From an uncultured Armatimonadota bacterium (GTDB lineage Bacteria > Armatimonadota > Fimbriimonadia > Fimbriimonadales > Fimbriimonadaceae), in assembly GCA_903927345.1 (NCBI GenBank), contig CAIYMO010000042.1, positions 62,001 to 126,000 of the forward strand: a DNA stretch of 64,000 bases. The letters are read 5' to 3'. Positions 1 to 64,000 of this stretch are shown here, one piece after another. The translations under genes were made by a program, and so were the position numbers. Numbering within the stretch: position 1 is the first letter of the stretch; the number at the start of each line of letters is the position of its first letter. The notes beneath the pieces were generated by a model. That model was not told the origin of the DNA. It did not search any database and worked only from the letters and a program-made list of their open reading frames with translations.

Positions 1-122
1 GTAGATGCCCACAAACTTAGCTTAACACTTCACTTGGTCGTACCAGTTCCTTCTGGAATCACCGCGTAGGCCGCTGGCAAAGTCAATTGCATTGAGTCCC
101 TGCCGGAAAGAAGTTAACCGGT
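1..122. other. left edge, no gene assigned
   Basis: The first 122 bases lie downstream of a minus-strand gene. A plus-strand reading frame is open from base 1 to a TAG at 67-69 and could be the last 22 codons of a gene entering from the left, but it is too short to support. Confidence 0.3.
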
Positions 123-947
123 TCAGGAAGCAAGTCCTTCTGCACGCGCCTTGATTCTCCGAATTCGTTCACTTGATAGTGACTGAGTAACTCTCTCTGC
201 GTTTGGAATCGATTTCTCGATGGCGCTGATCAGCAGCTCAGCATCTTCCTTGGTCTCAACAAACTGGGCATCGCGTTGAAAGCTCTGATTACACACGAAA
301 ACATCGGCACAAAACCGGATCAGCATCCAGCTAGCAACACCAGAGACCATAGCGACGATCTTTGCTAGACTAGTTTCCATTCCGAGTCGAAGAAGCAAGT
401 CGCTTCCGCAACTCCACGTGCCGGCCGCAAATCCCAATCCGATGAGCGAGGCAATCGCCACTCGCCGCAGTCGCAATTCATAGATCGGGTCCGAAAGCAT
501 TTTCGTCACCAACTCTAGCTCTTCAAAACTCAACGTCTCGATCAAACCTTGGTAAAGATAGATCCGATGACGCAGGGTTGTCGCATTTCGGCCAGGCTGG
601 GCCGATACCCAAAATTCATTTTGGGGAAACTCCTTTCGGAGCACAGATAGTTGTTCCGATGGCAATACGTCGGATTGGTTCGCTACCACCGAGTTTGCCG
701 GCGGCTCTTCGCATATCTGGAGAATACGAATAAAGCCTGCGACTGCTCCCCAGAGGAATGCCAGTCCAGGGAGAAACATTAAGGAACTTTTGGGAGGAAC
801 CAAGCTGATTGCTATGAAGAAGTAGGCTATCGGTCCGATCCAGAGCCATAGCGCGACTCGCCACTGAAACTTCCGAAGGAGGAGACTCGGCTCATCGGTT
901 GCTCCTCCCGTCGAATATCGCATGCGTGACTCTAGGATAAAGTTCAT
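123..947 (-). CDS. membrane protein, possibly a degenerate M48-like peptidase
   Basis: A 274-residue protein with two hydrophobic segments near residues 30-75 and two more near 165-220. The stretch between the pairs (about residues 105-155) reads like the start of an M48/HtpX peptidase domain: an NA pair, then a short beta segment, then GLIETLSFEELELV. The expected HExxH zinc motif is replaced by TKMLSDPI. Near the C-terminus, QRDAQFV lies where M48 enzymes have their third zinc ligand. The resemblance is inference; the missing zinc motif is seen. I chose the ATG at 947 over the TTG at 986 because a TACAAT -10 box (957-962, minus) lies 9 nt before it. It diverges from the DUF485 gene. Confidence 0.6.
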   Translation of the reverse strand: MNFILESRMRYSTGGATDEPSLLLRKFQWRVALWLWIGPIAYFFIAISLVPPKSSLMFLPGLAFLWGAVAGFIRILQICEEPPANSVVANQSDVLPSEQLSVLRKEFPQNEFWVSAQPGRNATTLRHRIYLYQGLIETLSFEELELVTKMLSDPIYELRLRRVAIASLIGLGFAAGTWSCGSDLLLRLGMETSLAKIVAMVSGVASWMLIRFCADVFVCNQSFQRDAQFVETKEDAELLISAIEKSIPNAERVTQSLSSERIRRIKARAEGLAS

Positions 948-1010
948 GCGACTACTATTGTAACCCCGCCTTCCCTCACCCAGCAATAACCCGCTATAAT
1001 CCCCTCACCC

Positions 1011-1289
1011 ATGGACGACGCACAGAAGCGTGAACTGACCAACCGGCTGATTAAGCGGCAGCTGAATCTAAGCCTTCGCATTGCTGCAATCTTCGTTGTG
1101 ATTCTTGTTGGGCTTCCCCTGCTGAACTTGTTCTTGCCGGACCTTGCGGCGACCAACATCGGCGGATTTAGTGCGACTTGGCTGGTTCTGGGCGTTTTGT
1201 TCTATCCGCTGACTTGGGTTCTCAGTAGCTGGTTTGTGAAGGGCTCCGAAAAGCTGGAAGCCGACATCGTTGCGGAGGAGTCAAAGTGA
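1011..1289 (+). CDS. DUF485 family small membrane protein
   Basis: A 92-residue protein with a charged N-terminus, two hydrophobic segments (about residues 22-44 and 53-75) and a charged tail. This is the size and topology of the DUF485 (YjcH) family, which is typically encoded just before an acetate-type sodium/solute symporter. The next gene is such a symporter and its GTG start overlaps this stop codon by 4 nt, so the two are translationally coupled. A TATAAT box at 995-1000 ends 10 nt before the ATG, leaving almost no 5' leader. The family is not enzymatic; it probably assists the permease. Confidence 0.85.
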   Translation: MDDAQKRELTNRLIKRQLNLSLRIAAIFVVILVGLPLLNLFLPDLAATNIGGFSATWLVLGVLFYPLTWVLSSWFVKGSEKLEADIVAEESK

Positions 1290-3253
1290 AGACCACCGAA
1301 CTGATCCCGCTGCTTTGGGTGGTTTTGGTGACCGTGGCGACGATCATGCTTGGCGTGTGGGCGACGAAGAAGTCGTCATCCGCCAGTGACTTCTTTGTGG
1401 CTGGCCGAAGCGTCAGCGTCTTCTGGAACGCGTCTGCGATTTCGGGCGAGTACCTCAGCGCGGCGAGCTTCATGGGCATCGCCGGGCTCGTGATGAAGAA
1501 CGGGTACGACGCTCTTTGGTATCCCGTTGGTTACGCCGCTGGATATCTGTTCCTGCTTCTGTTTATCGCCGGTCCGCTGAGGCGTTTTGGTGCGTACACC
1601 ATTCCCGATTTTGCCGAGGGACGGTTCCACTCGCCCGCCTTCCGTAAGGTCGCGGTTTCGTTCGTTCTGTTTATCGGCTTCTTCTACACCCTTCCGCAAA
1701 TGAAGGGCGCAGGCGTCACGATGGCAGGAATCATGGGCTGGCCGTACTGGGTCGGAATTCTGGTCGTCGGCACGGTTATCACGTTTAACGTTGCCATCGG
1801 CGGAATGAAGGGAATCACGCTCGTTCAGGCCGCGCAGTATTGGATCAAGGTCTTCGCGATTTCGATTCCGCTATTTGTTGTCATGTCGGTTGTTGGCTTC
1901 TACAACAAGCCGCTCGAAACAGCGCGCGCCGATGCAAAAGGGATCCCTTCGATTCCGGGCGATGTCATCAAGATGAAGGGTCAGGCGGCGGCTCCGAACA
2001 ACGCGTTGTCGCTTTCGGCAGCTCGAGTTTCGCTGGTTAAGTTCGAGACGGACACCAAGCTGGCCGCGGTTTCGGTGAACCCCAAGCCGAAGCCAGGGGA
2101 CGTTTTTGACGCGAGCCAAGCGATCTCGGCGGTGGGTTCGACTCTCACCATTGACTCAAAGAGCAAGGATATTGCGATTCCTAAGGACACCCTCGTGCAA
2201 GTCACTCCGTTTGATGTGACCAACGCCGAAGGCAAAACGAGCAAGGCATCGCTGAAGCTGGAGTTCGCCGATAAGGCGGAGATTCGGGTGACTGCTCCAG
2301 AGAACCAGCCGGCGGCGGCGCCCAATGCGCCAGCGAACGGTAAGTGGCTCAACCCATTTGGACCGCTCACCAGTAAGAACGGCTATCCGCTTTTGTACAC
2401 GTATTCTTTGATCATCGCCTTGGTCTGCGGAACTGCGGGATTGCCACACATTCTCGTCCGCTTCTATACGAATCCCGACGGTAAGTCCGCTAAGCGGACG
2501 ACGCTTTGGGTCATGGTGATGCTCGGTGCTTTTTACGTGTTCACCCCGATTTGGGGCTCGCTGGGTCGGCTCGCGATGCCGATTCTTTACGCCTCCAACA
2601 GCACCGACTCGGCGGTGATTAAGCTGCCGATGATGGTGGATGGCGGTGGAGTGCTTGGCGCAATGCTGAGCGGCATCACTTCGGCGGGTGCGTTTGCCGC
2701 GTTCATGTCGACCTTCTCTGGTCTGCTCGTCTCGATGTCGGGAGCGTTTGCCCACGACATTTACGGCAAAATCTTGAAGCCTTCTTCTGCGCCTGAAGAG
2801 CGACTGAAGATGTTCAAGTTCGCGGCGATCGGAATCGGCGCGGTCTCGATGATGCTCGGCTTGCTGGTCGAGAGCTTTGACATCGCGATGATGGTCGGTT
2901 GGGCGTTTGCGATTGGTGCGGCCTCCTACTTCCCTCTCTTGCTCCTCGGCGCGTGGTGGCGTGGACTCACGGCAAAGGGTGCGGCGACGGGAATGCTTCT
3001 CGGCGGCCTACTCAGCTTGGCGGCGATCATTACCACGATGCTTGTCGATAAGAAGGTTCTCACCCTTGAGCTTTCGCCATTGGTGCGCTCGCTGATGGAG
3101 CAGCCCGCAATTTGGGCAGTTCCGCTGTCGCTGTTGCTGATGGTGTTTGTAAGCAAGGCGACGGCGCGCGAGGTTCCTGAGGATGCCGATACGATCATGC
3201 TGAGGCTCCACGCTCCGGAGGAGCTGGGGCACTCGAAGGATTACATCAGCTAA
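1286..3253 (+). CDS. sodium/solute symporter, ActP-like (SSS family)
   Basis: A 655-residue polytopic membrane protein of the solute:sodium symporter family, closest in feel to the cation/acetate symporters that pair with DUF485 proteins. It probably imports a short monocarboxylate with Na+. It opens with a membrane helix, then the SSS-like stretch around SDFFVAGRSVSVFWNA, followed by many helices. A hydrophilic insert of about 140 residues (roughly 210-350), rich in Lys, Asp, Ala and beta-prone sequence, separates two helices and makes the protein about 100 residues longer than E. coli ActP (549 aa). Start is GTG at 1286, overlapping the DUF485 stop. Substrate is inferred from family pairing only. 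Confidence 0.85.
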   Translation: MKTTELIPLLWVVLVTVATIMLGVWATKKSSSASDFFVAGRSVSVFWNASAISGEYLSAASFMGIAGLVMKNGYDALWYPVGYAAGYLFLLLFIAGPLRRFGAYTIPDFAEGRFHSPAFRKVAVSFVLFIGFFYTLPQMKGAGVTMAGIMGWPYWVGILVVGTVITFNVAIGGMKGITLVQAAQYWIKVFAISIPLFVVMSVVGFYNKPLETARADAKGIPSIPGDVIKMKGQAAAPNNALSLSAARVSLVKFETDTKLAAVSVNPKPKPGDVFDASQAISAVGSTLTIDSKSKDIAIPKDTLVQVTPFDVTNAEGKTSKASLKLEFADKAEIRVTAPENQPAAAPNAPANGKWLNPFGPLTSKNGYPLLYTYSLIIALVCGTAGLPHILVRFYTNPDGKSAKRTTLWVMVMLGAFYVFTPIWGSLGRLAMPILYASNSTDSAVIKLPMMVDGGGVLGAMLSGITSAGAFAAFMSTFSGLLVSMSGAFAHDIYGKILKPSSAPEERLKMFKFAAIGIGAVSMMLGLLVESFDIAMMVGWAFAIGAASYFPLLLLGAWWRGLTAKGAATGMLLGGLLSLAAIITTMLVDKKVLTLELSPLVRSLMEQPAIWAVPLSLLLMVFVSKATAREVPEDADTIMLRLHAPEELGHSKDYIS

Positions 3254-3266
3254 GACAGAGATTCTT

Positions 3267-3336
3267 TTGGGATATGCATCCAAATCATTGCATATCCCAA
3301 ATGCGTATCGTATAATGCAACTCAAAGGTTGCATTA
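3267..3336 (+). promoter_or_regulatory. promoter with two inverted repeats, likely ArsR operators
   Basis: A perfect 12-bp inverted repeat (TTGGGATATGCA at 3267-3278, its complement at 3289-3300) overlaps a likely -35 (TTGCAT, 3289-3294). A TATAAT -10 lies at 3311-3316, 16 bp away. A second 9-bp inverted repeat (TAATGCAAC at 3313-3321, complement at 3328-3336) covers the -10 and the start of the transcript and abuts the ATG. Both share an ATGCA core. Autorepression by the ArsR protein encoded in the operon is the simplest reading. The first repeat could also terminate the symporter transcript. Confidence 0.6.
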
Positions 3337-3813
3337 ATGGAAATCACGAAAACCTCAGACGCTCTTAGCAGCGAACTCGTCGTCAAAGCTCCGCTCGAAA
3401 AGGCGTGGGCGGCGTTCACCACCAAGGAGGGCTGGGAGTCTTGGTTTAGCGATAAGGTGACTAGCGACTTTCAGGTTGGCAGCCCGCTGGTGATGTACTT
3501 TGAGGGCTACGGCGAGAACACCGGAACGGTGGTTGAGCGCGAGGAGCACAAGTCGTTTGCCTACCAGTGGCACCCGGGCGAAGGAGATTGGGAATCGCGG
3601 CCGGTCGAAGAAAAGACCACGGTTCGGTTCACCATTGAGCCTGTTGATGGCGGGACAAAGATCACGATGGTCGAGTCCGGCTTCAGCAAGGTTCTCGAAA
3701 CTCGACGACCAAAGGCGTTCGAGGACAACACTGGCGGCTGGAGCTACATGATGAAGCAGATCGTTCGATGGCTGGAGGACGACGTCCGGCAGTCCGGTTC
3801 GATCAAGGACTAA
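3337..3813 (+). CDS. SRPBCC (AHSA1-like) domain protein
   Basis: A 158-residue soluble protein of the START/Bet v 1-like SRPBCC superfamily in its AHSA1 form. The N-terminal stretch around VVKAPLEKAWAAFTTKEGWESWF is the typical first strand and helix, followed by alternating beta strands (GTVVEREEHKSFAYQW) and a long C-terminal helix. These proteins form a hydrophobic cavity; the ligand is unknown here. It is followed one base later by an ArsR gene, a very common pairing in which the regulator controls the SRPBCC gene. No Shine-Dalgarno is evident; the leader instead holds an inverted repeat. Confidence 0.85.
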   Translation: MEITKTSDALSSELVVKAPLEKAWAAFTTKEGWESWFSDKVTSDFQVGSPLVMYFEGYGENTGTVVEREEHKSFAYQWHPGEGDWESRPVEEKTTVRFTIEPVDGGTKITMVESGFSKVLETRRPKAFEDNTGGWSYMMKQIVRWLEDDVRQSGSIKD

Positions 3814-3814
3814 G

Positions 3815-4123
3815 ATGGCCTGCCACAAGATCTTTGAAGCTCTCGGCGATCCCACTCGGTTGGCGATCGTCGAGCGGCTATCAATCAATGGTCCTACCCC
3901 GACAGTTGAACTGGTGAGCGACCTCGGGATGACCCGTCAGGCGGCGACGAAACACCTCCAGATCTTGGAAAACTCGGGGATTGTGCGGAGCGAGACCAAG
4001 GGCAGGGTGATCCTTCGGATGGTCGAGCCTGCGGCGATGCACGAGGCGAAGGACTGGATGGATCGCCACGCTCAGCGTTGGAGTCGGCGGTTGGATGCTT
4101 TGGCGAGCTATCTAGACAGTTAG
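3815..4123 (+). CDS. ArsR family transcriptional regulator
   Basis: A 102-residue winged-helix repressor. It opens with the ArsR pattern IFEALGDPTRLAIVERL, continues with a recognition helix region (MTRQAATKHLQILENSGIV) and a wing (SETKGRVILRM). It lacks the ELCVCD-type metal-binding cysteines; its only Cys is residue 3, so it belongs to the non-metal ArsR group often paired with AHSA1-like proteins. It is co-transcribed with the SRPBCC gene and most likely represses the operon through the inverted repeats at 3267-3336. The operator assignment is inference. Confidence 0.9.
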   Translation: MACHKIFEALGDPTRLAIVERLSINGPTPTVELVSDLGMTRQAATKHLQILENSGIVRSETKGRVILRMVEPAAMHEAKDWMDRHAQRWSRRLDALASYLDS

Positions 4124-4129
4124 ATTGCG

Positions 4130-4156
4130 CCCGGAAGTTGCTCACCAACTTCCGGG
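4130..4156 (+). terminator. hairpin after ArsR gene
   Basis: A perfect 11-bp stem (CCCGGAAGTTG, 4130-4140, paired with 4146-4156) with a 5-nt loop starts 6 bases after the ArsR stop. No T tract follows, so it may be a factor-assisted or bidirectional terminator. Confidence 0.6.
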
Positions 4157-4201
4157 AGATCTAAACAGATTTCAAACATCTCAGTCGTAAAATCCCGAGA
4201 T

Positions 4202-4882
4202 ATGAAGCTCGTTGCCATTGCCGCCGCTGGAGTTTTGCTTGCTACTTTGACGATTGCGTATCAACAAAGACCCGCGCAGAATCCGATCAAGCCCGCTCTG
4301 ACGGACACCATGAAGGCAAACATTTATGCCGACAACTGGTTCATGCTTTACATCAACGGCAAGCCGGTTGCGGTTGATCCAATTGATTTTTTGCCGCACA
4401 ACGTCGTTTCAATCGACCTTTTGCCTGAGTATCCGATGACGATTGCAGTGCTGGCGAAGGACAACGCGGATCCAAAGACAGGGTGTGAGTACGGCGATCA
4501 CATTGGAGATGCCGGCTTTATTCTCAAGTTCGCAGACGGAACCACAACGAACGCGAGTTGGAAGGCGAAGAGCTTCTTTACGGGGCCGTTGAATGGCGAT
4601 ACCCAGAATCCCAGGGTGAGCCACCTCCCTCTTCCGGCAAACTGGTTCGCCAAGGACTTTGACGACTCTGCGTGGAAGAATGCGAAGGAGTATTCTGAGC
4701 AGGAGGTTGGTCCGAAGAAAACCTTTTATGACTTCGATTTTGGTGGTGCGAAGTTCATCTGGACGGACGATATCGCCCTGGATAACACCGTGATCTTCCG
4801 GACGAAGATTGATAAGCCGGGCTGGCGGGCTCGGTGGACGACGAAGCCGGATTTGGATGTCTCGAAATCGCCGAACGAGTGA
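4202..4882 (+). CDS. secreted beta-sandwich protein of unknown function
   Basis: A 226-residue protein with an N-terminal hydrophobic segment (residues 2-20) that is either a signal peptide or a membrane anchor. The rest contains Trp/Phe-rich strands such as DNWFMLYINGKPV, ADGTTTNASWKAKSFF and DFDDSAWKNAKEY. That pattern is seen in jelly-roll, sugar-binding-like modules of glycoside hydrolases and lectins, but I cannot name a family. It stands alone between the ArsR hairpin and an LLM oxidoreductase. A TAAAAT box (4188-4193) ends 8 nt before the ATG. Possible roles are carbohydrate binding or a structural extracellular role; both are guesses. Confidence 0.7.
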   Translation: MKLVAIAAAGVLLATLTIAYQQRPAQNPIKPALTDTMKANIYADNWFMLYINGKPVAVDPIDFLPHNVVSIDLLPEYPMTIAVLAKDNADPKTGCEYGDHIGDAGFILKFADGTTTNASWKAKSFFTGPLNGDTQNPRVSHLPLPANWFAKDFDDSAWKNAKEYSEQEVGPKKTFYDFDFGGAKFIWTDDIALDNTVIFRTKIDKPGWRARWTTKPDLDVSKSPNE

Positions 4883-4929
4883 TTGGTTGAAATGAGATAG
4901 GCTACGCGTTTGGGCGTAGGAACTTGATC

Positions 4930-5973
4930 ATGGAAATTGGGATTGACAGCTTTGCGGCGGTTCATAAGGACCCTTTGGATGGCTCGATGCTATCGGCAGC
5001 GGACCGTTTGGAGATGCTTCTTGAGGAGATTCAGACGGCCGACGAGGTGGGGCTAGATGTTTTCGGAGTCGGTGAGCACCACCGGGCGGAGTTTTTGGAT
5101 TCGGCTCCGGCGATCATACTTGCCGCCGCCGCTGCGAAGACTTCTCGAATCAAGCTGTCGAGCGCGGTGACCGTTATCAGTGCCGCCGATCCGGTTCGGG
5201 TGTTTCAGGAGTTTGCGACGTTGGATTTGATTTCCAAGGGTCGCGCCGAGATTGTGGTTGGGCGTGGATCGTTTGGGGAGGCCTTTCCGTTGTTCGGCCT
5301 TGATACCGATGATTACGACGACCTGTTTACTGAAAAGCTTGACCTGTTGCTGACGTTGCAAAAGGAAGTTAACGTGCATTGGAACGGGCGTCATCGACCG
5401 GCGTTGACCGGCCAGGGAGTGTATCCGCGGCCGTTCCAGAAGGAGATCCCGGTTTGGTTGGGGGTTGGGGGAACTCCGCAGTCGTTCATTCGCGCAGGGC
5501 TATTAGGTTTGCCGCTGATGGTGGCGATTATCGGTGGTGAATTCCGGCGATTCCGACCCCTCGTGGATTTGTACCGGCAGGCGTATCTCGAGTCTGGTCA
5601 CCCCGAAGACGGGATGAAGGTCGGGGTGCATGCGTTCGGGTTTGTGGGTGAGACGACCGAGTTGGCGAAGGACACGTTCTTCCCCGGCTGGTTCCAGATG
5701 TTTACTCAGATTGGGCGAGAACGCGGATGGCCGCCTCCGTCTCGGGCACAGTTTGAGGCTCTTTGTGGAGACAGCGGGGCTTACTTGATCGGCGATCCGG
5801 CGAGGGTTGCGGAGAAGGTGTTGGCGGCGAGTGAGGCATTGGGGGGGATTCAAAGGTTGACCTTCCAGAAGAGCTCGGCGCTGGTCCGGCATGAGCAAAT
5901 GAAGAACTCGATCCGGCTGTTGGGGAACGAAGTCGCACCACTGGTACGGGCGAAGTCTGGAAAGGTAGCCTGA
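4930..5973 (+). CDS. LLM class flavin-dependent oxidoreductase
   Basis: A 347-residue luciferase-like monooxygenase (TIM-barrel, FMN or F420 dependent). Supporting segments are the N-terminal MEIGIDSFAAV strand, EVGLDVFGVGEHHRAEF, which is typical of the family's second strand, and the mid-protein ARAEIVVGRGSF-like segment read here as GRAEIVVGRGSF. The C-terminal part (GDPARVAEKVLAASEALGG) is also characteristic. The substrate is unknown. I start at the ATG at 4930 because AGGA at 4918-4921 is well spaced for it; a TTG at 4924 is the alternative. An M20 amidohydrolase follows 4 bases after the stop, so the two are probably co-transcribed. Confidence 0.9.
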   Translation: MEIGIDSFAAVHKDPLDGSMLSAADRLEMLLEEIQTADEVGLDVFGVGEHHRAEFLDSAPAIILAAAAAKTSRIKLSSAVTVISAADPVRVFQEFATLDLISKGRAEIVVGRGSFGEAFPLFGLDTDDYDDLFTEKLDLLLTLQKEVNVHWNGRHRPALTGQGVYPRPFQKEIPVWLGVGGTPQSFIRAGLLGLPLMVAIIGGEFRRFRPLVDLYRQAYLESGHPEDGMKVGVHAFGFVGETTELAKDTFFPGWFQMFTQIGRERGWPPPSRAQFEALCGDSGAYLIGDPARVAEKVLAASEALGGIQRLTFQKSSALVRHEQMKNSIRLLGNEVAPLVRAKSGKVA

Positions 5974-5977
5974 CACC

Positions 5978-7129
5978 ATGGACCTTCTCGCAATTCGGCA
6001 TGACCTTCATGCTCACCCCCAGATTCGCTTTGAGGAGACGTACGCGAGCGAACTGATTCAGCGGGAGCTGACTGCACTTGGCATTGAATTCAAGGCGGGA
6101 TTGGCGCGAGGGACCGGAGTTTTGGGCTACTTGCCAGCGACTTCTGATCCGGCAAATGCTCCTACGATTGCTCTACGGGCGGATATCGACGCTCTGCCGA
6201 TCCATGAGGAAACGGCCAAGCCGTATGCGAGCACCATTCCGGGCCGAATGCACGCTTGTGGCCATGACGGTCACACAACGATCTTGCTTGGCGTTGCTCA
6301 TGCTTTGGTCAACACCGCGGAGCGACCGAACAACGTGCTGATGGTCTTCCAGCCTGCCGAAGAGGGCGGGGCTGGTGGAGATTTGATGGTGAAGGATGGC
6401 TGTCTGAACGGCACTTTACTTGGCAAGAGGGCCGACATGATGTTCGGATTGCACGGCTGGACCAGCGTCAAGATTGGCAATGTCGCAACCAAGGTTGGAG
6501 CGATGATGGCTTCCACCGACGAGTTTTATGTTGAAATGGTGGGACAGGGTGGCCACGCTGCCGCTCCTGAAATGAGCCGTGATCCGATTGTTGCGATTGC
6601 CAGCTTTATCACGACTGTTCAGCAGATTTGCAGCCGTAACACTGACCCGTTCGATAACATTGTCGTGACGGTTGGCCAAGTTCATGGCGGAACCGCCAAC
6701 AACATCATTCCGATGTCGGCGATGGTTCACGGAACGATCCGAACGATGAATCCCGACACGCGAATCATGGCGAAGAAGCGGCTTGAGCAGGTCGCCCATG
6801 GCGTTGCGGCGGCTCACGATGTCGAGGCGAAGGTGACGATCAACGAGGGTTATCCGGTCGTGATCAACCATGAGGATGCGGTTGCTCGGTTCCTTGATGT
6901 GGCGCGCGGTGTGCTCGGCGACGAGAAGGTGAGCGATAAGGCAGAGCCGACCATGGGCGGCGAGGATTTCGCTTATTACTCCTCGGAGTGCCCTTGCTGC
7001 TTCTACCAGTTGGGTCTAATTCCAGATGGAGTGGACAGCATTCCGAGCGTGCATACCCCTCACTTCGACTTCAACGACGATGCGCTGGCGATCGGTGTAA
7101 AGGTGATGACGGCACTCGCGCTAAGCTAA
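5978..7129 (+). CDS. M20 family amidohydrolase (N-acyl amino acid hydrolase-like)
   Basis: A 383-residue metallohydrolase of the M20D/amidohydrolase group, which removes acyl groups from N-acyl amino acids or similar amides. It shows the DIDALPI strand (about residue 70), the metal-binding HACGHDGH motif (about 89-96), a paired Glu (PAEEGG) and the late GGEDFAYY segment that supplies another metal ligand. The dimerisation domain sits between. Length is normal for the family. It lies 4 bases behind the LLM oxidoreductase gene. The exact substrate cannot be deduced; hippurate, IAA conjugates and other N-acyl amino acids are all possible. Confidence 0.92.
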   Translation: MDLLAIRHDLHAHPQIRFEETYASELIQRELTALGIEFKAGLARGTGVLGYLPATSDPANAPTIALRADIDALPIHEETAKPYASTIPGRMHACGHDGHTTILLGVAHALVNTAERPNNVLMVFQPAEEGGAGGDLMVKDGCLNGTLLGKRADMMFGLHGWTSVKIGNVATKVGAMMASTDEFYVEMVGQGGHAAAPEMSRDPIVAIASFITTVQQICSRNTDPFDNIVVTVGQVHGGTANNIIPMSAMVHGTIRTMNPDTRIMAKKRLEQVAHGVAAAHDVEAKVTINEGYPVVINHEDAVARFLDVARGVLGDEKVSDKAEPTMGGEDFAYYSSECPCCFYQLGLIPDGVDSIPSVHTPHFDFNDDALAIGVKVMTALALS

Positions 7130-7159
7130 ATGCCTCCGCAGGTACAATAACAAACCCGC

Positions 7160-8956
7160 ATGGATCAATCGCGCATCCGCAATTTCTGCATCATCGCGCA
7201 TATCGACCATGGCAAGTCGACGCTTGCCGACCGCCTCATCGAACGATGTGGTGCTATTCGCGGTACTGCCCAGGAGCAAATGCTCGACTCGATGGATATC
7301 GAGCGAGAGCGCGGCATCACGATCAAGATGGCGGCGGTTCGGCTGCTTTACATCGCCAAAGACGGGCTTGAGTACGAGCTGAACCTGATTGACACTCCGG
7401 GCCACGTTGACTTCACCTATGAAGTTTCGCGGGCACTTGCGGCTTGCGAAGGCGCGCTTCTGGTTGTGGATGCCAGCCAAGGTGTTGAAGCGCAGACCAT
7501 CGCCAACGCGAACATGGCGATGAACCAGAACCTGGAGATCGTTCCGGTCATCAATAAGATTGATCTTCCCCACGCGGACGTTGAACGAGCTCGCGAAGAA
7601 ATTGAGATGGCGGTTGCGGTTGACGCAAGCGACGCCATTCCTTGCTCAGCGAAGGCAGGCATTGGCATCGACGAGATTCTGGAAGCGATTGTCGCCAAGA
7701 TTCCGCCTCCTGTCGGTCGCGATGATAAGCCGCTTCGGGCACTGATTTACGACTCCCACTTCGACGCCTACCAAGGTGCAGTTGCTTACGTTCGCGTTCG
7801 CGACGGTGCGGTGAAGAAGGGCGACGTCATCAAGATGATGAACACCGGATCGACCTTCGTGGTCGATTCAACGGGTCACTTTGGACCTGGCTTGCAAGTC
7901 AATGACGGAATCAACACCGGCGAAGTTGGCTACATCACGGCGGCGATGAAGTCGATTGGCGATGCGCAAGTTGGTGACACGGTTACAACCCGCGACGAAG
8001 GCGCCTCCGAGGCGTTGCCTGGTTACCGAAAGGCCCTTTCGATGGTCTTCTGCGGACTGTATCCGTCCGACGGCGACCAGTACGAAGACCTTCGCGATGC
8101 GATTGCAAAGCTTCAGCTGAACGACGCTTCCCTACAATTTGAGCCAGAAACTTCTGCGGCACTCGGCTTCGGATTCCGCTGCGGATTCCTTGGGCTGCTT
8201 CACATGGATATCGCTCGAGAACGACTTGAGCGAGAGTTCAACCTCGACCTGATTCTCACCGCGCCTAGTGTGGACTACATCGTTCACAAGAAGAACGGCG
8301 ACGTTGAGCACATCTCGAACCCCAGCGAGTTTCCTGACGCGAACGAGATTCTCGCGATTGAGGAGCCAACCGTTAAGGCAACGATCATGGTGCCGAACGA
8401 GTACGTTGGCGCGGTCATGACTCTTTGCCAAGAGCGACGCGGGACATATACCAAGACCGAGTATCCGACCCCACAGCGCGTTATCTTGTATTACACGCTC
8501 CCAATGGGCGAGATTCTTCTCGACTTCTTCGACAAGCTAAAGTCGAACACCCGAGGCTACGCCTCGTTCGACTACGATCCGGACGAGTACACGGCTTCCG
8601 AGCTTGTCAAGCTGGACATCCTTCTTAACGGCGATATCGTCGACGCTCTCTCGTTCATCGTGCATAAATCGTTCTCTTACAACCGAGGGCGTGCGGTGGT
8701 CGAGCAGCTTCGTAAAGTCGTTCCACGCCAGCAGTTCGAGGTCCGAGTTCAGGCCGCGATTGGTGCGAAGGTCATCGCCGCAGATACGATCAAGCCGTTC
8801 CGAAAGAACGTCATTGCGAAGTGCTACGGTGGAGACATTTCGCGAAAGCGCAAGCTGCTTGAGAAGCAGAAAGAAGGTAAGAAGCGAATGAAGCAGATCG
8901 GTTCTGTCGAACTCCCGCAGGAAGCCTTCCTCAGCGTTCTTAAAGTCGCGGAATAA
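7160..8956 (+). CDS. lepA: elongation factor 4 (LepA)
   Basis: A 598-residue translational GTPase that back-translocates or remodels stalled ribosomes at the cytoplasmic membrane. It has the G1 motif AHIDHGKST at the N-terminus, the switch region [15 protein letters not shown] (G3), NKIDLP (G4) and a LepA-specific C-terminal domain ending in a lysine-rich segment ([19 protein letters not shown]). Length matches LepA (about 600). A TACAAT box (7143-7148) ends 11 nt before the ATG, so the transcript has a very short leader. The 3' end overlaps the convergent PfkB gene by 17 bp. Confidence 0.98.
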
Positions 8957-9899
8957 CGAAGCGGTCGCGAATCGTTGCCCAATCACGGATCCCAGACAGT
9001 GAGTCTGCGGCTTCGCAGGAGCTTGCGCCGACTGCACAACCGATTCTCAGGCTCTCCGCAATGGCATAGCCGTGTGTCATGCCGTAGATGAAGCCGGCGA
9101 TGGTAGCGTCGCCGGAGCCAGTGGTGCCGACGATTTCAACTGGGAAGACTGGCTGATGAAGTTCACTGGTTCCGTCACTCCAGCGCAATCCATCTGCTCC
9201 GCATTTGAGGACGACGTTCTTGGCACCCCACTCCAGCGCTTTCTGAGCGGGATCGGCGCCTCCTGTCACGAGGGAAGCTTCCTCCTCGCTCGGCATGAAG
9301 AAGTCGACATGAGGAAGCACTTTGGCGAGAATTTGGGGCCAGGGAGCGCGACCGGATTCCCCCGCAGAATCGGGGAGACTCATGTCTAACGATGTGGTCA
9401 GCCCGGCCCGTTTGGCACGGGCAAAGATATCGGCAAGTTCAACGCCGCCATCGGAGAACATTCGGCGCATGAGCGGGGGATATCCGAAGTGGAACCACTC
9501 GGACTTTGGGAGGGCGTCGAAGTCCACGTCCTCGGCTCCGAAGAAGTGATTGCAGCCGGGGTGGTGCAAAAATGTGCGATCTCGCCCAGGTTGGCTGATG
9601 ACAATTGAGTACGAGGTCTGTGCGGTGCTGGTTCGGCTTAGGTGAGCATCGAGTCCATCTCCGAATCCGCGAACGAGCCTAGCTATGGCATCACCGAACG
9701 CATCTTCACCGATTTTGGCGACCAGGGCGACATCCATGCCGAGCTTTCGTAGAGCAAGTCCGACGTTGGACACCGCTCCGCCGGTCGAGAGGATCGATGG
9801 GCCAGTGTCGACCAGTTGCCCAGGCTCGATCGAGGTTGACGTTAGAACCTCTGGAATGATATCCAGGCAGAGGTGGCCAGCGACGATGACTCGGCTCAT
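8940..9899 (-). CDS. PfkB family carbohydrate kinase
   Basis: A 319-residue ribokinase-like sugar kinase. Visible features are an N-terminal GHLCLDI strand, the [15 protein letters not shown] substrate/glycine segment, and the C-terminal PfkB signature around [17 protein letters not shown], in which the Asp of GSGD is the catalytic base and the glycines form the anion hole. I begin at the ATG at 9899, since the upstream extension is unlike PfkB proteins and this ATG overlaps the preceding stop as ATGA. It is the last gene of an aldolase-dehydrogenase-kinase operon and would phosphorylate a sugar, sugar acid or cyclitol intermediate. Confidence 0.9.
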
Positions 9900-11017
9900 T
9901 TGATGGTGACCGTTTGCCCGGTTCGCTGCGATTCGAGGGCCGCGGTGAACAGGTGGTGGCTGCCGAGGGCTTCTGCGGGGGTGGCACACCTGAACTTGGG
10001 CTGATTCCCAGCGAGTTCGTCAACGAATGCCGCCCACATTTGAAGAATGGCATCGGAGAAGCCGAATTCAAAAATGTGACCGGTGATGGCGGGATAAGCA
10101 GACGAGTAGCCGAGGTCTTCTTCCTGCCAAGCCTGTCGTCCGCCCGGCTCGTACGGCATTGTTCTCAGCGTTTTGGGGTGTTTGGTGCTGAACTCGGCGC
10201 TGTTCTTGGTGCCAAGAATTTTGATATACCAAGAGTCGGTGTCACCCGGCGAAATGCGCTTAGTTTCGAGAAGCATCGGGAATCCTTGGGCGCTCTCGCA
10301 GGCGAGAATTGCGTTGTCCCACGTATCGCAAGGTACGGACTCACCTTGGGCGTTCGGTCGCTGGCTAAACACATTGGAGAGCAGGGCGCGGACGTTTTTC
10401 GGTTTGAAGCCGAAGCGCAGGGGGAGGTGGAGGACGTGCAGCCCGAGGTCACCCATGCAACCGTATTCCCCGTTTGTCTCGGCGCGGCGCTTCCAGTTAA
10501 TTGGCTTGTTGGGGTCGAGGTCGCTGCTGTGGCAGAAGCCTGCTTTGAGTTCAATGATCTGCCCGAACTCGCCGTTTTGGACCATCTCGACGATCCTTTG
10601 TGCGCCAGGGAAAAATGGGAATTCGCTCGAACATCGGACGACTACTTCGGGGTGTTCATCGTTGACCGCGATGATTCGCTCAGCGGATGGAAGGTCAATT
10701 CCAAATGGCTTTTCGGCGAAGAGGTGCTTCCCTGCCCGAATGCAGTCGATATAGATCTGCTCGTGCAAGTTGTGCGGAACGGCGCAGTAGATCGCCTCAA
10801 TGTTCGGATCTGCGAGAAGCTCCCGATAGTCGGTGGTGGCGGTGGAGAGAGAGTGGTGGGTTTTGAACCACTCCATTGCGCCGGCGTTGACGTCCGACGC
10901 TCCTACGATCACCGGCTTGGCGGGCATATTCAGCAAATGCATCCACCGAGCGGCGGCGCTGGCGAATTCTCGCCCCATGAGTCCGCAACCGATCACGCCG
11001 AACTTGATCTCTCTCAT
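9896..11017 (-). CDS. Gfo/Idh/MocA family oxidoreductase
   Basis: A 373-residue NAD(P)-dependent dehydrogenase. The N-terminal Rossmann fold begins FGVIGCGLMGREFA (GxGxxG-type), followed by AIYCAVPHNLHEQIYIDCIRAGKHLFAEKPFG, in which the EKP lysine is the family's catalytic residue. The C-terminal half is the alpha/beta substrate domain. Members oxidise inositols, sugars or their derivatives. Its start overlaps the aldolase stop by 4 nt and its stop overlaps the kinase start by 4 nt, so all three proteins should be made together. Oxidation, phosphorylation and aldol cleavage of one sugar-like compound is my inference. Confidence 0.92.
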   Translation of the reverse strand: MREIKFGVIGCGLMGREFASAAARWMHLLNMPAKPVIVGASDVNAGAMEWFKTHHSLSTATTDYRELLADPNIEAIYCAVPHNLHEQIYIDCIRAGKHLFAEKPFGIDLPSAERIIAVNDEHPEVVVRCSSEFPFFPGAQRIVEMVQNGEFGQIIELKAGFCHSSDLDPNKPINWKRRAETNGEYGCMGDLGLHVLHLPLRFGFKPKNVRALLSNVFSQRPNAQGESVPCDTWDNAILACESAQGFPMLLETKRISPGDTDSWYIKILGTKNSAEFSTKHPKTLRTMPYEPGGRQAWQEEDLGYSSAYPAITGHIFEFGFSDAILQMWAAFVDELAGNQPKFRCATPAEALGSHHLFTAALESQRTGQTVTIK

Positions 11018-11850
11018 CGGCTTAGCTCTTCGGCGGCTCGCTCGGGCGTCCAGGCTTGGTGGACCACGCCCATTAGGGCGCGAGTCATTCCAGCAGGGTT
11101 GGGGTGCTGGATGACGTTTCGGCCGTAGACAATTCCCTTCGCACCTTGATCCATCAGGTTCTTTGTCCTGGTTAGGATTTCTTCGTCGCTGGCTCGGCCG
11201 CCGCCACGCACCAGTACCGGGATGCCGGAGGCGACTTCGACGACCTTGTGATACTCGCTGACGTCGTCGGTCGGATCGGCTTTGATGATATCTGCGCCGA
11301 GTTCCACTGCCTGGCGGACGAGGGGGCGGATTTTGTTAATGTCTCCATCGACCATGTATCCACCGGCCTTTTCGTTAGCCTGCATGACCAGCGGCTCGAC
11401 CATCAGCGGCATTCCGGCTTTGTCAGCTTGCGATTTGAGTGCGTTGACGTTGCGAACGCAATCGCGATGAAGCTCGGGCTGACCGGGGAGGAGGAGGAGA
11501 TTGACAACCACGCAAGCTGCATCAAGCCGGACGGCTTGGTCGACAGCATCAGAGATAAGCTCGCTCATCAAGGTTCGCGGGAGTGCCGTTCCGTAGACGT
11601 TGGCAACGTCAGTCCGGAGGACGAGCGCGGGCTTTGCACCACTGATTGACTGAAGAATCGGGGCTGTTCCGGGCGGGAGTTGGACTGCGTCGGGTGCGGC
11701 TGCGACGACGGTTTCGATCGCCTTGCGGATATCCTCGATTCCGGCGAGGAACGAGAGTTCGTTGAAGAAGCCGTGGTCAATCGCCACGTCGAAACACTTT
11801 CCGTCCGCGGCGAAGAGGCGGTTGAGGCGGGGCTTGGAAGGATTCAACAT
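11014..11850 (-). CDS. DhnA/LacD-like class I aldolase
   Basis: A 278-residue TIM-barrel protein of the DeoC/LacD/DhnA aldolase superfamily. It has FDVAIDHGFFNE near the N-terminus (the DHG of DhnA-type enzymes), a MVEPLVM strand mid-protein, ADIIKADPTDD where the Lys is the probable Schiff-base residue, and the VLVRGGGRA and GIVYGRNVIQ phosphate-binding strands near the C-terminus. It is the first gene of the operon and should cleave a phosphorylated ketose or keto-acid made by the two downstream enzymes. Family placement is good; the true substrate is unknown. Confidence 0.85.
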   Translation of the reverse strand: MLNPSKPRLNRLFAADGKCFDVAIDHGFFNELSFLAGIEDIRKAIETVVAAAPDAVQLPPGTAPILQSISGAKPALVLRTDVANVYGTALPRTLMSELISDAVDQAVRLDAACVVVNLLLLPGQPELHRDCVRNVNALKSQADKAGMPLMVEPLVMQANEKAGGYMVDGDINKIRPLVRQAVELGADIIKADPTDDVSEYHKVVEVASGIPVLVRGGGRASDEEILTRTKNLMDQGAKGIVYGRNVIQHPNPAGMTRALMGVVHQAWTPERAAEELSR

Positions 11851-11903
11851 CGGCTTTGTGAACCGATATTACTCTGAATATCCGCTTTGACTCTTACAAC
11901 CTA

Positions 11904-11931
11904 AATTTGCCCTTGAAGGAAGGGACAAATT
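11904..11931 (-). terminator. hairpin after the 98-aa membrane protein gene
   Basis: The arms AATTTGCCCTT and AAGGGACAAATT pair with a single-base bulge around a 5-nt loop. It starts 2 bases beyond the stop of the minus-strand gene ending at 11933 and lies upstream of the aldolase operon, so it probably insulates the two. Confidence 0.55.
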
Positions 11932-11932
11932 C

Positions 11933-12229
11933 TCAGTGATGTCCGCTTTGCGGGCCGTACCACTCGCCTTCGACGTCTCGGGAGACGGTCTTGCTGTAGA
12001 CGAACCAGATGTAGAGGTTGATGACAACTGCGATGACCAGGCCGATCGCCATGCCCTTCAATCCGCCGTTAACCGAGTACAGCCCGAGGTCGCCCTTGAG
12101 AGTCTTGGTGAAGATGGTTCCGCAAGCGAATCCGAAAACGGATAACACGACAAAGAGCACTTTGCCGAGGGTGCGTGCAATCTGAGCGTCTTGCTCGAGT
12201 GCGGGTCGTGCGTCGTGGTTGTCAGCCAT
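11933..12229 (-). CDS. small two-helix membrane protein, unknown
   Basis: A 98-residue protein with two hydrophobic stretches (about residues 22-43 and 57-78), a glycine-rich link and a histidine-containing C-terminus (GPQSGHH). I do not recognise the family. It begins 15 bases after the CobW stop but has its own TATAAT box (12237-12242, minus) 7 nt before the ATG, with AGGAT in between, so it may be transcribed alone as well as with cobW. Confidence 0.75.
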   Translation of the reverse strand: MADNHDARPALEQDAQIARTLGKVLFVVLSVFGFACGTIFTKTLKGDLGLYSVNGGLKGMAIGLVIAVVINLYIWFVYSKTVSRDVEGEWYGPQSGHH

Positions 12230-12244
12230 ATCCTTGATTATAAC

Positions 12245-13450
12245 TTACCGAGCCATCTCGTGCGTACTCGGGAATGGGTCATTGTAGTTCTTCCACACCT
12301 CAGGACCAGCGGCAAACTCTTCGTCGGTCAGCAGAGCTTCGCTGAGAAGCAGCTCAAGTTTGGGACGATCCAGCCCCACACCGATCAGAACGATCTCTTG
12401 GCGACGATCGCCGTAGGGTTCGACAAACTTCTCAAGAATCCATGCTTTCGAGTCTTCTTCCACGGGCCAGTACTGCTTCGGGGCAGTGCACCACCACGTC
12501 CCTGCCGGCTCGTAACGGCAAGCTCCGCCGGCCTGACTCCAGCCGCCGATCCAGTTCATTCGGGTGGCGAGCCAGAAAAACCCTTTGCTGCGCAGGACTC
12601 CTGGCCACTCGCGCTGGATCAAGTTCCAGAAGCGCTCGGGATGGAACGGTCGCCGCGCTCGAAAAGCGAAGGAGCTGATGCCGTATTCTTCGGTTTCCGG
12701 AGTGTGCTCATTGAGCATCTCTTTGATCCACCCAGCAGAGCTTTGGGCCTTTTCGAAGTCAAAGCGGTTCGTGTTGAGGATTCTTTTGAGATCAATCTGG
12801 CCACGAGTGGTTTCGACGAGTTCGGCAACAGGGTTGAGGGAGTGGATGAGAACCTTGAGCTTTGCCAGCTCTTCCGGGGTGACTAGATCACATTTATTGA
12901 GGAGGATAACGTCCGCAAACTCTACTTGGTCGACGAGGAGGTCGGAGACGGTGCGATCGTCTTCTTCTCCGAGCGACTCTCCCCGGTTCTTGATGAAATC
13001 AGCTTCTTTGAAGTCTTTGACGAACGTGAAGGCATCCACTACGGTGACCATCGTGTCGAGCTTGGCGTAGTGGCCGAGGCTCTGGCCAGTTTCATCCTCG
13101 AAGGTGAAGGTCATTGCGACGGGAATTGGTTCGCTGATTCCAGTGGACTCTATTAGGAGATAGTCGAACCGATTCTCTCTTGCGAGCCTCGATACTTCCT
13201 GGAGTAAGTCGTCGCGCAAAGTGCAGCAGATGCATCCGTTGGTCATCTCGATCAGCGTCTCTTCTGTACGGCTGAGGTTCGCACCGCCACCTTGGACTAA
13301 TGCCGCATCGATGTTGATTTCACTCATATCGTTCACGATTACCGCGACCCGCATTCCTTCGCGGTTCGTGAGGACGTGGTTGAGGAGAGTGGTTTTTCCT
13401 GCGCCGAGAAACCCAGAGAGGACGGTCACAGGCAGGCGTGTATCATTCAC
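12245..13450 (-). CDS. CobW/COG0523 family GTPase (metallochaperone-like)
   Basis: About 401 residues. The N-terminal G3E GTPase domain has a Walker A motif GFLGAGKTT (residues 13-21) and the metal-binding CxCC motif (C73, C75, C76) in [13 protein letters not shown], plus NKCDLV (G4). A CobW C-terminal domain covers roughly residues 240-395. Such proteins load zinc, cobalt or other divalent metals into client proteins. I place the start at GTG 13450 because TATAAT (13457-13462) ends 6 nt before it, implying a leaderless mRNA; an ATG at 13465 lies inside the promoter and would serve only a transcript read through from csoR. A CsoR-like operator covers the spacer, so metal control is likely. 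Confidence 0.92.
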
Positions 13451-13456
13451 GCCTGA

Positions 13457-13487
13457 ATTATACATATAGGGGGTATACCTACTTCAA
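13457..13487 (-). promoter_or_regulatory. CobW-gene promoter with a CsoR-like operator
   Basis: On the minus strand, TTGAAG (13482-13487) and TATAAT (13457-13462) are separated by 19 bp. The spacer contains TATACCCCCTATATGTAT (13460-13477), a G/C tract flanked by A/T, the kind of site bound by CsoR-family repressors. A near-identical 18-mer occurs at 14622-14639. The csoR gene ends immediately upstream. Binding is inferred. Confidence 0.6.
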
Positions 13488-13751
13488 AAAGCGATTAAGT
13501 GTGGTCCGCACTTCTTGCTTCTTGTCTTCAGGAGACATTTCGTGTTCGGGGCCAGAGCCAAAAACGCAATCTTCGATGTGGTGCGTCAACAGAAGTAGGC
13601 CAAGTTGGTCGAGAGCAGCTCGAAGCGCCGATACTTGGGTGAGCACATCAACGCAATAGCGCTCATCCTCAATCATCTTCTGAATGCCGCCAACTTGCCC
13701 TGAGATTCGAGCAAGGCGCTTTTTGGCGTCGGCATAAACGTCGTGACTCAC
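13479..13751 (-). CDS. csoR: CsoR family copper-type metal-sensing repressor
   Basis: A 90-residue all-helical DUF156 repressor. Starting from GTG 13751 gives the usual length and the start [22 protein letters not shown], the typical first helix. Cys33, His58 and Cys62 have exactly the 25- and 4-residue spacing of the Cu(I)-binding Cys-His-Cys set in Mycobacterium CsoR (C36, H61, C65). That argues for copper over the FrmR (formaldehyde) or RcnR (nickel) types. It lies just upstream of the CobW gene on the same strand and diverges from two prepilin-like genes, with candidate operators on both sides. No copper ATPase gene is present here, so the regulon is unusual. Confidence 0.9.
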
Positions 13752-13819
13752 TGAACAATTATCACTGTTTTTTCGTCTGCAGGATAGTAACGCTACCCCG
13801 GTATCGTACACTGGAGCCT

Positions 13820-14560
13820 ATGCGAAGAGCTTTTACTCTGATTGAACTTCTTGTTGTGATTGCAATTATTGCAATTCTTGCCGCGATCCTGTTCCCGGTT
13901 TTCAGTCAAGCAAAGGCTGCAGCAAAGAAAACGGCGGATCTGAACAACCACAAACAGATCATTACATCTATGTATATGTATGCCAGTGATAATGATGATC
14001 GCACCTGTGCGACTCACCACGATCTTGAAACTGGCGAAACGATCGCAGACCTTTACACATGGTTTGAGCCACTCTACCCGTACTGCAAGAACCGCGACAT
14101 TTTCCGCGATCAGGTTGTCAGTCAAACACCGACTTTGTTCCCCAACCTCCTGACGCTTCCTGACTGGAATGTGCGCCGCACCGACTACCTGATCAACGGG
14201 TTCTTCTCTCACGGAACATCGTTTACGATTTTCTCGAGTCCAGCTAACCAGATCGTGGTCGGGGAACGACATTCGAATATTGCTTTCTTTGACTATCATG
14301 CCTGGCCCTCGGCACCAGATGACAACTGGGAGCGCGGATTCCTCGACGGATCAGGCTATCAGTTAGGCGATGTCGACACGGATACACAGGTTCCTGACGC
14401 ACGCAACGTGGGACGACACGCCCAGGGGAACAACTATTCGTTCTCCGATGGCCACGCTAAATGGTTCCGGTTCACCCAGACCCTGGATAAGACCAAACCG
14501 GCGGACGCAATCGACAACTGGGGAATGCACAACGTCGACAACCTTCCGGCAAACGACTGA
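13820..14560 (+). CDS. prepilin-like protein with N-terminal methylation motif
   Basis: A 246-residue secreted protein. It begins with a short basic leader, then [20 protein letters not shown], the type IV prepilin/pseudopilin cleavage and assembly helix. The residue before the cleavage Phe is Ala and not the usual Gly. The C-terminal two thirds include a [10 protein letters not shown]... and [13 protein letters not shown] segment, as in the DUF1559/H-X9-DG-type proteins abundant in Planctomycetes and Armatimonadota. A prepilin peptidase should cleave it; it may be a surface or secretion-machine component. It ends in a strong terminator. TACACT lies 7 nt before the ATG. Confidence 0.88.
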
Positions 14561-14578
14561 ATCTAGTTCAGCATTTTG

Positions 14579-14612
14579 AACCTGAGACCTATTGTTAAGT
14601 CTCAGGTTTTTT
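14579..14612 (+). terminator. rho-independent terminator
   Basis: A perfect 10-bp stem (AACCTGAGAC at 14579-14588 with 14599-14608) and a 10-nt loop run into six T residues at 14607-14612. It ends the first prepilin-like gene, so the next one must use its own promoter. Confidence 0.9.
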
Positions 14613-14621
14613 CATTTTAGG

Positions 14622-14666
14622 GATACCCCCTATGCGTATGTTGTGATACACTACCCCCCATGGGTA
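14622..14666 (+). promoter_or_regulatory. promoter region with two CsoR-like G/C-tract sites
   Basis: GATACCCCCTATGCGTAT (14622-14639) matches the operator-like 18-mer of the CobW promoter at 15 positions. A second site, TACCCCCCATGGGTA (14652-14666), has inverted TACCC/GGGTA ends and spans the ATG. TACACT (14647-14652) is a plausible -10, ending 7 nt before the ATG. Another short site (TACCCCGGTA, 13794-13803) precedes the first prepilin-like gene. Control by the neighbouring CsoR is inferred. Confidence 0.5.
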
Positions 14667-15361
14667 ACAACAAAGCATTCACTCTGATCGAGTTACTTGT
14701 TGTCATCGCGATCATTGCCATCCTCGCGGCGATCCTGTTTCCCGTTTTCGCACAGGCGAAGGAGGCAGCCAAGAAGACTCAGAGCGCAAGCAATATGCGC
14801 CAAATTGGCATTGGGCTCACCCTTTATTCAAATGATTGGGATGGCGGAATTCCTCGGTCGATGCACAATTCGGCGGGCAATGTGGAGCGCGCTTGGATCT
14901 TCAATCTTGCCCCTTATATCAAGGCTGACCAAGTAAGGGTCTGCCCCGCAGATCCAAAAGGGCAACAGCGTATCCAGGCAAGGGCGACCAGCTACGTCCT
15001 CAACGGATATTTGACAGATGACTATCAGGAGGACGTGGCGAATGCGTATCGTTCTCGGTTCGACACCCTCCCGAGGACGGCGGAAACATTCGTCTTGTTC
15101 AGCATTGCCGATCGACAGAATGTGCTGACCTACAACGATCACTGCCACTCCTACTTCTGGTTTTTGCTGAGCAATCCGAATAGCCGCTGGAACGCAATTC
15201 TTGCGGAGATTCAGCCAGACCGCTTCAACGGATCTACTGCGAACCGCACACAGGGATCGGCGAACTATCTGTACGCTGACACGCATATCAAGAGTCTCCC
15301 CTCAGGGAGAATTCGCGGATGGGCGTTTGAAAACTACGATTTCGCGAAGCCGCCGGAATGA
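14660..15361 (+). CDS. prepilin-like protein with N-terminal methylation motif
   Basis: A 233-residue relative of the gene before it. It has the leader MGNNKA followed by [20 protein letters not shown], again with Ala at -1, and then a globular region (SNMRQIGIGLTLYSNDWDGG) typical of DUF1559-like pseudopilins. The C-terminal part includes SANYLYADTHIKSLPSG, the counterpart of the H-x-DG region. It overlaps the ATG region of the downstream PEP-CTERM gene and is probably co-transcribed with it. Candidate copper-repressor sites lie in its promoter, so it may be metal-regulated. Confidence 0.87.
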   Translation: MGNNKAFTLIELLVVIAIIAILAAILFPVFAQAKEAAKKTQSASNMRQIGIGLTLYSNDWDGGIPRSMHNSAGNVERAWIFNLAPYIKADQVRVCPADPKGQQRIQARATSYVLNGYLTDDYQEDVANAYRSRFDTLPRTAETFVLFSIADRQNVLTYNDHCHSYFWFLLSNPNSRWNAILAEIQPDRFNGSTANRTQGSANYLYADTHIKSLPSGRIRGWAFENYDFAKPPE

Positions 15362-15381
15362 TGGCTTCGGGAGTAAATGCA

Positions 15382-16122
15382 ATGAAGAAAACTCTATTGA
15401 TTACGGGCGCTGCACTGTTGGCTGGCCTGGCCAATGCGCAGACTTATTACACCGAGGGGCATGCCGATATTGGAATTGGTCATGACGGAACGAACTGGGA
15501 TCTCCACTTCCATGACGACACAGGAATGACCGAATACGCACCAGAAGATGTTGTTATCGTGGCTCCTCTGAGTTCTCAGTGGGCTACTCCCGCGTCCAAT
15601 TTCGGGTTCACCGGAGTTGCGGGTGGCGGATCGATTTTTCGATTAAGGCAGACTGCCTTTGCAGGACAACCATTTCTCGGAATCGGAACTGAAGAGTTCC
15701 TCGCGCCATCCGCATCGTACACAGATTCAGATGCACGACTTAACCGAGTCTTCGGGACAAATGCTGGAGAGTGGGTCTCTCTGGAACTGGTCAACGTGAC
15801 TGGTCCGGGTGTGTTTTCGCTGTGGTCCAACGATCCTGATGGAAGCGGCACTCCTCTAGTTTGGATGTCCTCAAATGACGGAATCTCGTCTAGCGACCGC
15901 TATGTTGCGCAACCAGGCGCTCATGACCACGCCAACTGGGGCTTTTCTAAGGCTGGAACCTATGAGGTCACCGTACGTGGCAAATTCTGGGACGGAAGTG
16001 CATTCCAAACCAGTGACAATGCAACCTACACGTTCCAAGCGGTGCCTGAGCCTGCTTCGATGGCAGCGCTTGGACTAGGTCTTGTTGGTCTACTTCGCCG
16101 AAGAAACAAGAAGTCGGTTTAA
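15382..16122 (+). CDS. PEP-CTERM sorted secreted protein
   Basis: A 246-residue exported protein with an N-terminal signal peptide (ends near NAQ) and a C-terminal sorting tail: VPEPAS, a hydrophobic segment, then RRRNKKSV. This is the exosortase-recognised PEP-CTERM arrangement. The N-terminal region (EGHADIGIGHDGTNWDL, EYAPEDVVIV) resembles the choice-of-anchor M/TIGR03769-type surface domain, a tentative match. I use the ATG at 15382 because GGGAG at 15369-15373 is spaced 8 nt from it and the signal peptide begins there; the ATG at 15358 is the alternative. The stop overlaps the convergent thioredoxin gene by 4 bp. Confidence 0.88.
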   Translation: MKKTLLITGAALLAGLANAQTYYTEGHADIGIGHDGTNWDLHFHDDTGMTEYAPEDVVIVAPLSSQWATPASNFGFTGVAGGGSIFRLRQTAFAGQPFLGIGTEEFLAPSASYTDSDARLNRVFGTNAGEWVSLELVNVTGPGVFSLWSNDPDGSGTPLVWMSSNDGISSSDRYVAQPGAHDHANWGFSKAGTYEVTVRGKFWDGSAFQTSDNATYTFQAVPEPASMAALGLGLVGLLRRRNKKSV

Positions 16123-16128
16123 CCGACT
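16112..16128. other. palindrome spanning two convergent stop codons
   Basis: AGTCGGTT and AACCGACT flank a single T. The stop codons of the PEP-CTERM gene (16120-16122) and of the thioredoxin gene (16119-16121, minus) fall in its centre. It could act as a bidirectional termination signal, though a hairpin would have to open several central pairs. Confidence 0.45.
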
Positions 16129-16577
16129 CGCTTAGTGCCCGGCTTTGGTGAGCCTGGCTTTGGGGCGGCCTTTTTGGTCGCCCTTTTCTTTGCCTCGGCA
16201 AGAAATTCTTTCATCATCGTCTTATCCAGCCCGCCGACCGTCATCAGAACGGTTTTGCCATCCGCCTTGATCACGTGCAGCGTTGGGTAGGCAGTGACCT
16301 TATACTTCTGTGAGCTGGCCGTGCCTTCTTTTTCGCAGTCCTGCTTCACCACAATGACGTCTTTGAAGATCGTCTTGGCTTCTGCAGATTGGAAGACGTC
16401 TCGGTCCATTTGCTTACATGGTCCGCACCAGGTTGTATAAAAGTCAACCAGGATGAGCTTCCCGGACTTAGCTGCTTCCTTCTTAGCCTTCTCGAGGTCG
16501 TGGGAGTATTCGGTTTTTGCGGTAGCAAATGAGCAAAGAAGAGAGGCGCAGAGCAGACCGGCAAGCGTTCGTTTCAT
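16119..16577 (-). CDS. secreted thioredoxin-fold protein
   Basis: A 152-residue protein with a signal peptide (residues 1-20) and a thioredoxin domain carrying the redox motif WCGPCKQM (about residues 50-57), followed by VIVVKQDCEKEG and the cis-Pro segment VTAYPTLHVI. It probably reduces or forms disulfides outside the cytoplasm. The tail after residue 130 is rich in Lys, Pro and Ala (KKRATKKAAPKPGSPKPG), an unusual basic extension that may bind the cell envelope or nucleic acid. AAGAGG lies 2 bases before the ATG. It diverges from cysS. Confidence 0.9.
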   Translation of the reverse strand: MKRTLAGLLCASLLCSFATAKTEYSHDLEKAKKEAAKSGKLILVDFYTTWCGPCKQMDRDVFQSAEAKTIFKDVIVVKQDCEKEGTASSQKYKVTAYPTLHVIKADGKTVLMTVGGLDKTMMKEFLAEAKKRATKKAAPKPGSPKPGTKRVG

Positions 16578-16615
16578 ACCTCTTATGATGCACCAAGTAA
16601 ACTAGAGTTTCCCTT

Positions 16616-18085
16616 ATGAGTGAGAAGCATTTTCGCCTTTACGATTCGCTCTCGCGTCAGGTCAAACCGTTGACGACGCTGGAGCCAGGCCACCTTCGCT
16701 TCTACTCGTGTGGACCTACCGTCTACTCCTACGCTCACATCGGTAACTTCCGATCGTTTATCACGGCGGATCTCATCGTCCGGACCGCTCTCTCCTTGGG
16801 TTGGAAGGTCACTTGGGTTTCCAACATCACCGACGTCGGGCACCTCACCGAAGATGATGTTGCCGACGCCCAGGGCGAAGACAAGATGGAGAAGGCGCTT
16901 CGGTCGAAGGAAGGCGAGCAATTCCACAATGTGTGGGAGCTTGCTGAGTTCTATGAGGATGCTTACCGCGACGACTGGAAGCAGCTGAACCTTCTGGAGC
17001 CAGATGTTCGCCCCAAGGCCACCCAGCATGTCCGCGAGCAGATCCTTGCCGCCGAAGAGCTGATCGCTAAGGGATTTGCCTATGAAACCGAGAGCGGTAT
17101 CTACTTCTCAGTAGACAAATTCCCCGAGTACGGCAAGCTGAGCGGCAACACGCAGGAAAATCTGCGCAAGGCAGTTCGGGATGTTGTTCTCGACGAAGAG
17201 AAGAAGGATCAGAGCGACTTTGCGATCTGGAAAAAGGATGACAAGCACCTGATGCAGTGGTTCTCGCCTTATGGCTGGGGATTCCCTGGCTGGCACATCG
17301 AGTGCTCGGTCATGGCCCGCGCCTATCTTGGAGACACGATCGACCTTCACAGCGGCGGTGAGGACAACAAGTTCCCTCACCACGAGTGCGAAATCGCCCA
17401 GAGCGAAGCCTTGACCGGGAAGCCTTTCTCGAATCACTGGACGCATACGGCCTTTCTTCAGGTCAACGGTCAGAAGATGGCGAAGAGCGCCGGGAACTTC
17501 TACACGGTTCGGGGACTGGTTGCCGATGGTGCAAACCCGCTCGCAATTCGCTTCGCGCTGATCGGTGGCGTCTATCGAAAACCGTTTAACTTCACTGACC
17601 AGGGCCTTAACGACGCCGCCACGAACCTTGAACGCTTCCGACGTGCGGTCGATGTTGCCCTCGCGGCTGATGGCGCGGGTGAGGACTCGCTCGGCGAAGA
17701 GCTGGGCGGACTGTTTGAGGATGCTCTTGAAGCGATGTGCTCCGACCTCAACACTCCGGTGGCTATTGCAAAGGCACTTGAAGGCGCCCGGCTGATCACC
17801 CGAGAAGGAACACTGAACGCGGCTACTGGAGCGTCGGCAAAATCCTTCTTGGAGAAGGTTGAGTTGCTCCTTGGAATTATTGGGCCGCTGGAAGTCGCCG
17901 AGGAGCCAAACCATTGCCTACCCGCCGTGGATGAAGCACGAATTCTGGGTCAGATCGAAGCCCGAAAGGCTGCGAAGGCTGCGAAGAACTGGGGTGAAGC
18001 GGATGCAATCCGCAACGCGCTCCTCGCCGAAGGAATCGTGCTCACCGACAATGCCGACGGGACTGTTGGCTGGTCTCGAGCATAA
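16616..18085 (+). CDS. cysS: cysteinyl-tRNA synthetase
   Basis: A 489-residue class Ia aminoacyl-tRNA synthetase that charges tRNA-Cys. It has the zinc Cys32 in FYSCGPTVYSYAHIGN, the HIGH motif as HIGN (41-44), GWHIECSVMA with a further zinc Cys, HHECEIAQ, and the KMSKS loop as KMAKS (287-291). The DALR-type anticodon-binding region follows to the end. The KMAKS variant is the only departure from consensus. It is a single gene with its own promoter, divergent from the thioredoxin gene. Confidence 0.98.
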   Translation: MSEKHFRLYDSLSRQVKPLTTLEPGHLRFYSCGPTVYSYAHIGNFRSFITADLIVRTALSLGWKVTWVSNITDVGHLTEDDVADAQGEDKMEKALRSKEGEQFHNVWELAEFYEDAYRDDWKQLNLLEPDVRPKATQHVREQILAAEELIAKGFAYETESGIYFSVDKFPEYGKLSGNTQENLRKAVRDVVLDEEKKDQSDFAIWKKDDKHLMQWFSPYGWGFPGWHIECSVMARAYLGDTIDLHSGGEDNKFPHHECEIAQSEALTGKPFSNHWTHTAFLQVNGQKMAKSAGNFYTVRGLVADGANPLAIRFALIGGVYRKPFNFTDQGLNDAATNLERFRRAVDVALAADGAGEDSLGEELGGLFEDALEAMCSDLNTPVAIAKALEGARLITREGTLNAATGASAKSFLEKVELLLGIIGPLEVAEEPNHCLPAVDEARILGQIEARKAAKAAKNWGEADAIRNALLAEGIVLTDNADGTVGWSRA

Positions 18086-18166
18086 GCTGGTCTAAATCTT
18101 GCATCATCATAGTTAACTTGACCGCTGGAACAGCGTTGTTCTGGCAAGTAAGAGGTTCACAAAGCC

Positions 18167-19150
18167 GTGAGCATAAATCCGAAAAGCCCCCACCTAGACT
18201 TTTTGCGCGTCACCGAACGCGCCGCACTCCTCGCCGCCCGTTGGGTTGGCAAAGGCAAGAAACACGAAGCGGATGACGCTGCCTGTCAGGGCATGCGATC
18301 CGCTTTGAACGAGCTCAATATCGCCGGCACGATTGTCATCGGCGAAGGAGAGATGGACGAGGCGCCGATGCTCTACATCGGTGAGGCCGTTGGCACAGGC
18401 ATCGGTCCCGATGTCGAGATTGCGGTCGATCCCCTTGAAGGCACCAACCTTTGTGCGAACGGAATGCCGAATGCCATTGCAGTTTTGGCGGGCACGATCA
18501 AGGGTGAGGGACACTTGTTGCACGCCCCGGATTGCTACATGGACAAGCTTGTGGTGGGTCCCGAGTGCAAAGGCATCGTCGACATCACAGTGCCGCCGAA
18601 GGTGAACATTCGCTTGATGAGCAAGGCACTGGGCAAAAGTGTCGAAGAAGTGACGATTGGCATTCTTGACCGGGATCGTCATCGTGGGTTGATCGAAGAG
18701 ATCCGCGAGACGGGCGCTCGAGTTCACTTGATTTCGGACGGTGACCTCACAGTCGCCCTCGCCGCTCTTGATCCAGATTCTGGCGTCGATGCTTTGATGG
18801 GCTCTGGAGGTGCGCCGGAAGGCGTTATCTCGGCAGCAGCAGCCCTCTGTTATGGCGGGGAGATGCAAGCGAAGTTCCTTTGGTCATCCGACGAGGAGCG
18901 TGAACGCGCGGTGGGGATGATTCAGGGGGATGTGGATCGAGTGATGACGACCACAGACCTAGCCAGCGGACACGTCCAGTTCTGCGCAACCGGAATCACC
19001 AGTGGCGACATCCTCAAAGGGGTTCGCTATCGGAGAGACTACGCTCTTACGGAGAGCATTCTCATGCGAAGCAAGACTGGAACGATCCGGCGCATCCAAA
19101 CGATGCACCGGAACATTAAGCGCCGGGATGATATCCCGGGCGGATACTAG
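18167..19150 (+). CDS. glpX: class II fructose-1,6-bisphosphatase (GlpX)
   Basis: A 327-residue gluconeogenic phosphatase that converts fructose 1,6-bisphosphate to fructose 6-phosphate. It has the family's metal-binding segments [14 protein letters not shown] (about residues 57-70) and [13 protein letters not shown] (about 88-100), and [21 protein letters not shown] near the C-terminus. The start is GTG at 18167, with AAGAGG about 12 nt upstream. The 3' end overlaps the convergent carbonic anhydrase gene by 4 bp. Confidence 0.97.
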
Positions 19151-19779
19151 TTGATGTCGTAGCGATAGATATCTTCAAGCTGGGTGTCCTTATCCATCTT
19201 GACCAGCTCTTTGATCAGACCGGTATGGATGTCGTAAACCCATCCGTGGAGTACAGGTGCGCCCTCGTCGTGCCAGCTCTGCTGAACGATGCTAGTGTCG
19301 GCAAGATTGCGGACTTGCTCAATCACGTTTAGCTCAACAAGACGGTCGAATCGCTCACGGGGGTTTTCAATGATCTTAAGCTCTCGCTCGTGGAAGCGAT
19401 AGACATCTTTGATATGCCGGAGCCACTTGTTGATCAGGCCCAGGTTCTTGTGGGAAAGAGCGTTTTGCACACCACCACAGTTGTAATGTCCGCAGACGAT
19501 CACGTGCTTGACCTTCAAGACTTGGACTGCATATTGCAGAACGGAGAGCATGTTGAAGTCCGTGTGGACGACCATGTTGGCGACATTTCGGTGGACAAAG
19601 AGCTGACCCGGTTGGGTTCCGGTGATTTCCTCAGCCGGCACTCGACTGTCGGCGCAACCGATCCAGAGGTACTCGGGCTCCTGTCCGTGTGAGAGATGCT
19701 CAAAGAAGTCTGGGGCCGCGCTGAGTTTGTCCTGCACCCAAGCCTTATTGGCGAGTAAAAGTTTCTTGTGGCTATCCAT
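19147..19779 (-). CDS. can: beta-class carbonic anhydrase
   Basis: A 210-residue zinc enzyme that interconverts CO2 and bicarbonate. The zinc ligands Cys42, His98 and Cys101 are in [10 protein letters not shown] and CGHYNCGG, and the Asp44-Arg46 dyad is present. Length and order match the beta class (Can/YadF). Its start lies 8 nt inside the end of the upstream SulP transporter gene, so the two are translationally coupled, as in bacterial bicarbonate uptake pairs. Together they would supply bicarbonate for carboxylation reactions. Confidence 0.97.
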
Positions 19780-21376
19780 TGTTTATTTCCTTGAGATACT
19801 GTCGGTGCTTACGCATGTTAATGAACCAGGTCTTATCCTCGACGTCGGTTAACTCGACATCAATTCCCCGGTACTGACCGCTTTCCGCAAAGTCTTTGAC
19901 CATTTCTAGAATGTCGTGGTCAACAAAGTCCGCCTTCGTGCCGTTGATGACCAACTTCACGTTGTCTGGGATCGTATCCAAGAGGTTTCTCAGACCGACT
20001 TTATTGGTAAAAGTGATGTCCTTATTGAATCGCAGAAGCCAGAGATCGCCGTCGTTCACCAATGTGAATGACTTGTGGTGGTTCGCCTTAAGCACATAGA
20101 CCAGGCCGGCCAGCAAGCCAATAATGACGCCCTTCAGCAAGTCCGTAAAGACGACTCCGAGGAGCGTCAGAAGGAACGGAATGAACTGGTCGAGACCATC
20201 GGAATAGACCTTCTTGATCACCGACGGTTTGGTCAGTTTCCATCCAACCATGATCAGCACCGACGCGAGAACGGAGAGCGGAATGGTGTTGAGGATTGAT
20301 GGGATCGAAATTGCGGCCACCGCAAGGAGGACGCCATGAAAAATCGTAGACTTCTTCGTCTTTCCGCCCGAATATGCGTTGGCCGAAGTACGGACAACGA
20401 CTGAGGTGAGAGGAAGCCCACCGAGCAGACCACTGAAGCTGTTCCCTACCCCCTGAGCAACGAGTTCGAGGTTCGTTGGAGTTGCTCTGCGTTGATCGTC
20501 CAATTTGTCCGCCGCATCGATCGACAGCAGGGTCTCGAGCGAAGCCACGACGGCCAAAGTGATCGCAGTGATCCACACTGCAGGAAGTTGAACAGCATTC
20601 CAGTCGGGAAGAGTGAGCGCGGCGGTCAGTTCGCTCGTCTTTGGAAGCGTAACCAGGTGCATATCAGCGCTCTTAAGCGCAAGATCTGGTCGGCTACCGG
20701 AGAGGAGCGTGTTGGCCAGTGCACCAACAATAACCGCTACCAAAGGTCCAGGGATGTATTTCGTCCAGCCCTGGGACTTCATTGGCTTACTGTCCCAGAA
20801 CTGAATGATGACCACGCCAATCAAGAAGATCACCAGCGCTGAGGGGGTGATCGTCATTGCTGCTTTGGCGATGTCGGTAAAGGTGTTTCCGAATTTACTG
20901 ACGAATCCAAAATCGCCTTCATACTCCTTATCCCAGCCTAGTGCGTGTGGAATCTGCTTGAGAATGATCACAACACCGATACCGGCGAGCATGCCCTTGA
21001 TGACGGAGTTCGGCACAAAGTTGGCGATAGCCCCGAGCCGGAGCAACCCAAGTACGATCTGTATCAATCCGGCGATGATTAGGGCAACTTGGAACGCCTG
21101 GTAGGAGCCGTTCAGATCCTTGAGTGCGGTGAGGACGATGGCGACGAGTCCGGCAGCAGGGCCCGAGACAGAGAGTGGAGACTTGGAAATTGCTCCCACC
21201 AGAATCCCTCCGAGTGCTCCCGCGATGATTCCGGCCAAGGGAGTAGCGCCGCTTGCGGTCGCAATCCCTAAACACAGAGGAAGGGCAACCAGGAAGACAA
21301 CCAGCCCGGCCGGGAGGTCGCTCCCCCATGTCGATCCTGAATTTTTAGACTGCGGCATAGACCCAAATTCTGACAC
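19772..21376 (-). CDS. SulP family anion transporter with STAS domain
   Basis: A 534-residue membrane transporter. It has the SulP opening ([20 protein letters not shown]), about 10-12 helices, the GxxNxxSGLxGGLPLT-like segment ([16 protein letters not shown]) and a C-terminal cytoplasmic STAS domain (from about residue 435). Pairing with carbonic anhydrase points to bicarbonate, as in BicA-like proteins, over sulfate. The start could be GTG 21376 or ATG 21358; neither has a clear Shine-Dalgarno. It is the first gene of the operon. Confidence 0.93.
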
Positions 21377-21491
21377 GGTGCAAGCCTATTGTCAGAATTC
21401 CCTTAAAGTAGAACTAACTTTGTGTAAATTCGCTGAATCATTTCCGGTACAAGTGTGCAAGATTCGGTGTACTCCGGGCTAAGATTATCGA

Positions 21492-22127
21492 ATGCCGAGA
21501 GAGATCGCGGAGTGGAACGAGTCAGCCCAGCGGATGGTCGGGGATCGATTGCGCCGAGCGAGACTCGGACACCACTACTCAGTTCGGCAGATGGCGACCC
21601 TCGCGGGACTCAGCAAAACCTCGGTAGTTCAGGCGGAAGCGGGGCGAACCTCCCGTCGCTCGACTTACGAAAAGCTCGGCGCTGCGCTTCACTTCCGGAT
21701 GGAGTCGCTACTATCGATCACTCAGAGCACGGAGGATCCGTTCTCTGTCCATCGGCACGCCGATGATCGCTGGTACCGTTTGGCCCATTATGCGGAAGGT
21801 CCGATTCCTGATCAGTCTGCCGATGGCCGTAAACAGGTGGGAGTCAGTGGCTCGACGCCGTTTTGTCTGCTGTCTTCCCGGTTGCACGGAGGTGCAATCA
21901 AGCCCAACATCGTTGAGGTCTTCAGCCAGAGCGAGAAGCGCTCCCACCCAGGGGAGGAATTCGCGTTTGTGATGTCGGGTCGAGCGCTCCTCGAAATCGG
22001 TGAATCAGTCATTGAGCTGTGTGAAGGCGAGAGCGTTACGTTTTGGAGCGGCGAGCCACACTCGTACGGTCCAGCTCCGGATTCTCCTCTACCCGTCCGA
22101 ATTCTGAGCGTTCGAGTCGACCCATGA
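21492..22127 (+). CDS. XRE family regulator with cupin domain
   Basis: A 211-residue DNA-binding protein. The N-terminal helix-turn-helix (about residues 15-65) includes GDRLRRARLGHHYSVRQMATLAGLSKTSVVQAE. A linker follows, then a cupin-fold sensor in the C-terminal third (HPGEEFAFVMSGRALLEIGESVIELCEGESVTFWSGEPHSY). Such proteins bind small molecules in the cupin barrel and often regulate amino acid or polyamine metabolism. A TAAGAT box (21480-21485) ends 6 nt before the ATG, suggesting a leaderless mRNA. The stop overlaps the start of the GNAT gene (ATGA). Confidence 0.92.
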   Translation: MPREIAEWNESAQRMVGDRLRRARLGHHYSVRQMATLAGLSKTSVVQAEAGRTSRRSTYEKLGAALHFRMESLLSITQSTEDPFSVHRHADDRWYRLAHYAEGPIPDQSADGRKQVGVSGSTPFCLLSSRLHGGAIKPNIVEVFSQSEKRSHPGEEFAFVMSGRALLEIGESVIELCEGESVTFWSGEPHSYGPAPDSPLPVRILSVRVDP

Positions 22128-22840
22128 CAATCCCCGAAGCAGTTCCCATTTTTGTCGAGGCGTTTAGTCGGGAAAAGAGCAGGACTTACCCCTACGTGGC
22201 GACTCAACTCGAGTCTTGGCTCTGGGTGATGCAGGACTCTCCTGACCGGAAGAAAGCCCGCAAGCGAGAAGTCATTTCAATGTCGGGTGATCCGGCAAGG
22301 ACAGTCGAACGACTTAAAGAGGCAAACATCGGCTGGCACTTCATCTGTGAGATTCACTCACCCGATGTGGACTTCGAGGCGATTCGAGCTGAGTACAAGG
22401 AGCTCGGGTACCGCGCGGTCTCGACTGAGTGGCTCTTCGTCCACTCCCTGGTGGATCTTCCCCCCAAACCCGATTCGGACCTTGTGGTGAAGATCGACTC
22501 GCAGGAGATCATGGAGACGATCCCCCAAACCGCGGCTCACAAACGCCAACTGATGCCTGGGACGACGAAGTTTGCCATACACGATGGGTTGAGCGATACC
22601 GGATGGGTAACCCACGTTCCTGTCGGCAGCAGTCACTGGGTGTCGAGCCTCTGGGTGCGACCCGAGAACCGCGGAAACGGTCTTGGCCGAGCGCTGATGT
22701 CTGCTTTACTCCATCATGCAAAGGAGCAAGGCGACGAGGCGAGCGTGCTGCTCGCCACGTCCGATGGGGCTCGCCTCTATCCCAAGGTCGGATACGAGCA
22801 GATAGCGGTGCTTCAGATGTTTTGTCCGAAGAACCGCTGA
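22124..22840 (+). CDS. GNAT family N-acetyltransferase
   Basis: About 238 residues. The C-terminal half has the acetyl-CoA-binding signature of the GNAT fold: SSLWVRPENRGNGLGRALMSALLHHAKEQG, with RGNGLGRAL matching the R/Q-x-x-G-x-G/A loop, and YPKVGYEQIAV at the end. The N-terminal half is less typical. I use the ATG at 22124, which overlaps the XRE-cupin stop codon; an upstream in-frame ATG at 22043 lies inside that gene. The XRE-cupin protein may regulate this pair or sense the same metabolite. Substrate unknown. Confidence 0.88.
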   Translation: MTIPEAVPIFVEAFSREKSRTYPYVATQLESWLWVMQDSPDRKKARKREVISMSGDPARTVERLKEANIGWHFICEIHSPDVDFEAIRAEYKELGYRAVSTEWLFVHSLVDLPPKPDSDLVVKIDSQEIMETIPQTAAHKRQLMPGTTKFAIHDGLSDTGWVTHVPVGSSHWVSSLWVRPENRGNGLGRALMSALLHHAKEQGDEASVLLATSDGARLYPKVGYEQIAVLQMFCPKNR

Positions 22841-22843
22841 ACC

Positions 22844-24463
22844 CTAAACGGAGGCTTTCTTTTTGCTCTCGAGGGCGGCCTTCACTAAACCTTGGAACAG
22901 CGGATGTGCCCGGTTTGGTCGGCTCTTGAACTCGGGGTGAGCTTGGGTGGCAACGAAGAACGGGTGCGCCGGAACTTCGACCATCTCGACCAGGCGATAG
23001 TCTGGCGAAACGCCTGAGATGATCATGCCTTGCTCTTGGAGCTTCTCGCGGAAGTCATTGTTGACTTCGTAGCGGTGACGGTGGCGCTCGGTGATCCGGG
23101 TCGCTCCGTAAAGCTTTGCGCTCAGAGTGTCGTGGACGAGGTTACAGGGGTAGGAGCCGAGTCGCATCGACGCGCCCTTGTCCTTGACGTCTTTCTGCTC
23201 GGGAAGCAGGTGAATGACCGGATACGGAGGGTGTGGGAGCATCTCTTCGGAGTTCGCGCCGACCAAGCCGCAGACGTTTCTGGCGTATTCGATGACCGCC
23301 ATCTGCATTCCAAGGCAGATTCCGAAGAATGGCAACCCAGACTCTCGAGCGATACGAATTGCCTCGATTTTGCCTTCAATTCCACGACCACCAAAACCAG
23401 GGCCAACCACCAAGCCATCGATGTCCGCCAGCGCGGCTTCGGGAGTCAGTTCTCCTTCGAGCGTGTCGCTCTCGATCCATTTGACATTGACCTTACAGTC
23501 GTTGGGGATGCCCGCGTGGACCAGGGCTTCGGCGATTGACTTGTAAGCGTCGCCGTTCGACGTGTACTTTCCGACTACCGCGATCGTCACTTCGTTCGAC
23601 GGGTTCTTCAGAGTGTTGACTAGCTTGCGCCACTCTTCCATTTGATCCGGGCGATGCTCGAGACCGAGCCGCTTGGAAACGAAGTCGCCGAGTCCGAGGT
23701 CTTCGTACATCAACGGAACTTCGTAGACCGTGTCCAGGTTCTGTGATTGGATGACTGCCTCTTTGGGAACACCGCAGAACAGACTGATTTTCTCAATCAC
23801 TTCGGTTTCCATCGTGACTTCGCAGCGACAAACCAAGACGTCTGGTGCGATGCCAATTTCGCGCAGCTTGTAAACGCTGTGCTGGGTTGGCTTGGTTTTA
23901 ACTTCGTGCCAAGGGCCAACGGTGGGAACCATGGTGACGTGAACGTACATCGTGTTTTCGTAACCGAGGTCGGTTCGCATCTGTCGAATGGCTTCGAGGA
24001 ACGGAAGCGATTCGATGTCTCCAACTGTGCCGCCGATTTCCGCAATGACGACGTCGGCTTCTTGCTCGACGGCGACCTTTTGGACGAGGGCTTTGATTTC
24101 GTTTGTGACGTGGGGAATGACTTGGACGGTGCCGCCAAGATAGTCTCCGCGTCGTTCGGCTTCAATGACGTTCTTGTAAACCTTTCCAGTGGTGACGCTA
24201 CTGCCTTTGGAGCAGTTAACGTCCATGAAGCGCTCGTAGTGACCAAGGTCTAGGTCGGTTTCTGCGCCGTCTTCGGTGACGAACACCTCACCATGCTGGA
24301 ACGGGTTCATGGTGCCGGCGTCGACGTTGATATAGGGGTCAAGCTTGATGGGAGCGACGGTAAAGCCTCGGTTTCGAAGAAGACGCCCAAGACTCGCGGT
24401 GGCAACTCCTTTGCCGATTCCGCTCACAACTCCGCCCGTAACAAAGATATATTTCGTCGCCAT
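22844..24463 (-). CDS. pyrG: CTP synthase
   Basis: A 539-residue enzyme making CTP from UTP, ATP and glutamine. The N-terminal amidoligase domain starts [17 protein letters not shown] (nucleotide-binding) and contains the [28 protein letters not shown] signature region. The C-terminal class I glutamine amidotransferase domain has the nucleophile Cys in FFGICLGMQ and the catalytic His/Glu in THAHPEF-like [12 protein letters not shown] start at the ATG at 24463 (AAGGG about 7 nt upstream) and not at 24487. It ends 3 bases from the convergent GNAT stop. Confidence 0.98.
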
Positions 24464-24607
24464 TGATGCCCTTTGGTTAAACCCCAAATAGGATGACGTT
24501 CAGCCAAATCGAAAAGAGCTGGCCAAGGGTGAAGGGGTTTAAAGGAGTATACATCTATCGCACCACTGCCACGGTGCCCCGGGGGTGCAGATCATCAGGC
24601 AATTAGC

Positions 24608-25813
24608 CTAGATATTCCCGGTGCGAAACGCCTCAATCAAGCGAGTGAAGTTCAGCTCCGTGCCCAACATCTTCTCGTACGCTGGGTTAAGTCGATCGAT
24701 GTCGTCGCCGGTGCTTTTCACGGCTTTTAGAATCCGAGCCGCCTTGATCGGACCGCTGGTGAGTCGTAGTCCTTCGACGATTGAGCCGGTGATGATGGGC
24801 GCTGCAAACGACGTCCCCGACCAAGCAGCCGCAGATCCGTTCCAGTCAATGCTCACGATTCCGACTGCGGGAGCGCTGGAGACGATGCTTCGGCTGTAAT
24901 TGCTGAAGGGAGCCTTGGTGCGGTTGGTGTTCAATCCCGCGACGCTAATCACTGGGGTGTACCCCGCAGGGTACATGTCGGATTCAGTTCCGAGGTTCCC
25001 AGCGGCGGCAACGATTGTGATGTCGTAGTCTTTCACCCAATCGAGGACGTCGGAGAGTGCAACGATTCGCTCGGTCGATGCGAGGCTGACGTTAGCAACT
25101 TCGGCTCCGTTTACAACTGCGAATGCAAGACCCTTGATCAGTCGCCAAGCGGTTGCGATTCCATCGCTATCTGCAACTCGGCAGATGACAAATCGACTCT
25201 GCGGGCTGACCAAGTCAACGATCCCTGCGACCATTGATCCGTGTCCAACTTTCGAGTCAAACCGACCATCCCGGTCCGAGTCCACGCCCCGAGGCATGTC
25301 AAACGCGGGCAGACCTGGCTCGACCGTATTGATCGAAGCAACGACCTTGGACGTAAGATATGGCGCGTTTGGCGTCAAACCAGTGTCAAGAATGGCCACT
25401 TTGACCAATCGTCCCGAGGTGTTGGCAACGATTCGATTCCAACTGATTGACTGCAAGAAATTGAAGTTAAGGTTCGTGACCTTGATTCGGTCGCCGACAG
25501 CAGGAAGTGTCGACCCCTTTGAAGGAAGCTTCGCCTGACCTGCGGACTCAGGAGTCGTAAGGGACGCATCGTCTTCTGCCCAAACCACTCGGGGGTCTGA
25601 TGCCATCAGAAGTTGGTAAGTCGTAGTGCTTGTGCCTGCGGGGGTCGTAAACAGAACGAAGGGCGCTGGACCGGTATTGTCCGTTGGCGTAATGCCGTAG
25701 GTAAGCCCTACCTCGCTCGCTAGACTCGGATCCGACAGACGGCAAATCAGTGAACCTGCAAAAGAGGCTGACGCGCCGAGTGCGATGGCTAGGGCGAATA
25801 GAAACTTCTTCAT
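24608..25813 (-). CDS. secreted S8 family serine peptidase (subtilase)
   Basis: A 401-residue subtilisin-like protease. A signal peptide covers about residues 1-19. A short N-terminal region (20-130) may be an I9-like propeptide. The catalytic triad is Asp143 (VAILDTGL), His191 (GHGSMVAG) and Ser335 (WSGTSFAAP), with the oxyanion Asn273 (AAGN). All key residues are intact. Its ATG overlaps the stop of the CHAT-domain gene by 4 nt, so the two proteases are translationally coupled. It is the last gene of an ECF sigma - anti-sigma - CHAT - subtilase operon. It should act outside the cytoplasm, with the CHAT protein inside, unless export is regulated. Confidence 0.95.
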   Translation of the reverse strand: MKKFLFALAIALGASASFAGSLICRLSDPSLASEVGLTYGITPTDNTGPAPFVLFTTPAGTSTTTYQLLMASDPRVVWAEDDASLTTPESAGQAKLPSKGSTLPAVGDRIKVTNLNFNFLQSISWNRIVANTSGRLVKVAILDTGLTPNAPYLTSKVVASINTVEPGLPAFDMPRGVDSDRDGRFDSKVGHGSMVAGIVDLVSPQSRFVICRVADSDGIATAWRLIKGLAFAVVNGAEVANVSLASTERIVALSDVLDWVKDYDITIVAAAGNLGTESDMYPAGYTPVISVAGLNTNRTKAPFSNYSRSIVSSAPAVGIVSIDWNGSAAAWSGTSFAAPIITGSIVEGLRLTSGPIKAARILKAVKSTGDDIDRLNPAYEKMLGTELNFTRLIEAFRTGNI

Positions 25814-28392
25814 GAATTGGTTCCGGCGTAGGCTGTGACTCCACTCCAGTAATAAGGATGCGGCTTAAGCAGGCGAGTAATACATTTTGCTTCAAAAAGT
25901 GCTTCACACGCGGATTTGGACCTAGCAACCTGGTGATAGAACGAGGCAAAGAGGGTCATGCCGGCCTCGTCATCAAGGGGCCACATGCTCGCCAAAGTCC
26001 ACGCAGCACCGCGCGCAACGAAGGCTCTGGCAAACCCATCGGGCTCCGTTTGAGTCACCAAAGACATTGTCCCCGTATCGCACGCGGAAAGGGTGGCAAG
26101 CTCGACGGAGAGCTGGCTGAGGGCGATTTCGTAGGCGTAGAGCGGCCCATCGGGAAAAATCATTGCGGAAAGCGCCGGGCAGCTCGCTTGGTGTCGAGCA
26201 TGACCGACCAAGTGGAGGCAGCCTACGGACTCCGAAAGCATCGCCCTGGCTTCCTTTGCAGTTCGGATAATCCGGCAGTTTCCGAGCTGTTCGGCGACAA
26301 CGCGAGCCTCTTCATCAGCGAACTTCAGGTCCGGTGAACTGCCCAGCCAAACGACGTTCGGAGCTTTCGAGAGGTTCAGCTCTCGACCTTGGAGCTTGGG
26401 GTGGAACGAAACCGCCCACTCTTGACCCAAATCCACGGACGCACTCAGAAGCGACCACGGAATGCGCCAGCTCTGAACGTCTGGACAGATTAGCCGGGTC
26501 GAAGAGTCGAAGACATTTTTGAATCGAAGCGCGAGGTCCCGTGCCGCCCGCAAGATCGGCTCTGGGTTGGCGTCCGGCTGGACCATCGGAGCAAGCAAAT
26601 CGTAGGTCAGCCATTGAATTGCAGTTCGAAGGCTGTCTTGGGTGAGTCCCGTTGCTTCAGCGGTCGTGTTGCCGACCACGTACGTATCGCGTGGGGTCTC
26701 TGCGAGCAAAACCGCCCCCGAGACTTCGCCGAGCGTCGGCCTTGAATCCATCGCGATCTCCAGCAACGCCCTCGATGCGACCTTCTGGAACTTAGCGGTG
26801 GTGCGGACAAATGCGGGGCGGCGTTGCCCTGGTCCAGGCTCCACCGAGGTGTCGGCAGTTATCTCAGCTCTCGCTTCTTCCAGCAGTTGCAAAACGCGAG
26901 GGGAGACCAGCTTTCGATTCTTAAGCTCATCCAGAAGCGTGACGCTCCGAACCTGAGTCATCGCTTCGCGCAACTCCTCAATTCGGCTTGCGGTGGGCTT
27001 TGCAAGTAGCCATTCGAAGTACAGCTGGATCGCCGGGAGCTTGTCTTTTAGGTAGTTCGTACGTGCGCTGAGGCTCGAAAGTCCAATTCTGCCGAGCTGG
27101 ATCTCCTTGAACGCTCTTCGGAGATGAATGCCCGGTCGGGTTGATCGACAGGCGCGGATGTAATGCACCCTCCAGCCTAACCCGGCATACCCGTTCTCTC
27201 GAATGAGCTTTAGAGCCTGTGCAGTCCGATCAACCCCCAGCTCCGATTGCGCCAACAAGACCTGCACGAAGTGATAAGGCGAGTTTTTGCAAAGCTGTTC
27301 AAGCTCTGCAAAGTCCACTGACGGCTTATCCTTGCCAACCGAAGTGCGCAACAGCCCGAGCTCGGCCTTCGCTTGCCAACCACGGGCACCGCACTTTTCG
27401 TACAGACCTTTTGCCCGCCGAAACGCACGGTGGGCTCCTGCGGAATCTCCCTGAGACTCTAAAGCCTCCGCCTTGCCGAGGACGAGGTGGGCCCGATGAA
27501 CGGGGATTTTGACATTGTGAAGTGCGGACTCGTACGCCTCAATCGCCTCATCCCAGAGGTTGAGCTGATAGAACGCATCGCCCATGTATTCATCAACCCG
27601 CGATCGGTCAAGCGGTGAATCATGGAGCCTTTTGCTCACCTCCAAAAGTGCGTGGTGCGCGGCTTCGGGTTCGTTCAGAACGAGTTTGGCAAGAGCTACG
27701 TTGAGTCTGGCCAAATCCGCCTGATACTCGGCCCCCACTTTCTCCGCCATCTCGATGGTCCGCTCGGCAAATAGGATGGCTTCGCGAGCATCGCCACCGT
27801 ACAGGAAGCTCGAAGAAATTGACATTAACGCCGACGCCGCATCGGTTTCGAATCCCCCGTCAATCAACTGCGGAACCGCACGCAACAACACCTTCCGTGC
27901 CTCAACATTCCGATCTTGGTACAGCAGTGCGTTACCGAGGTTGAGCAGGGCGCGGGCAGCTAGTCCAGGTTCACCAATAGCTTCGAGTCGACGGGCGACC
28001 CGCTTCCCCAACCGAATAGCATTCTCAATCTCGCCACAACGCGCATAGCTATCGATCGCCCCGATCGTAAACGCGAGACGGCTCACCGGATCCTTGGCAC
28101 GCTTTCCAGCGTCCACAAAACACTGCGCACTTTCCGACCACCGACCGTTCAGTCGCTCGTAGATTCCCCCGGCGCGTAGAACCCACGCTGGATCCTCTGA
28201 GTTGGGCAACAGTGTCCGCCAGTGGGAGCCGACGCGGTTGAGCTTACGAGGCGAAACCCCGTAGTAGCTCAGAACGCGGTCGAAGTAGGCTCGGCTTGTC
28301 CCTTGTGGTAACTTTGATGCCGACGAAAACCCCTTTCCTTGTTCAATCTGGTCAACGATTTCAGCCGGAGACATCCATAACCTCGGTTGCAC
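25810..28392 (-). CDS. TPR-CHAT domain caspase-like protein
   Basis: An 860-residue cytoplasmic protein. Residues about 60-430 are a run of helical repeats of TPR type (examples: ARALLNLGNALLYQDRNVEARKVLL, ADAFYQLNLWDEAIEAYESAL, read here with GDAFYQL). The C-terminal third is a CHAT domain, the caspase/separase-related protease fold. The predicted catalytic His731 is in LHLVGHA and Cys771 in LSACDTGT, and the domain ends near YYWSGVTAYAG. A second in-frame ATG at 28374 is an alternative start. The gene overlaps the anti-sigma gene by 32 bp and the subtilase by 4 bp. CHAT proteases usually cut a specific protein when triggered; the anti-sigma factor or the subtilase could be the target, as inference. 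Confidence 0.93.
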   Translation of the reverse strand: MQPRLWMSPAEIVDQIEQGKGFSSASKLPQGTSRAYFDRVLSYYGVSPRKLNRVGSHWRTLLPNSEDPAWVLRAGGIYERLNGRWSESAQCFVDAGKRAKDPVSRLAFTIGAIDSYARCGEIENAIRLGKRVARRLEAIGEPGLAARALLNLGNALLYQDRNVEARKVLLRAVPQLIDGGFETDAASALMSISSSFLYGGDAREAILFAERTIEMAEKVGAEYQADLARLNVALAKLVLNEPEAAHHALLEVSKRLHDSPLDRSRVDEYMGDAFYQLNLWDEAIEAYESALHNVKIPVHRAHLVLGKAEALESQGDSAGAHRAFRRAKGLYEKCGARGWQAKAELGLLRTSVGKDKPSVDFAELEQLCKNSPYHFVQVLLAQSELGVDRTAQALKLIRENGYAGLGWRVHYIRACRSTRPGIHLRRAFKEIQLGRIGLSSLSARTNYLKDKLPAIQLYFEWLLAKPTASRIEELREAMTQVRSVTLLDELKNRKLVSPRVLQLLEEARAEITADTSVEPGPGQRRPAFVRTTAKFQKVASRALLEIAMDSRPTLGEVSGAVLLAETPRDTYVVGNTTAEATGLTQDSLRTAIQWLTYDLLAPMVQPDANPEPILRAARDLALRFKNVFDSSTRLICPDVQSWRIPWSLLSASVDLGQEWAVSFHPKLQGRELNLSKAPNVVWLGSSPDLKFADEEARVVAEQLGNCRIIRTAKEARAMLSESVGCLHLVGHARHQASCPALSAMIFPDGPLYAYEIALSQLSVELATLSACDTGTMSLVTQTEPDGFARAFVARGAAWTLASMWPLDDEAGMTLFASFYHQVARSKSACEALFEAKCITRLLKPHPYYWSGVTAYAGTNS

Positions 28393-28897
28393 TCGGAATG
28401 ATGAAATGGACTCCGCCGCTCACCACCACGAGGTCTGATTGATCGAGGCTTTCGACGATAAACGCCACCCGATTATTAGTATCCGAGTCCAGTGGGGAGT
28501 CATCTTTCCAAGCACTCGATTCTGCCTCGGGCATCGAGAGCATGACTTGCCATCCGGCGGGGAGCTTTGTATACATCACCCGGAACTGGGTGGAGTCGTC
28601 GCCTAAGAGTAGTTGGAAATCGTCAGCGAGCTTAGCCCGTGCTCCACTGAGCTGGAGCGATCCACTGAGCAGGCGAAGTCGAGAACTCTTGAATGGCATC
28701 AACGAATAAGCAGCTTCGACTAACGCTTGGGGCGCCGCAGTAATTGGATAGGCAAATCCTGAGAACATCGCCCGGGCTTCTCCCAAAAGCTTCTGACACT
28801 CTTGGCAAGTCTCCAAGTGGGTTTGCGCCTCGACATCTTCTCGCCCCTCGGCAAGCGCGCAGATCGCATTCCACATTCTCTTTGCGTGAGTTGTCAT
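28361..28897 (-). CDS. zinc-finger anti-sigma factor (ZAS-like)
   Basis: A 178-residue protein whose N-terminus carries the anti-sigma zinc motif: His27, Cys31 and Cys34 in HLETCQECQ (H-x3-C-x2-C). No membrane helix is visible, so it appears to be a soluble ZAS protein. The C-terminal part has beta-rich segments (GGVHFIIPSATEV) of unknown role. It follows the ECF sigma gene after 43 bases and overlaps the CHAT gene by 32 bp. It most likely sequesters the upstream sigma factor. I use the ATG at 28897; an earlier in-frame start at 28921 gives eight further residues of no clear meaning. Confidence 0.85.
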   Translation of the reverse strand: MTTHAKRMWNAICALAEGREDVEAQTHLETCQECQKLLGEARAMFSGFAYPITAAPQALVEAAYSLMPFKSSRLRLLSGSLQLSGARAKLADDFQLLLGDDSTQFRVMYTKLPAGWQVMLSMPEAESSAWKDDSPLDSDTNNRVAFIVESLDQSDLVVVSGGVHFIIPSATEVMDVSG

Positions 28898-28940
28898 GTT
28901 CCAGCACCTAAGAGAAGCCAAAGCAGATCAGTAATACATT

Positions 28941-29531
28941 TCAATTTAAAAATCCTCCGTCTTCCAGAATTTTCCTGAGCTTGGCCAGACAGCGCGAGCG
29001 AGTGGGACCTAGCGAACCCATCGGCATTCCAAGTTCCTCGCAGACCTGATCATAGGTTGATTCCTGCAAGTACAGCAAGCTGAGCAGCTTTGCGCACTTC
29101 CCTCCCAGTAGTTTCAAACCGGTTCGGATAGACAGCGCTTGCGAGGCGATCACCGCTTCCTCTTCGGCCGATGCCTCCTCGGATGCGACAAGCTCGTTGA
29201 GGTCCATTCCCGTGGTTGTCCGGGAGGAGTGAGTTCGGTTTGCGCGCAGAGTTCTGTATGCAGCGTTCGCGGCAGTCACGGCGATCCACTTGGGGAGTGC
29301 GCCGGTCGCCTCAATGCGGTCTAAGTTTTGGTAGAGCGAGAGGAAGGTCGATTGAAAAACGTCAGCACTTTCTTCCTCGGACAGACCCTGTCGCTTGGCG
29401 ACAGAATAGACGAGCCCACTGAAATGGTCGACCAGGTGTTTCCAGGCCAACTGGTCTCCTTTACGACACCTTCCTACCAGCTGCTCAAGATCTGACCGTT
29501 GTGCAATCGGACTCTTCAACGGCGCGATCAT
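28941..29531 (-). CDS. ECF family RNA polymerase sigma factor
   Basis: A 196-residue sigma-70 family protein. Region 2 spans about residues 30-95 (DHFSGLVYSVAKRQGLSEEESADVFQSTFLSLYQNLDRIE, then LPKWIAVTAANAAYRTLR), and region 4 spans about 135-190 (LLSLLYLQESTYDQVCEELGMPMGSLGPTRSRCLAKLRKIL), ending with the recognition helix. There is no region 1 or 3. It heads a four-gene operon with a ZAS anti-sigma factor, so it probably drives its own operon and perhaps distant genes. The upstream region contains TGGGACTTA, faintly like an ECF -35, but I would not call the promoter. Confidence 0.92.
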   Translation of the reverse strand: MIAPLKSPIAQRSDLEQLVGRCRKGDQLAWKHLVDHFSGLVYSVAKRQGLSEEESADVFQSTFLSLYQNLDRIEATGALPKWIAVTAANAAYRTLRANRTHSSRTTTGMDLNELVASEEASAEEEAVIASQALSIRTGLKLLGGKCAKLLSLLYLQESTYDQVCEELGMPMGSLGPTRSRCLAKLRKILEDGGFLN

Positions 29532-29697
29532 ACCAGACCCACCCCCTTAACCCACCCGCATAAGTCCCAGGAAAGACGATGCACTTCTGACGTCGTTGCC
29601 GCCCACTTCGCCGTGTCACGATTTCATGGACACGTTTAATTACACGGGGGATTTTCTCGTTCGGCGACAGTTGGTCTTGGGTGGAGTAGCCACAGAT

Positions 29698-31944
29698 ATG
29701 CCAAGTCTAAAAAACCGAACTGAAGTCCACACCATCGCGATCCTTGGCACCTATCCTCCGCGCCGGTGTGGCATCGCGACGTTTACCGCAGATTTGGCCG
29801 CCGCATTCCAGTCCGCTGACCCCCTCGTGCAAGTCGACCCATTCGCCATGAGCGATCAGGGCTACAACTACTCTGCGGAAGTCACTCACATTGACGTGGA
29901 AGATCGTTCGAGCTACACACAAACTGCCGAATCGCTGAATGCGCGGCACTACGATGTTCTTTCGATTCAACACGAATACGGAATCTTTGGCGGCGACGCG
30001 GGACGCTACCTGCTTGACCTTATCCGTACCGCGAAAATGCCGGTCGTCACTACGTTGCACACTGTTCTTCGTAATCCGACTCCCGACCAGCGGGCGGTGA
30101 TGGATGAGCTGCTCCAACTTTCGACAAGAGTCGTCGTTATGAGCCGGACCGCCATCGACCTGCTGAACCGAGTCCACTCTGTTGACGCCTCCAAAATCGA
30201 CTTCATTCCCCATGGGATCCCGCACATCCCCATCAGCGCGGGAATTGAGACCCGAAAGCGGCTTGGCGGGAACGGCCCGATTCTTTTGACCTTCGGTTTG
30301 CTTTCGCCGGACAAGGGCATTGAGCACGTCATTAACGCGCTCCCCGCCGTACTTGCTGAGCATCCCGAAGCGAAATACGTCGTCGTTGGAGCAACCCATC
30401 CTCACGTTAAGTCGTTCAGTGGCGAGCAGTATCGTGAGAGTCTGCACAAGCTCATTGCCGAGCTTGGCGCGTCGGATAACGTCGAGTTTGTCGACGAATT
30501 CGTGAGCCTCGATCAACTCGTCGCCTACCTTGCGGCAACCGACTTCTACATCACTCCTTATCTTAATCCCGCCCAGATCACCTCGGGGACTCTTGCCTAC
30601 TCAATGGGTGCCGGCAAGGTCGTGATCTCCACTCCTTACGAGTACGCAAAAGAAGTTCTGGCTAACGGTCGGGGAGTCCTGGTTCCGTTCGCAAACTCCG
30701 CCGCCATCGCAGACGCAGTGTTGGAAGGGTGCTCGAACACCGAGTCGCGGCAGAAGATGGGCGATCTCGCTGCCAAGTACGGCTCCCTCATGTACTGGAA
30801 ACGAGTTGGACAGCTCTACATCGACAGCTTCAATCGCGCGATCGAAGAGTCGAAACTCATCCCGATCACCAGTATTTCTCAATCGAGCCTGCCGCTTCCG
30901 GAACTGAGCCTGAACTACCTTGAAGCGCTCACTGATGACACTGGAATTCTTCAGCACGCCACCTTCGACATTCCTAATCGTCACGAAGGCTATTGTGTCG
31001 ACGACAATGCCCGGGCGCTGCTGTTCACCCTGGAACAACAGCACGATCCGAGAATGGTGCAACTCCAAGCGCGGTATCTCGCGTTTGTCGCCCACGCTCT
31101 CAATCCGCTCAACCTTCGCTTCCGAAACTTTAAGTCGTACGAACGGACCTGGCTGGAGACCGAAGGTTCCGAAGATTCTCAGGGCCGTTCCCTGTGGGCG
31201 GTCGGCGCAACTGCCGCGCGAAGCAACATCCCTGGTCACGCGAAGCTCGCGTCAAAGCTCTTTGAACTTGCTGCTCCGAATCTACTCGACACGTCGAGCC
31301 CCCGAACCTGGGCGTATACGATCCTCGGGGCGGTCACCTATTTGGAACGCTATCCGGATTCACTGAGCGCAATGGCTCTGATTGAGACGGGAGCCACCAA
31401 ACTCGAGGCCTGCTTTGCGGCGCATGCGACCTCTGACTGGAAGTGGATGGAGCCAAGGCTCGCCTATGCCAACGCACGAATTCCGCAAGCTCTGATGCTC
31501 GCGGGAACCATCCTTGAGCGGCCAGCTTTGATTGCGCGAGGAGTTAGCGTTCTGAGCTGGCTCGTTGATAAGCAGCGGACGAGCAGCGGGCTGTTCTGTC
31601 CCGTGGGAGCCGCTGGTGCCTCGCCGGCTGACTTTGGAACAGTGCAATTTGACCAGCAGCCGATTGAAGCAAGTAGCACCCTCGCCGCCTGTTTGACCGC
31701 TTATCAGATCACGAACCAAAACCGCTTCCGTGTTGCCGCCGAGAGCTGCCTTGCGTGGTTCTTGGGCGCCAACGCGCTTGGAGTGTCGCTGGTGAATGCC
31801 GAAACCGGAGGCTGTGCAGATGGCCTTGAGGCGACTGGTGTCAACCAGAACCAAGGGGCCGAGTCAACACTCGCCTACCTTGCCGCACTTTGCGAAATGA
31901 AAGCACAGTTAAGTCCGTCAGTGGTCATCCATGAAGTCAAGTGA
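29698..31944 (+). CDS. GT4 glycosyltransferase with C-terminal alpha-helical domain
   Basis: About 748 residues from the ATG at 29698 (GGAG lies 11 nt upstream); earlier in-frame ATGs at 29596 and 29626 are possible but weaker. The N-terminal half is a GT-B family 4 glycosyltransferase: TYPPRRCGIATFTADL, the QHEYGIFGGDAGRYL acceptor loop, FGLLSPDKGIEHVI and ITSGTLAYSMGAGKVVISTPYEYA at the donor site. The second half (about 400-748) is an alpha-helical, (alpha/alpha)6-like domain (RHEGYCVDDNARALLF). This two-domain form is often next to a GH130 gene, as it is here with a 14-bp overlap. A mannose-based glycan is likely; which linkage is unknown. Confidence 0.87.
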   Translation: MPSLKNRTEVHTIAILGTYPPRRCGIATFTADLAAAFQSADPLVQVDPFAMSDQGYNYSAEVTHIDVEDRSSYTQTAESLNARHYDVLSIQHEYGIFGGDAGRYLLDLIRTAKMPVVTTLHTVLRNPTPDQRAVMDELLQLSTRVVVMSRTAIDLLNRVHSVDASKIDFIPHGIPHIPISAGIETRKRLGGNGPILLTFGLLSPDKGIEHVINALPAVLAEHPEAKYVVVGATHPHVKSFSGEQYRESLHKLIAELGASDNVEFVDEFVSLDQLVAYLAATDFYITPYLNPAQITSGTLAYSMGAGKVVISTPYEYAKEVLANGRGVLVPFANSAAIADAVLEGCSNTESRQKMGDLAAKYGSLMYWKRVGQLYIDSFNRAIEESKLIPITSISQSSLPLPELSLNYLEALTDDTGILQHATFDIPNRHEGYCVDDNARALLFTLEQQHDPRMVQLQARYLAFVAHALNPLNLRFRNFKSYERTWLETEGSEDSQGRSLWAVGATAARSNIPGHAKLASKLFELAAPNLLDTSSPRTWAYTILGAVTYLERYPDSLSAMALIETGATKLEACFAAHATSDWKWMEPRLAYANARIPQALMLAGTILERPALIARGVSVLSWLVDKQRTSSGLFCPVGAAGASPADFGTVQFDQQPIEASSTLAACLTAYQITNQNRFRVAAESCLAWFLGANALGVSLVNAETGGCADGLEATGVNQNQGAESTLAYLAALCEMKAQLSPSVVIHEVK

Positions 31945-32929
31945 ATACGAGGTTCTCCTCACTCGCCATCCCAAAAACCCGATCTTGACGGCTGCTGACT
32001 GGCCCTACCCAGTCCATGCTGTCTTTAACCCGGGGGCGACGACGCTCAAAGACGGAACCACTCTGCTTCTGTGCCGTGTCGAGGATCGCACTGGACTCTC
32101 ACACCTGTGTGCAGCTCGGTCGAAAAACGGCGTCGATGGCTGGGAAATCGATCCTCACCCAACGTTCTGCCCCGACCCAGAAAACTATCCTGAGGAGCTT
32201 TGGGGAATCGAAGACCCTCGGATCACCTACATGGAAGATGTGGATGAGTACCTGGTCGCGTATACGGCATTCGGAAAGTCAGGACCTGGAGTCGCAATTG
32301 CCTGCACGAAAGACTTCAAAACATTTGAGCGCTACGGACTCGTCATGCATGCCGACGATAAGGATGCGGCGCTCTTCCCGCGCCGTTTCAACGGTGACTT
32401 CGGCCTAATCCATCGTCCTTCTAATGACATGGGGGCACACATGTGGCTCTCGTTCTCGCCTGACTTAAGGAACTGGGGCGGTCACGTAATCCTGCTTCCA
32501 GCTCACCGAGGCGCGTGGTGGGATGCGAACAAGATCGGACTCTCACCTCCCCCGATTTCAACGGACCGCGGGTGGCTTGTGATGTACCATGGCGTTCGAC
32601 ACCATGCGTCGGGTTCGCTCTATAGAATCGGTTTGGCACTTTTTGACACCGAGCATCCTGAAGTTTGCTTAATGCGAGGGCAAAGCTGGATGTTTGGTCC
32701 CGAAGCCCAGTACGAGGTGACCGGTGATGTGAGTCACGTTGTCTTCCCAACCGGATACACCGTAGCCGAGGATGGAGATACGATTCACATCTACTATGGT
32801 GCCGCAGACACCAGTATCTGCATGGCAACGGGCAGCATCCGACAAATGTTGAACTGGCTTGATGTCAACAGCAGTGACACTGTCTTCAGCCCCGAAGTGC
32901 TGCCGGAAGATGCCCAACAAAGAGGATAG
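31931..32929 (+). CDS. GH130 family mannoside phosphorylase/mannosidase
   Basis: A 332-residue five-bladed beta-propeller enzyme of glycoside hydrolase family 130, which phosphorolyses or hydrolyses beta-mannosides. Seen: HPKNPIL near the N-terminus, VFNPGATTLKDGTTLLLCRVEDR (family-conserved), GIEDPRITYM with the catalytic Asp, and GHVILLPAHRGAWWDANKIG, AEDGDTIHIYYGAAD at the end. Its start overlaps the GT4 stop by 14 nt, so the pair is co-translated. Together they could make and trim a mannosyl glycan. Phosphorylase versus hydrolase cannot be settled from the sequence alone. Confidence 0.93.
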   Translation: MKSSEYEVLLTRHPKNPILTAADWPYPVHAVFNPGATTLKDGTTLLLCRVEDRTGLSHLCAARSKNGVDGWEIDPHPTFCPDPENYPEELWGIEDPRITYMEDVDEYLVAYTAFGKSGPGVAIACTKDFKTFERYGLVMHADDKDAALFPRRFNGDFGLIHRPSNDMGAHMWLSFSPDLRNWGGHVILLPAHRGAWWDANKIGLSPPPISTDRGWLVMYHGVRHHASGSLYRIGLALFDTEHPEVCLMRGQSWMFGPEAQYEVTGDVSHVVFPTGYTVAEDGDTIHIYYGAADTSICMATGSIRQMLNWLDVNSSDTVFSPEVLPEDAQQRG

Positions 32930-32936
32930 CCTCCCA

Positions 32937-32987
32937 TTTGCACACGTGTGCAAAGTCGAGTAATATCTGTTTGCACACCTGTGCAAA
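32937..32987 (+). promoter_or_regulatory. LacI-gene promoter with two palindromic operators
   Basis: Two 18-bp sites, TTTGCACACGTGTGCAAA (32937-32954) and TTTGCACACCTGTGCAAA (32970-32987), have centres 33 bp apart, about three helical turns. TTGCAC (32938-32943) and TAATAT (32961-32966), 17 bp apart, form a good -35/-10. The first site covers the -35 and the second the likely transcription start. This fits autoregulation by the LacI protein encoded just downstream, with possible looping between the sites. Confidence 0.8.
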
Positions 32988-32997
32988 CAGCCTCGTT

Positions 32998-34026
32998 ATG
33001 ATTACGCTCGAAGATATCGCTGAACAATTAGGCGTGTCCCACTCGACCGTATCTCGGGCACTCGCAGGGAGTTCGCTGGTGAACAAAGACACCGCGGAGC
33101 GCATCCGCGCGGTCGCCCGAGAGCAGGGCTATCAGGTTAATCAGCTGGCGAGAAATCTCAAGACCCAGTCGACCAAAACGATTGGGCTCATCGTCCCCGA
33201 GGTTTCTAATCCGTTCTTCCCAAGACTCATCCAGGGGATCGCGGACAAGCTCAAGTTCAACGAGTATTCCCTTCAACTCCAGCTCAGTGGCGCCACCCAA
33301 GCAGACGAAGAACAAGCTCTGCTGGCTCTGGCAAGCAACCGAGTGGACGGGATTCTTCTCGTCACCGGCGAGCGCGGTCTCGTCGCATCGGATCGCATTG
33401 CGTCGTTGACAAGTTCTGGCGTTCCCATCGTCCTCATGGGCTGGGTCGAAAACTCTCCGAATGTCGATATCGTCACCGGCGACGACTGTGCTGGCGGACG
33501 CGCGATTGCCGAACATCTCGCGAACTTGGGTCATCAGCGAATTGCGATGATTGCGAAGCCTCCACATCGGGGGGAATTCGACCGAGTGAACGGGTTCATG
33601 GCTGGGTTCGCCGATCGCGGGATCCAACTCAGCGGGGACATGATCGAGTACGTACAGGAGTCGAGTGAGATTGACGCGGCAGTACGTCGCCTGATTAGCA
33701 ATGACGTTCCCCCGACTGCGATCTTTGCTTATCAGGATTCCATCGCACTTGAAGTCTACCGATGCCTTGCAAAGCAGGGCGTCAGCATTCCGGCAGAGAT
33801 GAGCCTAGTCGGATTTGACGACCTGGACTTAGCATCCGTTATGGAACCCGGACTGACCACCGTCGGTGGTCACATCGAGCCCCTCACAAGTGAATTTGTG
33901 GATTTGCTTCTCAAGCGGATCAAACAACCGGAGCGATCTCAGCCCGAAACCATTGTCATCACGCCCGAACTCATCGTTCGAGGAACAACTTCGGCACCCC
34001 TTCCCACCCCTGACCAAACGATCTAA
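32998..34026 (+). CDS. LacI family transcriptional regulator
   Basis: A 342-residue repressor. The N-terminal HTH begins MITLEDIAEQLGVSHSTVSRALAG, with the hinge ARNLKTQSTKTIGLIVP, then the periplasmic-binding-protein-like sugar sensor (SNPFFPRLIQGI, PTAIFAYQDSIALEV). I start at 32998, the family's standard Met, and not at an upstream in-frame ATG inside the operator. Two palindromic sites lie just upstream. It heads an operon of GH5, SDR, ThuA-like and SDR genes that it probably controls in response to an oligosaccharide or its breakdown product. Confidence 0.95.
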   Translation: MITLEDIAEQLGVSHSTVSRALAGSSLVNKDTAERIRAVAREQGYQVNQLARNLKTQSTKTIGLIVPEVSNPFFPRLIQGIADKLKFNEYSLQLQLSGATQADEEQALLALASNRVDGILLVTGERGLVASDRIASLTSSGVPIVLMGWVENSPNVDIVTGDDCAGGRAIAEHLANLGHQRIAMIAKPPHRGEFDRVNGFMAGFADRGIQLSGDMIEYVQESSEIDAAVRRLISNDVPPTAIFAYQDSIALEVYRCLAKQGVSIPAEMSLVGFDDLDLASVMEPGLTTVGGHIEPLTSEFVDLLLKRIKQPERSQPETIVITPELIVRGTTSAPLPTPDQTI

Positions 34027-34033
34027 ATCAACT

Positions 34034-35131
34034 ATGGCAACATTCATTTCGAACCTACTCAAAGCTGCAACTAAACCAGCCATCGTGGCTGGACTGGTCG
34101 TAACGGGCTCCATAGCACTCAGCGCTCCGCCAATGCTGAAAGTTGTTGGCAACCACCTCGAGGACGGCAAAGGGAGAGTTGTCCGTCTCCAAGGTGTGAA
34201 CGTACCGAGTTTGGATTGGGACCCGGCCGGTGACCACCTACTTCCCTCCCTCAACCAGGCTCTGGGCTCATGGAAGGCGCAAGTCATCCGGTTACCGCTG
34301 ACCCAAGATCTTTGGTTCGGCTATTACAAGGGCAACAGAGCCGCCGACGGAGGCAAGGCCTATCGCCAACTCGTTGATGCAGTCGTCAAGAAGGTTTCGG
34401 CGAGCGATGCCTACGTGCTCCTTGACCTGCACTGGTCAGACGGCGGAAAGTGGAATCAGAACGTCGGTCAGCATGCGATGCCTGACGACAACAGCGTCAT
34501 CTTTTGGAAGGACTTTGCCAGCCGGTACAAGAACAACCCCGCCGTGCTGTTTGACTTGTACAACGAGCCTCATGACGTCTCGTGGGACATTTGGAAGAAC
34601 GGAGGCACGGTTGAGGAGCGAAACGGCGATCCAACCCGCGGACTTTATCTCAAATACCACTCGCCGGGGATGCAAAAACTCGTCGATACGGTTCGAGCTA
34701 CCGGGGCCAAAAACATTGTTTTGGCGGGTGGGCTGGACTGGGCATACGACCTTCGGGGCGTCCTCAGTGGTTACGCACTCAAGGACACCAAGGGGAATGG
34801 GATCATGTACTCCACTCATATCTACCCTTGGAAGAAAGACTGGGATACACACGTCACCCCGGTGACGGCGAAGCACCCCGTATTCGTGGGCGAGGTCGGC
34901 ACCAAGCCTTGGAAGCAAGGCGATCCACCTCACGAGAATGTCTACACCGAGACATGGGCTCCCGAAGTGATTTCATACATCAACAAGCACCAACTGAACT
35001 GGACCGCATGGAGCTTCCACCCGGGAGCAAATCCGTGCCTGATTACAGGATGGGACTATCAACCAACTAGCTATTGGGGGATCTTTGTCAAAGAAGCTCT
35101 CGCAAAGGCAGCAACCAAGAAGAACAAATGA
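34034..35131 (+). CDS. secreted GH5-like endoglycanase
   Basis: A 365-residue glycoside hydrolase with a signal peptide (residues 1-32). Seen in order: LLDLHWSDGGKWN, the acid/base Glu in LYNEPHDVSW, SGYALKDTKGNG, THIYPWKKDW and the nucleophile Glu in FVGEVGTKPW, then NWTAWSFHPGANPCLI. This is the GH5 (cellulase/mannanase) fold order. It lies 7 bases after the LacI stop and its stop overlaps the SDR start. Its role is cleavage of a beta-glucan or mannan outside the cell; the exact polymer is not clear. Confidence 0.9.
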   Translation: MATFISNLLKAATKPAIVAGLVVTGSIALSAPPMLKVVGNHLEDGKGRVVRLQGVNVPSLDWDPAGDHLLPSLNQALGSWKAQVIRLPLTQDLWFGYYKGNRAADGGKAYRQLVDAVVKKVSASDAYVLLDLHWSDGGKWNQNVGQHAMPDDNSVIFWKDFASRYKNNPAVLFDLYNEPHDVSWDIWKNGGTVEERNGDPTRGLYLKYHSPGMQKLVDTVRATGAKNIVLAGGLDWAYDLRGVLSGYALKDTKGNGIMYSTHIYPWKKDWDTHVTPVTAKHPVFVGEVGTKPWKQGDPPHENVYTETWAPEVISYINKHQLNWTAWSFHPGANPCLITGWDYQPTSYWGIFVKEALAKAATKKNK

Positions 35132-35835
35132 GCAAAGCAGAAATTAGCGGAAAATGGGCACTCGTCACCGGTGCTAGTCGTGGAGTCGGACGTCAGATCA
35201 GCCTAGCGCTCGCAGATCAAGGATGTAACGTCATCCTTCACAGCCGAGATTCAGCACACACTGAGTCCCTCGCACTTGAAATCAAAGCGAAGGGGGTTGA
35301 AGTCGAACAGATTTCCGCCGAACTTGCGAATTCAGACCAAGTTGATGCGATGATCTCCACCCTTTTGGGAGGAAGCCATGCGATTGACATCGTCTACAAC
35401 AACGCAGCCATCATGACCCCTTACCGGTCAGAGTGGACCGTCGTTCCTAACGACGATCTTCGACTCAGCTTTGAAGTCAACGTCACCGCCCTCATGCGAA
35501 TTTGCCATGCTTTCTTGCCGGGCATGCTTGAGCGAGGCTGGGGCCGCATCATCAACTTGACCTCAGGAATTGCGGATCAGCCCGAGTTGATCGCATACGC
35601 AGTCTCCAAGGCAGCCGTCGACAAGTTTGTTAAGGACACAGCTCCGAAGCTCGTTGGCACCGGCGTCATGATGAACTTGCTTGATCCAGGTTGGTTGCGA
35701 ACCGATCTCGGTGGACCAAACGCTCCTGGCGCGGTCGAATCAGTAATCCCTGGCGCGCTGGTTCCCTGCTTGTCTGACGACGGCGTTTCCGGCATTCTCT
35801 TCCGCGCGCAGGATTACGCAGAAACGACAAACTAA
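35128..35835 (+). CDS. short-chain dehydrogenase/reductase
   Basis: A 235-residue SDR oxidoreductase. It has the NAD(P)-binding motif VTGASRGVGRQIS near the N-terminus, the NNAAIM strand, the active-site Ser in LTSGIA and the Tyr-x3-Lys pair in AYAVSKAAV. I start at 35128, where the ATG overlaps the GH5 stop (ATGA). It is one of two SDRs in this LacI operon and probably acts on a sugar or related alcohol released by the GH5 enzyme; the substrate is unknown. Confidence 0.92.
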   Translation: MSKAEISGKWALVTGASRGVGRQISLALADQGCNVILHSRDSAHTESLALEIKAKGVEVEQISAELANSDQVDAMISTLLGGSHAIDIVYNNAAIMTPYRSEWTVVPNDDLRLSFEVNVTALMRICHAFLPGMLERGWGRIINLTSGIADQPELIAYAVSKAAVDKFVKDTAPKLVGTGVMMNLLDPGWLRTDLGGPNAPGAVESVIPGALVPCLSDDGVSGILFRAQDYAETTN

Positions 35836-35839
35836 ACCC

Positions 35840-36460
35840 ATGAAAAAACGGATCCTCGTGATTTGTGGCGACCAGTATCATCCGTCCCAGGACGTCATGG
35901 CTGGCCTTGCCGCAATGAACGATGGGGAGCTTGACTTCACTCAGGCTCCCCGAGGATCAGTTGATTTTTTGACCGAAGCATTCGACGCGGTTGTGCTTGC
36001 AAAACTCAACGTCACCTCCGCTGATGACTCTTCGCCATGGATGACCACACAACTCGATGATCAACTCGAGGCACTCATCGCAAACGGCGTCGGATTACTT
36101 GTCGTTCATGCGGGGACGGTTGGCTACAGCTCGTCGCCAAAACTCCGCCGAATCACCGGAGGGAGCTTCATCCAGCATCCCGAACCGTGTACTGTTCGGC
36201 TCGAACCCACAAATCGTTCTTCAGTCGGCACGGCTCCATTCGAAGTGTGGGATGAGCACTATTTTGTGGAGACCGATCCGGAAATCGAAGTCTTTCTCGA
36301 ATCAGTTTCCGTCCACGGACGCCAACCTGCTGGTTGGCTGAATCGCCACCAAGACGGAACAATCTGCGTCCTAACCCCGGGACATTTTGCCGAAGTGTGG
36401 CAGGACACGAACTTCCATGAACTGCTACGATTCGGTATCGGGAGCGTGCTCAATGCCTAA
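35840..36460 (+). CDS. ThuA-like domain protein
   Basis: A 206-residue protein of the ThuA/trehalose-utilisation (class I glutamine amidotransferase-like) superfamily. The N-terminus ILVICGDQYHPSQDV and the GVGLLVVHAGT strand-turn are family-like, as are the GGSFIQHPEP and DEHYFVE segments. ThuA-type proteins accompany sugar dehydrogenases and are implicated in disaccharide 3-keto metabolism; that role is plausible here. It starts 4 bases after the SDR stop and overlaps the next SDR start by 8 nt. Confidence 0.8.
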   Translation: MKKRILVICGDQYHPSQDVMAGLAAMNDGELDFTQAPRGSVDFLTEAFDAVVLAKLNVTSADDSSPWMTTQLDDQLEALIANGVGLLVVHAGTVGYSSSPKLRRITGGSFIQHPEPCTVRLEPTNRSSVGTAPFEVWDEHYFVETDPEIEVFLESVSVHGRQPAGWLNRHQDGTICVLTPGHFAEVWQDTNFHELLRFGIGSVLNA

Positions 36461-37166
36461 AGTCGCCCTCATCACCGGAGCCGACCGAGGGCTTGGACTC
36501 GGACTCACTCAACGGCTTCTCGCCTCGGGCTGGACTGTCATCGCCGGAAAGTTTCTCGATTGGCCCGAACTTGACGCACTGCAGGCGTCTTTCCCCGAAA
36601 GGCTCATCCAAGTTTCTCTCGACGTCAGCTCCGACAGTTCGGTTGCCCAAGCAGTCGCCGAGGTGCAATTGCGCTTGGACGGAATTGATCTGCTTATCTG
36701 TAACGCCGCCATCCAGCGATCGGCAGAAGTCCAGAGCATTACAGAGGATCTCAATTTCGATCACATGATCGCAGAGTTCAACACCAATACCCTCGGAGCC
36801 CTGCGCGTCACAAATGCGTTCTTCCCAATGCTTCAGGCAAGTTCGATGAAGCGACTTTGCTACGTCTCTTCCGAAGCGGGAAGCATTGCCGAGAGCAAGC
36901 GCACAGGCTGGTTTGGCTACTGCATGTCGAAAGCCGCACTGAACATGGCGGTCAAGAACATGCACAACGACCTCTCCCACCAGGGGTACTCATTCCGGCT
37001 CTACCACCCGGGCTGGATGCGAACGTATATGAGCGGCGCTAAGAACCAAGAGGCTCACTACGAGCCCGATGAAGCCGCCGACTTCGCCCTAAAACACTTC
37101 CTTTCAGCGGTGGACGAATCGCAGGTGCGACTCGTCGATTGGCAGGGCAATGAAATGCCTTGGTAG
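36453..37166 (+). CDS. short-chain dehydrogenase/reductase
   Basis: A 237-residue SDR. It shows the TGADRGLGLGL cofactor loop, ICNAAI strand, VSSEAGS with the catalytic Ser and GYCMSKAALN with the Tyr-x3-Lys pair. I start at 36453, overlapping the ThuA-like stop by 8 nt. It is the last gene of the LacI operon. It is only distantly like the other SDR of the operon, so the two enzymes probably use different substrates, for example a sugar oxidation and a later reduction. Confidence 0.92.
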   Translation: MPKVALITGADRGLGLGLTQRLLASGWTVIAGKFLDWPELDALQASFPERLIQVSLDVSSDSSVAQAVAEVQLRLDGIDLLICNAAIQRSAEVQSITEDLNFDHMIAEFNTNTLGALRVTNAFFPMLQASSMKRLCYVSSEAGSIAESKRTGWFGYCMSKAALNMAVKNMHNDLSHQGYSFRLYHPGWMRTYMSGAKNQEAHYEPDEAADFALKHFLSAVDESQVRLVDWQGNEMPW

Positions 37167-37282
37167 CCATGATTGCTAAAAGTCGAGGCATTTGTCCCTC
37201 TAGATTCAACACTAGGGCTAAAGACTGCCGAAATTAGACTGTTCCCACGACCTCTGGAACAGCTCTTAACATTGCCCGGTCA

Positions 37283-37813
37283 ATGTTAATAATGAAGCCA
37301 CTCGCGATCCTCGCCCTCGGTCTTTTCACTGTTGCCGCAAACGCGCAAGTCACGCCGATCCCCTTCTTCCCTACCATCGCTCCGCTCACCCACTCGTTCG
37401 ACGCAAATCCCGTCGGTGTCTACCCAAGCCTTCCGCTATTCAGTGGGTTTGGAACCGCGCTGCCCCTTGGGCCAGGAACGATGGGCGTCAAAGCAGATCC
37501 CAGCGTGGTGTCCGTTCCAAATCTCCTGGTCGGACGAAGCGCAGATATCCGGATCAATATGCTGATCCCGATGCGACGATTCGGGGGCTACTTCAACAGC
37601 GGCTTCTTCGGCCTCTTCTCAAGTTCGGCGACCTTCCGTTTCTACGATGCCGCGAATAATCCGATCGGCTCCGCAACCGTGCCTCTCACAACATCGATGC
37701 AGTGGATCGGCTTCAAAACCGCTCCCAAGTGGAAGCGAGTTGAAATCTTCGGCTCGATTCCTGGCCTCCAGGGAATCGTCGGAATGGACTCACTCCGCGT
37801 ACGACCCAACTAA
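37283..37813 (+). CDS. secreted protein with a paralogue at 53 kb, unknown
   Basis: A 176-residue protein with a signal peptide ending near NAQ. The mature part has no family I recognise. Over its last 91 residues it is about three quarters identical by eye to the protein encoded at 53002-53523 (minus); conserved blocks are PMRRFGGYFNSGFFGLFS, DAANNPIGSATVPLT and QGIVGMDSLR. The beta-strand pattern suggests a sandwich fold, perhaps carbohydrate-binding. A further in-frame ATG at 37292 is a possible start; TAACAT lies 10 nt before 37283. A terminator follows. Confidence 0.82.
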   Translation: MLIMKPLAILALGLFTVAANAQVTPIPFFPTIAPLTHSFDANPVGVYPSLPLFSGFGTALPLGPGTMGVKADPSVVSVPNLLVGRSADIRINMLIPMRRFGGYFNSGFFGLFSSSATFRFYDAANNPIGSATVPLTTSMQWIGFKTAPKWKRVEIFGSIPGLQGIVGMDSLRVRPN

Positions 37814-37840
37814 GCTCAACCGCAAATCCCCCCCTAACCA

Positions 37841-37871
37841 GTAGAGCGCGGAACCCAGATCCGCGCTCTAC
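37841..37871 (+). terminator. rho-independent-like terminator
   Basis: A perfect 12-bp stem (GTAGAGCGCGGA, 37841-37852, with 37860-37871) and a 7-nt loop are followed by TTGTTTATCC. It ends the secreted-protein gene transcript. Confidence 0.8.
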
Positions 37872-37915
37872 TTGTTTATCCTCCTCTCGGCTGACCAAGT
37901 AACCTAGTAGCGGAT

Positions 37916-38626
37916 ATGAGAGTGTTCACCGTTGGCTTGGCAAAGACCCCAGCGCCGCTGACTCTCAGCTCCCTTTATTCCCCGCCCACCAGCAAATCCG
38001 TACCTGGACTAGTTCACGCAGAGTGTATGACGCCCATGGAACTCGGATCCCCGATCCTGTCGATCGAACGACTGCAGTTCCGCAAGCTGGTGATGTTCGC
38101 CGCGTGGGAGAGCGAGGACGCCGTCGACGAGTTTCTGAACACCTCAAAGCTCGGACAATCAATCGCTGCAGGATGGCACGTGCGAATGTCCTTTCTCCGC
38201 AGGTGGGGCTCCGTCCGCGAGTTCGACTCGCTCCCCGAGTCCGTTGGAGAATCTGACCCACAGGCTCCGGTTGCCGCATTTACGCTCGCCCGAATGCGAC
38301 TGCCCGAAATCCCGCGATTCGTGCGATGGGGCAGGCCGGTCGAAACTCTCGTCCGCGACAACCCAGAAACGACCTTCACCCTCGCCGCGATCCGTCACCC
38401 AAAATCCATCGCCACCTTCTCCATTTGGAACTCTCAGCAAGCAATGGTCGACATGGTTAAAGGGCATAGTGGGGTTCCACAGCCCGAGCGCCACATTGAC
38501 GCCATGAAAGAGCGCCAGCGCCGGGATTTCCATCACGAATTCACCACACTCCGCTTCCGCCCGATCTCCGAGCATGGAAGTTGGGAGGGTAGGTCGTCGC
38601 TTCTCCCAACAGGAATCTTCGAATGA
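37916..38626 (+). CDS. spheroidene monooxygenase-like (CrtA-like) protein
   Basis: A 236-residue protein resembling the CrtA/spheroidene monooxygenase-like family. Supporting segments are a central AAFTLARMRLPEIPRFVRWGRPVETLVRDNP, then TLAAIRHPKSIATFSIWNS and an N-terminal KLVMFAAWESEDAVDEFL. The two similar halves fit a ferredoxin-like dimeric alpha/beta barrel repeat. True CrtA adds a keto group to carotenoids; whether this one does is unclear because no carotenoid gene is nearby. It overlaps the DUF4166 gene start (ATGA). Confidence 0.7.
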   Translation: MRVFTVGLAKTPAPLTLSSLYSPPTSKSVPGLVHAECMTPMELGSPILSIERLQFRKLVMFAAWESEDAVDEFLNTSKLGQSIAAGWHVRMSFLRRWGSVREFDSLPESVGESDPQAPVAAFTLARMRLPEIPRFVRWGRPVETLVRDNPETTFTLAAIRHPKSIATFSIWNSQQAMVDMVKGHSGVPQPERHIDAMKERQRRDFHHEFTTLRFRPISEHGSWEGRSSLLPTGIFE

Positions 38627-39303
38627 GTAACTCGATCTATGCAACCGTCCTCGGAGACGATTTCCAACGACTCCATCCCAAGATTCAGGAGCGTTTCGGC
38701 TTTGACAGCAAGTCAGGGAAGCGCGCGATCGGCCGGGGCATCATGGACCGCGTATGGCACGGGAAGTTCTATACGATTCCCTTCTTGATGGTTGGGACGT
38801 GGCGCAACATCATGTTCCCCGAACAAGGAACTAACGTGCCGTTCACAATCGAGAACTGGGCGTATGTTGACACTCTTGGCCGAGAAACTGTGACCGAACT
38901 CCGCACATTCGAACTCGGTCGTGAACGCCGATTCGACGCCTACATGGTTCGTGATCCGGCCCGAAATGCAGTGGTTGACTACATGGGCACCCATCAGCAC
39001 CTCGCGGTTGACCTGAACCTCAGCGTCGCCGAAAATGGCGGACTGCGAATCGAGTCGGGCGAGCAACGCTTCTATGAGGGTCCGATCGCCTTCAAGTTCC
39101 CCATGTTCTTCTCGGGCAAGGCGTACGTCTACGTTTGGTTCGATCAAGAGATCGGGCGCTATCGCATCGAAGTGGAAGTCAAAAGCAAACACTGGGGCAC
39201 TCTCTTCGGGTTTGTCGGAGTCTTCGACGTCGAGTGGGAAGAAGTTGACCCCCAAAACATCCCCAAAGAGATCATGCCGAAACGCGAAGAATCACGCAAC
39301 TAG
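38623..39303 (+). CDS. DUF4166 domain protein
   Basis: A 226-residue protein with a DUF4166-like sequence: SIYATVLGDDFQRLHPKIQERFGF at the start, then beta-rich segments including WRNIMFPEQGTNVPF, the RFDAYMV and DYMGTHQHLAVDL strands and RFYEGPIAFKFPMFFSGKAYV. It looks like a lipid- or ligand-binding beta barrel, but no function is established. Its start overlaps the CrtA-like stop. The pair may act on the same lipid or pigment. Confidence 0.75.
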   Translation: MSNSIYATVLGDDFQRLHPKIQERFGFDSKSGKRAIGRGIMDRVWHGKFYTIPFLMVGTWRNIMFPEQGTNVPFTIENWAYVDTLGRETVTELRTFELGRERRFDAYMVRDPARNAVVDYMGTHQHLAVDLNLSVAENGGLRIESGEQRFYEGPIAFKFPMFFSGKAYVYVWFDQEIGRYRIEVEVKSKHWGTLFGFVGVFDVEWEEVDPQNIPKEIMPKREESRN

Positions 39304-39361
39304 CTTGGAGGCGGGGAACAAGAACGGGTGCAAAATGCAACGGCCGTTGAAATCCTGGAGT

Positions 39362-39436
39362 TGGTGGAGGATAGGGGACTCGAACCCCTAACCCCCTGCT
39401 TGCAAAGCAGGTGCTCTCCCATTGAGCTAATCCCCC
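39362..39436 (-). tRNA. tRNA-Ala (anticodon UGC)
   Basis: A 75-nt cloverleaf on the minus strand: acceptor GGGGGAT (39436-39430) pairs with ATCCTCC with one G-U pair, D arm GCTC/GAGC, anticodon stem CCTGC/GCAGG with loop TTTGCAA (anticodon TGC), T arm AGGGG/CCCCT with loop TTCGAGT, discriminator A and an encoded CCA. This is a complete alanine tRNA. Confidence 0.96.
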
Positions 39437-39543
39437 ACGCAGGAAAGAATAGTATACCAGCAGCTTTTCACTGTTGCAACGTCTCCCTTAGGATTCCAAA
39501 ACTTCGGTGACAAAATCTCCTGGGAGGTGTAAGATGCAGTCAC

Positions 39544-42500
39544 ATGCTCACCGCTGTTGCTGCGCTCTTCCTCGTCCAAACTGGTCCGACCGACCTGGCA
39601 GCCCAGTTTAAGAATCCGCCAGCGAGCGCACGTCCACATACCTGGTGGCACTGGATGTCCGGGAATGTCACGAAAGAAGGCATCACCGCAGACTTGGAGG
39701 CGATGAAGCAGGCGGGCATCGGCGGAGCCCATATCTTCGACGCGGGTCAAGGCATTCCGAACGGTCCGATCAAATACAACTCTCCCGAATGGCGCTCCCT
39801 GATGGCGTTCGCGTTCCAAGAAGCGAAGCGCCTCGGGCTCGACATGACGATGCACAACTCTTCGGGATGGTCGTCTAGCGGTGGACCATGGGTCACCAAA
39901 GAAGACGCGATGAAGAAAATCGTCTTCTCCAAGTCCGTTGTTCAAGGTGGTGAGAAAGTCAAAGTTCCTGCCCCAACGGTGAACCTGGGCTACTATCGCG
40001 ACCTTCAAATCGTCGCCCTACCCACTCCCGAAGTTCCGAATCAGTATCGGATGAACGAGCTAGCCGGACTCGGCGCAAACCCTGGGCCCCGACCAAACAT
40101 CGCCTGGCCGCGCGTCGATATCGCCGACTGCGTTCAGATTCCGCTCACATCCAGCGAGGTTGAACTCCCCGAAGGCTCGTGGACAATCCTTCGCATCGGA
40201 GTTACCCTCACCGGCGCTCTGAATGTGGCGAGCCGGCCAACGGGCGAGGGGCTCGAAGTCGACAAGCTCAGTGCTGAATCGCTTGACCGGTTCTTCGAGG
40301 GAGGATTAGACCCGCTCTTCAAAACGGTTGGCAAAGACAGCGCCCTCCACACTGTCCTCATCGACAGCTACGAGACCGGCTACAACAACTGGACTCCGAA
40401 GCTGTTCGAAGAGTTCAAAAAACGCCGAGGCTACGATCCCACCCCTTACCTGCCCCGCCTTGCGGGCTACTCAATAACGGGTGCCGACACCACGTTTGGC
40501 TTCCTCTTCGACTGGCGTCAAACCATATCCGAGCTTTGGGCGCAGAACTACAGCGGACACTTCGCCAACAAGCTCAAGCACCAAGGTCTGCAACTCGCCA
40601 TCGAGCCGTACGGTAACGGGAACTTTGACCCATTCACCTACGGAAAGCCCGGTGAGCTCATCATGGGCGAATACTGGGTCGGAGAAGGTCGAATCAACGC
40701 CGCCGTCAAAGTAGCGGCATCCGTGGCTCATGTCTACGGCAAGAACATCGTCGGAGCTGAAGCCTTAACCGCCAGCCCAGACCAAGCCGGCTGGCGCAAC
40801 CAGCCCCGCCAGTGGAAAGCCTTCGCCGACCGAGGCATGACCACCGGTGTCAACCGGATCATTTACCACCGCTTCGCCCACCAACCCTGGGTCAGTGGCG
40901 TCAATCCCGGAATGACCATGGGACCCTGGGGTTCTCACGTCGACCGGACTAACACGATTTGGCCTTACATGGCAACCTGGGATCAGTACGTTTCGAGATG
41001 CCAATATGTGCTCCAAAGCGGAACCTTTGCTGCCGACATCCTTCTCTTCTCGGGTGAAGACACTCCGCAGAACTATGCTGGCGAAGGTCAGGCTCTTCCC
41101 GAAGTCCCCGAGGGGTACGACCACGACTACATCGGCCTCGATCCCCTCATGTCGCTGACCGTAAAGAACAAAAAACTCGTTCTTCCCAACGGCGCGACTT
41201 ATGCTGTCCTTGCGCTCCCCAGCACGGAGTTCATGACCGTCAAACTCGCTCGAAAGATCAAGGAACTTGTTGCCGCCGGAGCCACGATCGTCGGTCCACG
41301 CCCATCGAAAACTCCAAGCCTTGAGGAGTCTTCGAACGGAGGAAACGGTGCGCTTGAACAGATCGCAAATGCTGTTTGGGGCACTGAGTCAACCGAAGCC
41401 GGATCGAACACATTGGAGCAGGGGCGTGCGATCTGGGGCAAACCCCTTCGCGAAATCCTCGAGGCATTCCGGCTTCCCCAAGACTTCGCTGCAACGGCGA
41501 AGGACGTCAGCTTCATCCACCGAAAAATCGGGACAAATGATGCCTACTTTGTCGCATCTTCTCAGCCTTACCCAAGAACTGTCACATGCCGATTCAGGGT
41601 TGCGCCAAACGGTTCAAAGGTCCAACTTTGGCACCCAGAAACCGGGCAGATTGAGGACGCACCTGTCTGGAAAGGCACGGCGGACGGCATCGAAATCCCC
41701 CTGAGTCTTGATGCCGACGGCTCGGTAATCGTGATGTTCTCGCCCGCCCCGAACCCGACGAAGCATATTGTTGAAACGCAGGCGGTGACTGCAACGGAAG
41801 CAACTAAGCCTGCACCGAAGCTGAGAATTATCAAAGCTGTTTACGGCGATCAGAGTTCAGGTCTTGTCAAGGATGTGACCGACATCTTGGCAAGTTCGGC
41901 GACCTCCACCACCATCCGAATCAACGCATCGAACTCTGATCTCGGCGGAGACCCGGCGGTTAATGTGGTTAAGGTCCTTACTGTCACCTACCAACTTGGC
42001 GACCAAACCAAGACCGAGATCTTCCGCGAAAACGCCCTGTTCGCGGTCGGTGACTTCCCAAATGCGGGTACGCCACCGATCTCTGAAGTCATGGGGAATC
42101 AACTTCTCGCATGGCGCAACGGAACCTATAGCCAAGCCTGGTCCACCGGCAAAAAGGAGCAAGTCAAGATCAGCGATCTACCTGCGGCAGCTGAGCTAAT
42201 TGGGCCCTGGCAGATCAAGTTCACCTCGACCTACGACCCCGCCCGAAGTGCGACATACGATAAGCTCAAATCTTGGACCGACGACGAGAACTTCGACACC
42301 AAGTACTTCTCGGGGACCGGAACGTACACGAAGTCGGTTACGGTCAACCCCTCTCTTCTTGGAAAAGGCAAGCGACTCTTCCTTGACCTGGGCGAAGTGC
42401 ACGATCTCTGCCGCGTTCGCTTGAACGGCAAGCCCGTCGCAACCCTCTGGAAGTCCCCGTTCCGGGTCGACATCACCAACTTCGCCAAGCCAGGTGCGAA

Positions 42501-42759
42501 CGCCCTTGAAGTCGACGTCACCAACCTCTGGACCAACCGGTTGATCGGTGACGAGCAATTCCCTGACGACATGGGATGGGAAGGGAGCCAACTTCGGGAC
42601 TGGCCCAAATGGTTCCTCAATCACCAGCCACGCCCCGAGCCTCGGCGCAAAACCTTCACCACCTGGCGACACAACTACAAGGACACCCCGCTCCTCCCCA
42701 GCGGTCTCCTCGGTCCGGTCACCCTACGACCCGTCAAAGTCATCGCTCTGCACCCATAA
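39544..42759 (+). CDS. secreted GH106-like alpha-L-rhamnosidase
   Basis: A 1071-residue extracellular enzyme with an N-terminal signal peptide (ends about residue 13-20). The start of the mature part, ARPHTWWHWMSGNVTKEGITADLEAMKQAGIGGAHIFD, is characteristic of GH106 and related rhamnosidases; DMTMHNSSGWSSSGGPWV is another family block. Catalytic-domain segments include SYETGYNNWTPKLFEEFKKRRGYD and YHRFAHQPW. The C-terminal region (from about 800) contains galactose-binding-like modules (LDLGEVHDLCRVRLNGKPVATLWKSPFRVDI). A TAAGAT box lies 8 nt before the ATG. It would release rhamnose from plant or microbial polysaccharide. Confidence 0.88.
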   Translation: MLTAVAALFLVQTGPTDLAAQFKNPPASARPHTWWHWMSGNVTKEGITADLEAMKQAGIGGAHIFDAGQGIPNGPIKYNSPEWRSLMAFAFQEAKRLGLDMTMHNSSGWSSSGGPWVTKEDAMKKIVFSKSVVQGGEKVKVPAPTVNLGYYRDLQIVALPTPEVPNQYRMNELAGLGANPGPRPNIAWPRVDIADCVQIPLTSSEVELPEGSWTILRIGVTLTGALNVASRPTGEGLEVDKLSAESLDRFFEGGLDPLFKTVGKDSALHTVLIDSYETGYNNWTPKLFEEFKKRRGYDPTPYLPRLAGYSITGADTTFGFLFDWRQTISELWAQNYSGHFANKLKHQGLQLAIEPYGNGNFDPFTYGKPGELIMGEYWVGEGRINAAVKVAASVAHVYGKNIVGAEALTASPDQAGWRNQPRQWKAFADRGMTTGVNRIIYHRFAHQPWVSGVNPGMTMGPWGSHVDRTNTIWPYMATWDQYVSRCQYVLQSGTFAADILLFSGEDTPQNYAGEGQALPEVPEGYDHDYIGLDPLMSLTVKNKKLVLPNGATYAVLALPSTEFMTVKLARKIKELVAAGATIVGPRPSKTPSLEESSNGGNGALEQIANAVWGTESTEAGSNTLEQGRAIWGKPLREILEAFRLPQDFAATAKDVSFIHRKIGTNDAYFVASSQPYPRTVTCRFRVAPNGSKVQLWHPETGQIEDAPVWKGTADGIEIPLSLDADGSVIVMFSPAPNPTKHIVETQAVTATEATKPAPKLRIIKAVYGDQSSGLVKDVTDILASSATSTTIRINASNSDLGGDPAVNVVKVLTVTYQLGDQTKTEIFRENALFAVGDFPNAGTPPISEVMGNQLLAWRNGTYSQAWSTGKKEQVKISDLPAAAELIGPWQIKFTSTYDPARSATYDKLKSWTDDENFDTKYFSGTGTYTKSVTVNPSLLGKGKRLFLDLGEVHDLCRVRLNGKPVATLWKSPFRVDITNFAKPGANALEVDVTNLWTNRLIGDEQFPDDMGWEGSQLRDWPKWFLNHQPRPEPRRKTFTTWRHNYKDTPLLPSGLLGPVTLRPVKVIALHP

Positions 42760-42768
42760 GGTGCAGAG
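42746..42768 (+). terminator. hairpin over the GH106 stop codon
   Basis: A perfect 9-bp stem (CTCTGCACC at 42746-42754 with 42760-42768) has the TAA stop in its 5-nt loop region. No T tract follows, so it is a weak terminator call. Confidence 0.5.
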
Positions 42769-42815
42769 TCGGCGGACTGATATAACGGTAATCTGAAAAC
42801 GTAGGATTCAAACCG

Positions 42816-44369
42816 ATGCGCCAACTGCTGCTCCTAGCCGCACCACTTCTTAGTTCGCTCGCCTTCGCCCAAGTCTCCGTCGACTTCGGCGCAAAGCCGA
42901 CCAAGACCAGCGAAGTGCCGTTCGTCAGCATCGGCTCCGACCGCGCAGCCATCTTCCTGCGCGATATTCACCAGCGCGACCTCAAGGCTCTCCAAAAGGA
43001 GATGAAGTTCAAGTATCTGCGCTGCCACGGCATCTTCAACGAGGAGATGGACGTCGTCAAGCGCAACGCCGATAACTCGCTCACCTTTAACTGGACCAAG
43101 GTTGACGGCTTCATTGATCGCCTGAAAGAAGTCGGTATCCGCCCCTTTATCGAGTTCGGCTACATGCCCGAGCCCCTTGCTAGCGGCAAAGAAACCTGCT
43201 TCTACTACCGAGGCAACACCACCCCGCCGAAATCTCAAGCCGAATGGGCACAGCTTGTCTCCGAGTTCGTCAAGCATGAGATCACGCGCTTTGGTGCCAA
43301 GGAAGTCCAGCAGTGGTATTTCGAAGTCTGGAACGAACCAAACCTCGACTACTTCTGGCGCGGAACTCAAGCCGACTACTTCAAGCTCTACGAAACCACC
43401 GCCCGCGCGGTGAAGGCCATCGACCCTTAACTCCGCGTCGGTGGACCGGGAACCGCTGGCCTCGGCTGGATCAAAGAGTTCCTCGACTTCTGTAGCAAAA
43501 ACAACGTTCCCGTTGACTTCGCCAGCACCCATAACTACGGTGCAACCCAAGGCTTCGTTGACCCAGACGGAAAGTCTCAAGTGATCCTTGACACCAGCCC
43601 CAACTCGGTTGTCGGAGGTTTCCAGTGGATCAGCTCAGTCGTCAAGGCAAGCCAGTTCCCCAAGCTCCCGCTCTTCATCACTGAGTGGGGCCCAAGTTAC
43701 AGCCAAGCCGACCCGGTTCACGATAACTACATCTGCGCGGCTTGGATTCTCGAGAAACTCTCGAAGAGCCTCCCCTACACCGACGGCATGTCTTATTGGA
43801 CGTTCTCGGACCAGTTCGAAGAAGGCGGCCCCGTCCGCACGCCGTTCCACGGCGGCTTCGGTCTGCTCAACTACGACGGTCTCAAAAAACCGGGATTCTT
43901 TGCCTATAAGTTCTTTTCCGAGCTCAAGAACAAGCAGTTCCCTTCGAGCGATGAGCGAACCATCGCCACAAAAGATGGTGACCGCATGACCCTCATCACC
44001 TGGAACTACACCGAACCCCAGCTGACCGAGCCCAACAACCCGTTCTTCCACAAAGACCAAAAGCCCAAGGCCCTACCCAATAAAACAATCCAGCTCAAAG
44101 GCCTGAAAACCGGCAAGTATCGCCTCGAGCTCACCCCCGTCGGCTACATGCAGAACGACGTGTACGGCACGTTTTTGGCCCTTGGCAAACCCAAGGGTGA
44201 TGGTCCAAGCCTAGACAAGGCGAGCCAAGCCAAACTCCGAGCCGCCACAACCGGCCAGCCAACCGTCGCTCGCACAATCGAAACCGATCCATCCGGCACG
44301 ATCCGCCTCGACCTGCCGATGCGAACCAACGACTGCTGGCTGATCAAACTCTCGCGAGTTTCGTACTAA
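42816..44369 (+). pseudogene. GH39-like beta-xylosidase gene interrupted by one stop
   Basis: Reading one frame through 42816-44369 gives a GH39-like glycosidase of about 517 residues, broken only by a TAA at 43428-43430. Before it lies a signal peptide, a TIM-barrel start and the acid/base Glu in YFEVWNEPNLDYFW. After it the frame continues without shift (LRVGGPGTAGLGW), and the nucleophile Glu is in LFITEWGPSYSQ. Each half therefore lacks one catalytic Glu. Family members usually have a residue such as Lys before LRVGGP, so one base change from AAA to TAA would explain it. A sequencing error, a recent mutation and readthrough all remain possible. Confidence 0.85.
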
Positions 44370-44378
44370 ATGCACCAA

Positions 44379-44414
44379 CCCGTTCCGAGGTTCTTCATTG
44401 AACCTCGGAGCGGG
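44379..44414. terminator. 15-bp hairpin between convergent genes
   Basis: The arms CCCGTTCCGAGGTTC (44379-44393) and 44400-44414 pair fully, allowing one G-U pair, around a 6-nt loop. It lies between the GH39-like and isocitrate dehydrogenase stops and can serve both strands. Confidence 0.8.
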
Positions 44415-44421
44415 AAGAGAC

Positions 44422-45906
44422 TTACTGCCCTTGACCGAGCGAGAAGCCAGCGACGCCGTCGAATGTGCACAGATTCTCGTGCTTGATCACCTCAAGCCCT
44501 GCCTCCACAACTCGGCCGAGCAACCCAACAACTTCCGATCCCGAGACCGATCCGCCCTCTTTCGCCATGAACCGGCAGCGATAGTGGTCCACCAACGTTG
44601 TCTCTGCAAAGCCGTTTGGCCAAACCTTGACGCCCCGGCAAGTGATCATCGACAACTCAAGCTCGCCCGCGCACTCAAGGAGCCTTGCGCCAAGCTCATC
44701 TGGAGTGCCGTTCCACTGGACAAACACATCCGTTCCAACCGTCTGCTTTACCGCCGGAACCGCAGGGCGAACGCCCAACTTCATCTCAACCGCCGCACCA
44801 TACTTAACCGGCTTTAGCTTCCACGGCATCAGCCCAAGCAGAGCAACCACAGCCTCGCCGAACTCTCGCGTTCCGACCAGTCGGGCACTTGTCTCCTTCT
44901 GATAGATGTCGCTCGTGTGGATTCCATCCTCAATCGTCTTGAGCCAAGCATTGTGAATCCGCTCTGCAACCTCTGGTTGACCTATGTGAACGAGCATCAT
45001 CACGGCCGCCAAAAGAAGTCCGGAAGGGTTCGCAGCGTTCAGACCCGAAAGTAGGGGTGCACTGCCGTGAATCGCTTCAAACATCGCGCAATGCTCGCCG
45101 ATATTCGCCGATCCCGCCAGACCCACCGAGCCCGCAACCTCCGCCGCGATATCGCTCAGAATATCGCCGTACAAGTTCAGTGTCACGATCACATCGAAGT
45201 TCTCAGGGTGCGTTGCCACCTTCGCCATCCCTATATCGATGATCCAATGCTCCTTCTCAAGCTCCGGATACTCCGCACCGATCTCATCGAATATCCGGTG
45301 GAACAGTCCATCCGTGAGCTTCATGATGTTGTCCTTGCTCATGCAAGTGACCTTCTTCCGGCCATTCGCCCGCGCGTATTCAAATGCGTAACGAACAATC
45401 CGTTCACATCCCGACCGTGTCACGAGCTTGAGACACTGATAAACCTCTTCTGTCTGCCGGTGCTCGATTCCCGCGTACAGGTCCTCCTCGTTTTCGCGAA
45501 TGATGACCAGGTCCATGCCCGGTCCCGACTTCCCGGCGAACGGAGCATATGTGACGCAGGGCCGAACGTTCGAATACAGACCCAAGGTCTTTCGGATCGT
45601 AACGTTCAGACTCTTATATCCTCCGCCTTGCGGAGTTGTGATCGGCGCCTTCAGCAGCACCTTCGTCCGTCGCAACGAATCCCAAGCCTCTGGCTTGATT
45701 CCCGAAGTAAAGCCCGACTTGTAAACCGCTTCGCCAATCTCGATCACCTCGGGCTCGATCGCAGCACCCGCTTTCTCCAAGACATTCAGAACTGACGCCA
45801 TGATCTCGGGCCCAATTCCGTCGCCATAAGCCACTGTAATCGGGGTTTTCACCATGCCGGAATGATTGTTCTGAGAAGTCGTGGTAGAATCCTTAGCGAT
45901 TTGCAT
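44422..45906 (-). CDS. icd: NADP-type isocitrate dehydrogenase, long form
   Basis: About 494 residues of an isocitrate/isopropylmalate dehydrogenase-fold enzyme that makes 2-oxoglutarate. Seen: [14 protein letters not shown] at the cofactor end, substrate-binding [32 protein letters not shown], and [18 protein letters not shown] further on. A C-terminal extension of about 145 residues follows, as in the longer Thermus/alphaproteobacterial form. I use the ATG at 45906 because TATATT (45913-45918, minus) ends 6 nt before it; the ATG at 45855 gives a shorter product and 45954 a longer one. It diverges from a small HTH gene across a shared promoter. Confidence 0.92.
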
Positions 45907-45912
45907 TACAGG

Positions 45913-45920
45913 AATATAAT
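45913..45920. promoter_or_regulatory. overlapping divergent -10 boxes
   Basis: TATATT on the minus strand (45913-45918) serves icd and TATAAT on the plus strand (45915-45920) serves the HTH gene. The two boxes overlap by four bases and lie 6 and 9 nt from the two start codons. Polymerase cannot hold both promoters at once, and the HTH protein could shift the balance. Confidence 0.65.
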
Positions 45921-45929
45921 TACACGAAA

Positions 45930-46232
45930 ATGATTTCGCATAACATAGATTCATTAAAATCCGCGAACGGCTGGACGTTCCTTACGAACCACACCCACGT
46001 CCTCGTCTGCCTCCTGCGAAATCCCGAAACTCGCCTGCGCGACGTCGCGATTCAAGTCGGAATCACCGAGCGCGCCGTCCAACGCATCGTCGCCGAGCTC
46101 GAACAAGCCGAAGTCATCACCCGCGAAAAAGACGGCCGACGAAACCGCTACACAATCAACACCCAAACTCCCCTCCGACACCCCCTCGAACAAGGCGTCA
46201 CCCTCGAAGAGCTCCTCAGCAAAATCCTTTGA
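45930..46232 (+). CDS. small winged-helix transcriptional regulator
   Basis: A 100-residue DNA-binding protein with a winged-helix fold: helix 1 around [25 protein letters not shown], the recognition region [21 protein letters not shown] and a wing [14 protein letters not shown]. The N-terminal fold resembles MarR/AsnC-like HTH proteins, but there is no effector domain. It diverges from the icd gene and shares its promoter region, so control of icd and of itself is a reasonable inference. No clear Shine-Dalgarno is visible. Confidence 0.85.
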
Positions 46233-46281
46233 GGCCGGGTCAGCGCAGCACGAAGGCAAACCAAGTAACATCCACTCATAA

Positions 46282-47934
46282 ATGCTTCCCTTCATTGCCG
46301 CGCTTGCCATGAAACCATCCATCACGCCCCTCATCGAACAGTACCAAGCCGACCTCGGCAGCCTCGAGCGGTTCTACAAAGTTGAAATCTCCGAGGAGAG
46401 GAATAATCGGTTCAGAGGCTTCTATTGGGACAACGTCAAGGTCCTCATCCGGCAAGACTTTGATGCTCTCGACCAGGGCGAAAAGGTCGACTACCTCCTC
46501 TTCAAAAACCACCTCGAACGAAGCATCGCCCAGCTCGACGCGTTTGAGAAGCAGATCGAAGAAACCAAGCCGTTTCTTCCTTTCGCCAACGATCTCATCA
46601 AGCTCGGCCAAGACCAGCGGCGCAGTAACCCGATCAAGCCCCAGCTCGCCGCCGCAACCCTCGCACGCATCGAAACCGACCTCCCCAAACTCAAACAAGC
46701 TCTCGAAGCCAAGAAGAACAACGACAAATTCGCCGCCTTCCGGAGCGCCCGCTTCAACGACCAACTCCTGCGCAACCTCGCGGAGTGGTACCGGTTCTAC
46801 AACACTTACGATCCTCAATTCGGCTGGTGGGTCACCGAGCCCTACAACCGCACTTCCAAGGCTCTCCAAGAGTTCAGCACCTTTCTTAAAGAACGAATCT
46901 GCGGCCTAAAGCCCGGCGACAACAGCCCCATCGTCGGCGACCCAATCGGCCGCCAAGCCCTCCTCAACGAGCTCAAATACGAGATGATCCCCTACACCCC
47001 AGAGGAGCTCATCGACATCGCCAACAAGCAGTACACCTGGTGCGAAACCGAGATGAAGAAGGCCGCCAAAGAGATGGGCTACGATGACTGGCACCAAGCC
47101 CTCGAAAAGGTCAAACAAGACTACGTCCAACCCGGCGACCAGCCCCAGATGATCCGCGACCTGGCTGAAGAAGCCATCAAATATGTCGAAGACAACGACC
47201 TCGTCACGGTCCCCCAACTCGCCAAAGAGACCTGGCGAATGACCATGATGCCCCGCGAGCAGCAAAAGGTCAGCCCCTTTTTCCTCGGCGGCGAACAGAT
47301 CATGGTCAGCTTCCCCACCGCCGAAATGGAGCACCAAGAAAAGCTCATGAGCCTGCGCGCAAACAACATCCACTTCGCGCGCGCAACTGTCCACCACGAG
47401 CTGATCCCCGGCCACCACCTCCAGCAGTTCTACGAAAACCGCTTCAACCCCCAGCGCCAGCTCTTCTACACCCCCTTCTGGGCCGAAGGCAACGCCCTCT
47501 ACTACGAGTTCCTCTTCTGGGACATGGGCTTCCCCAAGACTCCGCAAAACAAGGTCGGCATGCTCTTCTGGCGCATGCACCGCTGCGCCCGAATCATCTT
47601 CTCTCTGTCGTTCCACCTCAAAAAGATGACCGCCGAAGAGTGCGTCAACATGCTGGTCGAAAAAGTCGGCCACGAACGCGCCTCCGCCGAAGGCGAAGTC
47701 CGCCGCTCATTCGGAGGCGGCTACTCGCCGCTGTACCAAATCAGCTACATGATCGGCGCCCTCCAACTCTGGTCGCTCCGGCACGAGCTGGTCGATAGCG
47801 GGAAGATGAAACAGAAGGAGTTCCACGACCAAGTCTTCCAGCAAAACAGCATCCCCATCGAAATGACAAGGGCGCTGCTAACGGATCAGCCGCTGAAGCC
47901 GGACTTTAAGTCGAGTTGGCGGTTCGCGCAGTAG
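46282..47934 (+). CDS. DUF885 family metallopeptidase-like protein
   Basis: A 550-residue protein of the DUF885 family. The key motif is HHELIPGHHLQQFY (about residues 371-384), the HExxPGHH metal-binding pattern of this group. Flanking blocks are GGEQIMVSFPTAEMEHQEKLMSL and TPFWAEGNALYYEFLFWDMGF, with RRSFGGGYSPLYQISYMIGA near the end. Members are predicted zinc peptidases of uncertain substrate. The N-terminus is only slightly hydrophobic, so export is doubtful. TAACAT lies 10 nt before the ATG. Confidence 0.92.
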   Translation: MLPFIAALAMKPSITPLIEQYQADLGSLERFYKVEISEERNNRFRGFYWDNVKVLIRQDFDALDQGEKVDYLLFKNHLERSIAQLDAFEKQIEETKPFLPFANDLIKLGQDQRRSNPIKPQLAAATLARIETDLPKLKQALEAKKNNDKFAAFRSARFNDQLLRNLAEWYRFYNTYDPQFGWWVTEPYNRTSKALQEFSTFLKERICGLKPGDNSPIVGDPIGRQALLNELKYEMIPYTPEELIDIANKQYTWCETEMKKAAKEMGYDDWHQALEKVKQDYVQPGDQPQMIRDLAEEAIKYVEDNDLVTVPQLAKETWRMTMMPREQQKVSPFFLGGEQIMVSFPTAEMEHQEKLMSLRANNIHFARATVHHELIPGHHLQQFYENRFNPQRQLFYTPFWAEGNALYYEFLFWDMGFPKTPQNKVGMLFWRMHRCARIIFSLSFHLKKMTAEECVNMLVEKVGHERASAEGEVRRSFGGGYSPLYQISYMIGALQLWSLRHELVDSGKMKQKEFHDQVFQQNSIPIEMTRALLTDQPLKPDFKSSWRFAQ

Positions 47935-48033
47935 TTTGAAGTAGATTTGCGAGCTGTGCTCCTATTGCTCAGAGTCCACCGATGTTAGGGCTTGCTATTG
48001 CACGTCAACTTTTTTATCTTCCTCATCGGGATC

Positions 48034-48061
48034 TTGCTTCGCCAGGTCCAGCAGGTACTAT
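48034..48061 (+). promoter_or_regulatory. promoter of the GHKL-methyltransferase operon
   Basis: TTGCTT (48034-48039) and TACTAT (48056-48061) are 16 bp apart. The -10 ends 6 nt before the ATG of the first gene, implying a leaderless transcript. Base composition here is A/T-rich relative to the neighbouring operons. Confidence 0.5.
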
Positions 48062-48067
48062 ATTTTA

Positions 48068-49834
48068 ATGAGCACAGGCGTAGAGACAGCAAACTACAGC
48101 TGGATCTTTGAGGAGCAACCGAAGACCGGTGGGGCTGGAACCGGAGCATATCTGCACCCCCTCTCGGCCTCAAATGACCCTTCAGGACGACTGGCCCGCG
48201 AAGCAATTCAAAACAGTCGAGATGCTCGCATCGCAGAAGATTCTCCAGTTAGCGTCTCATTTACTTTTAAGAAGTGGCGAGAAGACGAAAAGCTCGCAAA
48301 ATTGTCCCTTGTATCAGCAGAAGAATTGGTACATGGTCACTCTGGACCTCAGCGCAATTCGCCGATCAAGCCCTTTCAAATTCCGGTTGACCCTGAACTA
48401 TCAGTACTGTTCTGCGAGGATTTCAACACCACCGGCCTTTCAGGCGATCACAAAAGCCAGATTGACTCTGCCTGGCGTAGCTATGTCCACAATGTCGGAG
48501 ACAGTGCGAAGGAAGACGGCGGTGGATCGTTTGGATTTGGCAAAAGTGTATTTCCAGCTCTTTCAAAGTGTGGACTCATAGCTATCTACTCTGTGTCCAA
48601 AGAGGAGGGAGCCAGATTTACGTGCGTTAACTTCCAGTCGAAATTTGAAAGGGCCGGTCAAGTTTTCACAGGTAGAGGATGGCTAGGCGCAGATGATGAC
48701 GGATATGTGCGCCCGATTAGTGGTAAAGCCGCTGAGCAACTCGCCGCTGAATTGGGTTTTGAGAGGAGATCAGAGACAGGACTTTCTGTGATGATCGTTG
48801 ATCCACATGTTGACGAAAGCGCGCTTATTGAAGGCGTGATGACTCACTGGTGGCCAGCGATTGAAGATCAGGTCCTACGTGTGAAGGTGAATTTGAGTAA
48901 CGGCGAGACACGCGTACCAAACCCGAAGTCTAGACCGGACTTGCGCCCCTACATTCGTGCTTTCCGGCTTGCCACCGGTGCCGTTGAAGCCACCTCCGAC
49001 CAAGAACTACATCATTTTTTCCGCAAGCACAGGATGGGGACCATTGGCGCAGTAGCGGCCAATGAGCTAACTCCGGATGAAGAAATCCCGGCTAAAGTTC
49101 CCCAAAACTGTATCGCACTCATTCGGGGTTCTCGAATGGTAGTGGCGTACATGCAAGGGTCAAGCAGAAGTACCGTTGACTTTCACGCGGTATTCGTTGC
49201 GGATCCATCCACGGAGGAGATTTTCCGAATGGCCGAACCCCCTTCGCATGATCGATGGGAAGATGACCCCCGGCTGGACAGTCTCGATGATCCTGTTTTT
49301 GCCCGGCACATAATTGCCAGTTACAAGAACGAGTTGAAGCAGCGACTTAAGCTGTGGCTCGGTCCGCTTAGACCCAAACTTGAGCAATCATTTGACCGCA
49401 TCCCTGAGCTCGACTCAATCTTGGCGAAACACTTGACGTCCAAAAAGTCAGGTCCACCGGTTGGGCCAACCAAGGCTACGTCTCCTTTGCGGTACTCAGT
49501 TATTCATTCGCCCATCATTGATTCTGGAGGACAGCGACAGACGATGATTGCCGCCGAGCTTTCGCTAGACGCCAACTACACTGGCAATTCGCTGAGCTTC
49601 AAAGCTCGACCGAAGTGTCATGCCCTCGTGGACCGTGCACTGGTAAAAGATTCAGAAGAAATAGGACTTTGTCGGTTTTCCGTCCAACCTGAGAGTGCGG
49701 TCAAATCAACTAACGGCTCTGAATATGTAATCGAAATAACGCATAACCAATCGTTATCGGTCGAAGCGGTGAGCAATACATTTGATCCAAATCTTATCGT
49801 TGAAATTGAACTGAACCTGGAGAGTCTAGATTAA
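48068..49834 (+). CDS. GHKL-type ATPase (MutL/MORC/Hsp90-like), defence-associated candidate
   Basis: A 588-residue protein with a GHKL ATP-binding domain. The N-box is RLAREAIQNSRDAR (Glu45, Asn49, Asp52), the G1 motif is in FCEDFNTTGL (Asp118 to Gly123), and the G2/lid glycines are GGGSFGFGKS (151-160). This spacing is as in MutL, MORC and Hsp90. Residues about 250-450 look like the S5-type transducer region; the C-terminal 130 residues are beta-rich and unknown. It is the first of four tightly linked genes and its stop overlaps the next start. ATP-driven dimerisation would suit a DNA-sensing or clamp role. The composition is more A/T-rich than neighbouring operons, suggesting transfer. Confidence 0.8.
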   Translation: MSTGVETANYSWIFEEQPKTGGAGTGAYLHPLSASNDPSGRLAREAIQNSRDARIAEDSPVSVSFTFKKWREDEKLAKLSLVSAEELVHGHSGPQRNSPIKPFQIPVDPELSVLFCEDFNTTGLSGDHKSQIDSAWRSYVHNVGDSAKEDGGGSFGFGKSVFPALSKCGLIAIYSVSKEEGARFTCVNFQSKFERAGQVFTGRGWLGADDDGYVRPISGKAAEQLAAELGFERRSETGLSVMIVDPHVDESALIEGVMTHWWPAIEDQVLRVKVNLSNGETRVPNPKSRPDLRPYIRAFRLATGAVEATSDQELHHFFRKHRMGTIGAVAANELTPDEEIPAKVPQNCIALIRGSRMVVAYMQGSSRSTVDFHAVFVADPSTEEIFRMAEPPSHDRWEDDPRLDSLDDPVFARHIIASYKNELKQRLKLWLGPLRPKLEQSFDRIPELDSILAKHLTSKKSGPPVGPTKATSPLRYSVIHSPIIDSGGQRQTMIAAELSLDANYTGNSLSFKARPKCHALVDRALVKDSEEIGLCRFSVQPESAVKSTNGSEYVIEITHNQSLSVEAVSNTFDPNLIVEIELNLESLD

Positions 49835-50652
49835 TGTGGAAACTATCTGTCCCTCGCCGAGTGGCACCGTTTGAACGGTTGGATTCGGCGTTTGCCAATG
49901 CAACATTACGCCTTGGTGAGCAAAAAATTACCGCCGAAGATTCGGACGCACTGCACTTGAACCCCACCGAACAACAATCTGGGCTGCCACTGACAATCAA
50001 CTTTGACGCGACAACCATCGATTTCCAAGAAGAGGTGTATCTCATCGTAACCGTGATCCCTCAGTTTTTGAAGCGTCAGGATGTGATTTTCCGGGAGGTA
50101 CTCAGAAATCAAGTCTATGATATTGAGGTTCCTCGAAGCTTAATCAACTTATATGGCGGCCTGACTGGACTGGAAGTAACGCTAACTTTTTGCCAGGAAC
50201 TGGGAACTCCTCATTTAGCAATAGGTCGTCGAACTTTTCGAGTCTTAGCCGAAAACGGCGGATACTCAATGTGTCCCACTTGGATGTCAGATTCCAAGTG
50301 GAAAAGCGTAGGATTACCTGCCGGGACTGCTTGGGCATTGGCGCAACCGGTTGACTTCTCTCTAACTACCGAAGAGTTGTCAATCTGGGTCCACGAGGAC
50401 TTGCAGCAACGCCTTTACCATGGGGACCCTACTGTAAGGGCAACTCTAGCCAAGTCTATGGCAGTTGACATTTACTTTGAGCTGTTAATGACTTACGCTT
50501 TAGAAGCAGTTGAAGAAGAGGTGGGGACCGACAATTCTCTCGGAGGGGCTGTTCGAAACCTTGCAGCCAAGTTGGATATTAACCTGAGGAAGCCGCTAGA
50601 GAACATGTCACAGACGAGAGCAGCCTTGCAGGCGCTTGTGGAGATCGCATAA
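49834..50652 (+). CDS. unknown protein of the GHKL-methyltransferase operon
   Basis: A 272-residue protein I do not recognise. The first 160 residues have a beta-strand pattern (TINFDATTIDFQEEVYLIVTVIP, VTLTFCQELGTPHLAIGRRTFRVLA); the last 80 are helical (LAKSMAVDIYFELLMTYALEAVEEEV). No catalytic motif or nuclease signature is visible. It overlaps both neighbours by one base (TAATG), so it is surely co-translated. It may be an adaptor between the ATPase and the DUF6339-like protein; this is a guess. Confidence 0.75.
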   Translation: MWKLSVPRRVAPFERLDSAFANATLRLGEQKITAEDSDALHLNPTEQQSGLPLTINFDATTIDFQEEVYLIVTVIPQFLKRQDVIFREVLRNQVYDIEVPRSLINLYGGLTGLEVTLTFCQELGTPHLAIGRRTFRVLAENGGYSMCPTWMSDSKWKSVGLPAGTAWALAQPVDFSLTTEELSIWVHEDLQQRLYHGDPTVRATLAKSMAVDIYFELLMTYALEAVEEEVGTDNSLGGAVRNLAAKLDINLRKPLENMSQTRAALQALVEIA

Positions 50653-51407
50653 TGGAAGTAATTAGCTTCGCTAAAGGTAAAGAGTGGTACATGGACGCCT
50701 CGCTTGGTCATCCCAGAGAGACCAGTGAGTACTGCACTAAGGTTCAGATTGGTGATGAAGTTGATACGGACTTAATACGAGATGTCGCGGATCACTTGCT
50801 CGATTCCATCAAGGAGGTTGACGGAAAAAACAAAGGGGCTTTTAACGGCTTTGAAGCCGAAGCCGCGATCATCTTGCACCGTGAGCTCAACCTTCCACCC
50901 AAAGTCTATTCCGACCGAAGATTTTGGATTTGGTTGAGCATCAATTATTTCAGGGAGATAATTGAAATCCGACACCCGGCCAAAACGACTGAAGAATCAT
51001 CAAACAAAGTCGTCAACCTATCATTGGAAGGGAATTATGGGCTGGCTGGAGCATGGGAAGGGCTCGCGTTTCGGCTTTGGTCCCGGGCGGCCTATGCGTT
51101 TGATCCTTCGTTCGACCCCGATCCATATTATCATGCGAAACTCGGCACCGGAGATATGTGGCGTTCTCACATATTCCGTGTTGACCATGGCTCCTGCGTT
51201 CAACTGAGCCGCGCGTTTTTGCGCGAAGCTTACGATGAAAAGCTTAGTAAATCATCTGCGCCACTCAATAAAGACATTGTGAGAGCGGTAGCCAAACGTC
51301 TTCGGAGACATCACGCCCGATTGTCATTTGAGATTTTCAACCAAGCAGAAGCTGAACGGTTCGTACGCTCAGAGATTGAGAGTGTTCGATCCGGTACTCT
51401 GAACTAA
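50652..51407 (+). CDS. DUF6339-like protein
   Basis: A 251-residue protein. The block RRFWIWLSINYFREIIEIRH, then AWEGLAFRLWSRAAYAFDPSFDPDPYYHAKLGTGDMWRSHIFRVDHGSCVQLSRAFLREA, is similar in outline to DUF6339 proteins, an assignment I hold only moderately. No nuclease motif is evident, though several charged, conserved-looking positions (Asp, Arg, His) could be catalytic. It is the third gene of the operon, 4 bases before the methyltransferase. Such proteins have been seen in predicted defence islands with MutL-like ATPases. Confidence 0.65.
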   Translation: MEVISFAKGKEWYMDASLGHPRETSEYCTKVQIGDEVDTDLIRDVADHLLDSIKEVDGKNKGAFNGFEAEAAIILHRELNLPPKVYSDRRFWIWLSINYFREIIEIRHPAKTTEESSNKVVNLSLEGNYGLAGAWEGLAFRLWSRAAYAFDPSFDPDPYYHAKLGTGDMWRSHIFRVDHGSCVQLSRAFLREAYDEKLSKSSAPLNKDIVRAVAKRLRRHHARLSFEIFNQAEAERFVRSEIESVRSGTLN

Positions 51408-51411
51408 CTCT

Positions 51412-52587
51412 ATGGTCAGTTTTAGTAGGATGCCGGTCGACTCATTATCTCTGAGAGTCAACCGGCTTCCGCGTGCGGCCCTTGGGTCTCCGGAACTTTC
51501 TATCGTCGACATGTACTGCGGTGCTGGTGGGTTGAGTCTGGGCTCTCTCTATGCCGCCGTTGGCCTAGGGTACAAGCCTCGATTTGCGCTCGCTGCTGAC
51601 CGCGACACTGAAGCGCTCGGCGTTTATTGTCGAAATTTGCGACCCGAAAGAACATCCACAGAAGACGCTGGCATGGTTGTGGACTATCAATTGGATCAGT
51701 TGGATTCGCGCCCTATCTTTGCTTACCCTCCCACGCTATTACCCGGTGCGTTGGCCGACATACCTAACATTGATCTCTTCTTAGCCGGTCCCCCTTGTCA
51801 AGGTCACTCCAATTTAAACAACCATACCCGTCGTGATGATCCCAGAAACCAAAGTTACCTGGCCACGGCAGCCACCGCCATTGCCGCTGGGGCGCGGGCC
51901 GTCGTCATTGAAAATGTGAGAGAGGCAATCGCAGCAAAAGGCGATCCTGTTGGAACCTCAGTGCGGTTGTTTGAGGACGCCGGATATCACGTTCAGCTCG
52001 TGGTACTTGATGCTTCAGAGTACGGCGTGGCCCAGACTCGAAAGCGTGGCTTTCTAATCGCTACGAAGTCCCAAGCTGAATCCGTCGCCAATGTCGCGGC
52101 AACAATGCGCAGGCCCGTTGCATCTGCACTCTCGGTAATTGACGACCTGCTTGATGTTGACTCTCAAAACCCATTTGATCGTCCCTCCACCCCCGGGCAA
52201 GAAACCCAAGCCCGAATAAATTACTTGTTCGACAACGATCTTTATGAGCTTCCTGACAGTCAGCGCCCTGATTGCCATAAGGCAGGTAATACCTACAAAA
52301 GTGTCTACGGCAGAATCCAACCTAGTTCACCTTCGGGAACCATCACCCAGGGCTTTCTAACTATGGGGCGGGGCCGCTTTGTACACCCGACAAGACGACG
52401 ATGCCTCACCCCACATGAAGCAGCGAGAATTCAGTGTTTTCCGGATGCGTACCAGTTTGTCGGCACCAGTGGCGAAGTCCTTTCGCACCGTGCACTTTCG
52501 AAGCTAATTGGGAACGCAGTTCCACCAAGGCTTGGAGAATTGGCTTGCCGTGTGGCACTAAGCTCTCTCAACCTTAGTAACGGCTAG
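51412..52587 (+). CDS. DNA (cytosine-5) methyltransferase
   Basis: A 391-residue C5-cytosine methyltransferase. Motif I is VDMYCGAGGLSLGS, motif IV is GPPCQGHS with the catalytic Cys129, motif VI is VIENVREA, motif VIII is AQTRKRGF and motif X is IGNAVPPRLGE, in the standard order. The target recognition region lies between VIII and IX (about residues 215-310). Motif IV has His in place of the usual Phe (PCQ-GHS), as in a subset of these enzymes. It is the last gene of the four-gene operon and no restriction enzyme is visible, so it would protect self DNA while another subunit attacks or senses unmodified DNA. Confidence 0.93.
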   Translation: MVSFSRMPVDSLSLRVNRLPRAALGSPELSIVDMYCGAGGLSLGSLYAAVGLGYKPRFALAADRDTEALGVYCRNLRPERTSTEDAGMVVDYQLDQLDSRPIFAYPPTLLPGALADIPNIDLFLAGPPCQGHSNLNNHTRRDDPRNQSYLATAATAIAAGARAVVIENVREAIAAKGDPVGTSVRLFEDAGYHVQLVVLDASEYGVAQTRKRGFLIATKSQAESVANVAATMRRPVASALSVIDDLLDVDSQNPFDRPSTPGQETQARINYLFDNDLYELPDSQRPDCHKAGNTYKSVYGRIQPSSPSGTITQGFLTMGRGRFVHPTRRRCLTPHEAARIQCFPDAYQFVGTSGEVLSHRALSKLIGNAVPPRLGELACRVALSSLNLSNG

Positions 52588-52679
52588 CTTCGTTCTGAAC
52601 TTGGATGTAAATCCTCTTTCGATGAGGTGCGCCGCACAAGACAATAGTGGAGCCGGCGGGTGGAAATCCGCAGATCCAT
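52588..52679. other. intergenic region after the methyltransferase gene
   Basis: Ninety-two bases with no gene. A weak hairpin (CCTC...GAGG) is present, but I see no strong terminator before the repeat that begins at 52680. Confidence 0.3.
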
Positions 52680-52937
52680 GGGTTGACAAACCCCCGTTTT
52701 CATCGCCTAGTTAGTGATGAGTAAAACCCAACACCCCTCCCGCGCAGCAGCTGACACGCCCGTGTGCGCCAACCAATCACCCGGATGGCGCAAATAGGTT
52801 CAACCAATTGCGCCAATTGTCGCGACTTTTCCCAAAAAACCAAAGCCCGTTGAACCCAAATGCGCCGACTGCGCCATCTCTGCTCTGTATCGCCAATGTT
52901 CCGCCCAGAACCCAAACCATTTGAACCTAACCGGCCC
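52680..52937 (+). repeat. intergenic repeat, copy A
   Basis: About 258 bp sharing three ordered blocks with 56257-56475: GGTTGACAAACCC, then CATCGCCTAG and AGTGATGA (together 52682-52720); ACTGCGCCAT (52868-52877); and AAACCATTTGAACCTAACCGGCCC-type sequence (52914-52937). Shorter GAACC-containing motifs recur between. The first block can be read as a hairpin (GGGTT-GACA-AACCC) or as a -35. No open reading frame explains it. With the preceding bases, it fills the 414-bp gap to the next gene. Confidence 0.65.
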
Positions 52938-53001
52938 AGCCAGCTCGACACACCCAAACAAGCGCGGGACCCTAGAGTCCCGCGCCAAGGCTCGACCGGC
53001 G

Positions 53002-53523
53002 TCAGAAAGGACGGATGCGGAGCGAGTCCATCCCAACGATCCCCTGGACGCCAGGAATCGTTCCCGAGATCTCCACTCGGCTCCACTTCGGAAACGTGCT
53101 GAAGCCCACCCACTGCATGGCCGGCGTCAACGGAACCGTTGCCGAACCAATCGGATTGTTCGCGGCATCAAAGAATCGGAAGCTGGCAAAACCCGAGAAC
53201 AAGCCGAAGAACCCGCTGTTGAAATATCCGCCAAACCGTCGCATCGGCACCCCGACCTTGATCTGGACGTCAGCGCTTCGGCCAACCAAAAGGTGCGGAA
53301 TCGACACCACGCTCGGATCGGTCATGACCGCCATCACCCCTGGACCGATCGGCGCAGCGGTGCCCAAACCCGAGAACACGGGAATGTTGGTGTACGCACC
53401 AGCGGTGTTGGCATCGAAGGTGTGCCGCAGTGGCACTGGTGTCGCGAAGAACGGGCTTGGGAAAATCACCGCATGGGCGGAGACGGCGGAAACGGCGAGG
53501 GCGAGAACAGCGATCTGCTTCAT
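53002..53523 (-). CDS. secreted protein, paralogue of the 37.3-kb protein
   Basis: A 173-residue protein with a signal peptide (ends near HAV). It shares the blocks PMRRFGGYFNSGFFGLFS, DAANNPIGSATVPLT and QGIVGMDSLR with the 37283-37813 protein, about three quarters identity over the C-terminal 91 residues by eye. The mature domain is beta-rich and of unknown family. It stands alone in the minus direction, downstream of the GHKL-methyltransferase operon, separated by repeat copy A. Duplication within the genome is likely. Confidence 0.85.
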   Translation of the reverse strand: MKQIAVLALAVSAVSAHAVIFPSPFFATPVPLRHTFDANTAGAYTNIPVFSGLGTAAPIGPGVMAVMTDPSVVSIPHLLVGRSADVQIKVGVPMRRFGGYFNSGFFGLFSGFASFRFFDAANNPIGSATVPLTPAMQWVGFSTFPKWSRVEISGTIPGVQGIVGMDSLRIRPF

Positions 53524-53700
53524 GATTGGCGATATGACACGTGCAACTCCGCCCTACGTTCCACCCTGGGCAGTCAGTCCTGATTCATCCGACCCACTCC
53601 GAAGCCAGTCGCCACCAAGTTTGAAAAACTTCTTGCACATTGTTAAGAAAAGTGCATCCGGCCACCAGAACCAGAATTTGAGCCCCCGCCCGCCGTCTCG

Positions 53701-54150
53701 CTACGACGGCTCGACCGAGAACAGCAGATTCAGCTTGGGCGACTCCGGGAAGGTCTCAGGATAGAGCTCGGTGAACGGCGCCGATCCCGCCGACAGTCCG
53801 CTCTGCGGCAGCCAAGCATCGTAGAACTCAGCGATGGTCGGCCGGATTGCCTCCAACCCTGAGATCTCCACCGAGGCGTACCGCGCCGCCGGCAACTCCC
53901 AAGCCTCCATCCCTTCGGGTGGAACCATCGACGACTCGAAGCAAGCCATGTAAGCAAAGTGACCCTCCGTCAGTCCCGGATAGTCCCACCAACAAACGCC
54001 CAAACAGTCTCCCTCGATGGCGACTTCTCGAATCCGAGGTTCAAATGCGTGCCAGGCCGTCGGACAGAGATTCGGCTCCATCGGTGAAATCACGACCACG
54101 CCTACAACCCGCCGCGCGGGCACATCAACAAGAACCGGACTCAATTCCAT
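53701..54150 (-). CDS. GyrI-like/AraC effector-binding domain protein
   Basis: A 149-residue protein whose sequence fits the stand-alone AraC effector-binding (GyrI-like) fold: VDVPARRVVGVVVISPMEPNLCPTAWHAFEPR, then CLGVCWWDYPGLTEGHFAYMACFE and PAARYASVEISGLEAIRPTIAEFYDAWLPQSGL. The motif order and length agree with this family of small-molecule binders. No HTH is attached. I use the ATG at 54150; the extension to 54192 is unlikely. It diverges from a small acidic protein gene. Confidence 0.82.
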   Translation of the reverse strand: MELSPVLVDVPARRVVGVVVISPMEPNLCPTAWHAFEPRIREVAIEGDCLGVCWWDYPGLTEGHFAYMACFESSMVPPEGMEAWELPAARYASVEISGLEAIRPTIAEFYDAWLPQSGLSAGSAPFTELYPETFPESPKLNLLFSVEPS

Positions 54151-54191
54151 TCCGCAAGCATAACGCCAAGACCATGTACAATCAACCCGCA

Positions 54192-54458
54192 ATGAGCGAC
54201 TTTCTCAACCAAATCGCCGCCAAGTTTGGCATGTCCCACGAAGAACTCGAAGGCAAAGCCGGAGATGTTCTCGATCAATTCCGAGATAAGATCCCCGACA
54301 GCATCGAAGGTCAAATCGACGAAGCGCTCCACGGCGATATGCTCGACCAACTGAAGAGTAAATTCGCTCCCGAAGGCAGCGCCATCGACGGAATCCTCGA
54401 CAACTTCCTCGGCGACACAAAGCCAGCCGAAGAGACGACCACCGAAGAAGCTCAGTAA
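54192..54458 (+). CDS. small acidic protein, unknown
   Basis: An 88-residue, strongly acidic, mostly helical protein (MSDFLNQIAAKFGMSHEELEGK start, EETTTEEAQ end). I do not recognise a family. TACAAT (54177-54182) ends 9 nt before the ATG, supporting this start over a longer frame beginning at 53847. The preserved frame, helical amphipathic pattern and promoter make it a believable gene. Confidence 0.7.
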   Translation: MSDFLNQIAAKFGMSHEELEGKAGDVLDQFRDKIPDSIEGQIDEALHGDMLDQLKSKFAPEGSAIDGILDNFLGDTKPAEETTTEEAQ

Positions 54459-54470
54459 GCCGTTCCATCT

Positions 54471-54496
54471 CCCTCGGGCGGCACCGCCCCCGAGGG
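54471..54496 (+). terminator. GC-rich hairpin after the small acidic protein gene
   Basis: CCCTCGG (54471-54477) and CCGAGGG (54490-54496) pair, with a G/C-rich extension and a bulge between. It lies 12 bases after the stop codon and before the peptidase E gene. Confidence 0.6.
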
Positions 54497-54508
54497 TAAA
54501 ACTTTGCG

Positions 54509-55207
54509 ATGCGCCAGATCATCGCCCTCGGCGGCGGAGGCTTCGGCTCCAGCCTGGAAAACCTCCTCCTCGACGAGTACCTCCTCTCCCTCTGCGCCGC
54601 CGCAAAACCGAAAGTCTGCTTCATCCCCACCGCCAGCGGAGACTCGCTCGACTACATCGCCAAGTTCGAAGCCGCCTATGGCAGCCTGGGCGCCGAAACC
54701 AGCGTCTTCCAACTCTTCCGATCCCAAACTTGGACCGGCACCCCGGAAGAGATGCTGCTCGATCAAGACCTCATCTTCGTTGGCGGAGGCAGCACCATGA
54801 ACATGATGCTCCTCTGGCAGTCCTGGGGAATCGACACCATCCTCCGCAAAGCCTACGACCAAGGCACCATCCTCGCCGGAATCTCCGCCGGTGCCAATAT
54901 CTGGTTCGAGCAATGCACCACCGATTCCCTCGGCCCCGGAATCCAGGTCATGCCCTGCCTCGGCTGGCTCCCCGGCAGCTTCACCCCCCACTACGACTCC
55001 GAACCCGAGCGCAAACCCCTCCTGAGGCAAATGCTCCGAGAACAAACCATCGCCCCCGGGTATGCCGCCACCGATGGGGCGGCAGTTCACTTTATCAACG
55101 AGGAGTTCCACAGGGTCGTTATTGATCGTGAAAGGGCAGGAGCGTTCGATGTGGATCGAGAAGGCGAGACAAAGCTTGACACCCATGCACACTCAAATCT
55201 TGGGTAA
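54509..55207 (+). CDS. peptidase E-like (S51) serine peptidase
   Basis: A 232-residue class I glutamine amidotransferase-like protein of the S51 peptidase E family. Seen: IIALGGGGFGSSLENLLLDEYLL at the N-terminus, DLIFVGGGSTMNMMLLW with the glycine turn, and AGISAGANIWFE, where the Ser is the nucleophile. The late segment CLGWLPGSFTPHYDSEPERKP holds the probable catalytic His. It likely removes N-terminal Asp from dipeptides, or is related to cyanophycinase-like activity. It is cytoplasmic. Confidence 0.9.
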   Translation: MRQIIALGGGGFGSSLENLLLDEYLLSLCAAAKPKVCFIPTASGDSLDYIAKFEAAYGSLGAETSVFQLFRSQTWTGTPEEMLLDQDLIFVGGGSTMNMMLLWQSWGIDTILRKAYDQGTILAGISAGANIWFEQCTTDSLGPGIQVMPCLGWLPGSFTPHYDSEPERKPLLRQMLREQTIAPGYAATDGAAVHFINEEFHRVVIDRERAGAFDVDREGETKLDTHAHSNLG

Positions 55208-55227
55208 ATTTCACTTCCGGTACTCTC

Positions 55228-56199
55228 ATGCTTTCTCTAATTTTCGCCAGTTGTCTCGCACAATCCAAAGACTTAAATCCCGGTCCTGATGTTGAGATGC
55301 CGCTCGATGCAGCGGTGCGAAAGTGGTCAGTTTTTGTCACAAGAGGTGCTTCGCCTGATTACGCTCCAGCACTGGGGAAAACCAGGGAAGAGATACGGAC
55401 CCTCCGCAATCGTATCGGGAAGAGGATGGTACAGCCGGACCTCGACCATCTTCAAGGCACATCCGTAGAGTTCCTCGGGCAAAAGATCAAGAAGGCACTT
55501 GACGCCGAAATCAGTGATCTGAGCCTATCTCAGGAATCAGCTCTGTACAAGTTTTGTCTCGCAGAGGCAGTTTCAGATTGGGTTCGGTCGCACGTTGTCA
55601 CCAACCGGTCCCTGGTCAAAGGCACCATCTCCCAAAAGACCGGAATCTCTGAAAAGGAAGAATGGAAGATTCGGTCAGAGTACTGGGTCCCGGTTACTCT
55701 CCTGCAAAAACGCGAACTCTACGCGGTATGCGCAGGTTACAGCCGTTTGACTTATCACGTTTCGAGGTCCCTCGGTTTGCCTGTTTACAATGTAATTGGA
55801 TATTCGCGAAGTGAGCTGCAGAATAAGGGAACTAACCATTCTCAGCCAGAAGATCACTCTTGGGACGTGCTTGTGCTCGAAGGCGTTGCCTCCCGCCGAT
55901 TGCTATTGTTTATAGATACCAGCCATGGCCGAGTTGGACTTTCAAAGGCTCGTACGCCAGGTTACGATTGGGTGAGTCCCCACATTTTCCCCGACACGCT
56001 CGAAAGCACCTCATGTTTCCATTACTGGCACTTTGCTTCGAAGATTGAGGACAAGCCGGAGCTAATTAGTTTGGTGCAGCCACTCGTACTGAGTCAGCAA
56101 GACTGGCGCCAGTCAGGGACGGTCAAATCCATTGATGTTCGACGAGGCCAGTACTTCAAAGATCTGAATTCCGCGACGACGGAAAAGCTCCTACCATAA
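55228..56199 (+). CDS. secreted transglutaminase-like protein
   Basis: A 323-residue protein with a short N-terminal signal-like segment (MLSLIFASCLAQS). The C-terminal part has the transglutaminase-like Cys-His-Asp triad in order: Cys in LYAVCAGYSRLTYHVSRSLGLPVYNVIGY, His in DHSWDVLVLEG, and Asp in LLFIDTSHGRV. It would form or cut amide cross-links in the envelope, or act as a peptidase. It is A/T-richer than flanking genes (27 of 60 bases G+C in a line I counted) and is followed by repeat copy B, like the methyltransferase operon and copy A. Confidence 0.8.
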   Translation: MLSLIFASCLAQSKDLNPGPDVEMPLDAAVRKWSVFVTRGASPDYAPALGKTREEIRTLRNRIGKRMVQPDLDHLQGTSVEFLGQKIKKALDAEISDLSLSQESALYKFCLAEAVSDWVRSHVVTNRSLVKGTISQKTGISEKEEWKIRSEYWVPVTLLQKRELYAVCAGYSRLTYHVSRSLGLPVYNVIGYSRSELQNKGTNHSQPEDHSWDVLVLEGVASRRLLLFIDTSHGRVGLSKARTPGYDWVSPHIFPDTLESTSCFHYWHFASKIEDKPELISLVQPLVLSQQDWRQSGTVKSIDVRRGQYFKDLNSATTEKLLP

Positions 56200-56256
56200 C
56201 AAGAACCGTCATCTAGCTCCACCGTGCATCCGGATAGTTTCCGTCTGCATCAGTTC

Positions 56257-56475
56257 TGGTTGACAAACCCACTGAATCATTGCCTATAAGTGATGATCAA
56301 ATTTTGGGATGCCACTGCAGCAATCACGGCTTCGCCAACCGTTCGGTTGCCGAGCCATGTGACCAAACCGCCCTCAACCCAGTCTCAAAGCCGCAACGCC
56401 GAACCGGTATCTAATGACTGCCCCCCACTGCCCCATTTTGAGCAGAATTTGAAACCACTTGAACCTAAACTGCCC
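56257..56475 (+). repeat. intergenic repeat, copy B
   Basis: About 219 bp with the same ordered blocks as copy A: GGTTGACAAACCC (56258-56270), CATTGCCTATA and AGTGATGA (to 56296), ACTGCCCCAT (56427-56436) and AAACCACTTGAACCTAAACTGCCC-type sequence (56452-56475). It lies between the transglutaminase-like gene and a convergent glycoside hydrolase gene. No protein or RNA family is recognised. Confidence 0.65.
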
Positions 56476-56483
56476 CTAAAACT

Positions 56484-57506
56484 CTACAGACGCACACGCC
56501 CCGTCAGCCGTCGAAACTCCGCAATCTCCGCCGCATCAAACGGCGTCCCGTCTTGCCGGAACAAGTCGTGGAACCAGACCTTCGGCTCCTCGCCGCCTTC
56601 CTTCGACCCCCAAGGGAAAATCGTGTTCGACTTGCCAGAAACCAGCCCCCAGTTGATCGCCGCCACCCCAGCTGCCTTGAACAAAGCCAAGTGCGTCAGC
56701 ACCCGCGAATTGTTCGTCCGAGCCATCCACTCCGTACAAACCACCGGCCGACCCAACGCCTTCAGCGAAGCAATCTGCCCAGCAAGGGAAGCCGCGTCGT
56801 TGTAGTTATGAAACGTCACCACATCGCTTCGATCCAGCTGAATCTTGTTCAAAGTCTCGTTGCCATACCAAACCCCAACCGACAACGGCTGGGAAGGCCG
56901 AACCTCCTGAGCCCAATCGAAAACCGCGTTCAACAACGGCACCGACTTGAGTTCATAACCCGAGTTCCCCGGCTCGTTGTAAAGGTCCCAAAGATAAACC
57001 CGCTTGTCTTTGCTGAAAGTTCGAAGGATGTCTTGAACGTAAACCTTCAACCTCGGAAACTCCGATTCCGACCGAGCAGAATCCCCCGGCGACCGAACCC
57101 ACCCGCTGTTATGAACCCCCTTCTTTGGCTCGGGCTGCTTTCCAATTTTCGGGTTAGGATTCCAGCAGTCGTCGAAGAACACAAACAGGGGTCGAATCTT
57201 ATGCTTCGAGGCAATTTCCAAGAACGACTTCATTCGCGCCTTGAACCCTTTCGGGTCGGCCTGATAAGCGAGGTCGTGCAGATACACTCGCATCGTATTC
57301 ATGCCGATCTTCTCGGCCCAACCGAGCTCGCGGTCGATGGTCACCGGGTCCCAAGTCTCGGCTTGCCACATTTCGAGCTGATTGATTGCCGTCGAAGGAA
57401 GGAAGTTAGCGCCAACCACCCAAGGCTGTTTGGCTTGCCATTTATTCGCCTGTTCAGCGGTCCATTGGCCACCAAGGACTGCACCCGCAACGATTGCGCT
57501 CATCAT
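56484..57506 (-). CDS. secreted GH5-like glycosidase
   Basis: A 340-residue TIM-barrel glycoside hydrolase with a weak N-terminal signal segment. Seen in order: GANFLPSTAINQLEMWQAETWDPVTIDRELGWAEKIGMNTMRVYLHDL, RPLFVFFDDCWNP, the acid/base Glu in LWDLYNEPGNSGYE, and the nucleophile Glu in VVCTEWMART, followed by INWGLVSGKSNTIFPW. This is a GH5-like (mannanase/beta-glycosidase) arrangement. GATACT ends 6 nt before the ATG with AAGGA between. The natural substrate is unknown. Confidence 0.88.
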   Translation of the reverse strand: MMSAIVAGAVLGGQWTAEQANKWQAKQPWVVGANFLPSTAINQLEMWQAETWDPVTIDRELGWAEKIGMNTMRVYLHDLAYQADPKGFKARMKSFLEIASKHKIRPLFVFFDDCWNPNPKIGKQPEPKKGVHNSGWVRSPGDSARSESEFPRLKVYVQDILRTFSKDKRVYLWDLYNEPGNSGYELKSVPLLNAVFDWAQEVRPSQPLSVGVWYGNETLNKIQLDRSDVVTFHNYNDAASLAGQIASLKALGRPVVCTEWMARTNNSRVLTHLALFKAAGVAAINWGLVSGKSNTIFPWGSKEGGEEPKVWFHDLFRQDGTPFDAAEIAEFRRLTGRVRL

Positions 57507-57530
57507 TCCTTGAGTATCGCACAGGAACGA

Positions 57531-59837
57531 TTAGGCTTCTTCCCAGTCGTCGATGCTGGTGCCCATTTCGTATCTCGGCGCGGCTGATCCCCCGAAGACT
57601 GATTCCAAATCAGCAAGTGCCAACAGCACCTCGCGCGGTCTTGGACCGTCCTTGGCGGCAATAATGCCTCGCGCTTCCATTTCGTCGAGGAGGCGCGATG
57701 CCCGCTGGAAGCCCAAGCGGAATTTGCGCTGAATCATCGAGGTCGAGACCTGGCCGGTCTCCACCGAGTAGCGGACAACTTCTTCCCACATCGGGTCGAC
57801 TTCGCCGCCGAAGTCGCCGGCAGCCTTGACTGGGTCAGCTGACTCAAACTCGGCTGGATCGAAGGCGTAGTTTGGAGCTTCCTGTTCACGCCAGTGCTTA
57901 CAAATCGCCTCGATTTCTGATTCTGCGACGTAACAGCCCTGCACCCGCATCGGCTTTGTGGCGTCAATCGGCATGTACAGCATGTCGCCTCGACCGATGA
58001 GAGCCTCGGCACCCTTGGAGTCGAGGATGGTTCGCGAGTCAATCTGTGACGCAACCGAGAACGCGATTCGTGACGGAATATTTGCTTTAATCGTTCCGGT
58101 GATGACGTCAACTGATGGACGTTGAGTGGCGATGACAAGGTGAATTCCAACCGCTCGAGCCAGTTGGGCAAGTCGCACGATCGAGCCTTCGACGTCCTGC
58201 TTGGCCTGCATCATGAGGTCGGCAAGCTCGTCGATGATGACAACGATGTAAGGGAGCTTGTCGGCGTATGACGCCTTTGCATTCCATCCGTCGATATTGC
58301 GAACACCCTTCTCGCTAAGTAAATCGTAGCGGCGATCCATCTCGGCGCGCACCGCCATGAGAACTCCGGGAGCTTCTTTGACGTCTTTGATGACCGGGCA
58401 CAGAAGGTGCGGAATCTGATCGAACAGCGTTAGTTCGACTCGCTTTGGATCAATCATGACGAGCCGAAGGTCCTTCGGAGTATTTCGCATGAGGAGCGAG
58501 GTGATCAGGGTAGCAAGACCGATCGATTTTCCACTGTTGGTCGCACCTGCGATAAGAAGGTGAGGCATTTTGGTGAGGTCAGCGTAGCGATTAACACCTG
58601 CAACGTCTTTGCCCAGCGCGACGCAGAGGCGCGATGGGTGATCCATGAACTCTTTCGACTCGACGAGTTCGCGAATGTTGACCATTGAGGACTTCGCGTT
58701 GGGAATTTCGAGGCCGATTGCCGCCTTACCGGGAATTGGAGCTTCGACACGAACCATTGTCGCCGCCATGTCCATCGCGATGTTGTCGGCGAGCGAGACA
58801 ATTCGGGCGACCCGAATTCCGGCGCCAAGCTGGATTTCGTAGCGAGTGATCGTCGGACCCGTGGCAACTTCGACGACGTTTGCATCGATGCCGAACTGTT
58901 CGAGAGTGCCTTCAATGGTCTCGATGTTCTGCTGCATTTCCGAAGCCGTTCGTTTGGGCTTTTCTGCTGGCTCGTTCAGTGCAGCAATGGAAGGCAGCTG
59001 GTAGCCCTCCTTAGGAGTAGTGGATTCGATCGAGAATTCGGGGGCTTTCGCACGTTCAGGCTTTGGAGCATCCGAGTGGTCTCGGATAATCGGAACTCTC
59101 TTGACTGGAGGCTCTTCGGCGGGTTCGTCCAAGAATCCTTTCGGCAGCGACTTCTTCCTTGGGTCTTCCTCTTCGGGAAGTGAAACGACGGCTTTCCCGG
59201 CGCGGATTGGCTTCGATGGACGCTCTTCAATTTCGTCTTCAAGGGTTGGCAAAGACGCTCGGTCCCGGAAATCGGTGTAGAGAGCCCGAAGTGGCTTGTC
59301 GAGACACATTACAGTTCCGACTAGGCCGGTGGCAATGCAGGCAACGACCTTACCGATCTCACCGAACAGCGTTGAAAAGAGTGCAGCGACCGCAGCCCCA
59401 ACATATCCGCCGCCCTGAGCGACGGTGGCTGGATCGAAGTAGTCCGCACCGACTGACTTGGCAAGCCCACCGAGCACCGCACAGACGAGGAACGAGACTC
59501 CGAAGGCGGGAATCCACGATCCGGACTTTGAGTGTCCCCGTAAGTAGGTGTATCCCAAAACGGCAAAAGCGGCAGGCATGACCCATGCACCGCGTCCGAA
59601 CAGAAGTCCAAACAGGTCGCGCATGGCACCGCCGACAACACCCGCGTTTCGGGACATTAGGGCGACGACGCATAGTGCGGCTAACGTGAAGAAGCCGATG
59701 CCGACAATATCGTAACGCCGATGGCTCTGCCTGCTCCCAGACTTGTTTCGGGAGGAGGTCGCTTCCTTGCTTCTCGGCTTCCTAGGAGCCGGACTCGAAC
59801 GCCGTTTTGCGCTCACCTTTTTCTCACTTCGCACCAT
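57531..59837 (-). CDS. ftsK: FtsK/SpoIIIE DNA translocase
   Basis: A 768-residue chromosome translocase. A basic N-terminus precedes about 4-5 membrane helices (roughly residues 40-190), an acidic/Pro linker, then the motor: Walker A IAGATNSGKSIGL, Walker B YIVVIIDELADLMM, and the C-terminal winged-helix gamma domain (SVETGQVSTSMIQRKFRLGFQRASRLLDEME) that reads KOPS-like DNA motifs. It clears chromosomal DNA at the division septum. I start at the ATG at 59837, preceded by AGGAG, not at 59858 inside a TATAATG. A single gene, divergent from the AspT-like transporter. Confidence 0.96.
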   Translation of the reverse strand: MVRSEKKVSAKRRSSPAPRKPRSKEATSSRNKSGSRQSHRRYDIVGIGFFTLAALCVVALMSRNAGVVGGAMRDLFGLLFGRGAWVMPAAFAVLGYTYLRGHSKSGSWIPAFGVSFLVCAVLGGLAKSVGADYFDPATVAQGGGYVGAAVAALFSTLFGEIGKVVACIATGLVGTVMCLDKPLRALYTDFRDRASLPTLEDEIEERPSKPIRAGKAVVSLPEEEDPRKKSLPKGFLDEPAEEPPVKRVPIIRDHSDAPKPERAKAPEFSIESTTPKEGYQLPSIAALNEPAEKPKRTASEMQQNIETIEGTLEQFGIDANVVEVATGPTITRYEIQLGAGIRVARIVSLADNIAMDMAATMVRVEAPIPGKAAIGLEIPNAKSSMVNIRELVESKEFMDHPSRLCVALGKDVAGVNRYADLTKMPHLLIAGATNSGKSIGLATLITSLLMRNTPKDLRLVMIDPKRVELTLFDQIPHLLCPVIKDVKEAPGVLMAVRAEMDRRYDLLSEKGVRNIDGWNAKASYADKLPYIVVIIDELADLMMQAKQDVEGSIVRLAQLARAVGIHLVIATQRPSVDVITGTIKANIPSRIAFSVASQIDSRTILDSKGAEALIGRGDMLYMPIDATKPMRVQGCYVAESEIEAICKHWREQEAPNYAFDPAEFESADPVKAAGDFGGEVDPMWEEVVRYSVETGQVSTSMIQRKFRLGFQRASRLLDEMEARGIIAAKDGPRPREVLLALADLESVFGGSAAPRYEMGTSIDDWEEA

Positions 59838-59896
59838 CCTTGTGCTCGCTCCTAACATTATAGACCTGATTTGATTGCTTGGTAAGCTATTCGGTA

Positions 59897-61537
59897 ATGC
59901 CCTGGCTAATCGACCTATTGAAATCGAGCCCTCTGCTGCTCTTGGTCTTGGTCGTCGCGGTTGGATTCCTGCTCGGTCAGATCAAGATTGCAGGTGTTCA
60001 GCTCGGGGTCGCGATGGTGCTATTTGTCGGCATTGCGGTTGGCTCCCTGGATCCGGCGCTGAAGTTACCGGACCTCATCTACTTCTTGGGCCTATCGCTG
60101 TTTGTCTACACCGTCGGGCTTTCGTCGGCACCATCATTCTTCCGTGCGCTGAACCGCCAGGGATTGAGGCAGAGTGGATTAGTTGTCGTTTCGCTCGTCG
60201 CTTCGTTCATCTGCGTCCTGCTGCTCGGAAGGCACTTTGGACTTTCTGGGGGCATTGCTTCGACCGTCTTTTCTGGATCTCTGACCAACGCACCTTCGCT
60301 GGCATCGGCACTGGATACGCTGCGCTCCGGTGGTGCCTCCGAGGCTCAACTTGCGCCGGTGGTTGCGGGCTATGCCATCAGCTATCCCCCGGGGATCCTG
60401 ATTCCCCTGCTCCTGATTCCTTTGTTCCGAGCGATTACCGGCGTAAATCTGAAGGAGGAGGCGAAGACAATTCCGGCCTACCGTCTCATGAGTGAGAAGA
60501 TTGAGGCATTCACGGTTCGAGTCACTCGCGAGGATGCAGTTGGGGTCGAAGTTAAAGTCATTGCCCGTGAACTTGGAAATGCGTTTACATTCGGTCGACG
60601 ACGCCGGGAAGGTCTTGACGAAGTCGTTGCGAGCACGACGACATTTGCAATTGGCGATCTCGTCAGTGTGATTGGGTCTGAGTCACAAGCTCAACGAGTT
60701 GTGGCCCGGATCGGTGAAATGACCGATGTTCATTTGGAGCATGATCGGGAACAGCTCGACTTCCGCCGGGTGATCGTCTCCAATGCAAAAATCGCGGGCC
60801 GACCGCTGTCTGAGCTAAAACTTGCCGAGGAGCATGGGGCGGTCATCACACGCATCAAGCGCGGTGAGTTCGAATTCATTCCAACAGGAGAGACCATTCT
60901 TCAGCTCGGCGACCGTGTTCGTGTCCTGGCGCGGCGAGAAAACCATGAAGGCGTCAGCAAATTCCTCGGCGATAAGCCACGCGGTTTGATGGATGCCGAC
61001 CTTGCATCGCTCGGGCTTGGAATGCTCATTGGGCTTCTTATCGGAGAGATCCCGCTGCCAGCGCCGGGAGGAGCTCACTTTAAGCTCGGATTCGCGGGAG
61101 GTCCGCTTCTTGTCGCACTGGTTCTGGGTCGCATCCAACGTACGGGGCCGATCATTTGGAATATCTCGCACACGGCGAACGCGACTCTCCGCCAATTCGG
61201 GCTAGCGATCTTTGCGGCAGGCGTCGGGCTTAAATCGGGCTATCAGTTTTCGGAGACCCTGCACAGCGGTGCGGCGGTGCCGATGCTGATCGTAGGAGGC
61301 GTGTCGTCGCTCGCCTGCGGAGTCGTCGTTCTCGGCTGGGGCTTTTATGTGATGAAGATCCCCCTCAACACTCTATTTGGCGTCTATGCGGCAGCGCAAA
61401 CTCAGCCAGTTACGCTCGCCTTCTCGGTTGGTCAGACCGGCAACGAACTGCCGTCCACAGCCTATGCGACGTCTTCGCCGTTCGCCACGGTGTTTAAGAT
61501 CATCGCAGCAAATCTATTGCTGACTCTGCTCAAGTAG
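59897..61537 (+). CDS. AspT/YidE-type transporter with two TrkA-C domains
   Basis: A 546-residue membrane protein of the aspartate-alanine antiporter/YidE-YbjL family. Two blocks of about five helices (residues 1-190 and 360-546) flank two RCK_C/TrkA-C domains (about 205-285 and 285-365) with the pattern VKVIARELGNAFTF... and ELKLAEEHGAVITRIKRG. Other family segments are GLSLFVYTVGLSSAPSF and LRQFGLAIFAAGVGLKSG. Substrate could be a dicarboxylate or amino acid, or it may have a different role; this cannot be told. I start at the ATG at 59897, not the TTG at 59879. The 3' end overlaps the convergent CCA-transferase gene by 24 bp. Confidence 0.9.
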   Translation: MPWLIDLLKSSPLLLLVLVVAVGFLLGQIKIAGVQLGVAMVLFVGIAVGSLDPALKLPDLIYFLGLSLFVYTVGLSSAPSFFRALNRQGLRQSGLVVVSLVASFICVLLLGRHFGLSGGIASTVFSGSLTNAPSLASALDTLRSGGASEAQLAPVVAGYAISYPPGILIPLLLIPLFRAITGVNLKEEAKTIPAYRLMSEKIEAFTVRVTREDAVGVEVKVIARELGNAFTFGRRRREGLDEVVASTTTFAIGDLVSVIGSESQAQRVVARIGEMTDVHLEHDREQLDFRRVIVSNAKIAGRPLSELKLAEEHGAVITRIKRGEFEFIPTGETILQLGDRVRVLARRENHEGVSKFLGDKPRGLMDADLASLGLGMLIGLLIGEIPLPAPGGAHFKLGFAGGPLLVALVLGRIQRTGPIIWNISHTANATLRQFGLAIFAAGVGLKSGYQFSETLHSGAAVPMLIVGGVSSLACGVVVLGWGFYVMKIPLNTLFGVYAAAQTQPVTLAFSVGQTGNELPSTAYATSSPFATVFKIIAANLLLTLLK

Positions 61538-62875
61538 CCAGGACCTAGCCGATTCCACGTTCGTTACGTTGCCTTCCAGTACTGCTTCGACGAGCCGAGT
61601 CTTCCACTCTCCGACCGCCTTGCCGGGTTCTAGCTGGAGCAATTGCATGATCTCTTCACCGGAAAGCGGACTTTCAAGTGACTCAACAGGCGTCTCGATT
61701 AACGCCTGTGCCACGCGTTGGCGAAATTCGGAAAGCGGGGTCGGATCCTTGTGCCCGAGTCGGTCCGCCTCACACAGGTCTAGAAATCGTTCGAGTTGGT
61801 TGCCCATGTCCCGAATCAATCGACGGATCGCCGCCTTGCCGAACTGATTCGCAGAACTCAGCCGCATATGGTTCTCGACCAGGAAGGCAACTTCTTCGGA
61901 CATGTCGTTGGGGACCTTCAAGCGTTTCAACGCCAGCCTTGCAACCTTGGCTCCTTCGTGGTCATGTCCATAAAAGTGGACCTCTCCAGGTTCGGGTTCC
62001 GTTCGGGTTTGGGGTTTTGCGACGTCGTGAAACAGAGACGCTAGGACGGTGACGAGATCAACAGGCTCTGACCGACGAGCTGCCAGCGCATGAACATTCC
62101 CTACCACCGCACGCGTGTGGTCCCAGGCGTCTAAGTGGTGCCACTTCCCTTGCTCACAACCTTTGAGGGAGATGAACTCGGGGAGGAACATTTGAAGCAA
62201 TCCAAGTTCTCGAAGGTCCTCGAGAGCAGCTTCTGCAGCGGGGTGGAGCATCATCTTGAATAGCTCATCCCGAATACGCTCGGCTGAAATGATTTCAAGC
62301 CTTGGCGCGGATTTTCGGATAGCCTCTGCTAATCCGTCAGCATACGAAAATCCAAAACGGTGCCGAAATCTGACGGCGCGAAGCATTCTCAACGGATCAT
62401 CGTGGAACGTTTTTCGGGGTTCAAGGGGGGTCCGAAGCACACCGGCTTGTAGGTCAGACACACCAGCCCCAAGCGGGTCAACCAACGACCAATCCGAGAG
62501 GGAGCGCATGAGTGTATTGACCGTAAAGTCTCTTCGCTCTGCATCATCGCGCAGCGTTCCCGGTTCGACGCTAGGTTTGCGAGATCGAGAGGCGTATGAC
62601 TCTTTGCGAGTACGCACAACCTCAATTTTCTGCCCGCAGATCGAGATCATTGCGGTTCCAAACCGCTCGTAAACTACCGGGTAGAAGTCACAGACCCCTC
62701 GATCCCAGAGCAGTTGAACCAGTGTCGCTGAGGGCCCCGTCGTCACCAAATCAAGATCATCCGAACCGGGAAGGCCGAGGATTTCGTCGCGGACCGCACC
62801 TCCCACCAAAAAGACGTCGCCCTCGAACGGCGTTCCGACGATACACGACCGGACAATTTCGAGGGCGGGATGCAT
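61514..62875 (-). CDS. cca: CCA-adding enzyme/poly(A) polymerase family, HD domain
   Basis: A 453-residue class II nucleotidyltransferase. The active-site block is VFLVGGAVRDEILGLPGSDDLDLVT with the GGxVRD and DxD motifs. RRDFTVNTLM and the ARG/arginine-rich RMLRAVRFRHRFGF follow. A C-terminal HD domain (LFHDVAKPQTRT, FYGHDHEGA) resembles the HD form of bacterial CCA enzymes. It should add or repair tRNA 3' CCA ends, although poly(A) polymerase activity cannot be excluded. The start at 62875 lies 2 bases after the NYN gene stop; the TTG at 62881 overlaps it. Confidence 0.9.
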   Translation of the reverse strand: MHPALEIVRSCIVGTPFEGDVFLVGGAVRDEILGLPGSDDLDLVTTGPSATLVQLLWDRGVCDFYPVVYERFGTAMISICGQKIEVVRTRKESYASRSRKPSVEPGTLRDDAERRDFTVNTLMRSLSDWSLVDPLGAGVSDLQAGVLRTPLEPRKTFHDDPLRMLRAVRFRHRFGFSYADGLAEAIRKSAPRLEIISAERIRDELFKMMLHPAAEAALEDLRELGLLQMFLPEFISLKGCEQGKWHHLDAWDHTRAVVGNVHALAARRSEPVDLVTVLASLFHDVAKPQTRTEPEPGEVHFYGHDHEGAKVARLALKRLKVPNDMSEEVAFLVENHMRLSSANQFGKAAIRRLIRDMGNQLERFLDLCEADRLGHKDPTPLSEFRQRVAQALIETPVESLESPLSGEEIMQLLQLEPGKAVGEWKTRLVEAVLEGNVTNVESARSWLLEQSQQ

Positions 62876-62877
62876 TG

Positions 62878-63798
62878 TCAATCGAAGTCTGGGTTGTGCT
62901 CTTGGACGTCTGGGTGATCCCAGTTGACCAACAGAACCGAATAATCGTGAGGCTCGCCCCGACGCTTCTCGACTTTCACGACGCCGGCCATTTCGAGATT
63001 CGTAACGATTGCCTTTCGCTCGTATTCGGCGAGATGCTGAAGCTCGTTTCGCAGCTTGTTCAGATACGGCGAGAACCAGACTTCCGGCTTGTCCTTGAAG
63101 TTGTGGAGCATGACCTCAAGTGCGATGAGCATGTTCTTGTCTTCGATGCGTTGTGGGCGCTCGAATTGAACCTTCTTCATCTTGCCAACGGCTCGCGCTT
63201 CGGCAATCTGTTCGGCTCGCTCGTTGCTCGCTTCGCGCTGGACAGCGATCGCTTCGCTGAGTCGCTCTCGACCAACTTCTAGCTCGCTCATGGCGACCTT
63301 TCCGAGGAGTGAGAAGGCGTCAATGTAGCCGTCGCCGACGAGGGTGAGGAGGTCTCCCGAGATGTTTTCCTTGAAGGCGACCACTTGCACTGTTTTAGCG
63401 TGCTTGCGCAGGTGTTGAAGTACCGGGATGTAGTCGCGATCGCCCGCCATTAAGACGAAAGTATCGATCTCGTTTCGGGTGTACATCGTCTCCATCACGT
63501 CGATGCACAGCCGCATGTCGGCGGCATTCTTGTGCTCAGTCCCGACGACGTTTCGAGTTTCGACGCCGAGGAGGAAAAGCTGTCCTTGAGCGTTCACTTC
63601 AACCTGTTCGAAGTCCGCATAGGCGTACTGCACGATACACATCGTGCCGTGTTCTTCATTCAGGGTCTTTCGCAGATTTTGGACTAGTTCGAGGAGGATA
63701 TCTTGGGTTCGCTCAGCATCAATTGTTCGTTTACGAAGGTAGTGATAGATGTTTTCGAAATCGATGTAGAGTGCAGCATAAGTCTTATTTATCTTCAT
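62878..63798 (-). CDS. NYN domain (LabA/DUF88-like) PIN-fold protein
   Basis: A 306-residue protein. The N-terminal 165 residues are a NYN/PIN-like nuclease domain with the acidic residues in ALYIDFENIYHYL (Asp13/Asn15 region), KNAADMRLCIDVMETMY and FVLMAGDRDYIPVLQHL. All the usual Asp positions are present, so RNase activity is plausible. The rest is helical, with segments like LQHLAEYERKAIVTNLEMAGVVKVEKRRG that resemble a winged-helix/OST-HTH-type RNA-binding part. It is followed by the CCA gene, an RNA-processing neighbour. AGGGA lies 5 nt before the ATG. Confidence 0.92.
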   Translation of the reverse strand: MKINKTYAALYIDFENIYHYLRKRTIDAERTQDILLELVQNLRKTLNEEHGTMCIVQYAYADFEQVEVNAQGQLFLLGVETRNVVGTEHKNAADMRLCIDVMETMYTRNEIDTFVLMAGDRDYIPVLQHLRKHAKTVQVVAFKENISGDLLTLVGDGYIDAFSLLGKVAMSELEVGRERLSEAIAVQREASNERAEQIAEARAVGKMKKVQFERPQRIEDKNMLIALEVMLHNFKDKPEVWFSPYLNKLRNELQHLAEYERKAIVTNLEMAGVVKVEKRRGEPHDYSVLLVNWDHPDVQEHNPDFD

Positions 63799-63818
63799 AG
63801 AATCCCTATATGATGGAA

Positions 63819-63856
63819 CATTCCCCTCTTCCTACGTCGGGATGAAGAGGGGAATG
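63819..63856. terminator. 13-bp hairpin between the arabinofuranosidase and NYN genes
   Basis: CATTCCCCTCTTC (63819-63831) and its exact complement (63844-63856) enclose 12 bases. It begins 7 bases after the minus-strand stop at 63863. No strong T tract follows, but it is the likely terminator of the gene entering from the right. Confidence 0.7.
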
Positions 63857-63862
63857 AGGGAT

Positions 63863-64000
63863 TTACCGAAGAGGAACTCGTATGATGCCTAGGGAGTAGG
63901 GTTTTGCCGTGTACACGAGCTTTCCGTCGGTGTAGTTGAGGGTGCTTCGCTTCGGTGCAACGTTGGTTGGCTTGTCTAGCGTGTTCTCCGCCATCGGGTC
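63863..64000 (-). CDS. C-terminal end of a probable alpha-L-arabinofuranosidase (GH51), truncated by window
   Basis: The last 45 codons of a minus-strand gene that begins beyond the right edge, ending in TAA at 63863-63865. The visible residues include DPMAENTLDKPTNVAPK and then TAKPYSLGIIRVPLR. This fits the C-terminal beta domain of GH51 alpha-L-arabinofuranosidases, which end with N-x-x-x-x-P-x-x-V-x-P and a final hydrophobic strand. Too short for certainty, but the carbohydrate context suits it. Confidence 0.6.
   Translation of the reverse strand, partial: DPMAENTLDKPTNVAPKRSTLNYTDGKLVYTAKPYSLGIIRVPLR

Follow-up and report, generated by a model that had tools for sequence, protein, structure and literature searches.

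Four genes lie together on the minus strand of the window (the whole 64,000-nucleotide stretch that was analysed). They run in the order ECF sigma factor, putative anti-sigma factor, TPR-CHAT protease and S8 subtilase, with the following features.

29527 to 29535, minus strand: extended -10-like element TGGTATGAT, weak, overlapping the annotated start codon of the sigma gene
28941 to 29531, minus strand: ECF sigma factor, 196 aa (TIGR02937, Sigma70_r2, match to SigW, sigma clade)
28361 to 28897, minus strand: putative soluble anti-sigma factor, 178 aa, ATG start (ZAS motif, AF2 model and gene order; the match to RsiW, 5wuq_C, reaches only E 0.0089)
28796 to 28819, minus strand: candidate zinc-ligand motif of the anti-sigma factor, H27-x3-C31-x2-C34 (sequence; 13 of 25 Armatimonadota rows)
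28622 to 28648, minus strand: flexible loop of the same protein, residues 84 to 92, with Arg87 (codon 28637 to 28639), proposed cleavage site (conservation and low pLDDT)
25810 to 28374, minus strand: TPR-CHAT protease, 854 aa from ATG (PF12770, TPR families, AF2 model)
26200 to 26202, minus strand: CHAT catalytic His725 (His731 in the 860-aa numbering), H in 72 of 72 complete CHATs
26080 to 26082, minus strand: CHAT catalytic Cys765 (Cys771 in the 860-aa numbering), C in 72 of 72 complete CHATs
24608 to 25813, minus strand: S8 subtilase with a signal-peptide-like N-terminus, 401 aa (PF00082, intact triad, match to subtilisin BPN')

A first-pass annotation of this DNA had described the four genes as an operon, and all four open reading frames were found on the minus strand in the order that it gave. 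The 4-bp overlap that it reported between the CHAT and S8 genes was present as well. Its 32-bp overlap between the anti-sigma and CHAT genes did not hold up, as it needs a GTG start at 28392, which yields a protein of 860 aa. With the ATG at 28374 the protein has 854 aa and the overlap is 14 bp, which is probably the correct value, since several orthologs (L063, L064, L065, L070, L073, L118 and L125) show 14 bp. The source genome has a single CHAT gene and more than 20 sigma-type matches.

The gene order recurs beyond the source genome, in two phyla. The CHAT protein had matches at E <= 1e-10 in 27 of 61 genomes (the source genome and 60 relatives). These were near full length in 14 of the 27, the source genome and 13 others at 30-43% identity, and the remaining ones covered the CHAT part only. 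When 291 genomes of the phylum were searched with a profile, 46 matched at E <= 1e-40, from 27 of 156 genera. We read the surroundings of 49 Armatimonadota loci, 29 closer ones and 20 of other classes. A same-strand sigma gene was found upstream in 28 of the 29 closer loci and an S8 gene directly downstream in 28, the two misses being contig ends, so that both neighbours were present in 27 of 27 untruncated loci. In the other classes, S8 was downstream in 17 of 20 loci and a same-strand sigma gene upstream in 14, with a divergent sigma gene in at least two more. Among 20 control loci encoding non-orthologous TPR-CHAT proteins of the same relatives, none had such an S8 gene, and one had a weak same-strand sigma match (E 3e-5). 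The order is thus conserved beyond chance, with 27 of 27 untruncated close loci against 0 of 20 controls with such an S8. Independent evidence comes from the non-core loci alone, since the neighbour HMMs had been built on the core loci.

Of 396 Actinomycetota genomes, 33 gave a match at E <= 1e-25. The first 20 loci read had sigma upstream in 17, S8 downstream in 11 and S8 upstream in 6. A second reading of 21 loci, 17 of them new and 4 re-read, found all four components in 9, often with a divergent CHAT gene; L156-L158 are counted in two of the locus lists. Classical Actinomycetes often have a CHAT gene that diverges from the sigma gene and from the gene in the second slot of the operon instead of running in their direction, which counts against the protease-gated switch proposed below.

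Several loci depart from the common arrangement. In L074, L075, L076 and L078 the order is sigma, CHAT, anti-sigma-like protein, S8; this variant occurs within the same genus, and genome G005 carries both versions. One relative (G002, L071) has two tandem S8 genes after CHAT, at 2599-3780 and 3994-5214. The operon at L094, on contig JADZEW010000021.1, is bacterial even though the contig is titled 'Methanoregulaceae archaeon', and that genome is probably mislabelled.

Profile searches assigned the first gene to the sigma factors (TIGR02937, E 9e-20; Sigma70_r2, E 6.7e-10), and its best solved relative was SigW (5wuq_A, E 3.7e-9). The 73 module sigma factors formed one clade with a support of 100/100 against the 15 other ECF factors of the source genome, which points to a module-specific sigma lineage, although other ECF groups could still fall inside the clade because the outgroup comes from one genome.

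We then considered the region upstream of the sigma gene in 27 loci, after dropping the near-copy L118. In 11 of these, TGNTANNNT stands a short way upstream of the sigma start (for the null, a mean of 1.4 and a maximum of 6 of 500), and in 8 of the 27 TGATACA does so (null 0.12). The TGNTANNNT extended -10-like element looks like a housekeeping promoter, with the reservation that the ORF starts are uncertain; if it is real, the sigma gene starts further downstream. An autoregulated ECF promoter was considered and set aside, as a 7-mer and 8-mer scan of the same regions gave little beyond shuffles. The best 7-mer was present in 23 loci, the shuffles reaching maxima of 19-21, and the best 8-mer in 13 loci, the shuffles reaching 12-13; the scan gave no evidence in these 27 loci that the sigma factor activates its own promoter.

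In 9 loci, including L062, L119, L121 and L128, a gene next to the sigma gene and divergent from it encodes a small protein that looks secreted (about 126-160 aa where the ORF is cleaner). It might be a target gene or a substrate. It had no Pfam match in L119 and L128, and one below the cut-off in L062.

The protein in the second slot was more difficult to name. It had no Pfam match over the cut-off (the best was DUF7925, E 0.097) and no NCBIfam match, and in a relative, L112, zf-HC2 came up at E 0.013, below the cut-off. When the profile of the slot family was compared with solved structures, the best plausible match was RsiW (5wuq_C, E 0.0089), ranking below a chance-looking dodecin (E 0.0017). 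We regard the RsiW match as suggestive, not significant: the partner of RsiW, SigW, is the best match of the window sigma factor. Csx30 was not among the sequence matches of the profile, though the two may still be related.

By profile comparison, the slot proteins of the various groups are homologous. Those of other Armatimonadota classes matched the Actinomycetota group at 99.5% and the core group at 98.8%, and the order variant matched the core at 98.3%; the core compared directly with Actinomycetota gave 83.6-90.5%. Judged from these profiles, the second gene is one inhibitor-like family throughout. Its Actinomycetota members had sub-threshold CarboxypepD_reg matches (best E 2.4e-5), absent from the slot protein of the window itself. 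The AF2 model of the window protein (pLDDT 89.9) has four helices followed by a beta sandwich, with the helical domain at residues 1-66 and the sandwich at about 93-167. Foldseek returned nothing for this model at E <= 0.001, with weak immunoglobulin-like matches only; for the beta domain the best Z was 6.7 (VIA), from which we named no family.

In the window, the HxxxCxxC motif and one further ligand that characterize a ZAS zinc site are present as H4, H27, C31 and C34, the fourth ligand being His4 where orthologs have a Cys. Together with the position of the gene, the motif suggests that the 178-aa protein is a soluble ZAS-type anti-sigma factor, a label that is weak by profile. The motif was found in 13 of 25 Armatimonadota alignment rows (the window and 12 of 24 others) and was lost in 12; other Armatimonadota classes often show H-x4-C-x2-C, and no motif of the HxxxCxxC type was seen by eye in the Actinomycetota slot rows.

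This distribution bears on a first alternative, in which the anti-sigma factor would itself be a direct zinc or redox sensor of the ZAS type, with CHAT and S8 as members or effectors of the regulon that do not act on it. The four-ligand site of the window and of half of the other Armatimonadota rows fits that reading, as do the two protease genes, proteases being common regulon members of stress sigma factors. Yet the zinc site is gone from the 12 other rows and, by eye, from Actinomycetota, whereas an arginine, Arg87, and its neighbours stay. As so many lineages are without the zinc site, a zinc or redox switch cannot be the shared mechanism, and we hold this alternative to be unlikely.

Arg87 is the sole position identical in 65 of 65 slot proteins, the next best being identical in 59. 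In a wider set, an Arg occupies this position in 75 of 76 proteins, and the 76th has an Arg one residue further on. The preceding residue is Ala or Val in 61 of the 76 and the following one Gly or Ser in 55. Five loci lie outside these counts: L069, where the contig ends, L121, L122 and L129, whose reading frames were not clean, and L146, which yielded no slot ORF; L158 is absent from the 65-row set and included in the 76-row set. In the anti-sigma model, residues 81-90 form the block of lowest confidence (mean pLDDT 56). Since this Arg persists where zinc ligands have disappeared and lies in a seemingly unordered loop, it has the appearance of a protease site. That it is the place where CHAT cuts the anti-sigma factor is a plausible proposal to which we give somewhat less than an even chance, and Arg87 may instead be structural or touch the sigma factor.

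The third gene encodes a CHAT domain (PF12770, E 4.7e-27, 95.6 bits for a cut-off of 24) after TPR repeats recognized by Pfam. The His731/Cys771 dyad (GTG numbering) proposed for it in the first-pass annotation was found as described, and so was the Asp143/His191/Ser335 triad of the subtilase. The dyad is intact in all 72 complete CHAT copies, the window included, with one truncated copy besides; the CHAT protein is thus predicted to be an active rather than an inactive protease. Among solved folds, its AF2 model (pLDDT 84, pTM 0.78) came nearest to that of Csx29 complexed with Csx30 (8eey; Z 27.1, rmsd 10.5, 504 residues aligned). Foldseek also matched 8eey_B, at E 5.9e-14, both domains being common to separase as well. 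Fungal separase (5fby) gave Z 22.6 with rmsd 3.4 over 298 residues, and Arg-specific gingipain (1cvr) Z 17.6 with rmsd 3.4 over 240. Both separase and gingipain R accept an Arg at P1 and bind it through an acidic residue located after strand 1; separase uses a second acidic residue as well (PMC4626109, in the excerpts available). The corresponding Glu after strand 1, E695, and D808 (860-aa numbering) are each present in 72 of 72 module CHATs. They do not single out these CHATs, because they are equally common in the controls (19 of 20 and 20 of 20).

Position 783 in the same numbering, 12 residues past the catalytic Cys, is Glu in the module, Asp in 3 order-variant loci and Gly in 17 of 20 controls, and could be a family-specific specificity residue. 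A search of a plasmid collection gave one weak CHAT match to the window protein and no match for S8; for ECF54-like loci it gave one match, in Streptomyces chartreusis, with no genes annotated there.

The last gene is an S8 subtilase (PF00082, E 6.3e-22, 78.7 bits for a cut-off of 21.8; subtilisin BPN', E 6.8e-20), and its Asp/His/Ser triad is intact in 64 of 64 complete copies, with two truncated copies besides. Export of this protease had been proposed from its N-terminus. The signal-like segment is present in the window but is not universal: by simple hydropathy, the classical actinobacterial S8 proteins are mostly without one (3 of 18 rows of the second Actinomycetota reading have it). In L156, L157, L158 and L181-L191, S8 seems by the same criterion to have changed compartment relative to Armatimonadota. 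If S8 is exported in the lineage of the window, it cannot reach the anti-sigma factor there.

A second alternative is that CHAT is an effector protease under control of the sigma factor, acting on S8 or on cell proteins in a stress or suicide programme. In its favour, nearly all loci have CHAT and S8 near each other, and the unit combines a secreted with a cytosolic protease. S8 was matched by two PADLOC models, that of a generic subtilase (E 5.8e-11) and that of IetS (E 1.3e-6), the first of which could be taken in the same sense. However, the S8 of the window lineage looks exported and CHAT shows no signal, the other three proteins were without PADLOC matches, no Cas7-11/RAMP protein (PF03787) was matched in the source genome, and no CRISPR-like repeats were found within the window. 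The flanking genes, read from their translations, look ordinary, and the invariant Arg is left unexplained. We therefore find this alternative decidedly improbable. Of the two options that the first-pass annotation had suggested, signalling or self-destruction, a self-destruct cascade is not supported: none of the four genes was seen to encode a toxin or a pore, and S8 alone was matched by PADLOC. A self-destruct or defence island was dropped as the leading reading.

Rfam gave no match at 24000-30200. DUF4382-type lipoproteins adjoin the operon in 6 loci (L065, L066, L099, L101, L103 and L107), and PF14321 was confirmed in both of those tested, L065 and L103. Further along the window, a pair of 18-bp palindromes, TTTGCACACGTGTGCAAA and TTTGCACACCTGTGCAAA (one mismatch), occupies 32939-32956 and 32971-32988 just upstream of a LacI-family gene; they are probable operators.

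The four genes form a real, conserved operon, which probably acts as a protease-gated sigma switch. The sequences show how the unit is built, that it is conserved and that its parts are inherited together; we infer inhibition, cleavage, signal and regulon as follows. The soluble anti-sigma factor would use its N-terminal helical domain to keep the ECF sigma factor inactive, and the TPR part of the CHAT protein would sense a cytoplasmic partner or signal. The activated cysteine protease would then cut the anti-sigma factor after Arg87, in the loop that separates the helices and first strands from the remainder of the beta sandwich. The cleaved inhibitor would fall apart and the sigma factor drive its regulon; the subtilase, secreted in the lineage of the window, would serve this response as its other protease. 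We give a probability of about 0.5 to the reading in which CHAT frees the sigma factor by cutting its inhibitor. Cleavage of the anti-sigma factor by CHAT, which had been raised in the first-pass annotation, is the best-supported reading, given the invariant Arg in a loop and a closest fold, Csx29, that is the cleaver of Csx30; taken by itself, we consider this step an even bet.

Among known systems, the SigW/RsiW pair resembles the module: of the solved structures, SigW matches the sigma factor best, and RsiW is the best plausible match of the anti-sigma factor, at the E value of 0.0089 given above. In contrast to RsiW, the window anti-sigma factor is predicted to be soluble and to carry a beta sandwich where RsiW has its membrane anchor, and there is no sign of site-1/site-2 proteolysis. 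Separase shares the helical-repeat N-terminus and the clan CD protease domain, and takes Arg at P1 according to the same excerpts; it is, however, eukaryotic, cuts cohesin and has about 12% identity to the window CHAT.

The ECF54 group is closer in gene content. Carboxypeptidase, subtilase and CHAT proteins are encoded near ECF54 sigma factors, which were proposed from this context to be perhaps controlled by proteolysis without an anti-sigma factor (PMC8999054, in the passages available, citing Casas-Pastor 2021 and Huang 2015). Our loci likewise combine a sigma factor, CHAT and a subtilase with a small protein that weakly matches CarboxypepD_reg (carboxypeptidase-regulatory-like), below the cut-off in the relatives. 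The sigma factors of ECF54-like loci fall in one clade with that of the window. The sub-threshold matches in the Actinomycetota slot proteins fit the reported 'carboxypeptidase', which suggests that the latter is the slot inhibitor. The differences are that ECF54 was published without an anti-sigma factor, whereas the window has a putative ZAS protein with intact zinc ligands in the slot, and that S8 looks secreted in the window and has no signal-like segment in most classical actinobacterial loci. As the published trait of lacking an anti-sigma factor seems to fail here, we did not file the system as ECF54. The first-pass annotation knew of no description of this four-gene set. For ECF54, CHAT, subtilase and carboxypeptidase have been documented next to a sigma factor; the set with an anti-sigma factor is not part of that record, and our literature searches, in open-access papers only, found no description of it.

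A third alternative follows the published view of ECF54, the proteases acting on the sigma factor itself and keeping it low without any anti-sigma factor. It has been put forward for that group from gene context (PMC8999054, same passages). It is at odds with a window protein that has the motif and position of an anti-sigma factor and whose relatives adjoin ECF54-like sigma factors too, and with an S8 that seems to lie outside the cytoplasm in the lineage of the window, and we rate it as very unlikely.

The protease-gated switch would work like the output arm of Craspase (type III-E CRISPR). Csx29 cleaves Csx30 in a loop of its C-terminal domain, and the N-terminal domain of Csx30 binds CASP-sigma, whose DNA binding Csx30 blocks (PMC10028731, in the sections available). 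Here too there are a TPR-CHAT protease, an inhibitor with a presumed N-terminal sigma-binding part and an ECF sigma factor, with Csx29 as the top fold match. With no RAMP protein matched in the source genome and no CRISPR-like repeats in the window, however, the module is not a CRISPR system, and it differs further in having a putative zinc anti-sigma factor for Csx30, an added S8 and a near-invariant candidate cut site. The Craspase cut sites in Csx30 differ and are non-conserved (A|S, L|D and M|K; PMC11106740, in the portion available), which weakens the strict analogy, since an invariant site is not predicted by it. We propose, as a speculation that may well prove wrong, that the module is a widespread, CRISPR-free and ancient version of the Craspase output arm, present in at least two phyla, in which an ECF sigma factor is released when a separase-like TPR-CHAT protease makes one cut in its beta-sandwich anti-sigma factor, after the near-invariant Arg. 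If so, type III-E CRISPR put an RNA trigger on a pre-existing protease-sigma switch, and the module is a candidate background for the origin of its Csx29/Csx30/CASP-sigma arm. ECF54 would not be free of anti-sigma factors, correcting the published view, and there would be a cytoplasmic, caspase- or separase-like way to fire a sigma factor, unlike the membrane proteolysis of RseA and RsiW. The function of ECF54-like loci would then become testable by one point mutation.

Follow-up and report, generated by a model that had tools for sequence, protein, structure and literature searches.

Do four adjacent genes of an uncultured member of the Fimbriimonadaceae (Armatimonadota), among them an ATPase and a cytosine methyltransferase but no nuclease or helicase, form a defence system, and if so, how might they act on DNA? 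The genes lie in a stretch of 64,000 nucleotides (the window) and are designated A to D:

47935 to 52651, no strand: acquired segment carrying A-B-C-D, between a DUF885 gene and the downstream region (congener homology, G+C)
48068 to 49834, + strand: gene A, predicted GHKL/S5-type ATPase of the paraMORC2 family (PADLOC PDC-M33A), 588 amino acids (PADLOC, motifs)
49834 to 50652, + strand: gene B, 272 amino acids, predicted Ig-like beta-sandwich followed by C-terminal helices (model; counterpart of PDC-M33B by position)
50652 to 51407, + strand: gene C, DUF6339 protein (PDC-M33C), 251 amino acids, predicted all-alpha (Pfam, PADLOC, model)
51412 to 52587, + strand: gene D, putative C5-cytosine DNA methyltransferase, 391 amino acids, catalytic Cys129 (Pfam PF00145)

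All four reading frames are intact. A and B overlap by 1 bp, as do B and C, and C and D are 4 bp apart, which agrees with a first-pass annotation that described four overlapping or nearly touching genes; the compact cassette that they make up spans 4.5 kb. The same annotation assumed one shared promoter, for which a consensus scan of the 133 bp before A found no promoter-like site, and promoter-scan matches across the region did not exceed those in shuffled sequences. Co-transcription of A-B-C-D is suggested by the gene overlaps only.

Gene A has no match in Pfam and no relatives among PDB sequences by sequence search, and is matched by the PDC-M33A model of PADLOC (E = 5.8e-28). Its N-box (E45/N49/D52), G1 (D118-T-x-G123) and G2 (G152-G-x-x-G-x-G-K159) motifs show little or no variation among 46 relatives, consistent with the initial description of Glu45, Asn49, G1 and G2 as intact. 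In the paper that predicted the family (PMC2292703), paraMORC2 proteins are defined by N-terminal GHKL ATP motifs and a conserved ExxxH late in the S5 domain. The ExxxH of gene A is E390-PPS-H394, with E and H invariant in 46/46 alignment rows, and the invariant R353 occupies the stretch expected for an S5-fold domain. By its motifs, gene A is a paraMORC2 GHKL ATPase with the ATP motifs and ExxxH signature of the family intact. One genome scan returned 441 relatives of this ATPase; a single-protein scan of genome contigs with gene A alone as query gave no match, and alignment with Bacillota members gave no usable stretch. Gene D is the sole C5 methyltransferase of the genome (PF00145, E = 4.6e-40). 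Its putative catalytic residue, Cys129, sits in GPPCQG and the methyltransferase motifs are intact, as anticipated by the earlier assignment of a complete cytosine-5 methyltransferase.

Homology to a congener (G090) ends at 47928 and restarts at 52652. The segment from 47935 to 52651 has a G+C content of 50.6%, where other stretches of 4.7 kb average 55.9% (sd 1.0, minimum 52.5%), and a GC3 of 0.49 to 0.51 versus 0.80 in the upstream gene. Transfer had already been suggested from line counts of 24, 24 and 33 G+C of 60 bases; these counts are exact, and the difference extends to the whole segment. The segment is missing from 19 congeners, in a sister species the insertion site is occupied by an RHS gene, and the cassette is sporadic (2/291 genomes of the phylum). 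No direct repeats were found at the segment ends, and the cassette of the window itself lies outside any defence island. The segment is foreign and was recently acquired by horizontal transfer.

In 90 of 100 bacterial and archaeal relatives, A is immediately followed by B and C, with C confirmed by HMM in 89. Z1 and/or DUF4420 genes lie directly upstream of the A-B-C triad in 40/91 relatives, although proportions among loci are biased because the loci analysed are the nearest 80 of the 441 relatives. Two architectures can be distinguished: a full one, with Z1 helicase and DUF4420 nuclease followed by A-B-C and a methyltransferase that is often swapped, and a compact one, of which the window is a member, consisting of A-B-C-methyltransferase only. 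The bacterial full and compact forms occupy separate branches of the tree of A, and placement of the window in the compact branch has a support of only 79.6. Including the window, 24 compact loci occur in at least five phyla, with C-to-D gaps of -4 to +27 bp. Two loci scored as compact by script (L059 and L079) belong to a different branch of A and were left out of the 24, and a “Verrucomicrobia” bin (L031), almost identical to alphaproteobacterial loci and possibly a binning error, was not counted as a phylum.

Within compact loci, distances for A correlate with those for the methyltransferase (0.964), B (0.968) and C (0.960); in full loci, the correlations are 0.413 with the methyltransferase and 0.915 with B. 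The compact methyltransferases, including gene D, group in a single clade (support 100), with main subclades that agree with those in the tree of A, and dN/dS values of 0.05 to 0.17 in all four genes of a close pair (L022/L024) indicate purifying selection. A search for the same four-gene order in other genomes, proposed with the first-pass annotation, returned 23 further A-B-C-methyltransferase loci with all four genes co-evolving, and the suggestion of a defence-type four-gene unit stands. As the arrangement recurs in 23 other loci, it is not due to chance. D as a chance neighbour is ruled out by this shared form and by the single methyltransferase clade that tracks A; the same evidence, with the separate branches of A, rules out decay of a full system, with loss of Z1 and DUF4420, as the origin of the locus in the window. 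The four genes are one unit, inherited and exchanged together across several phyla, and absence of Z1 and DUF4420 is, on this comparison of loci, a lineage trait rather than decay.

The methyltransferase is always kept in compact loci. A nearby genome (G135) has kept the methyltransferase and Vsr, while A is broken and B and C are missing, a pattern resembling the orphan methyltransferase left by decaying restriction-modification loci. Such retention, like the sporadic and mobile distribution, would also be expected of an abortive-infection or toxin-like module, a selfish addiction cassette in which A-B-C harms the cell on unmethylated or replicating phage DNA and D provides the safety mark, if losing the methyltransferase first is harmful. 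This explanation is unlikely, as no known toxin domain was found in the cassette proteins and any restriction-modification system would give the same pattern. Vsr genes, present in 17/26 compact-like loci, and HhH-GPD glycosylases in haloarchaeal loci could instead point to an epigenetic or repair module outside defence, in which A-B-C would act with D, and with Vsr where present, in mismatch or 5mC-deamination repair by analogy with MutL, which shares the GHKL superfamily with A. The Vsr and glycosylase genes can, however, be explained as mending deaminated 5mC made by D, and Vsr is missing from the genome of the window. A repair role is at odds with the rarity within the phylum, the insertion hotspot and the defence-gene neighbours of compact loci (Dazbog, type II and type IV restriction, and PDC-S36 genes), and we consider it highly improbable.

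Gene B has no Pfam name and no relative in the PDB by sequence; an arginyl-tRNA synthetase match was weak and short and was dropped. Foldseek and VIA-align comparisons of its predicted model (pLDDT 81) returned generic beta-sandwiches only (PDE-delta, RhoGDI and Ig; best Z 8.3). PADLOC gave no match of gene B to the PDC-M33B model, which matches B of Bacillota and prophage loci (L009 and L012), and profile comparison with M33B-type proteins was not significant (E = 0.17). Gene B is homologous to B of the Z1-type (full) loci (hhalign 97.3%, E = 2.5e-11). Gene C matches Pfam PF19866 (DUF6339; E = 2.7e-9, 37.5 bits, above the gathering score of 23.2) and the PDC-M33C model of PADLOC (1.6e-5). Its predicted model is all-alpha (pLDDT 91.7) and had no significant match among PDB structures by Foldseek and VIA-align (nothing above Z 4.3). 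Searching PDB sequences gave no relative for gene C, the weak and short NF1/MJ0754 matches being discarded, and DUF6339 as sole query in plasmids found nothing. No fold is claimed for B or C. The invariant residues of C in the compact lineage are E68, W92, R107, R141, R145, R171-S-H173, R176, R211 and K215.

The initial impression of a cassette without nuclease or helicase genes holds genome-wide for Z1, DUF4420 and Vsr, which are absent from the whole genome of the window in searches with positive controls (a control genome matched Z1, and G291 matched DUF4420 at 1.9e-52). None of the four proteins matches AIPR in Pfam or PADLOC, and no nuclease family or fold was found in A, B and C with family models or in B and C with structures. 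By sequence and predicted structure, B and C show no resemblance to a nuclease. “Nuclease-free” may nevertheless be wrong, because C, a well-modelled fold without a match and with an invariant polar set, could be an enzyme. The cassette might then be a restriction-modification system with a hidden nuclease, in which C or the last 150 residues of A, to which no domain is assigned, cut after ATP-driven closure on unmethylated DNA and D protects the host. The invariant polar and aromatic residues of compact C exceed the needs of a scaffold, the full-type core works beside the DUF4420 nuclease, and related paraMORC3 proteins have their own nuclease (PMC2292703; VcSduA, PMC12137116). However, C is all-alpha with no nuclease match in the PDB, its invariant set is Arg-rich and acid-poor, unlike PD-(D/E)XK or HNH sites, and full loci keep C although a separate nuclease is present. 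A nuclease hidden in the core is possible but doubtful.

The reading that we prefer, and to which we give about an even chance, is that A-B-C-D is the compact branch, free of helicase and nuclease, of a widespread restriction-like defence family, with methylation-marked self and an ATP-driven clamp on unmarked DNA. Its core would comprise the paraMORC2 ATPase (A), the beta-sandwich/helical protein (B) and the DUF6339 protein (C). D would place the self mark on host DNA by methylating a short site that contains cytosine, and the A-B-C complex would survey DNA for the missing mark, such that methylation may be read by the ATPase, as the first-pass annotation supposed. On unmarked DNA, the GHKL dimer of A, closed by ATP, would form a clamp or loop round the DNA, in which B and C would serve to read the DNA. 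The clamp would stall replication or transcription of incoming DNA, or expose it to host nucleases, as in BREX systems, which lack a nuclease (PMC9122589). Full loci would use the same core to feed the Z1 helicase and DUF4420 nuclease instead. Looping or clamping of DNA has been proposed for paraMORCs (PMC2292703), and C. elegans MORC-1 is reported to entrap DNA topologically (PMC8277788). More speculatively, and with considerable doubt, the compact lineage may provide self-sufficient methylation-guided immunity without nuclease or helicase, in which a MORC-type ATPase and two partners clamp or compact unmethylated DNA as a prokaryotic counterpart of eukaryotic MORC silencing, and specificity for the target or the trigger is set by an exchangeable block that comprises the C-terminal half of B together with the N-terminal half of C.

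Of a large family (441 ATPase relatives in one genome scan), the compact cassette is the smallest form that is stable. With no helicase or nuclease and with a methyltransferase locked to the core, it offers a clean system for the action of MORC-type ATPases on DNA. How these ATPases act in bacteria has been a question since the 2008 prediction and is relevant to DNA silencing by eukaryotic MORC proteins. DUF6339 also gains a testable function.

The first-pass annotation regarded the system as undescribed, which holds only in part: A and C match PDC-M33, the paraMORC2 signature dates from 2008, and the sister form was predicted in 2022. PDC-M33 (PADLOC-DB 2.0.0) shares the gene order A-B-C and its M33A and M33C models match the window, whereas B has no M33B match and no M33 model fits the methyltransferase; it is a candidate only, with no mention found in the literature searched. 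The passages covered of Iyer, Abhiman and Aravind 2008 (PMC2292703) give paraMORC2 the GHKL motifs and ExxxH also found in gene A and place it near genes for a C5 methyltransferase, Vsr, a helicase and an RE-fold nuclease; they mention neither B nor DUF6339, nor any four-gene lineage without a helicase. The “Type I” system predicted in 2022 by Miller, Stern and Burstein (PMC9523054) likewise has a C5 methyltransferase, three uncharacterised genes and repair endonucleases. Full loci (Z1, DUF4420, A, B, C, C5 methyltransferase and Vsr) fit this description, and the three additional genes, which agree with full loci in number and context, may be A, B and C. There, DUF4420 is printed as DUF4220. 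The core of all Type I variants is described as Z1, a PD-(D/E)XK protein and a cytosine methyltransferase; the last is present in the window (PF00145, 4.6e-40), and the first two are missing both from its genome and throughout the compact branch. Mza (mzaABCDE) and MutL-Z1-AIPR clusters have Z1 (MzaC model) and DUF4420 (MzaD model) in common with the full sister form, whereas the window lacks Z1, DUF4420 and AIPR and its gene A matches no Mza model. Lack of Z1 had been taken to separate the locus from Z1 clusters, a view contradicted by the relatives with Z1 and/or DUF4420 upstream of the same triad. BREX offers an analogy, combining a methyltransferase and an ATPase without a nuclease, but through other proteins, with PglX instead of a C5 methyltransferase and no BREX gene in the cassette. 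Judged from gene content and homology, the window is a helicase- and nuclease-free branch of the Z1-cluster family, and the compact cassette is a genuine and recurrent variant, so far unnamed and without a nuclease, of a predicted defence system; its role is very probably antiviral.

The cassette consists of four genes (A to D), and the coordinates and reading frames of the first-pass annotation hold for each of them:

48068-49834, gene A, GHKL ATPase, 588 aa, ORF intact
49834-50652, gene B, 272 aa, ORF intact
50652-51407, gene C, DUF6339 protein, 251 aa, ORF intact
51412-52587, gene D, C5 methyltransferase, 391 aa, ORF intact

The A/B and B/C junctions are 1-bp overlaps, and a 4-bp gap separates C from D. 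The sequence motifs and G+C base counts first reported were also correct on recheck, but the proposed shared promoter is unsupported, as a consensus scan upstream of A found no site.

Pfam searches identify C as DUF6339 (E=2.7e-9) and D as a C5 methylase (E=4.6e-40) and place A and B in no named family. In PADLOC-DB, A matches PDC-M33A (5.8e-28) and C matches PDC-M33C (1.6e-5), both components of a candidate anti-phage system (“PDC” denotes phage defence candidate; PMC11514479); a literature search for PDC-M33 or DUF6339 found no paper mentioning either. Iyer et al. (2008; PMC2292703) characterise the paraMORC2 family by an ExxxH motif in the later part of the S5 domain. In A it reads E390-PPS-H394; all 46 aligned relatives keep its E and H unchanged and conserve the ATP motifs as well, and on this conservation A is assigned to paraMORC2 as a predicted member. 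The window-type B is homologous to the B of Z1-type loci (hhalign 97.3%, E=2.5e-11), while homology to the Bacillota B (PDC-M33B) was not detectable by direct profile comparison.

An alignment of A, scanned against 84,980 genomes, returned 441 relatives, of which the best 80, those closest to the A of the window, were kept and supplemented with ten plasmid records and one viral contig. Of the 100 A genes in this sample, 90 have B and C directly 3' of them, and an HMM confirms the C gene in 89; most of the others sit at a contig end or have a broken frame. On L012 (1-3434), whose contig is classified as viral, the triad has no methyltransferase next to it. Neighbour clustering and Pfam assignment distinguish two bacterial architectures. 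The full form (40/91 sets) reads Z1 helicase, DUF4420 PD-(D/E)XK protein, A, B, C, with a C5 methyltransferase nearby and often Vsr. The compact form is A, B, C and C5 methyltransferase without Z1 or DUF4420, a gene order whose recurrence had been proposed as a check and which is found in 24 loci, window included (the script counted 26; two Prochlorococcus sets, belonging elsewhere, were removed). Haloarchaea show a third arrangement, in which each locus holds two or three A-B-C sets.

Of seven haloarchaeal loci with multiple sets (L055, L068, L073, L082, L085, L091 and L093), most also encode C5 methyltransferases, an HhH-GPD glycosylase that replaces Vsr, a 258-aa methylase-like protein and a 508-aa conserved protein. 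Plasmids of Halobaculum (L007 1-15221) and Haloplanus (L010 1-15220) have genes annotated as helicase, Zn-binding and phospholipase D family proteins shortly before A-B-C, and by these annotations resemble a DISARM core. Six compact-type loci have a small conserved ORF (~75-100 aa, MRDKRxRFVELGEARVxKA...) upstream of A, an ORF absent in the window; one copy searched in Pfam had no match. Its positions include:

L019 9706-9981, small ORF before A
L020 568-861, small ORF before A
L022 9665-9982, small ORF before A
L024 9689-9985, small ORF before A
L040 9214-9492, small ORF before A

The tree of A separates three groups, full loci (support 100), haloarchaeal loci (98) and compact loci (23 members, 97), and the A of the window falls with the last of these at a support of 79.6. 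Methyltransferases of compact loci, including D, form a single clade (support 100), and the main subgroups of this clade correspond to those of A. Distance matrices correlate closely in compact loci (A-methyltransferase r=0.964, A-B 0.968, A-C 0.960), whereas in full loci A-B reaches 0.915 and A-methyltransferase only 0.413, indicating that the methyltransferase is a locked component of the compact form and is swapped in full systems. An origin of the compact form by decay was rejected on the separate grouping of A and the methyltransferase clade that tracks it; phylogenetically, the compact form is a lineage in its own right. Its hosts include Pseudomonadota, Acidobacteriota, Actinomycetota, Gemmatimonadota and the phylum of the window, and all four genes are under purifying selection in one close pair of loci (dN/dS 0.05-0.17).

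Transfer, first suggested by low G+C, is borne out: segment 47935-52651 has a low GC3, its G+C is 50.6% versus 55.9% (sd 1.0) elsewhere, and A is present in 0/19 congeners and, among 291 genomes of the phylum, in only one other, as a trace. In a sister species (G090), homology to the window ends with the DUF885 gene and restarts at window position 52652, and a 1366-aa RHS-repeat gene with a small neighbour lies between the homologous flanks (L096 7881-11981, minus strand). Another genome (G092) has yet another content there, and the site looks like a cargo hotspot. A genome of the same family (G135; L099 5807-9820, minus strand) has a truncated A, then a compact-clade C5 methyltransferase and Vsr without B or C; this copy has decayed while retaining its methyltransferase. 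Some compact loci neighbour Dazbog, type II and type IV restriction genes, PDC-S36 or an integrase; the cassette of the window lies outside any such defence island.

In one compact-type comparison (L028, 10001-13500, versus L027, L031, L035 and L036), A is ~96% and the first half of B 93-97% identical, the second half of B 44-60% and the first half of C 50-60%, after which identity rises to 76-88% (flanks overall 76-100%). This suggests a single block exchange across the B-C junction, confined to one lineage; a search for the donor found none. The exchange would fit a specificity module, but it is a single event.

As first annotated, no nuclease or helicase is recognised in the cassette, and Z1, DUF4420 and Vsr were not found in the whole genome, with a positive control for each. 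AlphaFold2 models (alignments of 61 rows for B and 60 for C) give a beta-sandwich with helices for B (pLDDT 81) and an all-alpha C (pLDDT 91.7), neither with a nuclease match in structure comparison. The main rival explanation is a hidden nuclease in C or at the end of A. Residues of C invariant in the compact lineage (E68, W92, R107, R141, R145, R171-S-H173, R176, R211 and K215) may bind DNA or a nucleotide, or may have a catalytic role.

The comparisons show that a GHKL ATPase with intact motifs, its two conserved partners and a C5 methyltransferase, likewise intact, are inherited together; the four-gene unit is real, and its recurrence and lock-step evolution go beyond what the first-pass annotation could show. 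We infer that D would mark self DNA and that A-B-C would act on unmarked DNA in an ATP-dependent manner. Clamping or looping of DNA is the most likely action, favoured because no nuclease is recognised. It would block replication or transcription, by analogy with nuclease-less BREX (PMC9122589). Clamping or looping was put forward for paraMORCs (PMC2292703) and agrees with a report, cited in the abstract of PMC8277788, that C. elegans MORC-1 entraps DNA. An ATPase-dead mutant of the GHKL-nuclease VcSduA lacks anti-phage activity (PMC12137116), which by analogy supports ATPase-gated action in the superfamily, VcSduA being distantly related to A.

The system was initially put forward as a candidate undescribed one. 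The compact form is new, but A and C already match a PADLOC candidate and the sister full form is published, and the cassette is best described as a new form, with no recognised nuclease or helicase, within a predicted defence family. The full form fits the putative “Type I” system of Miller et al. (2022; PMC9523054), who name Z1, a PD-(D/E)XK protein and a cytosine methyltransferase as its core, and also fits a Corynebacterium island reported in 2017 that carries “three unclassified proteins” (PMC5379612).
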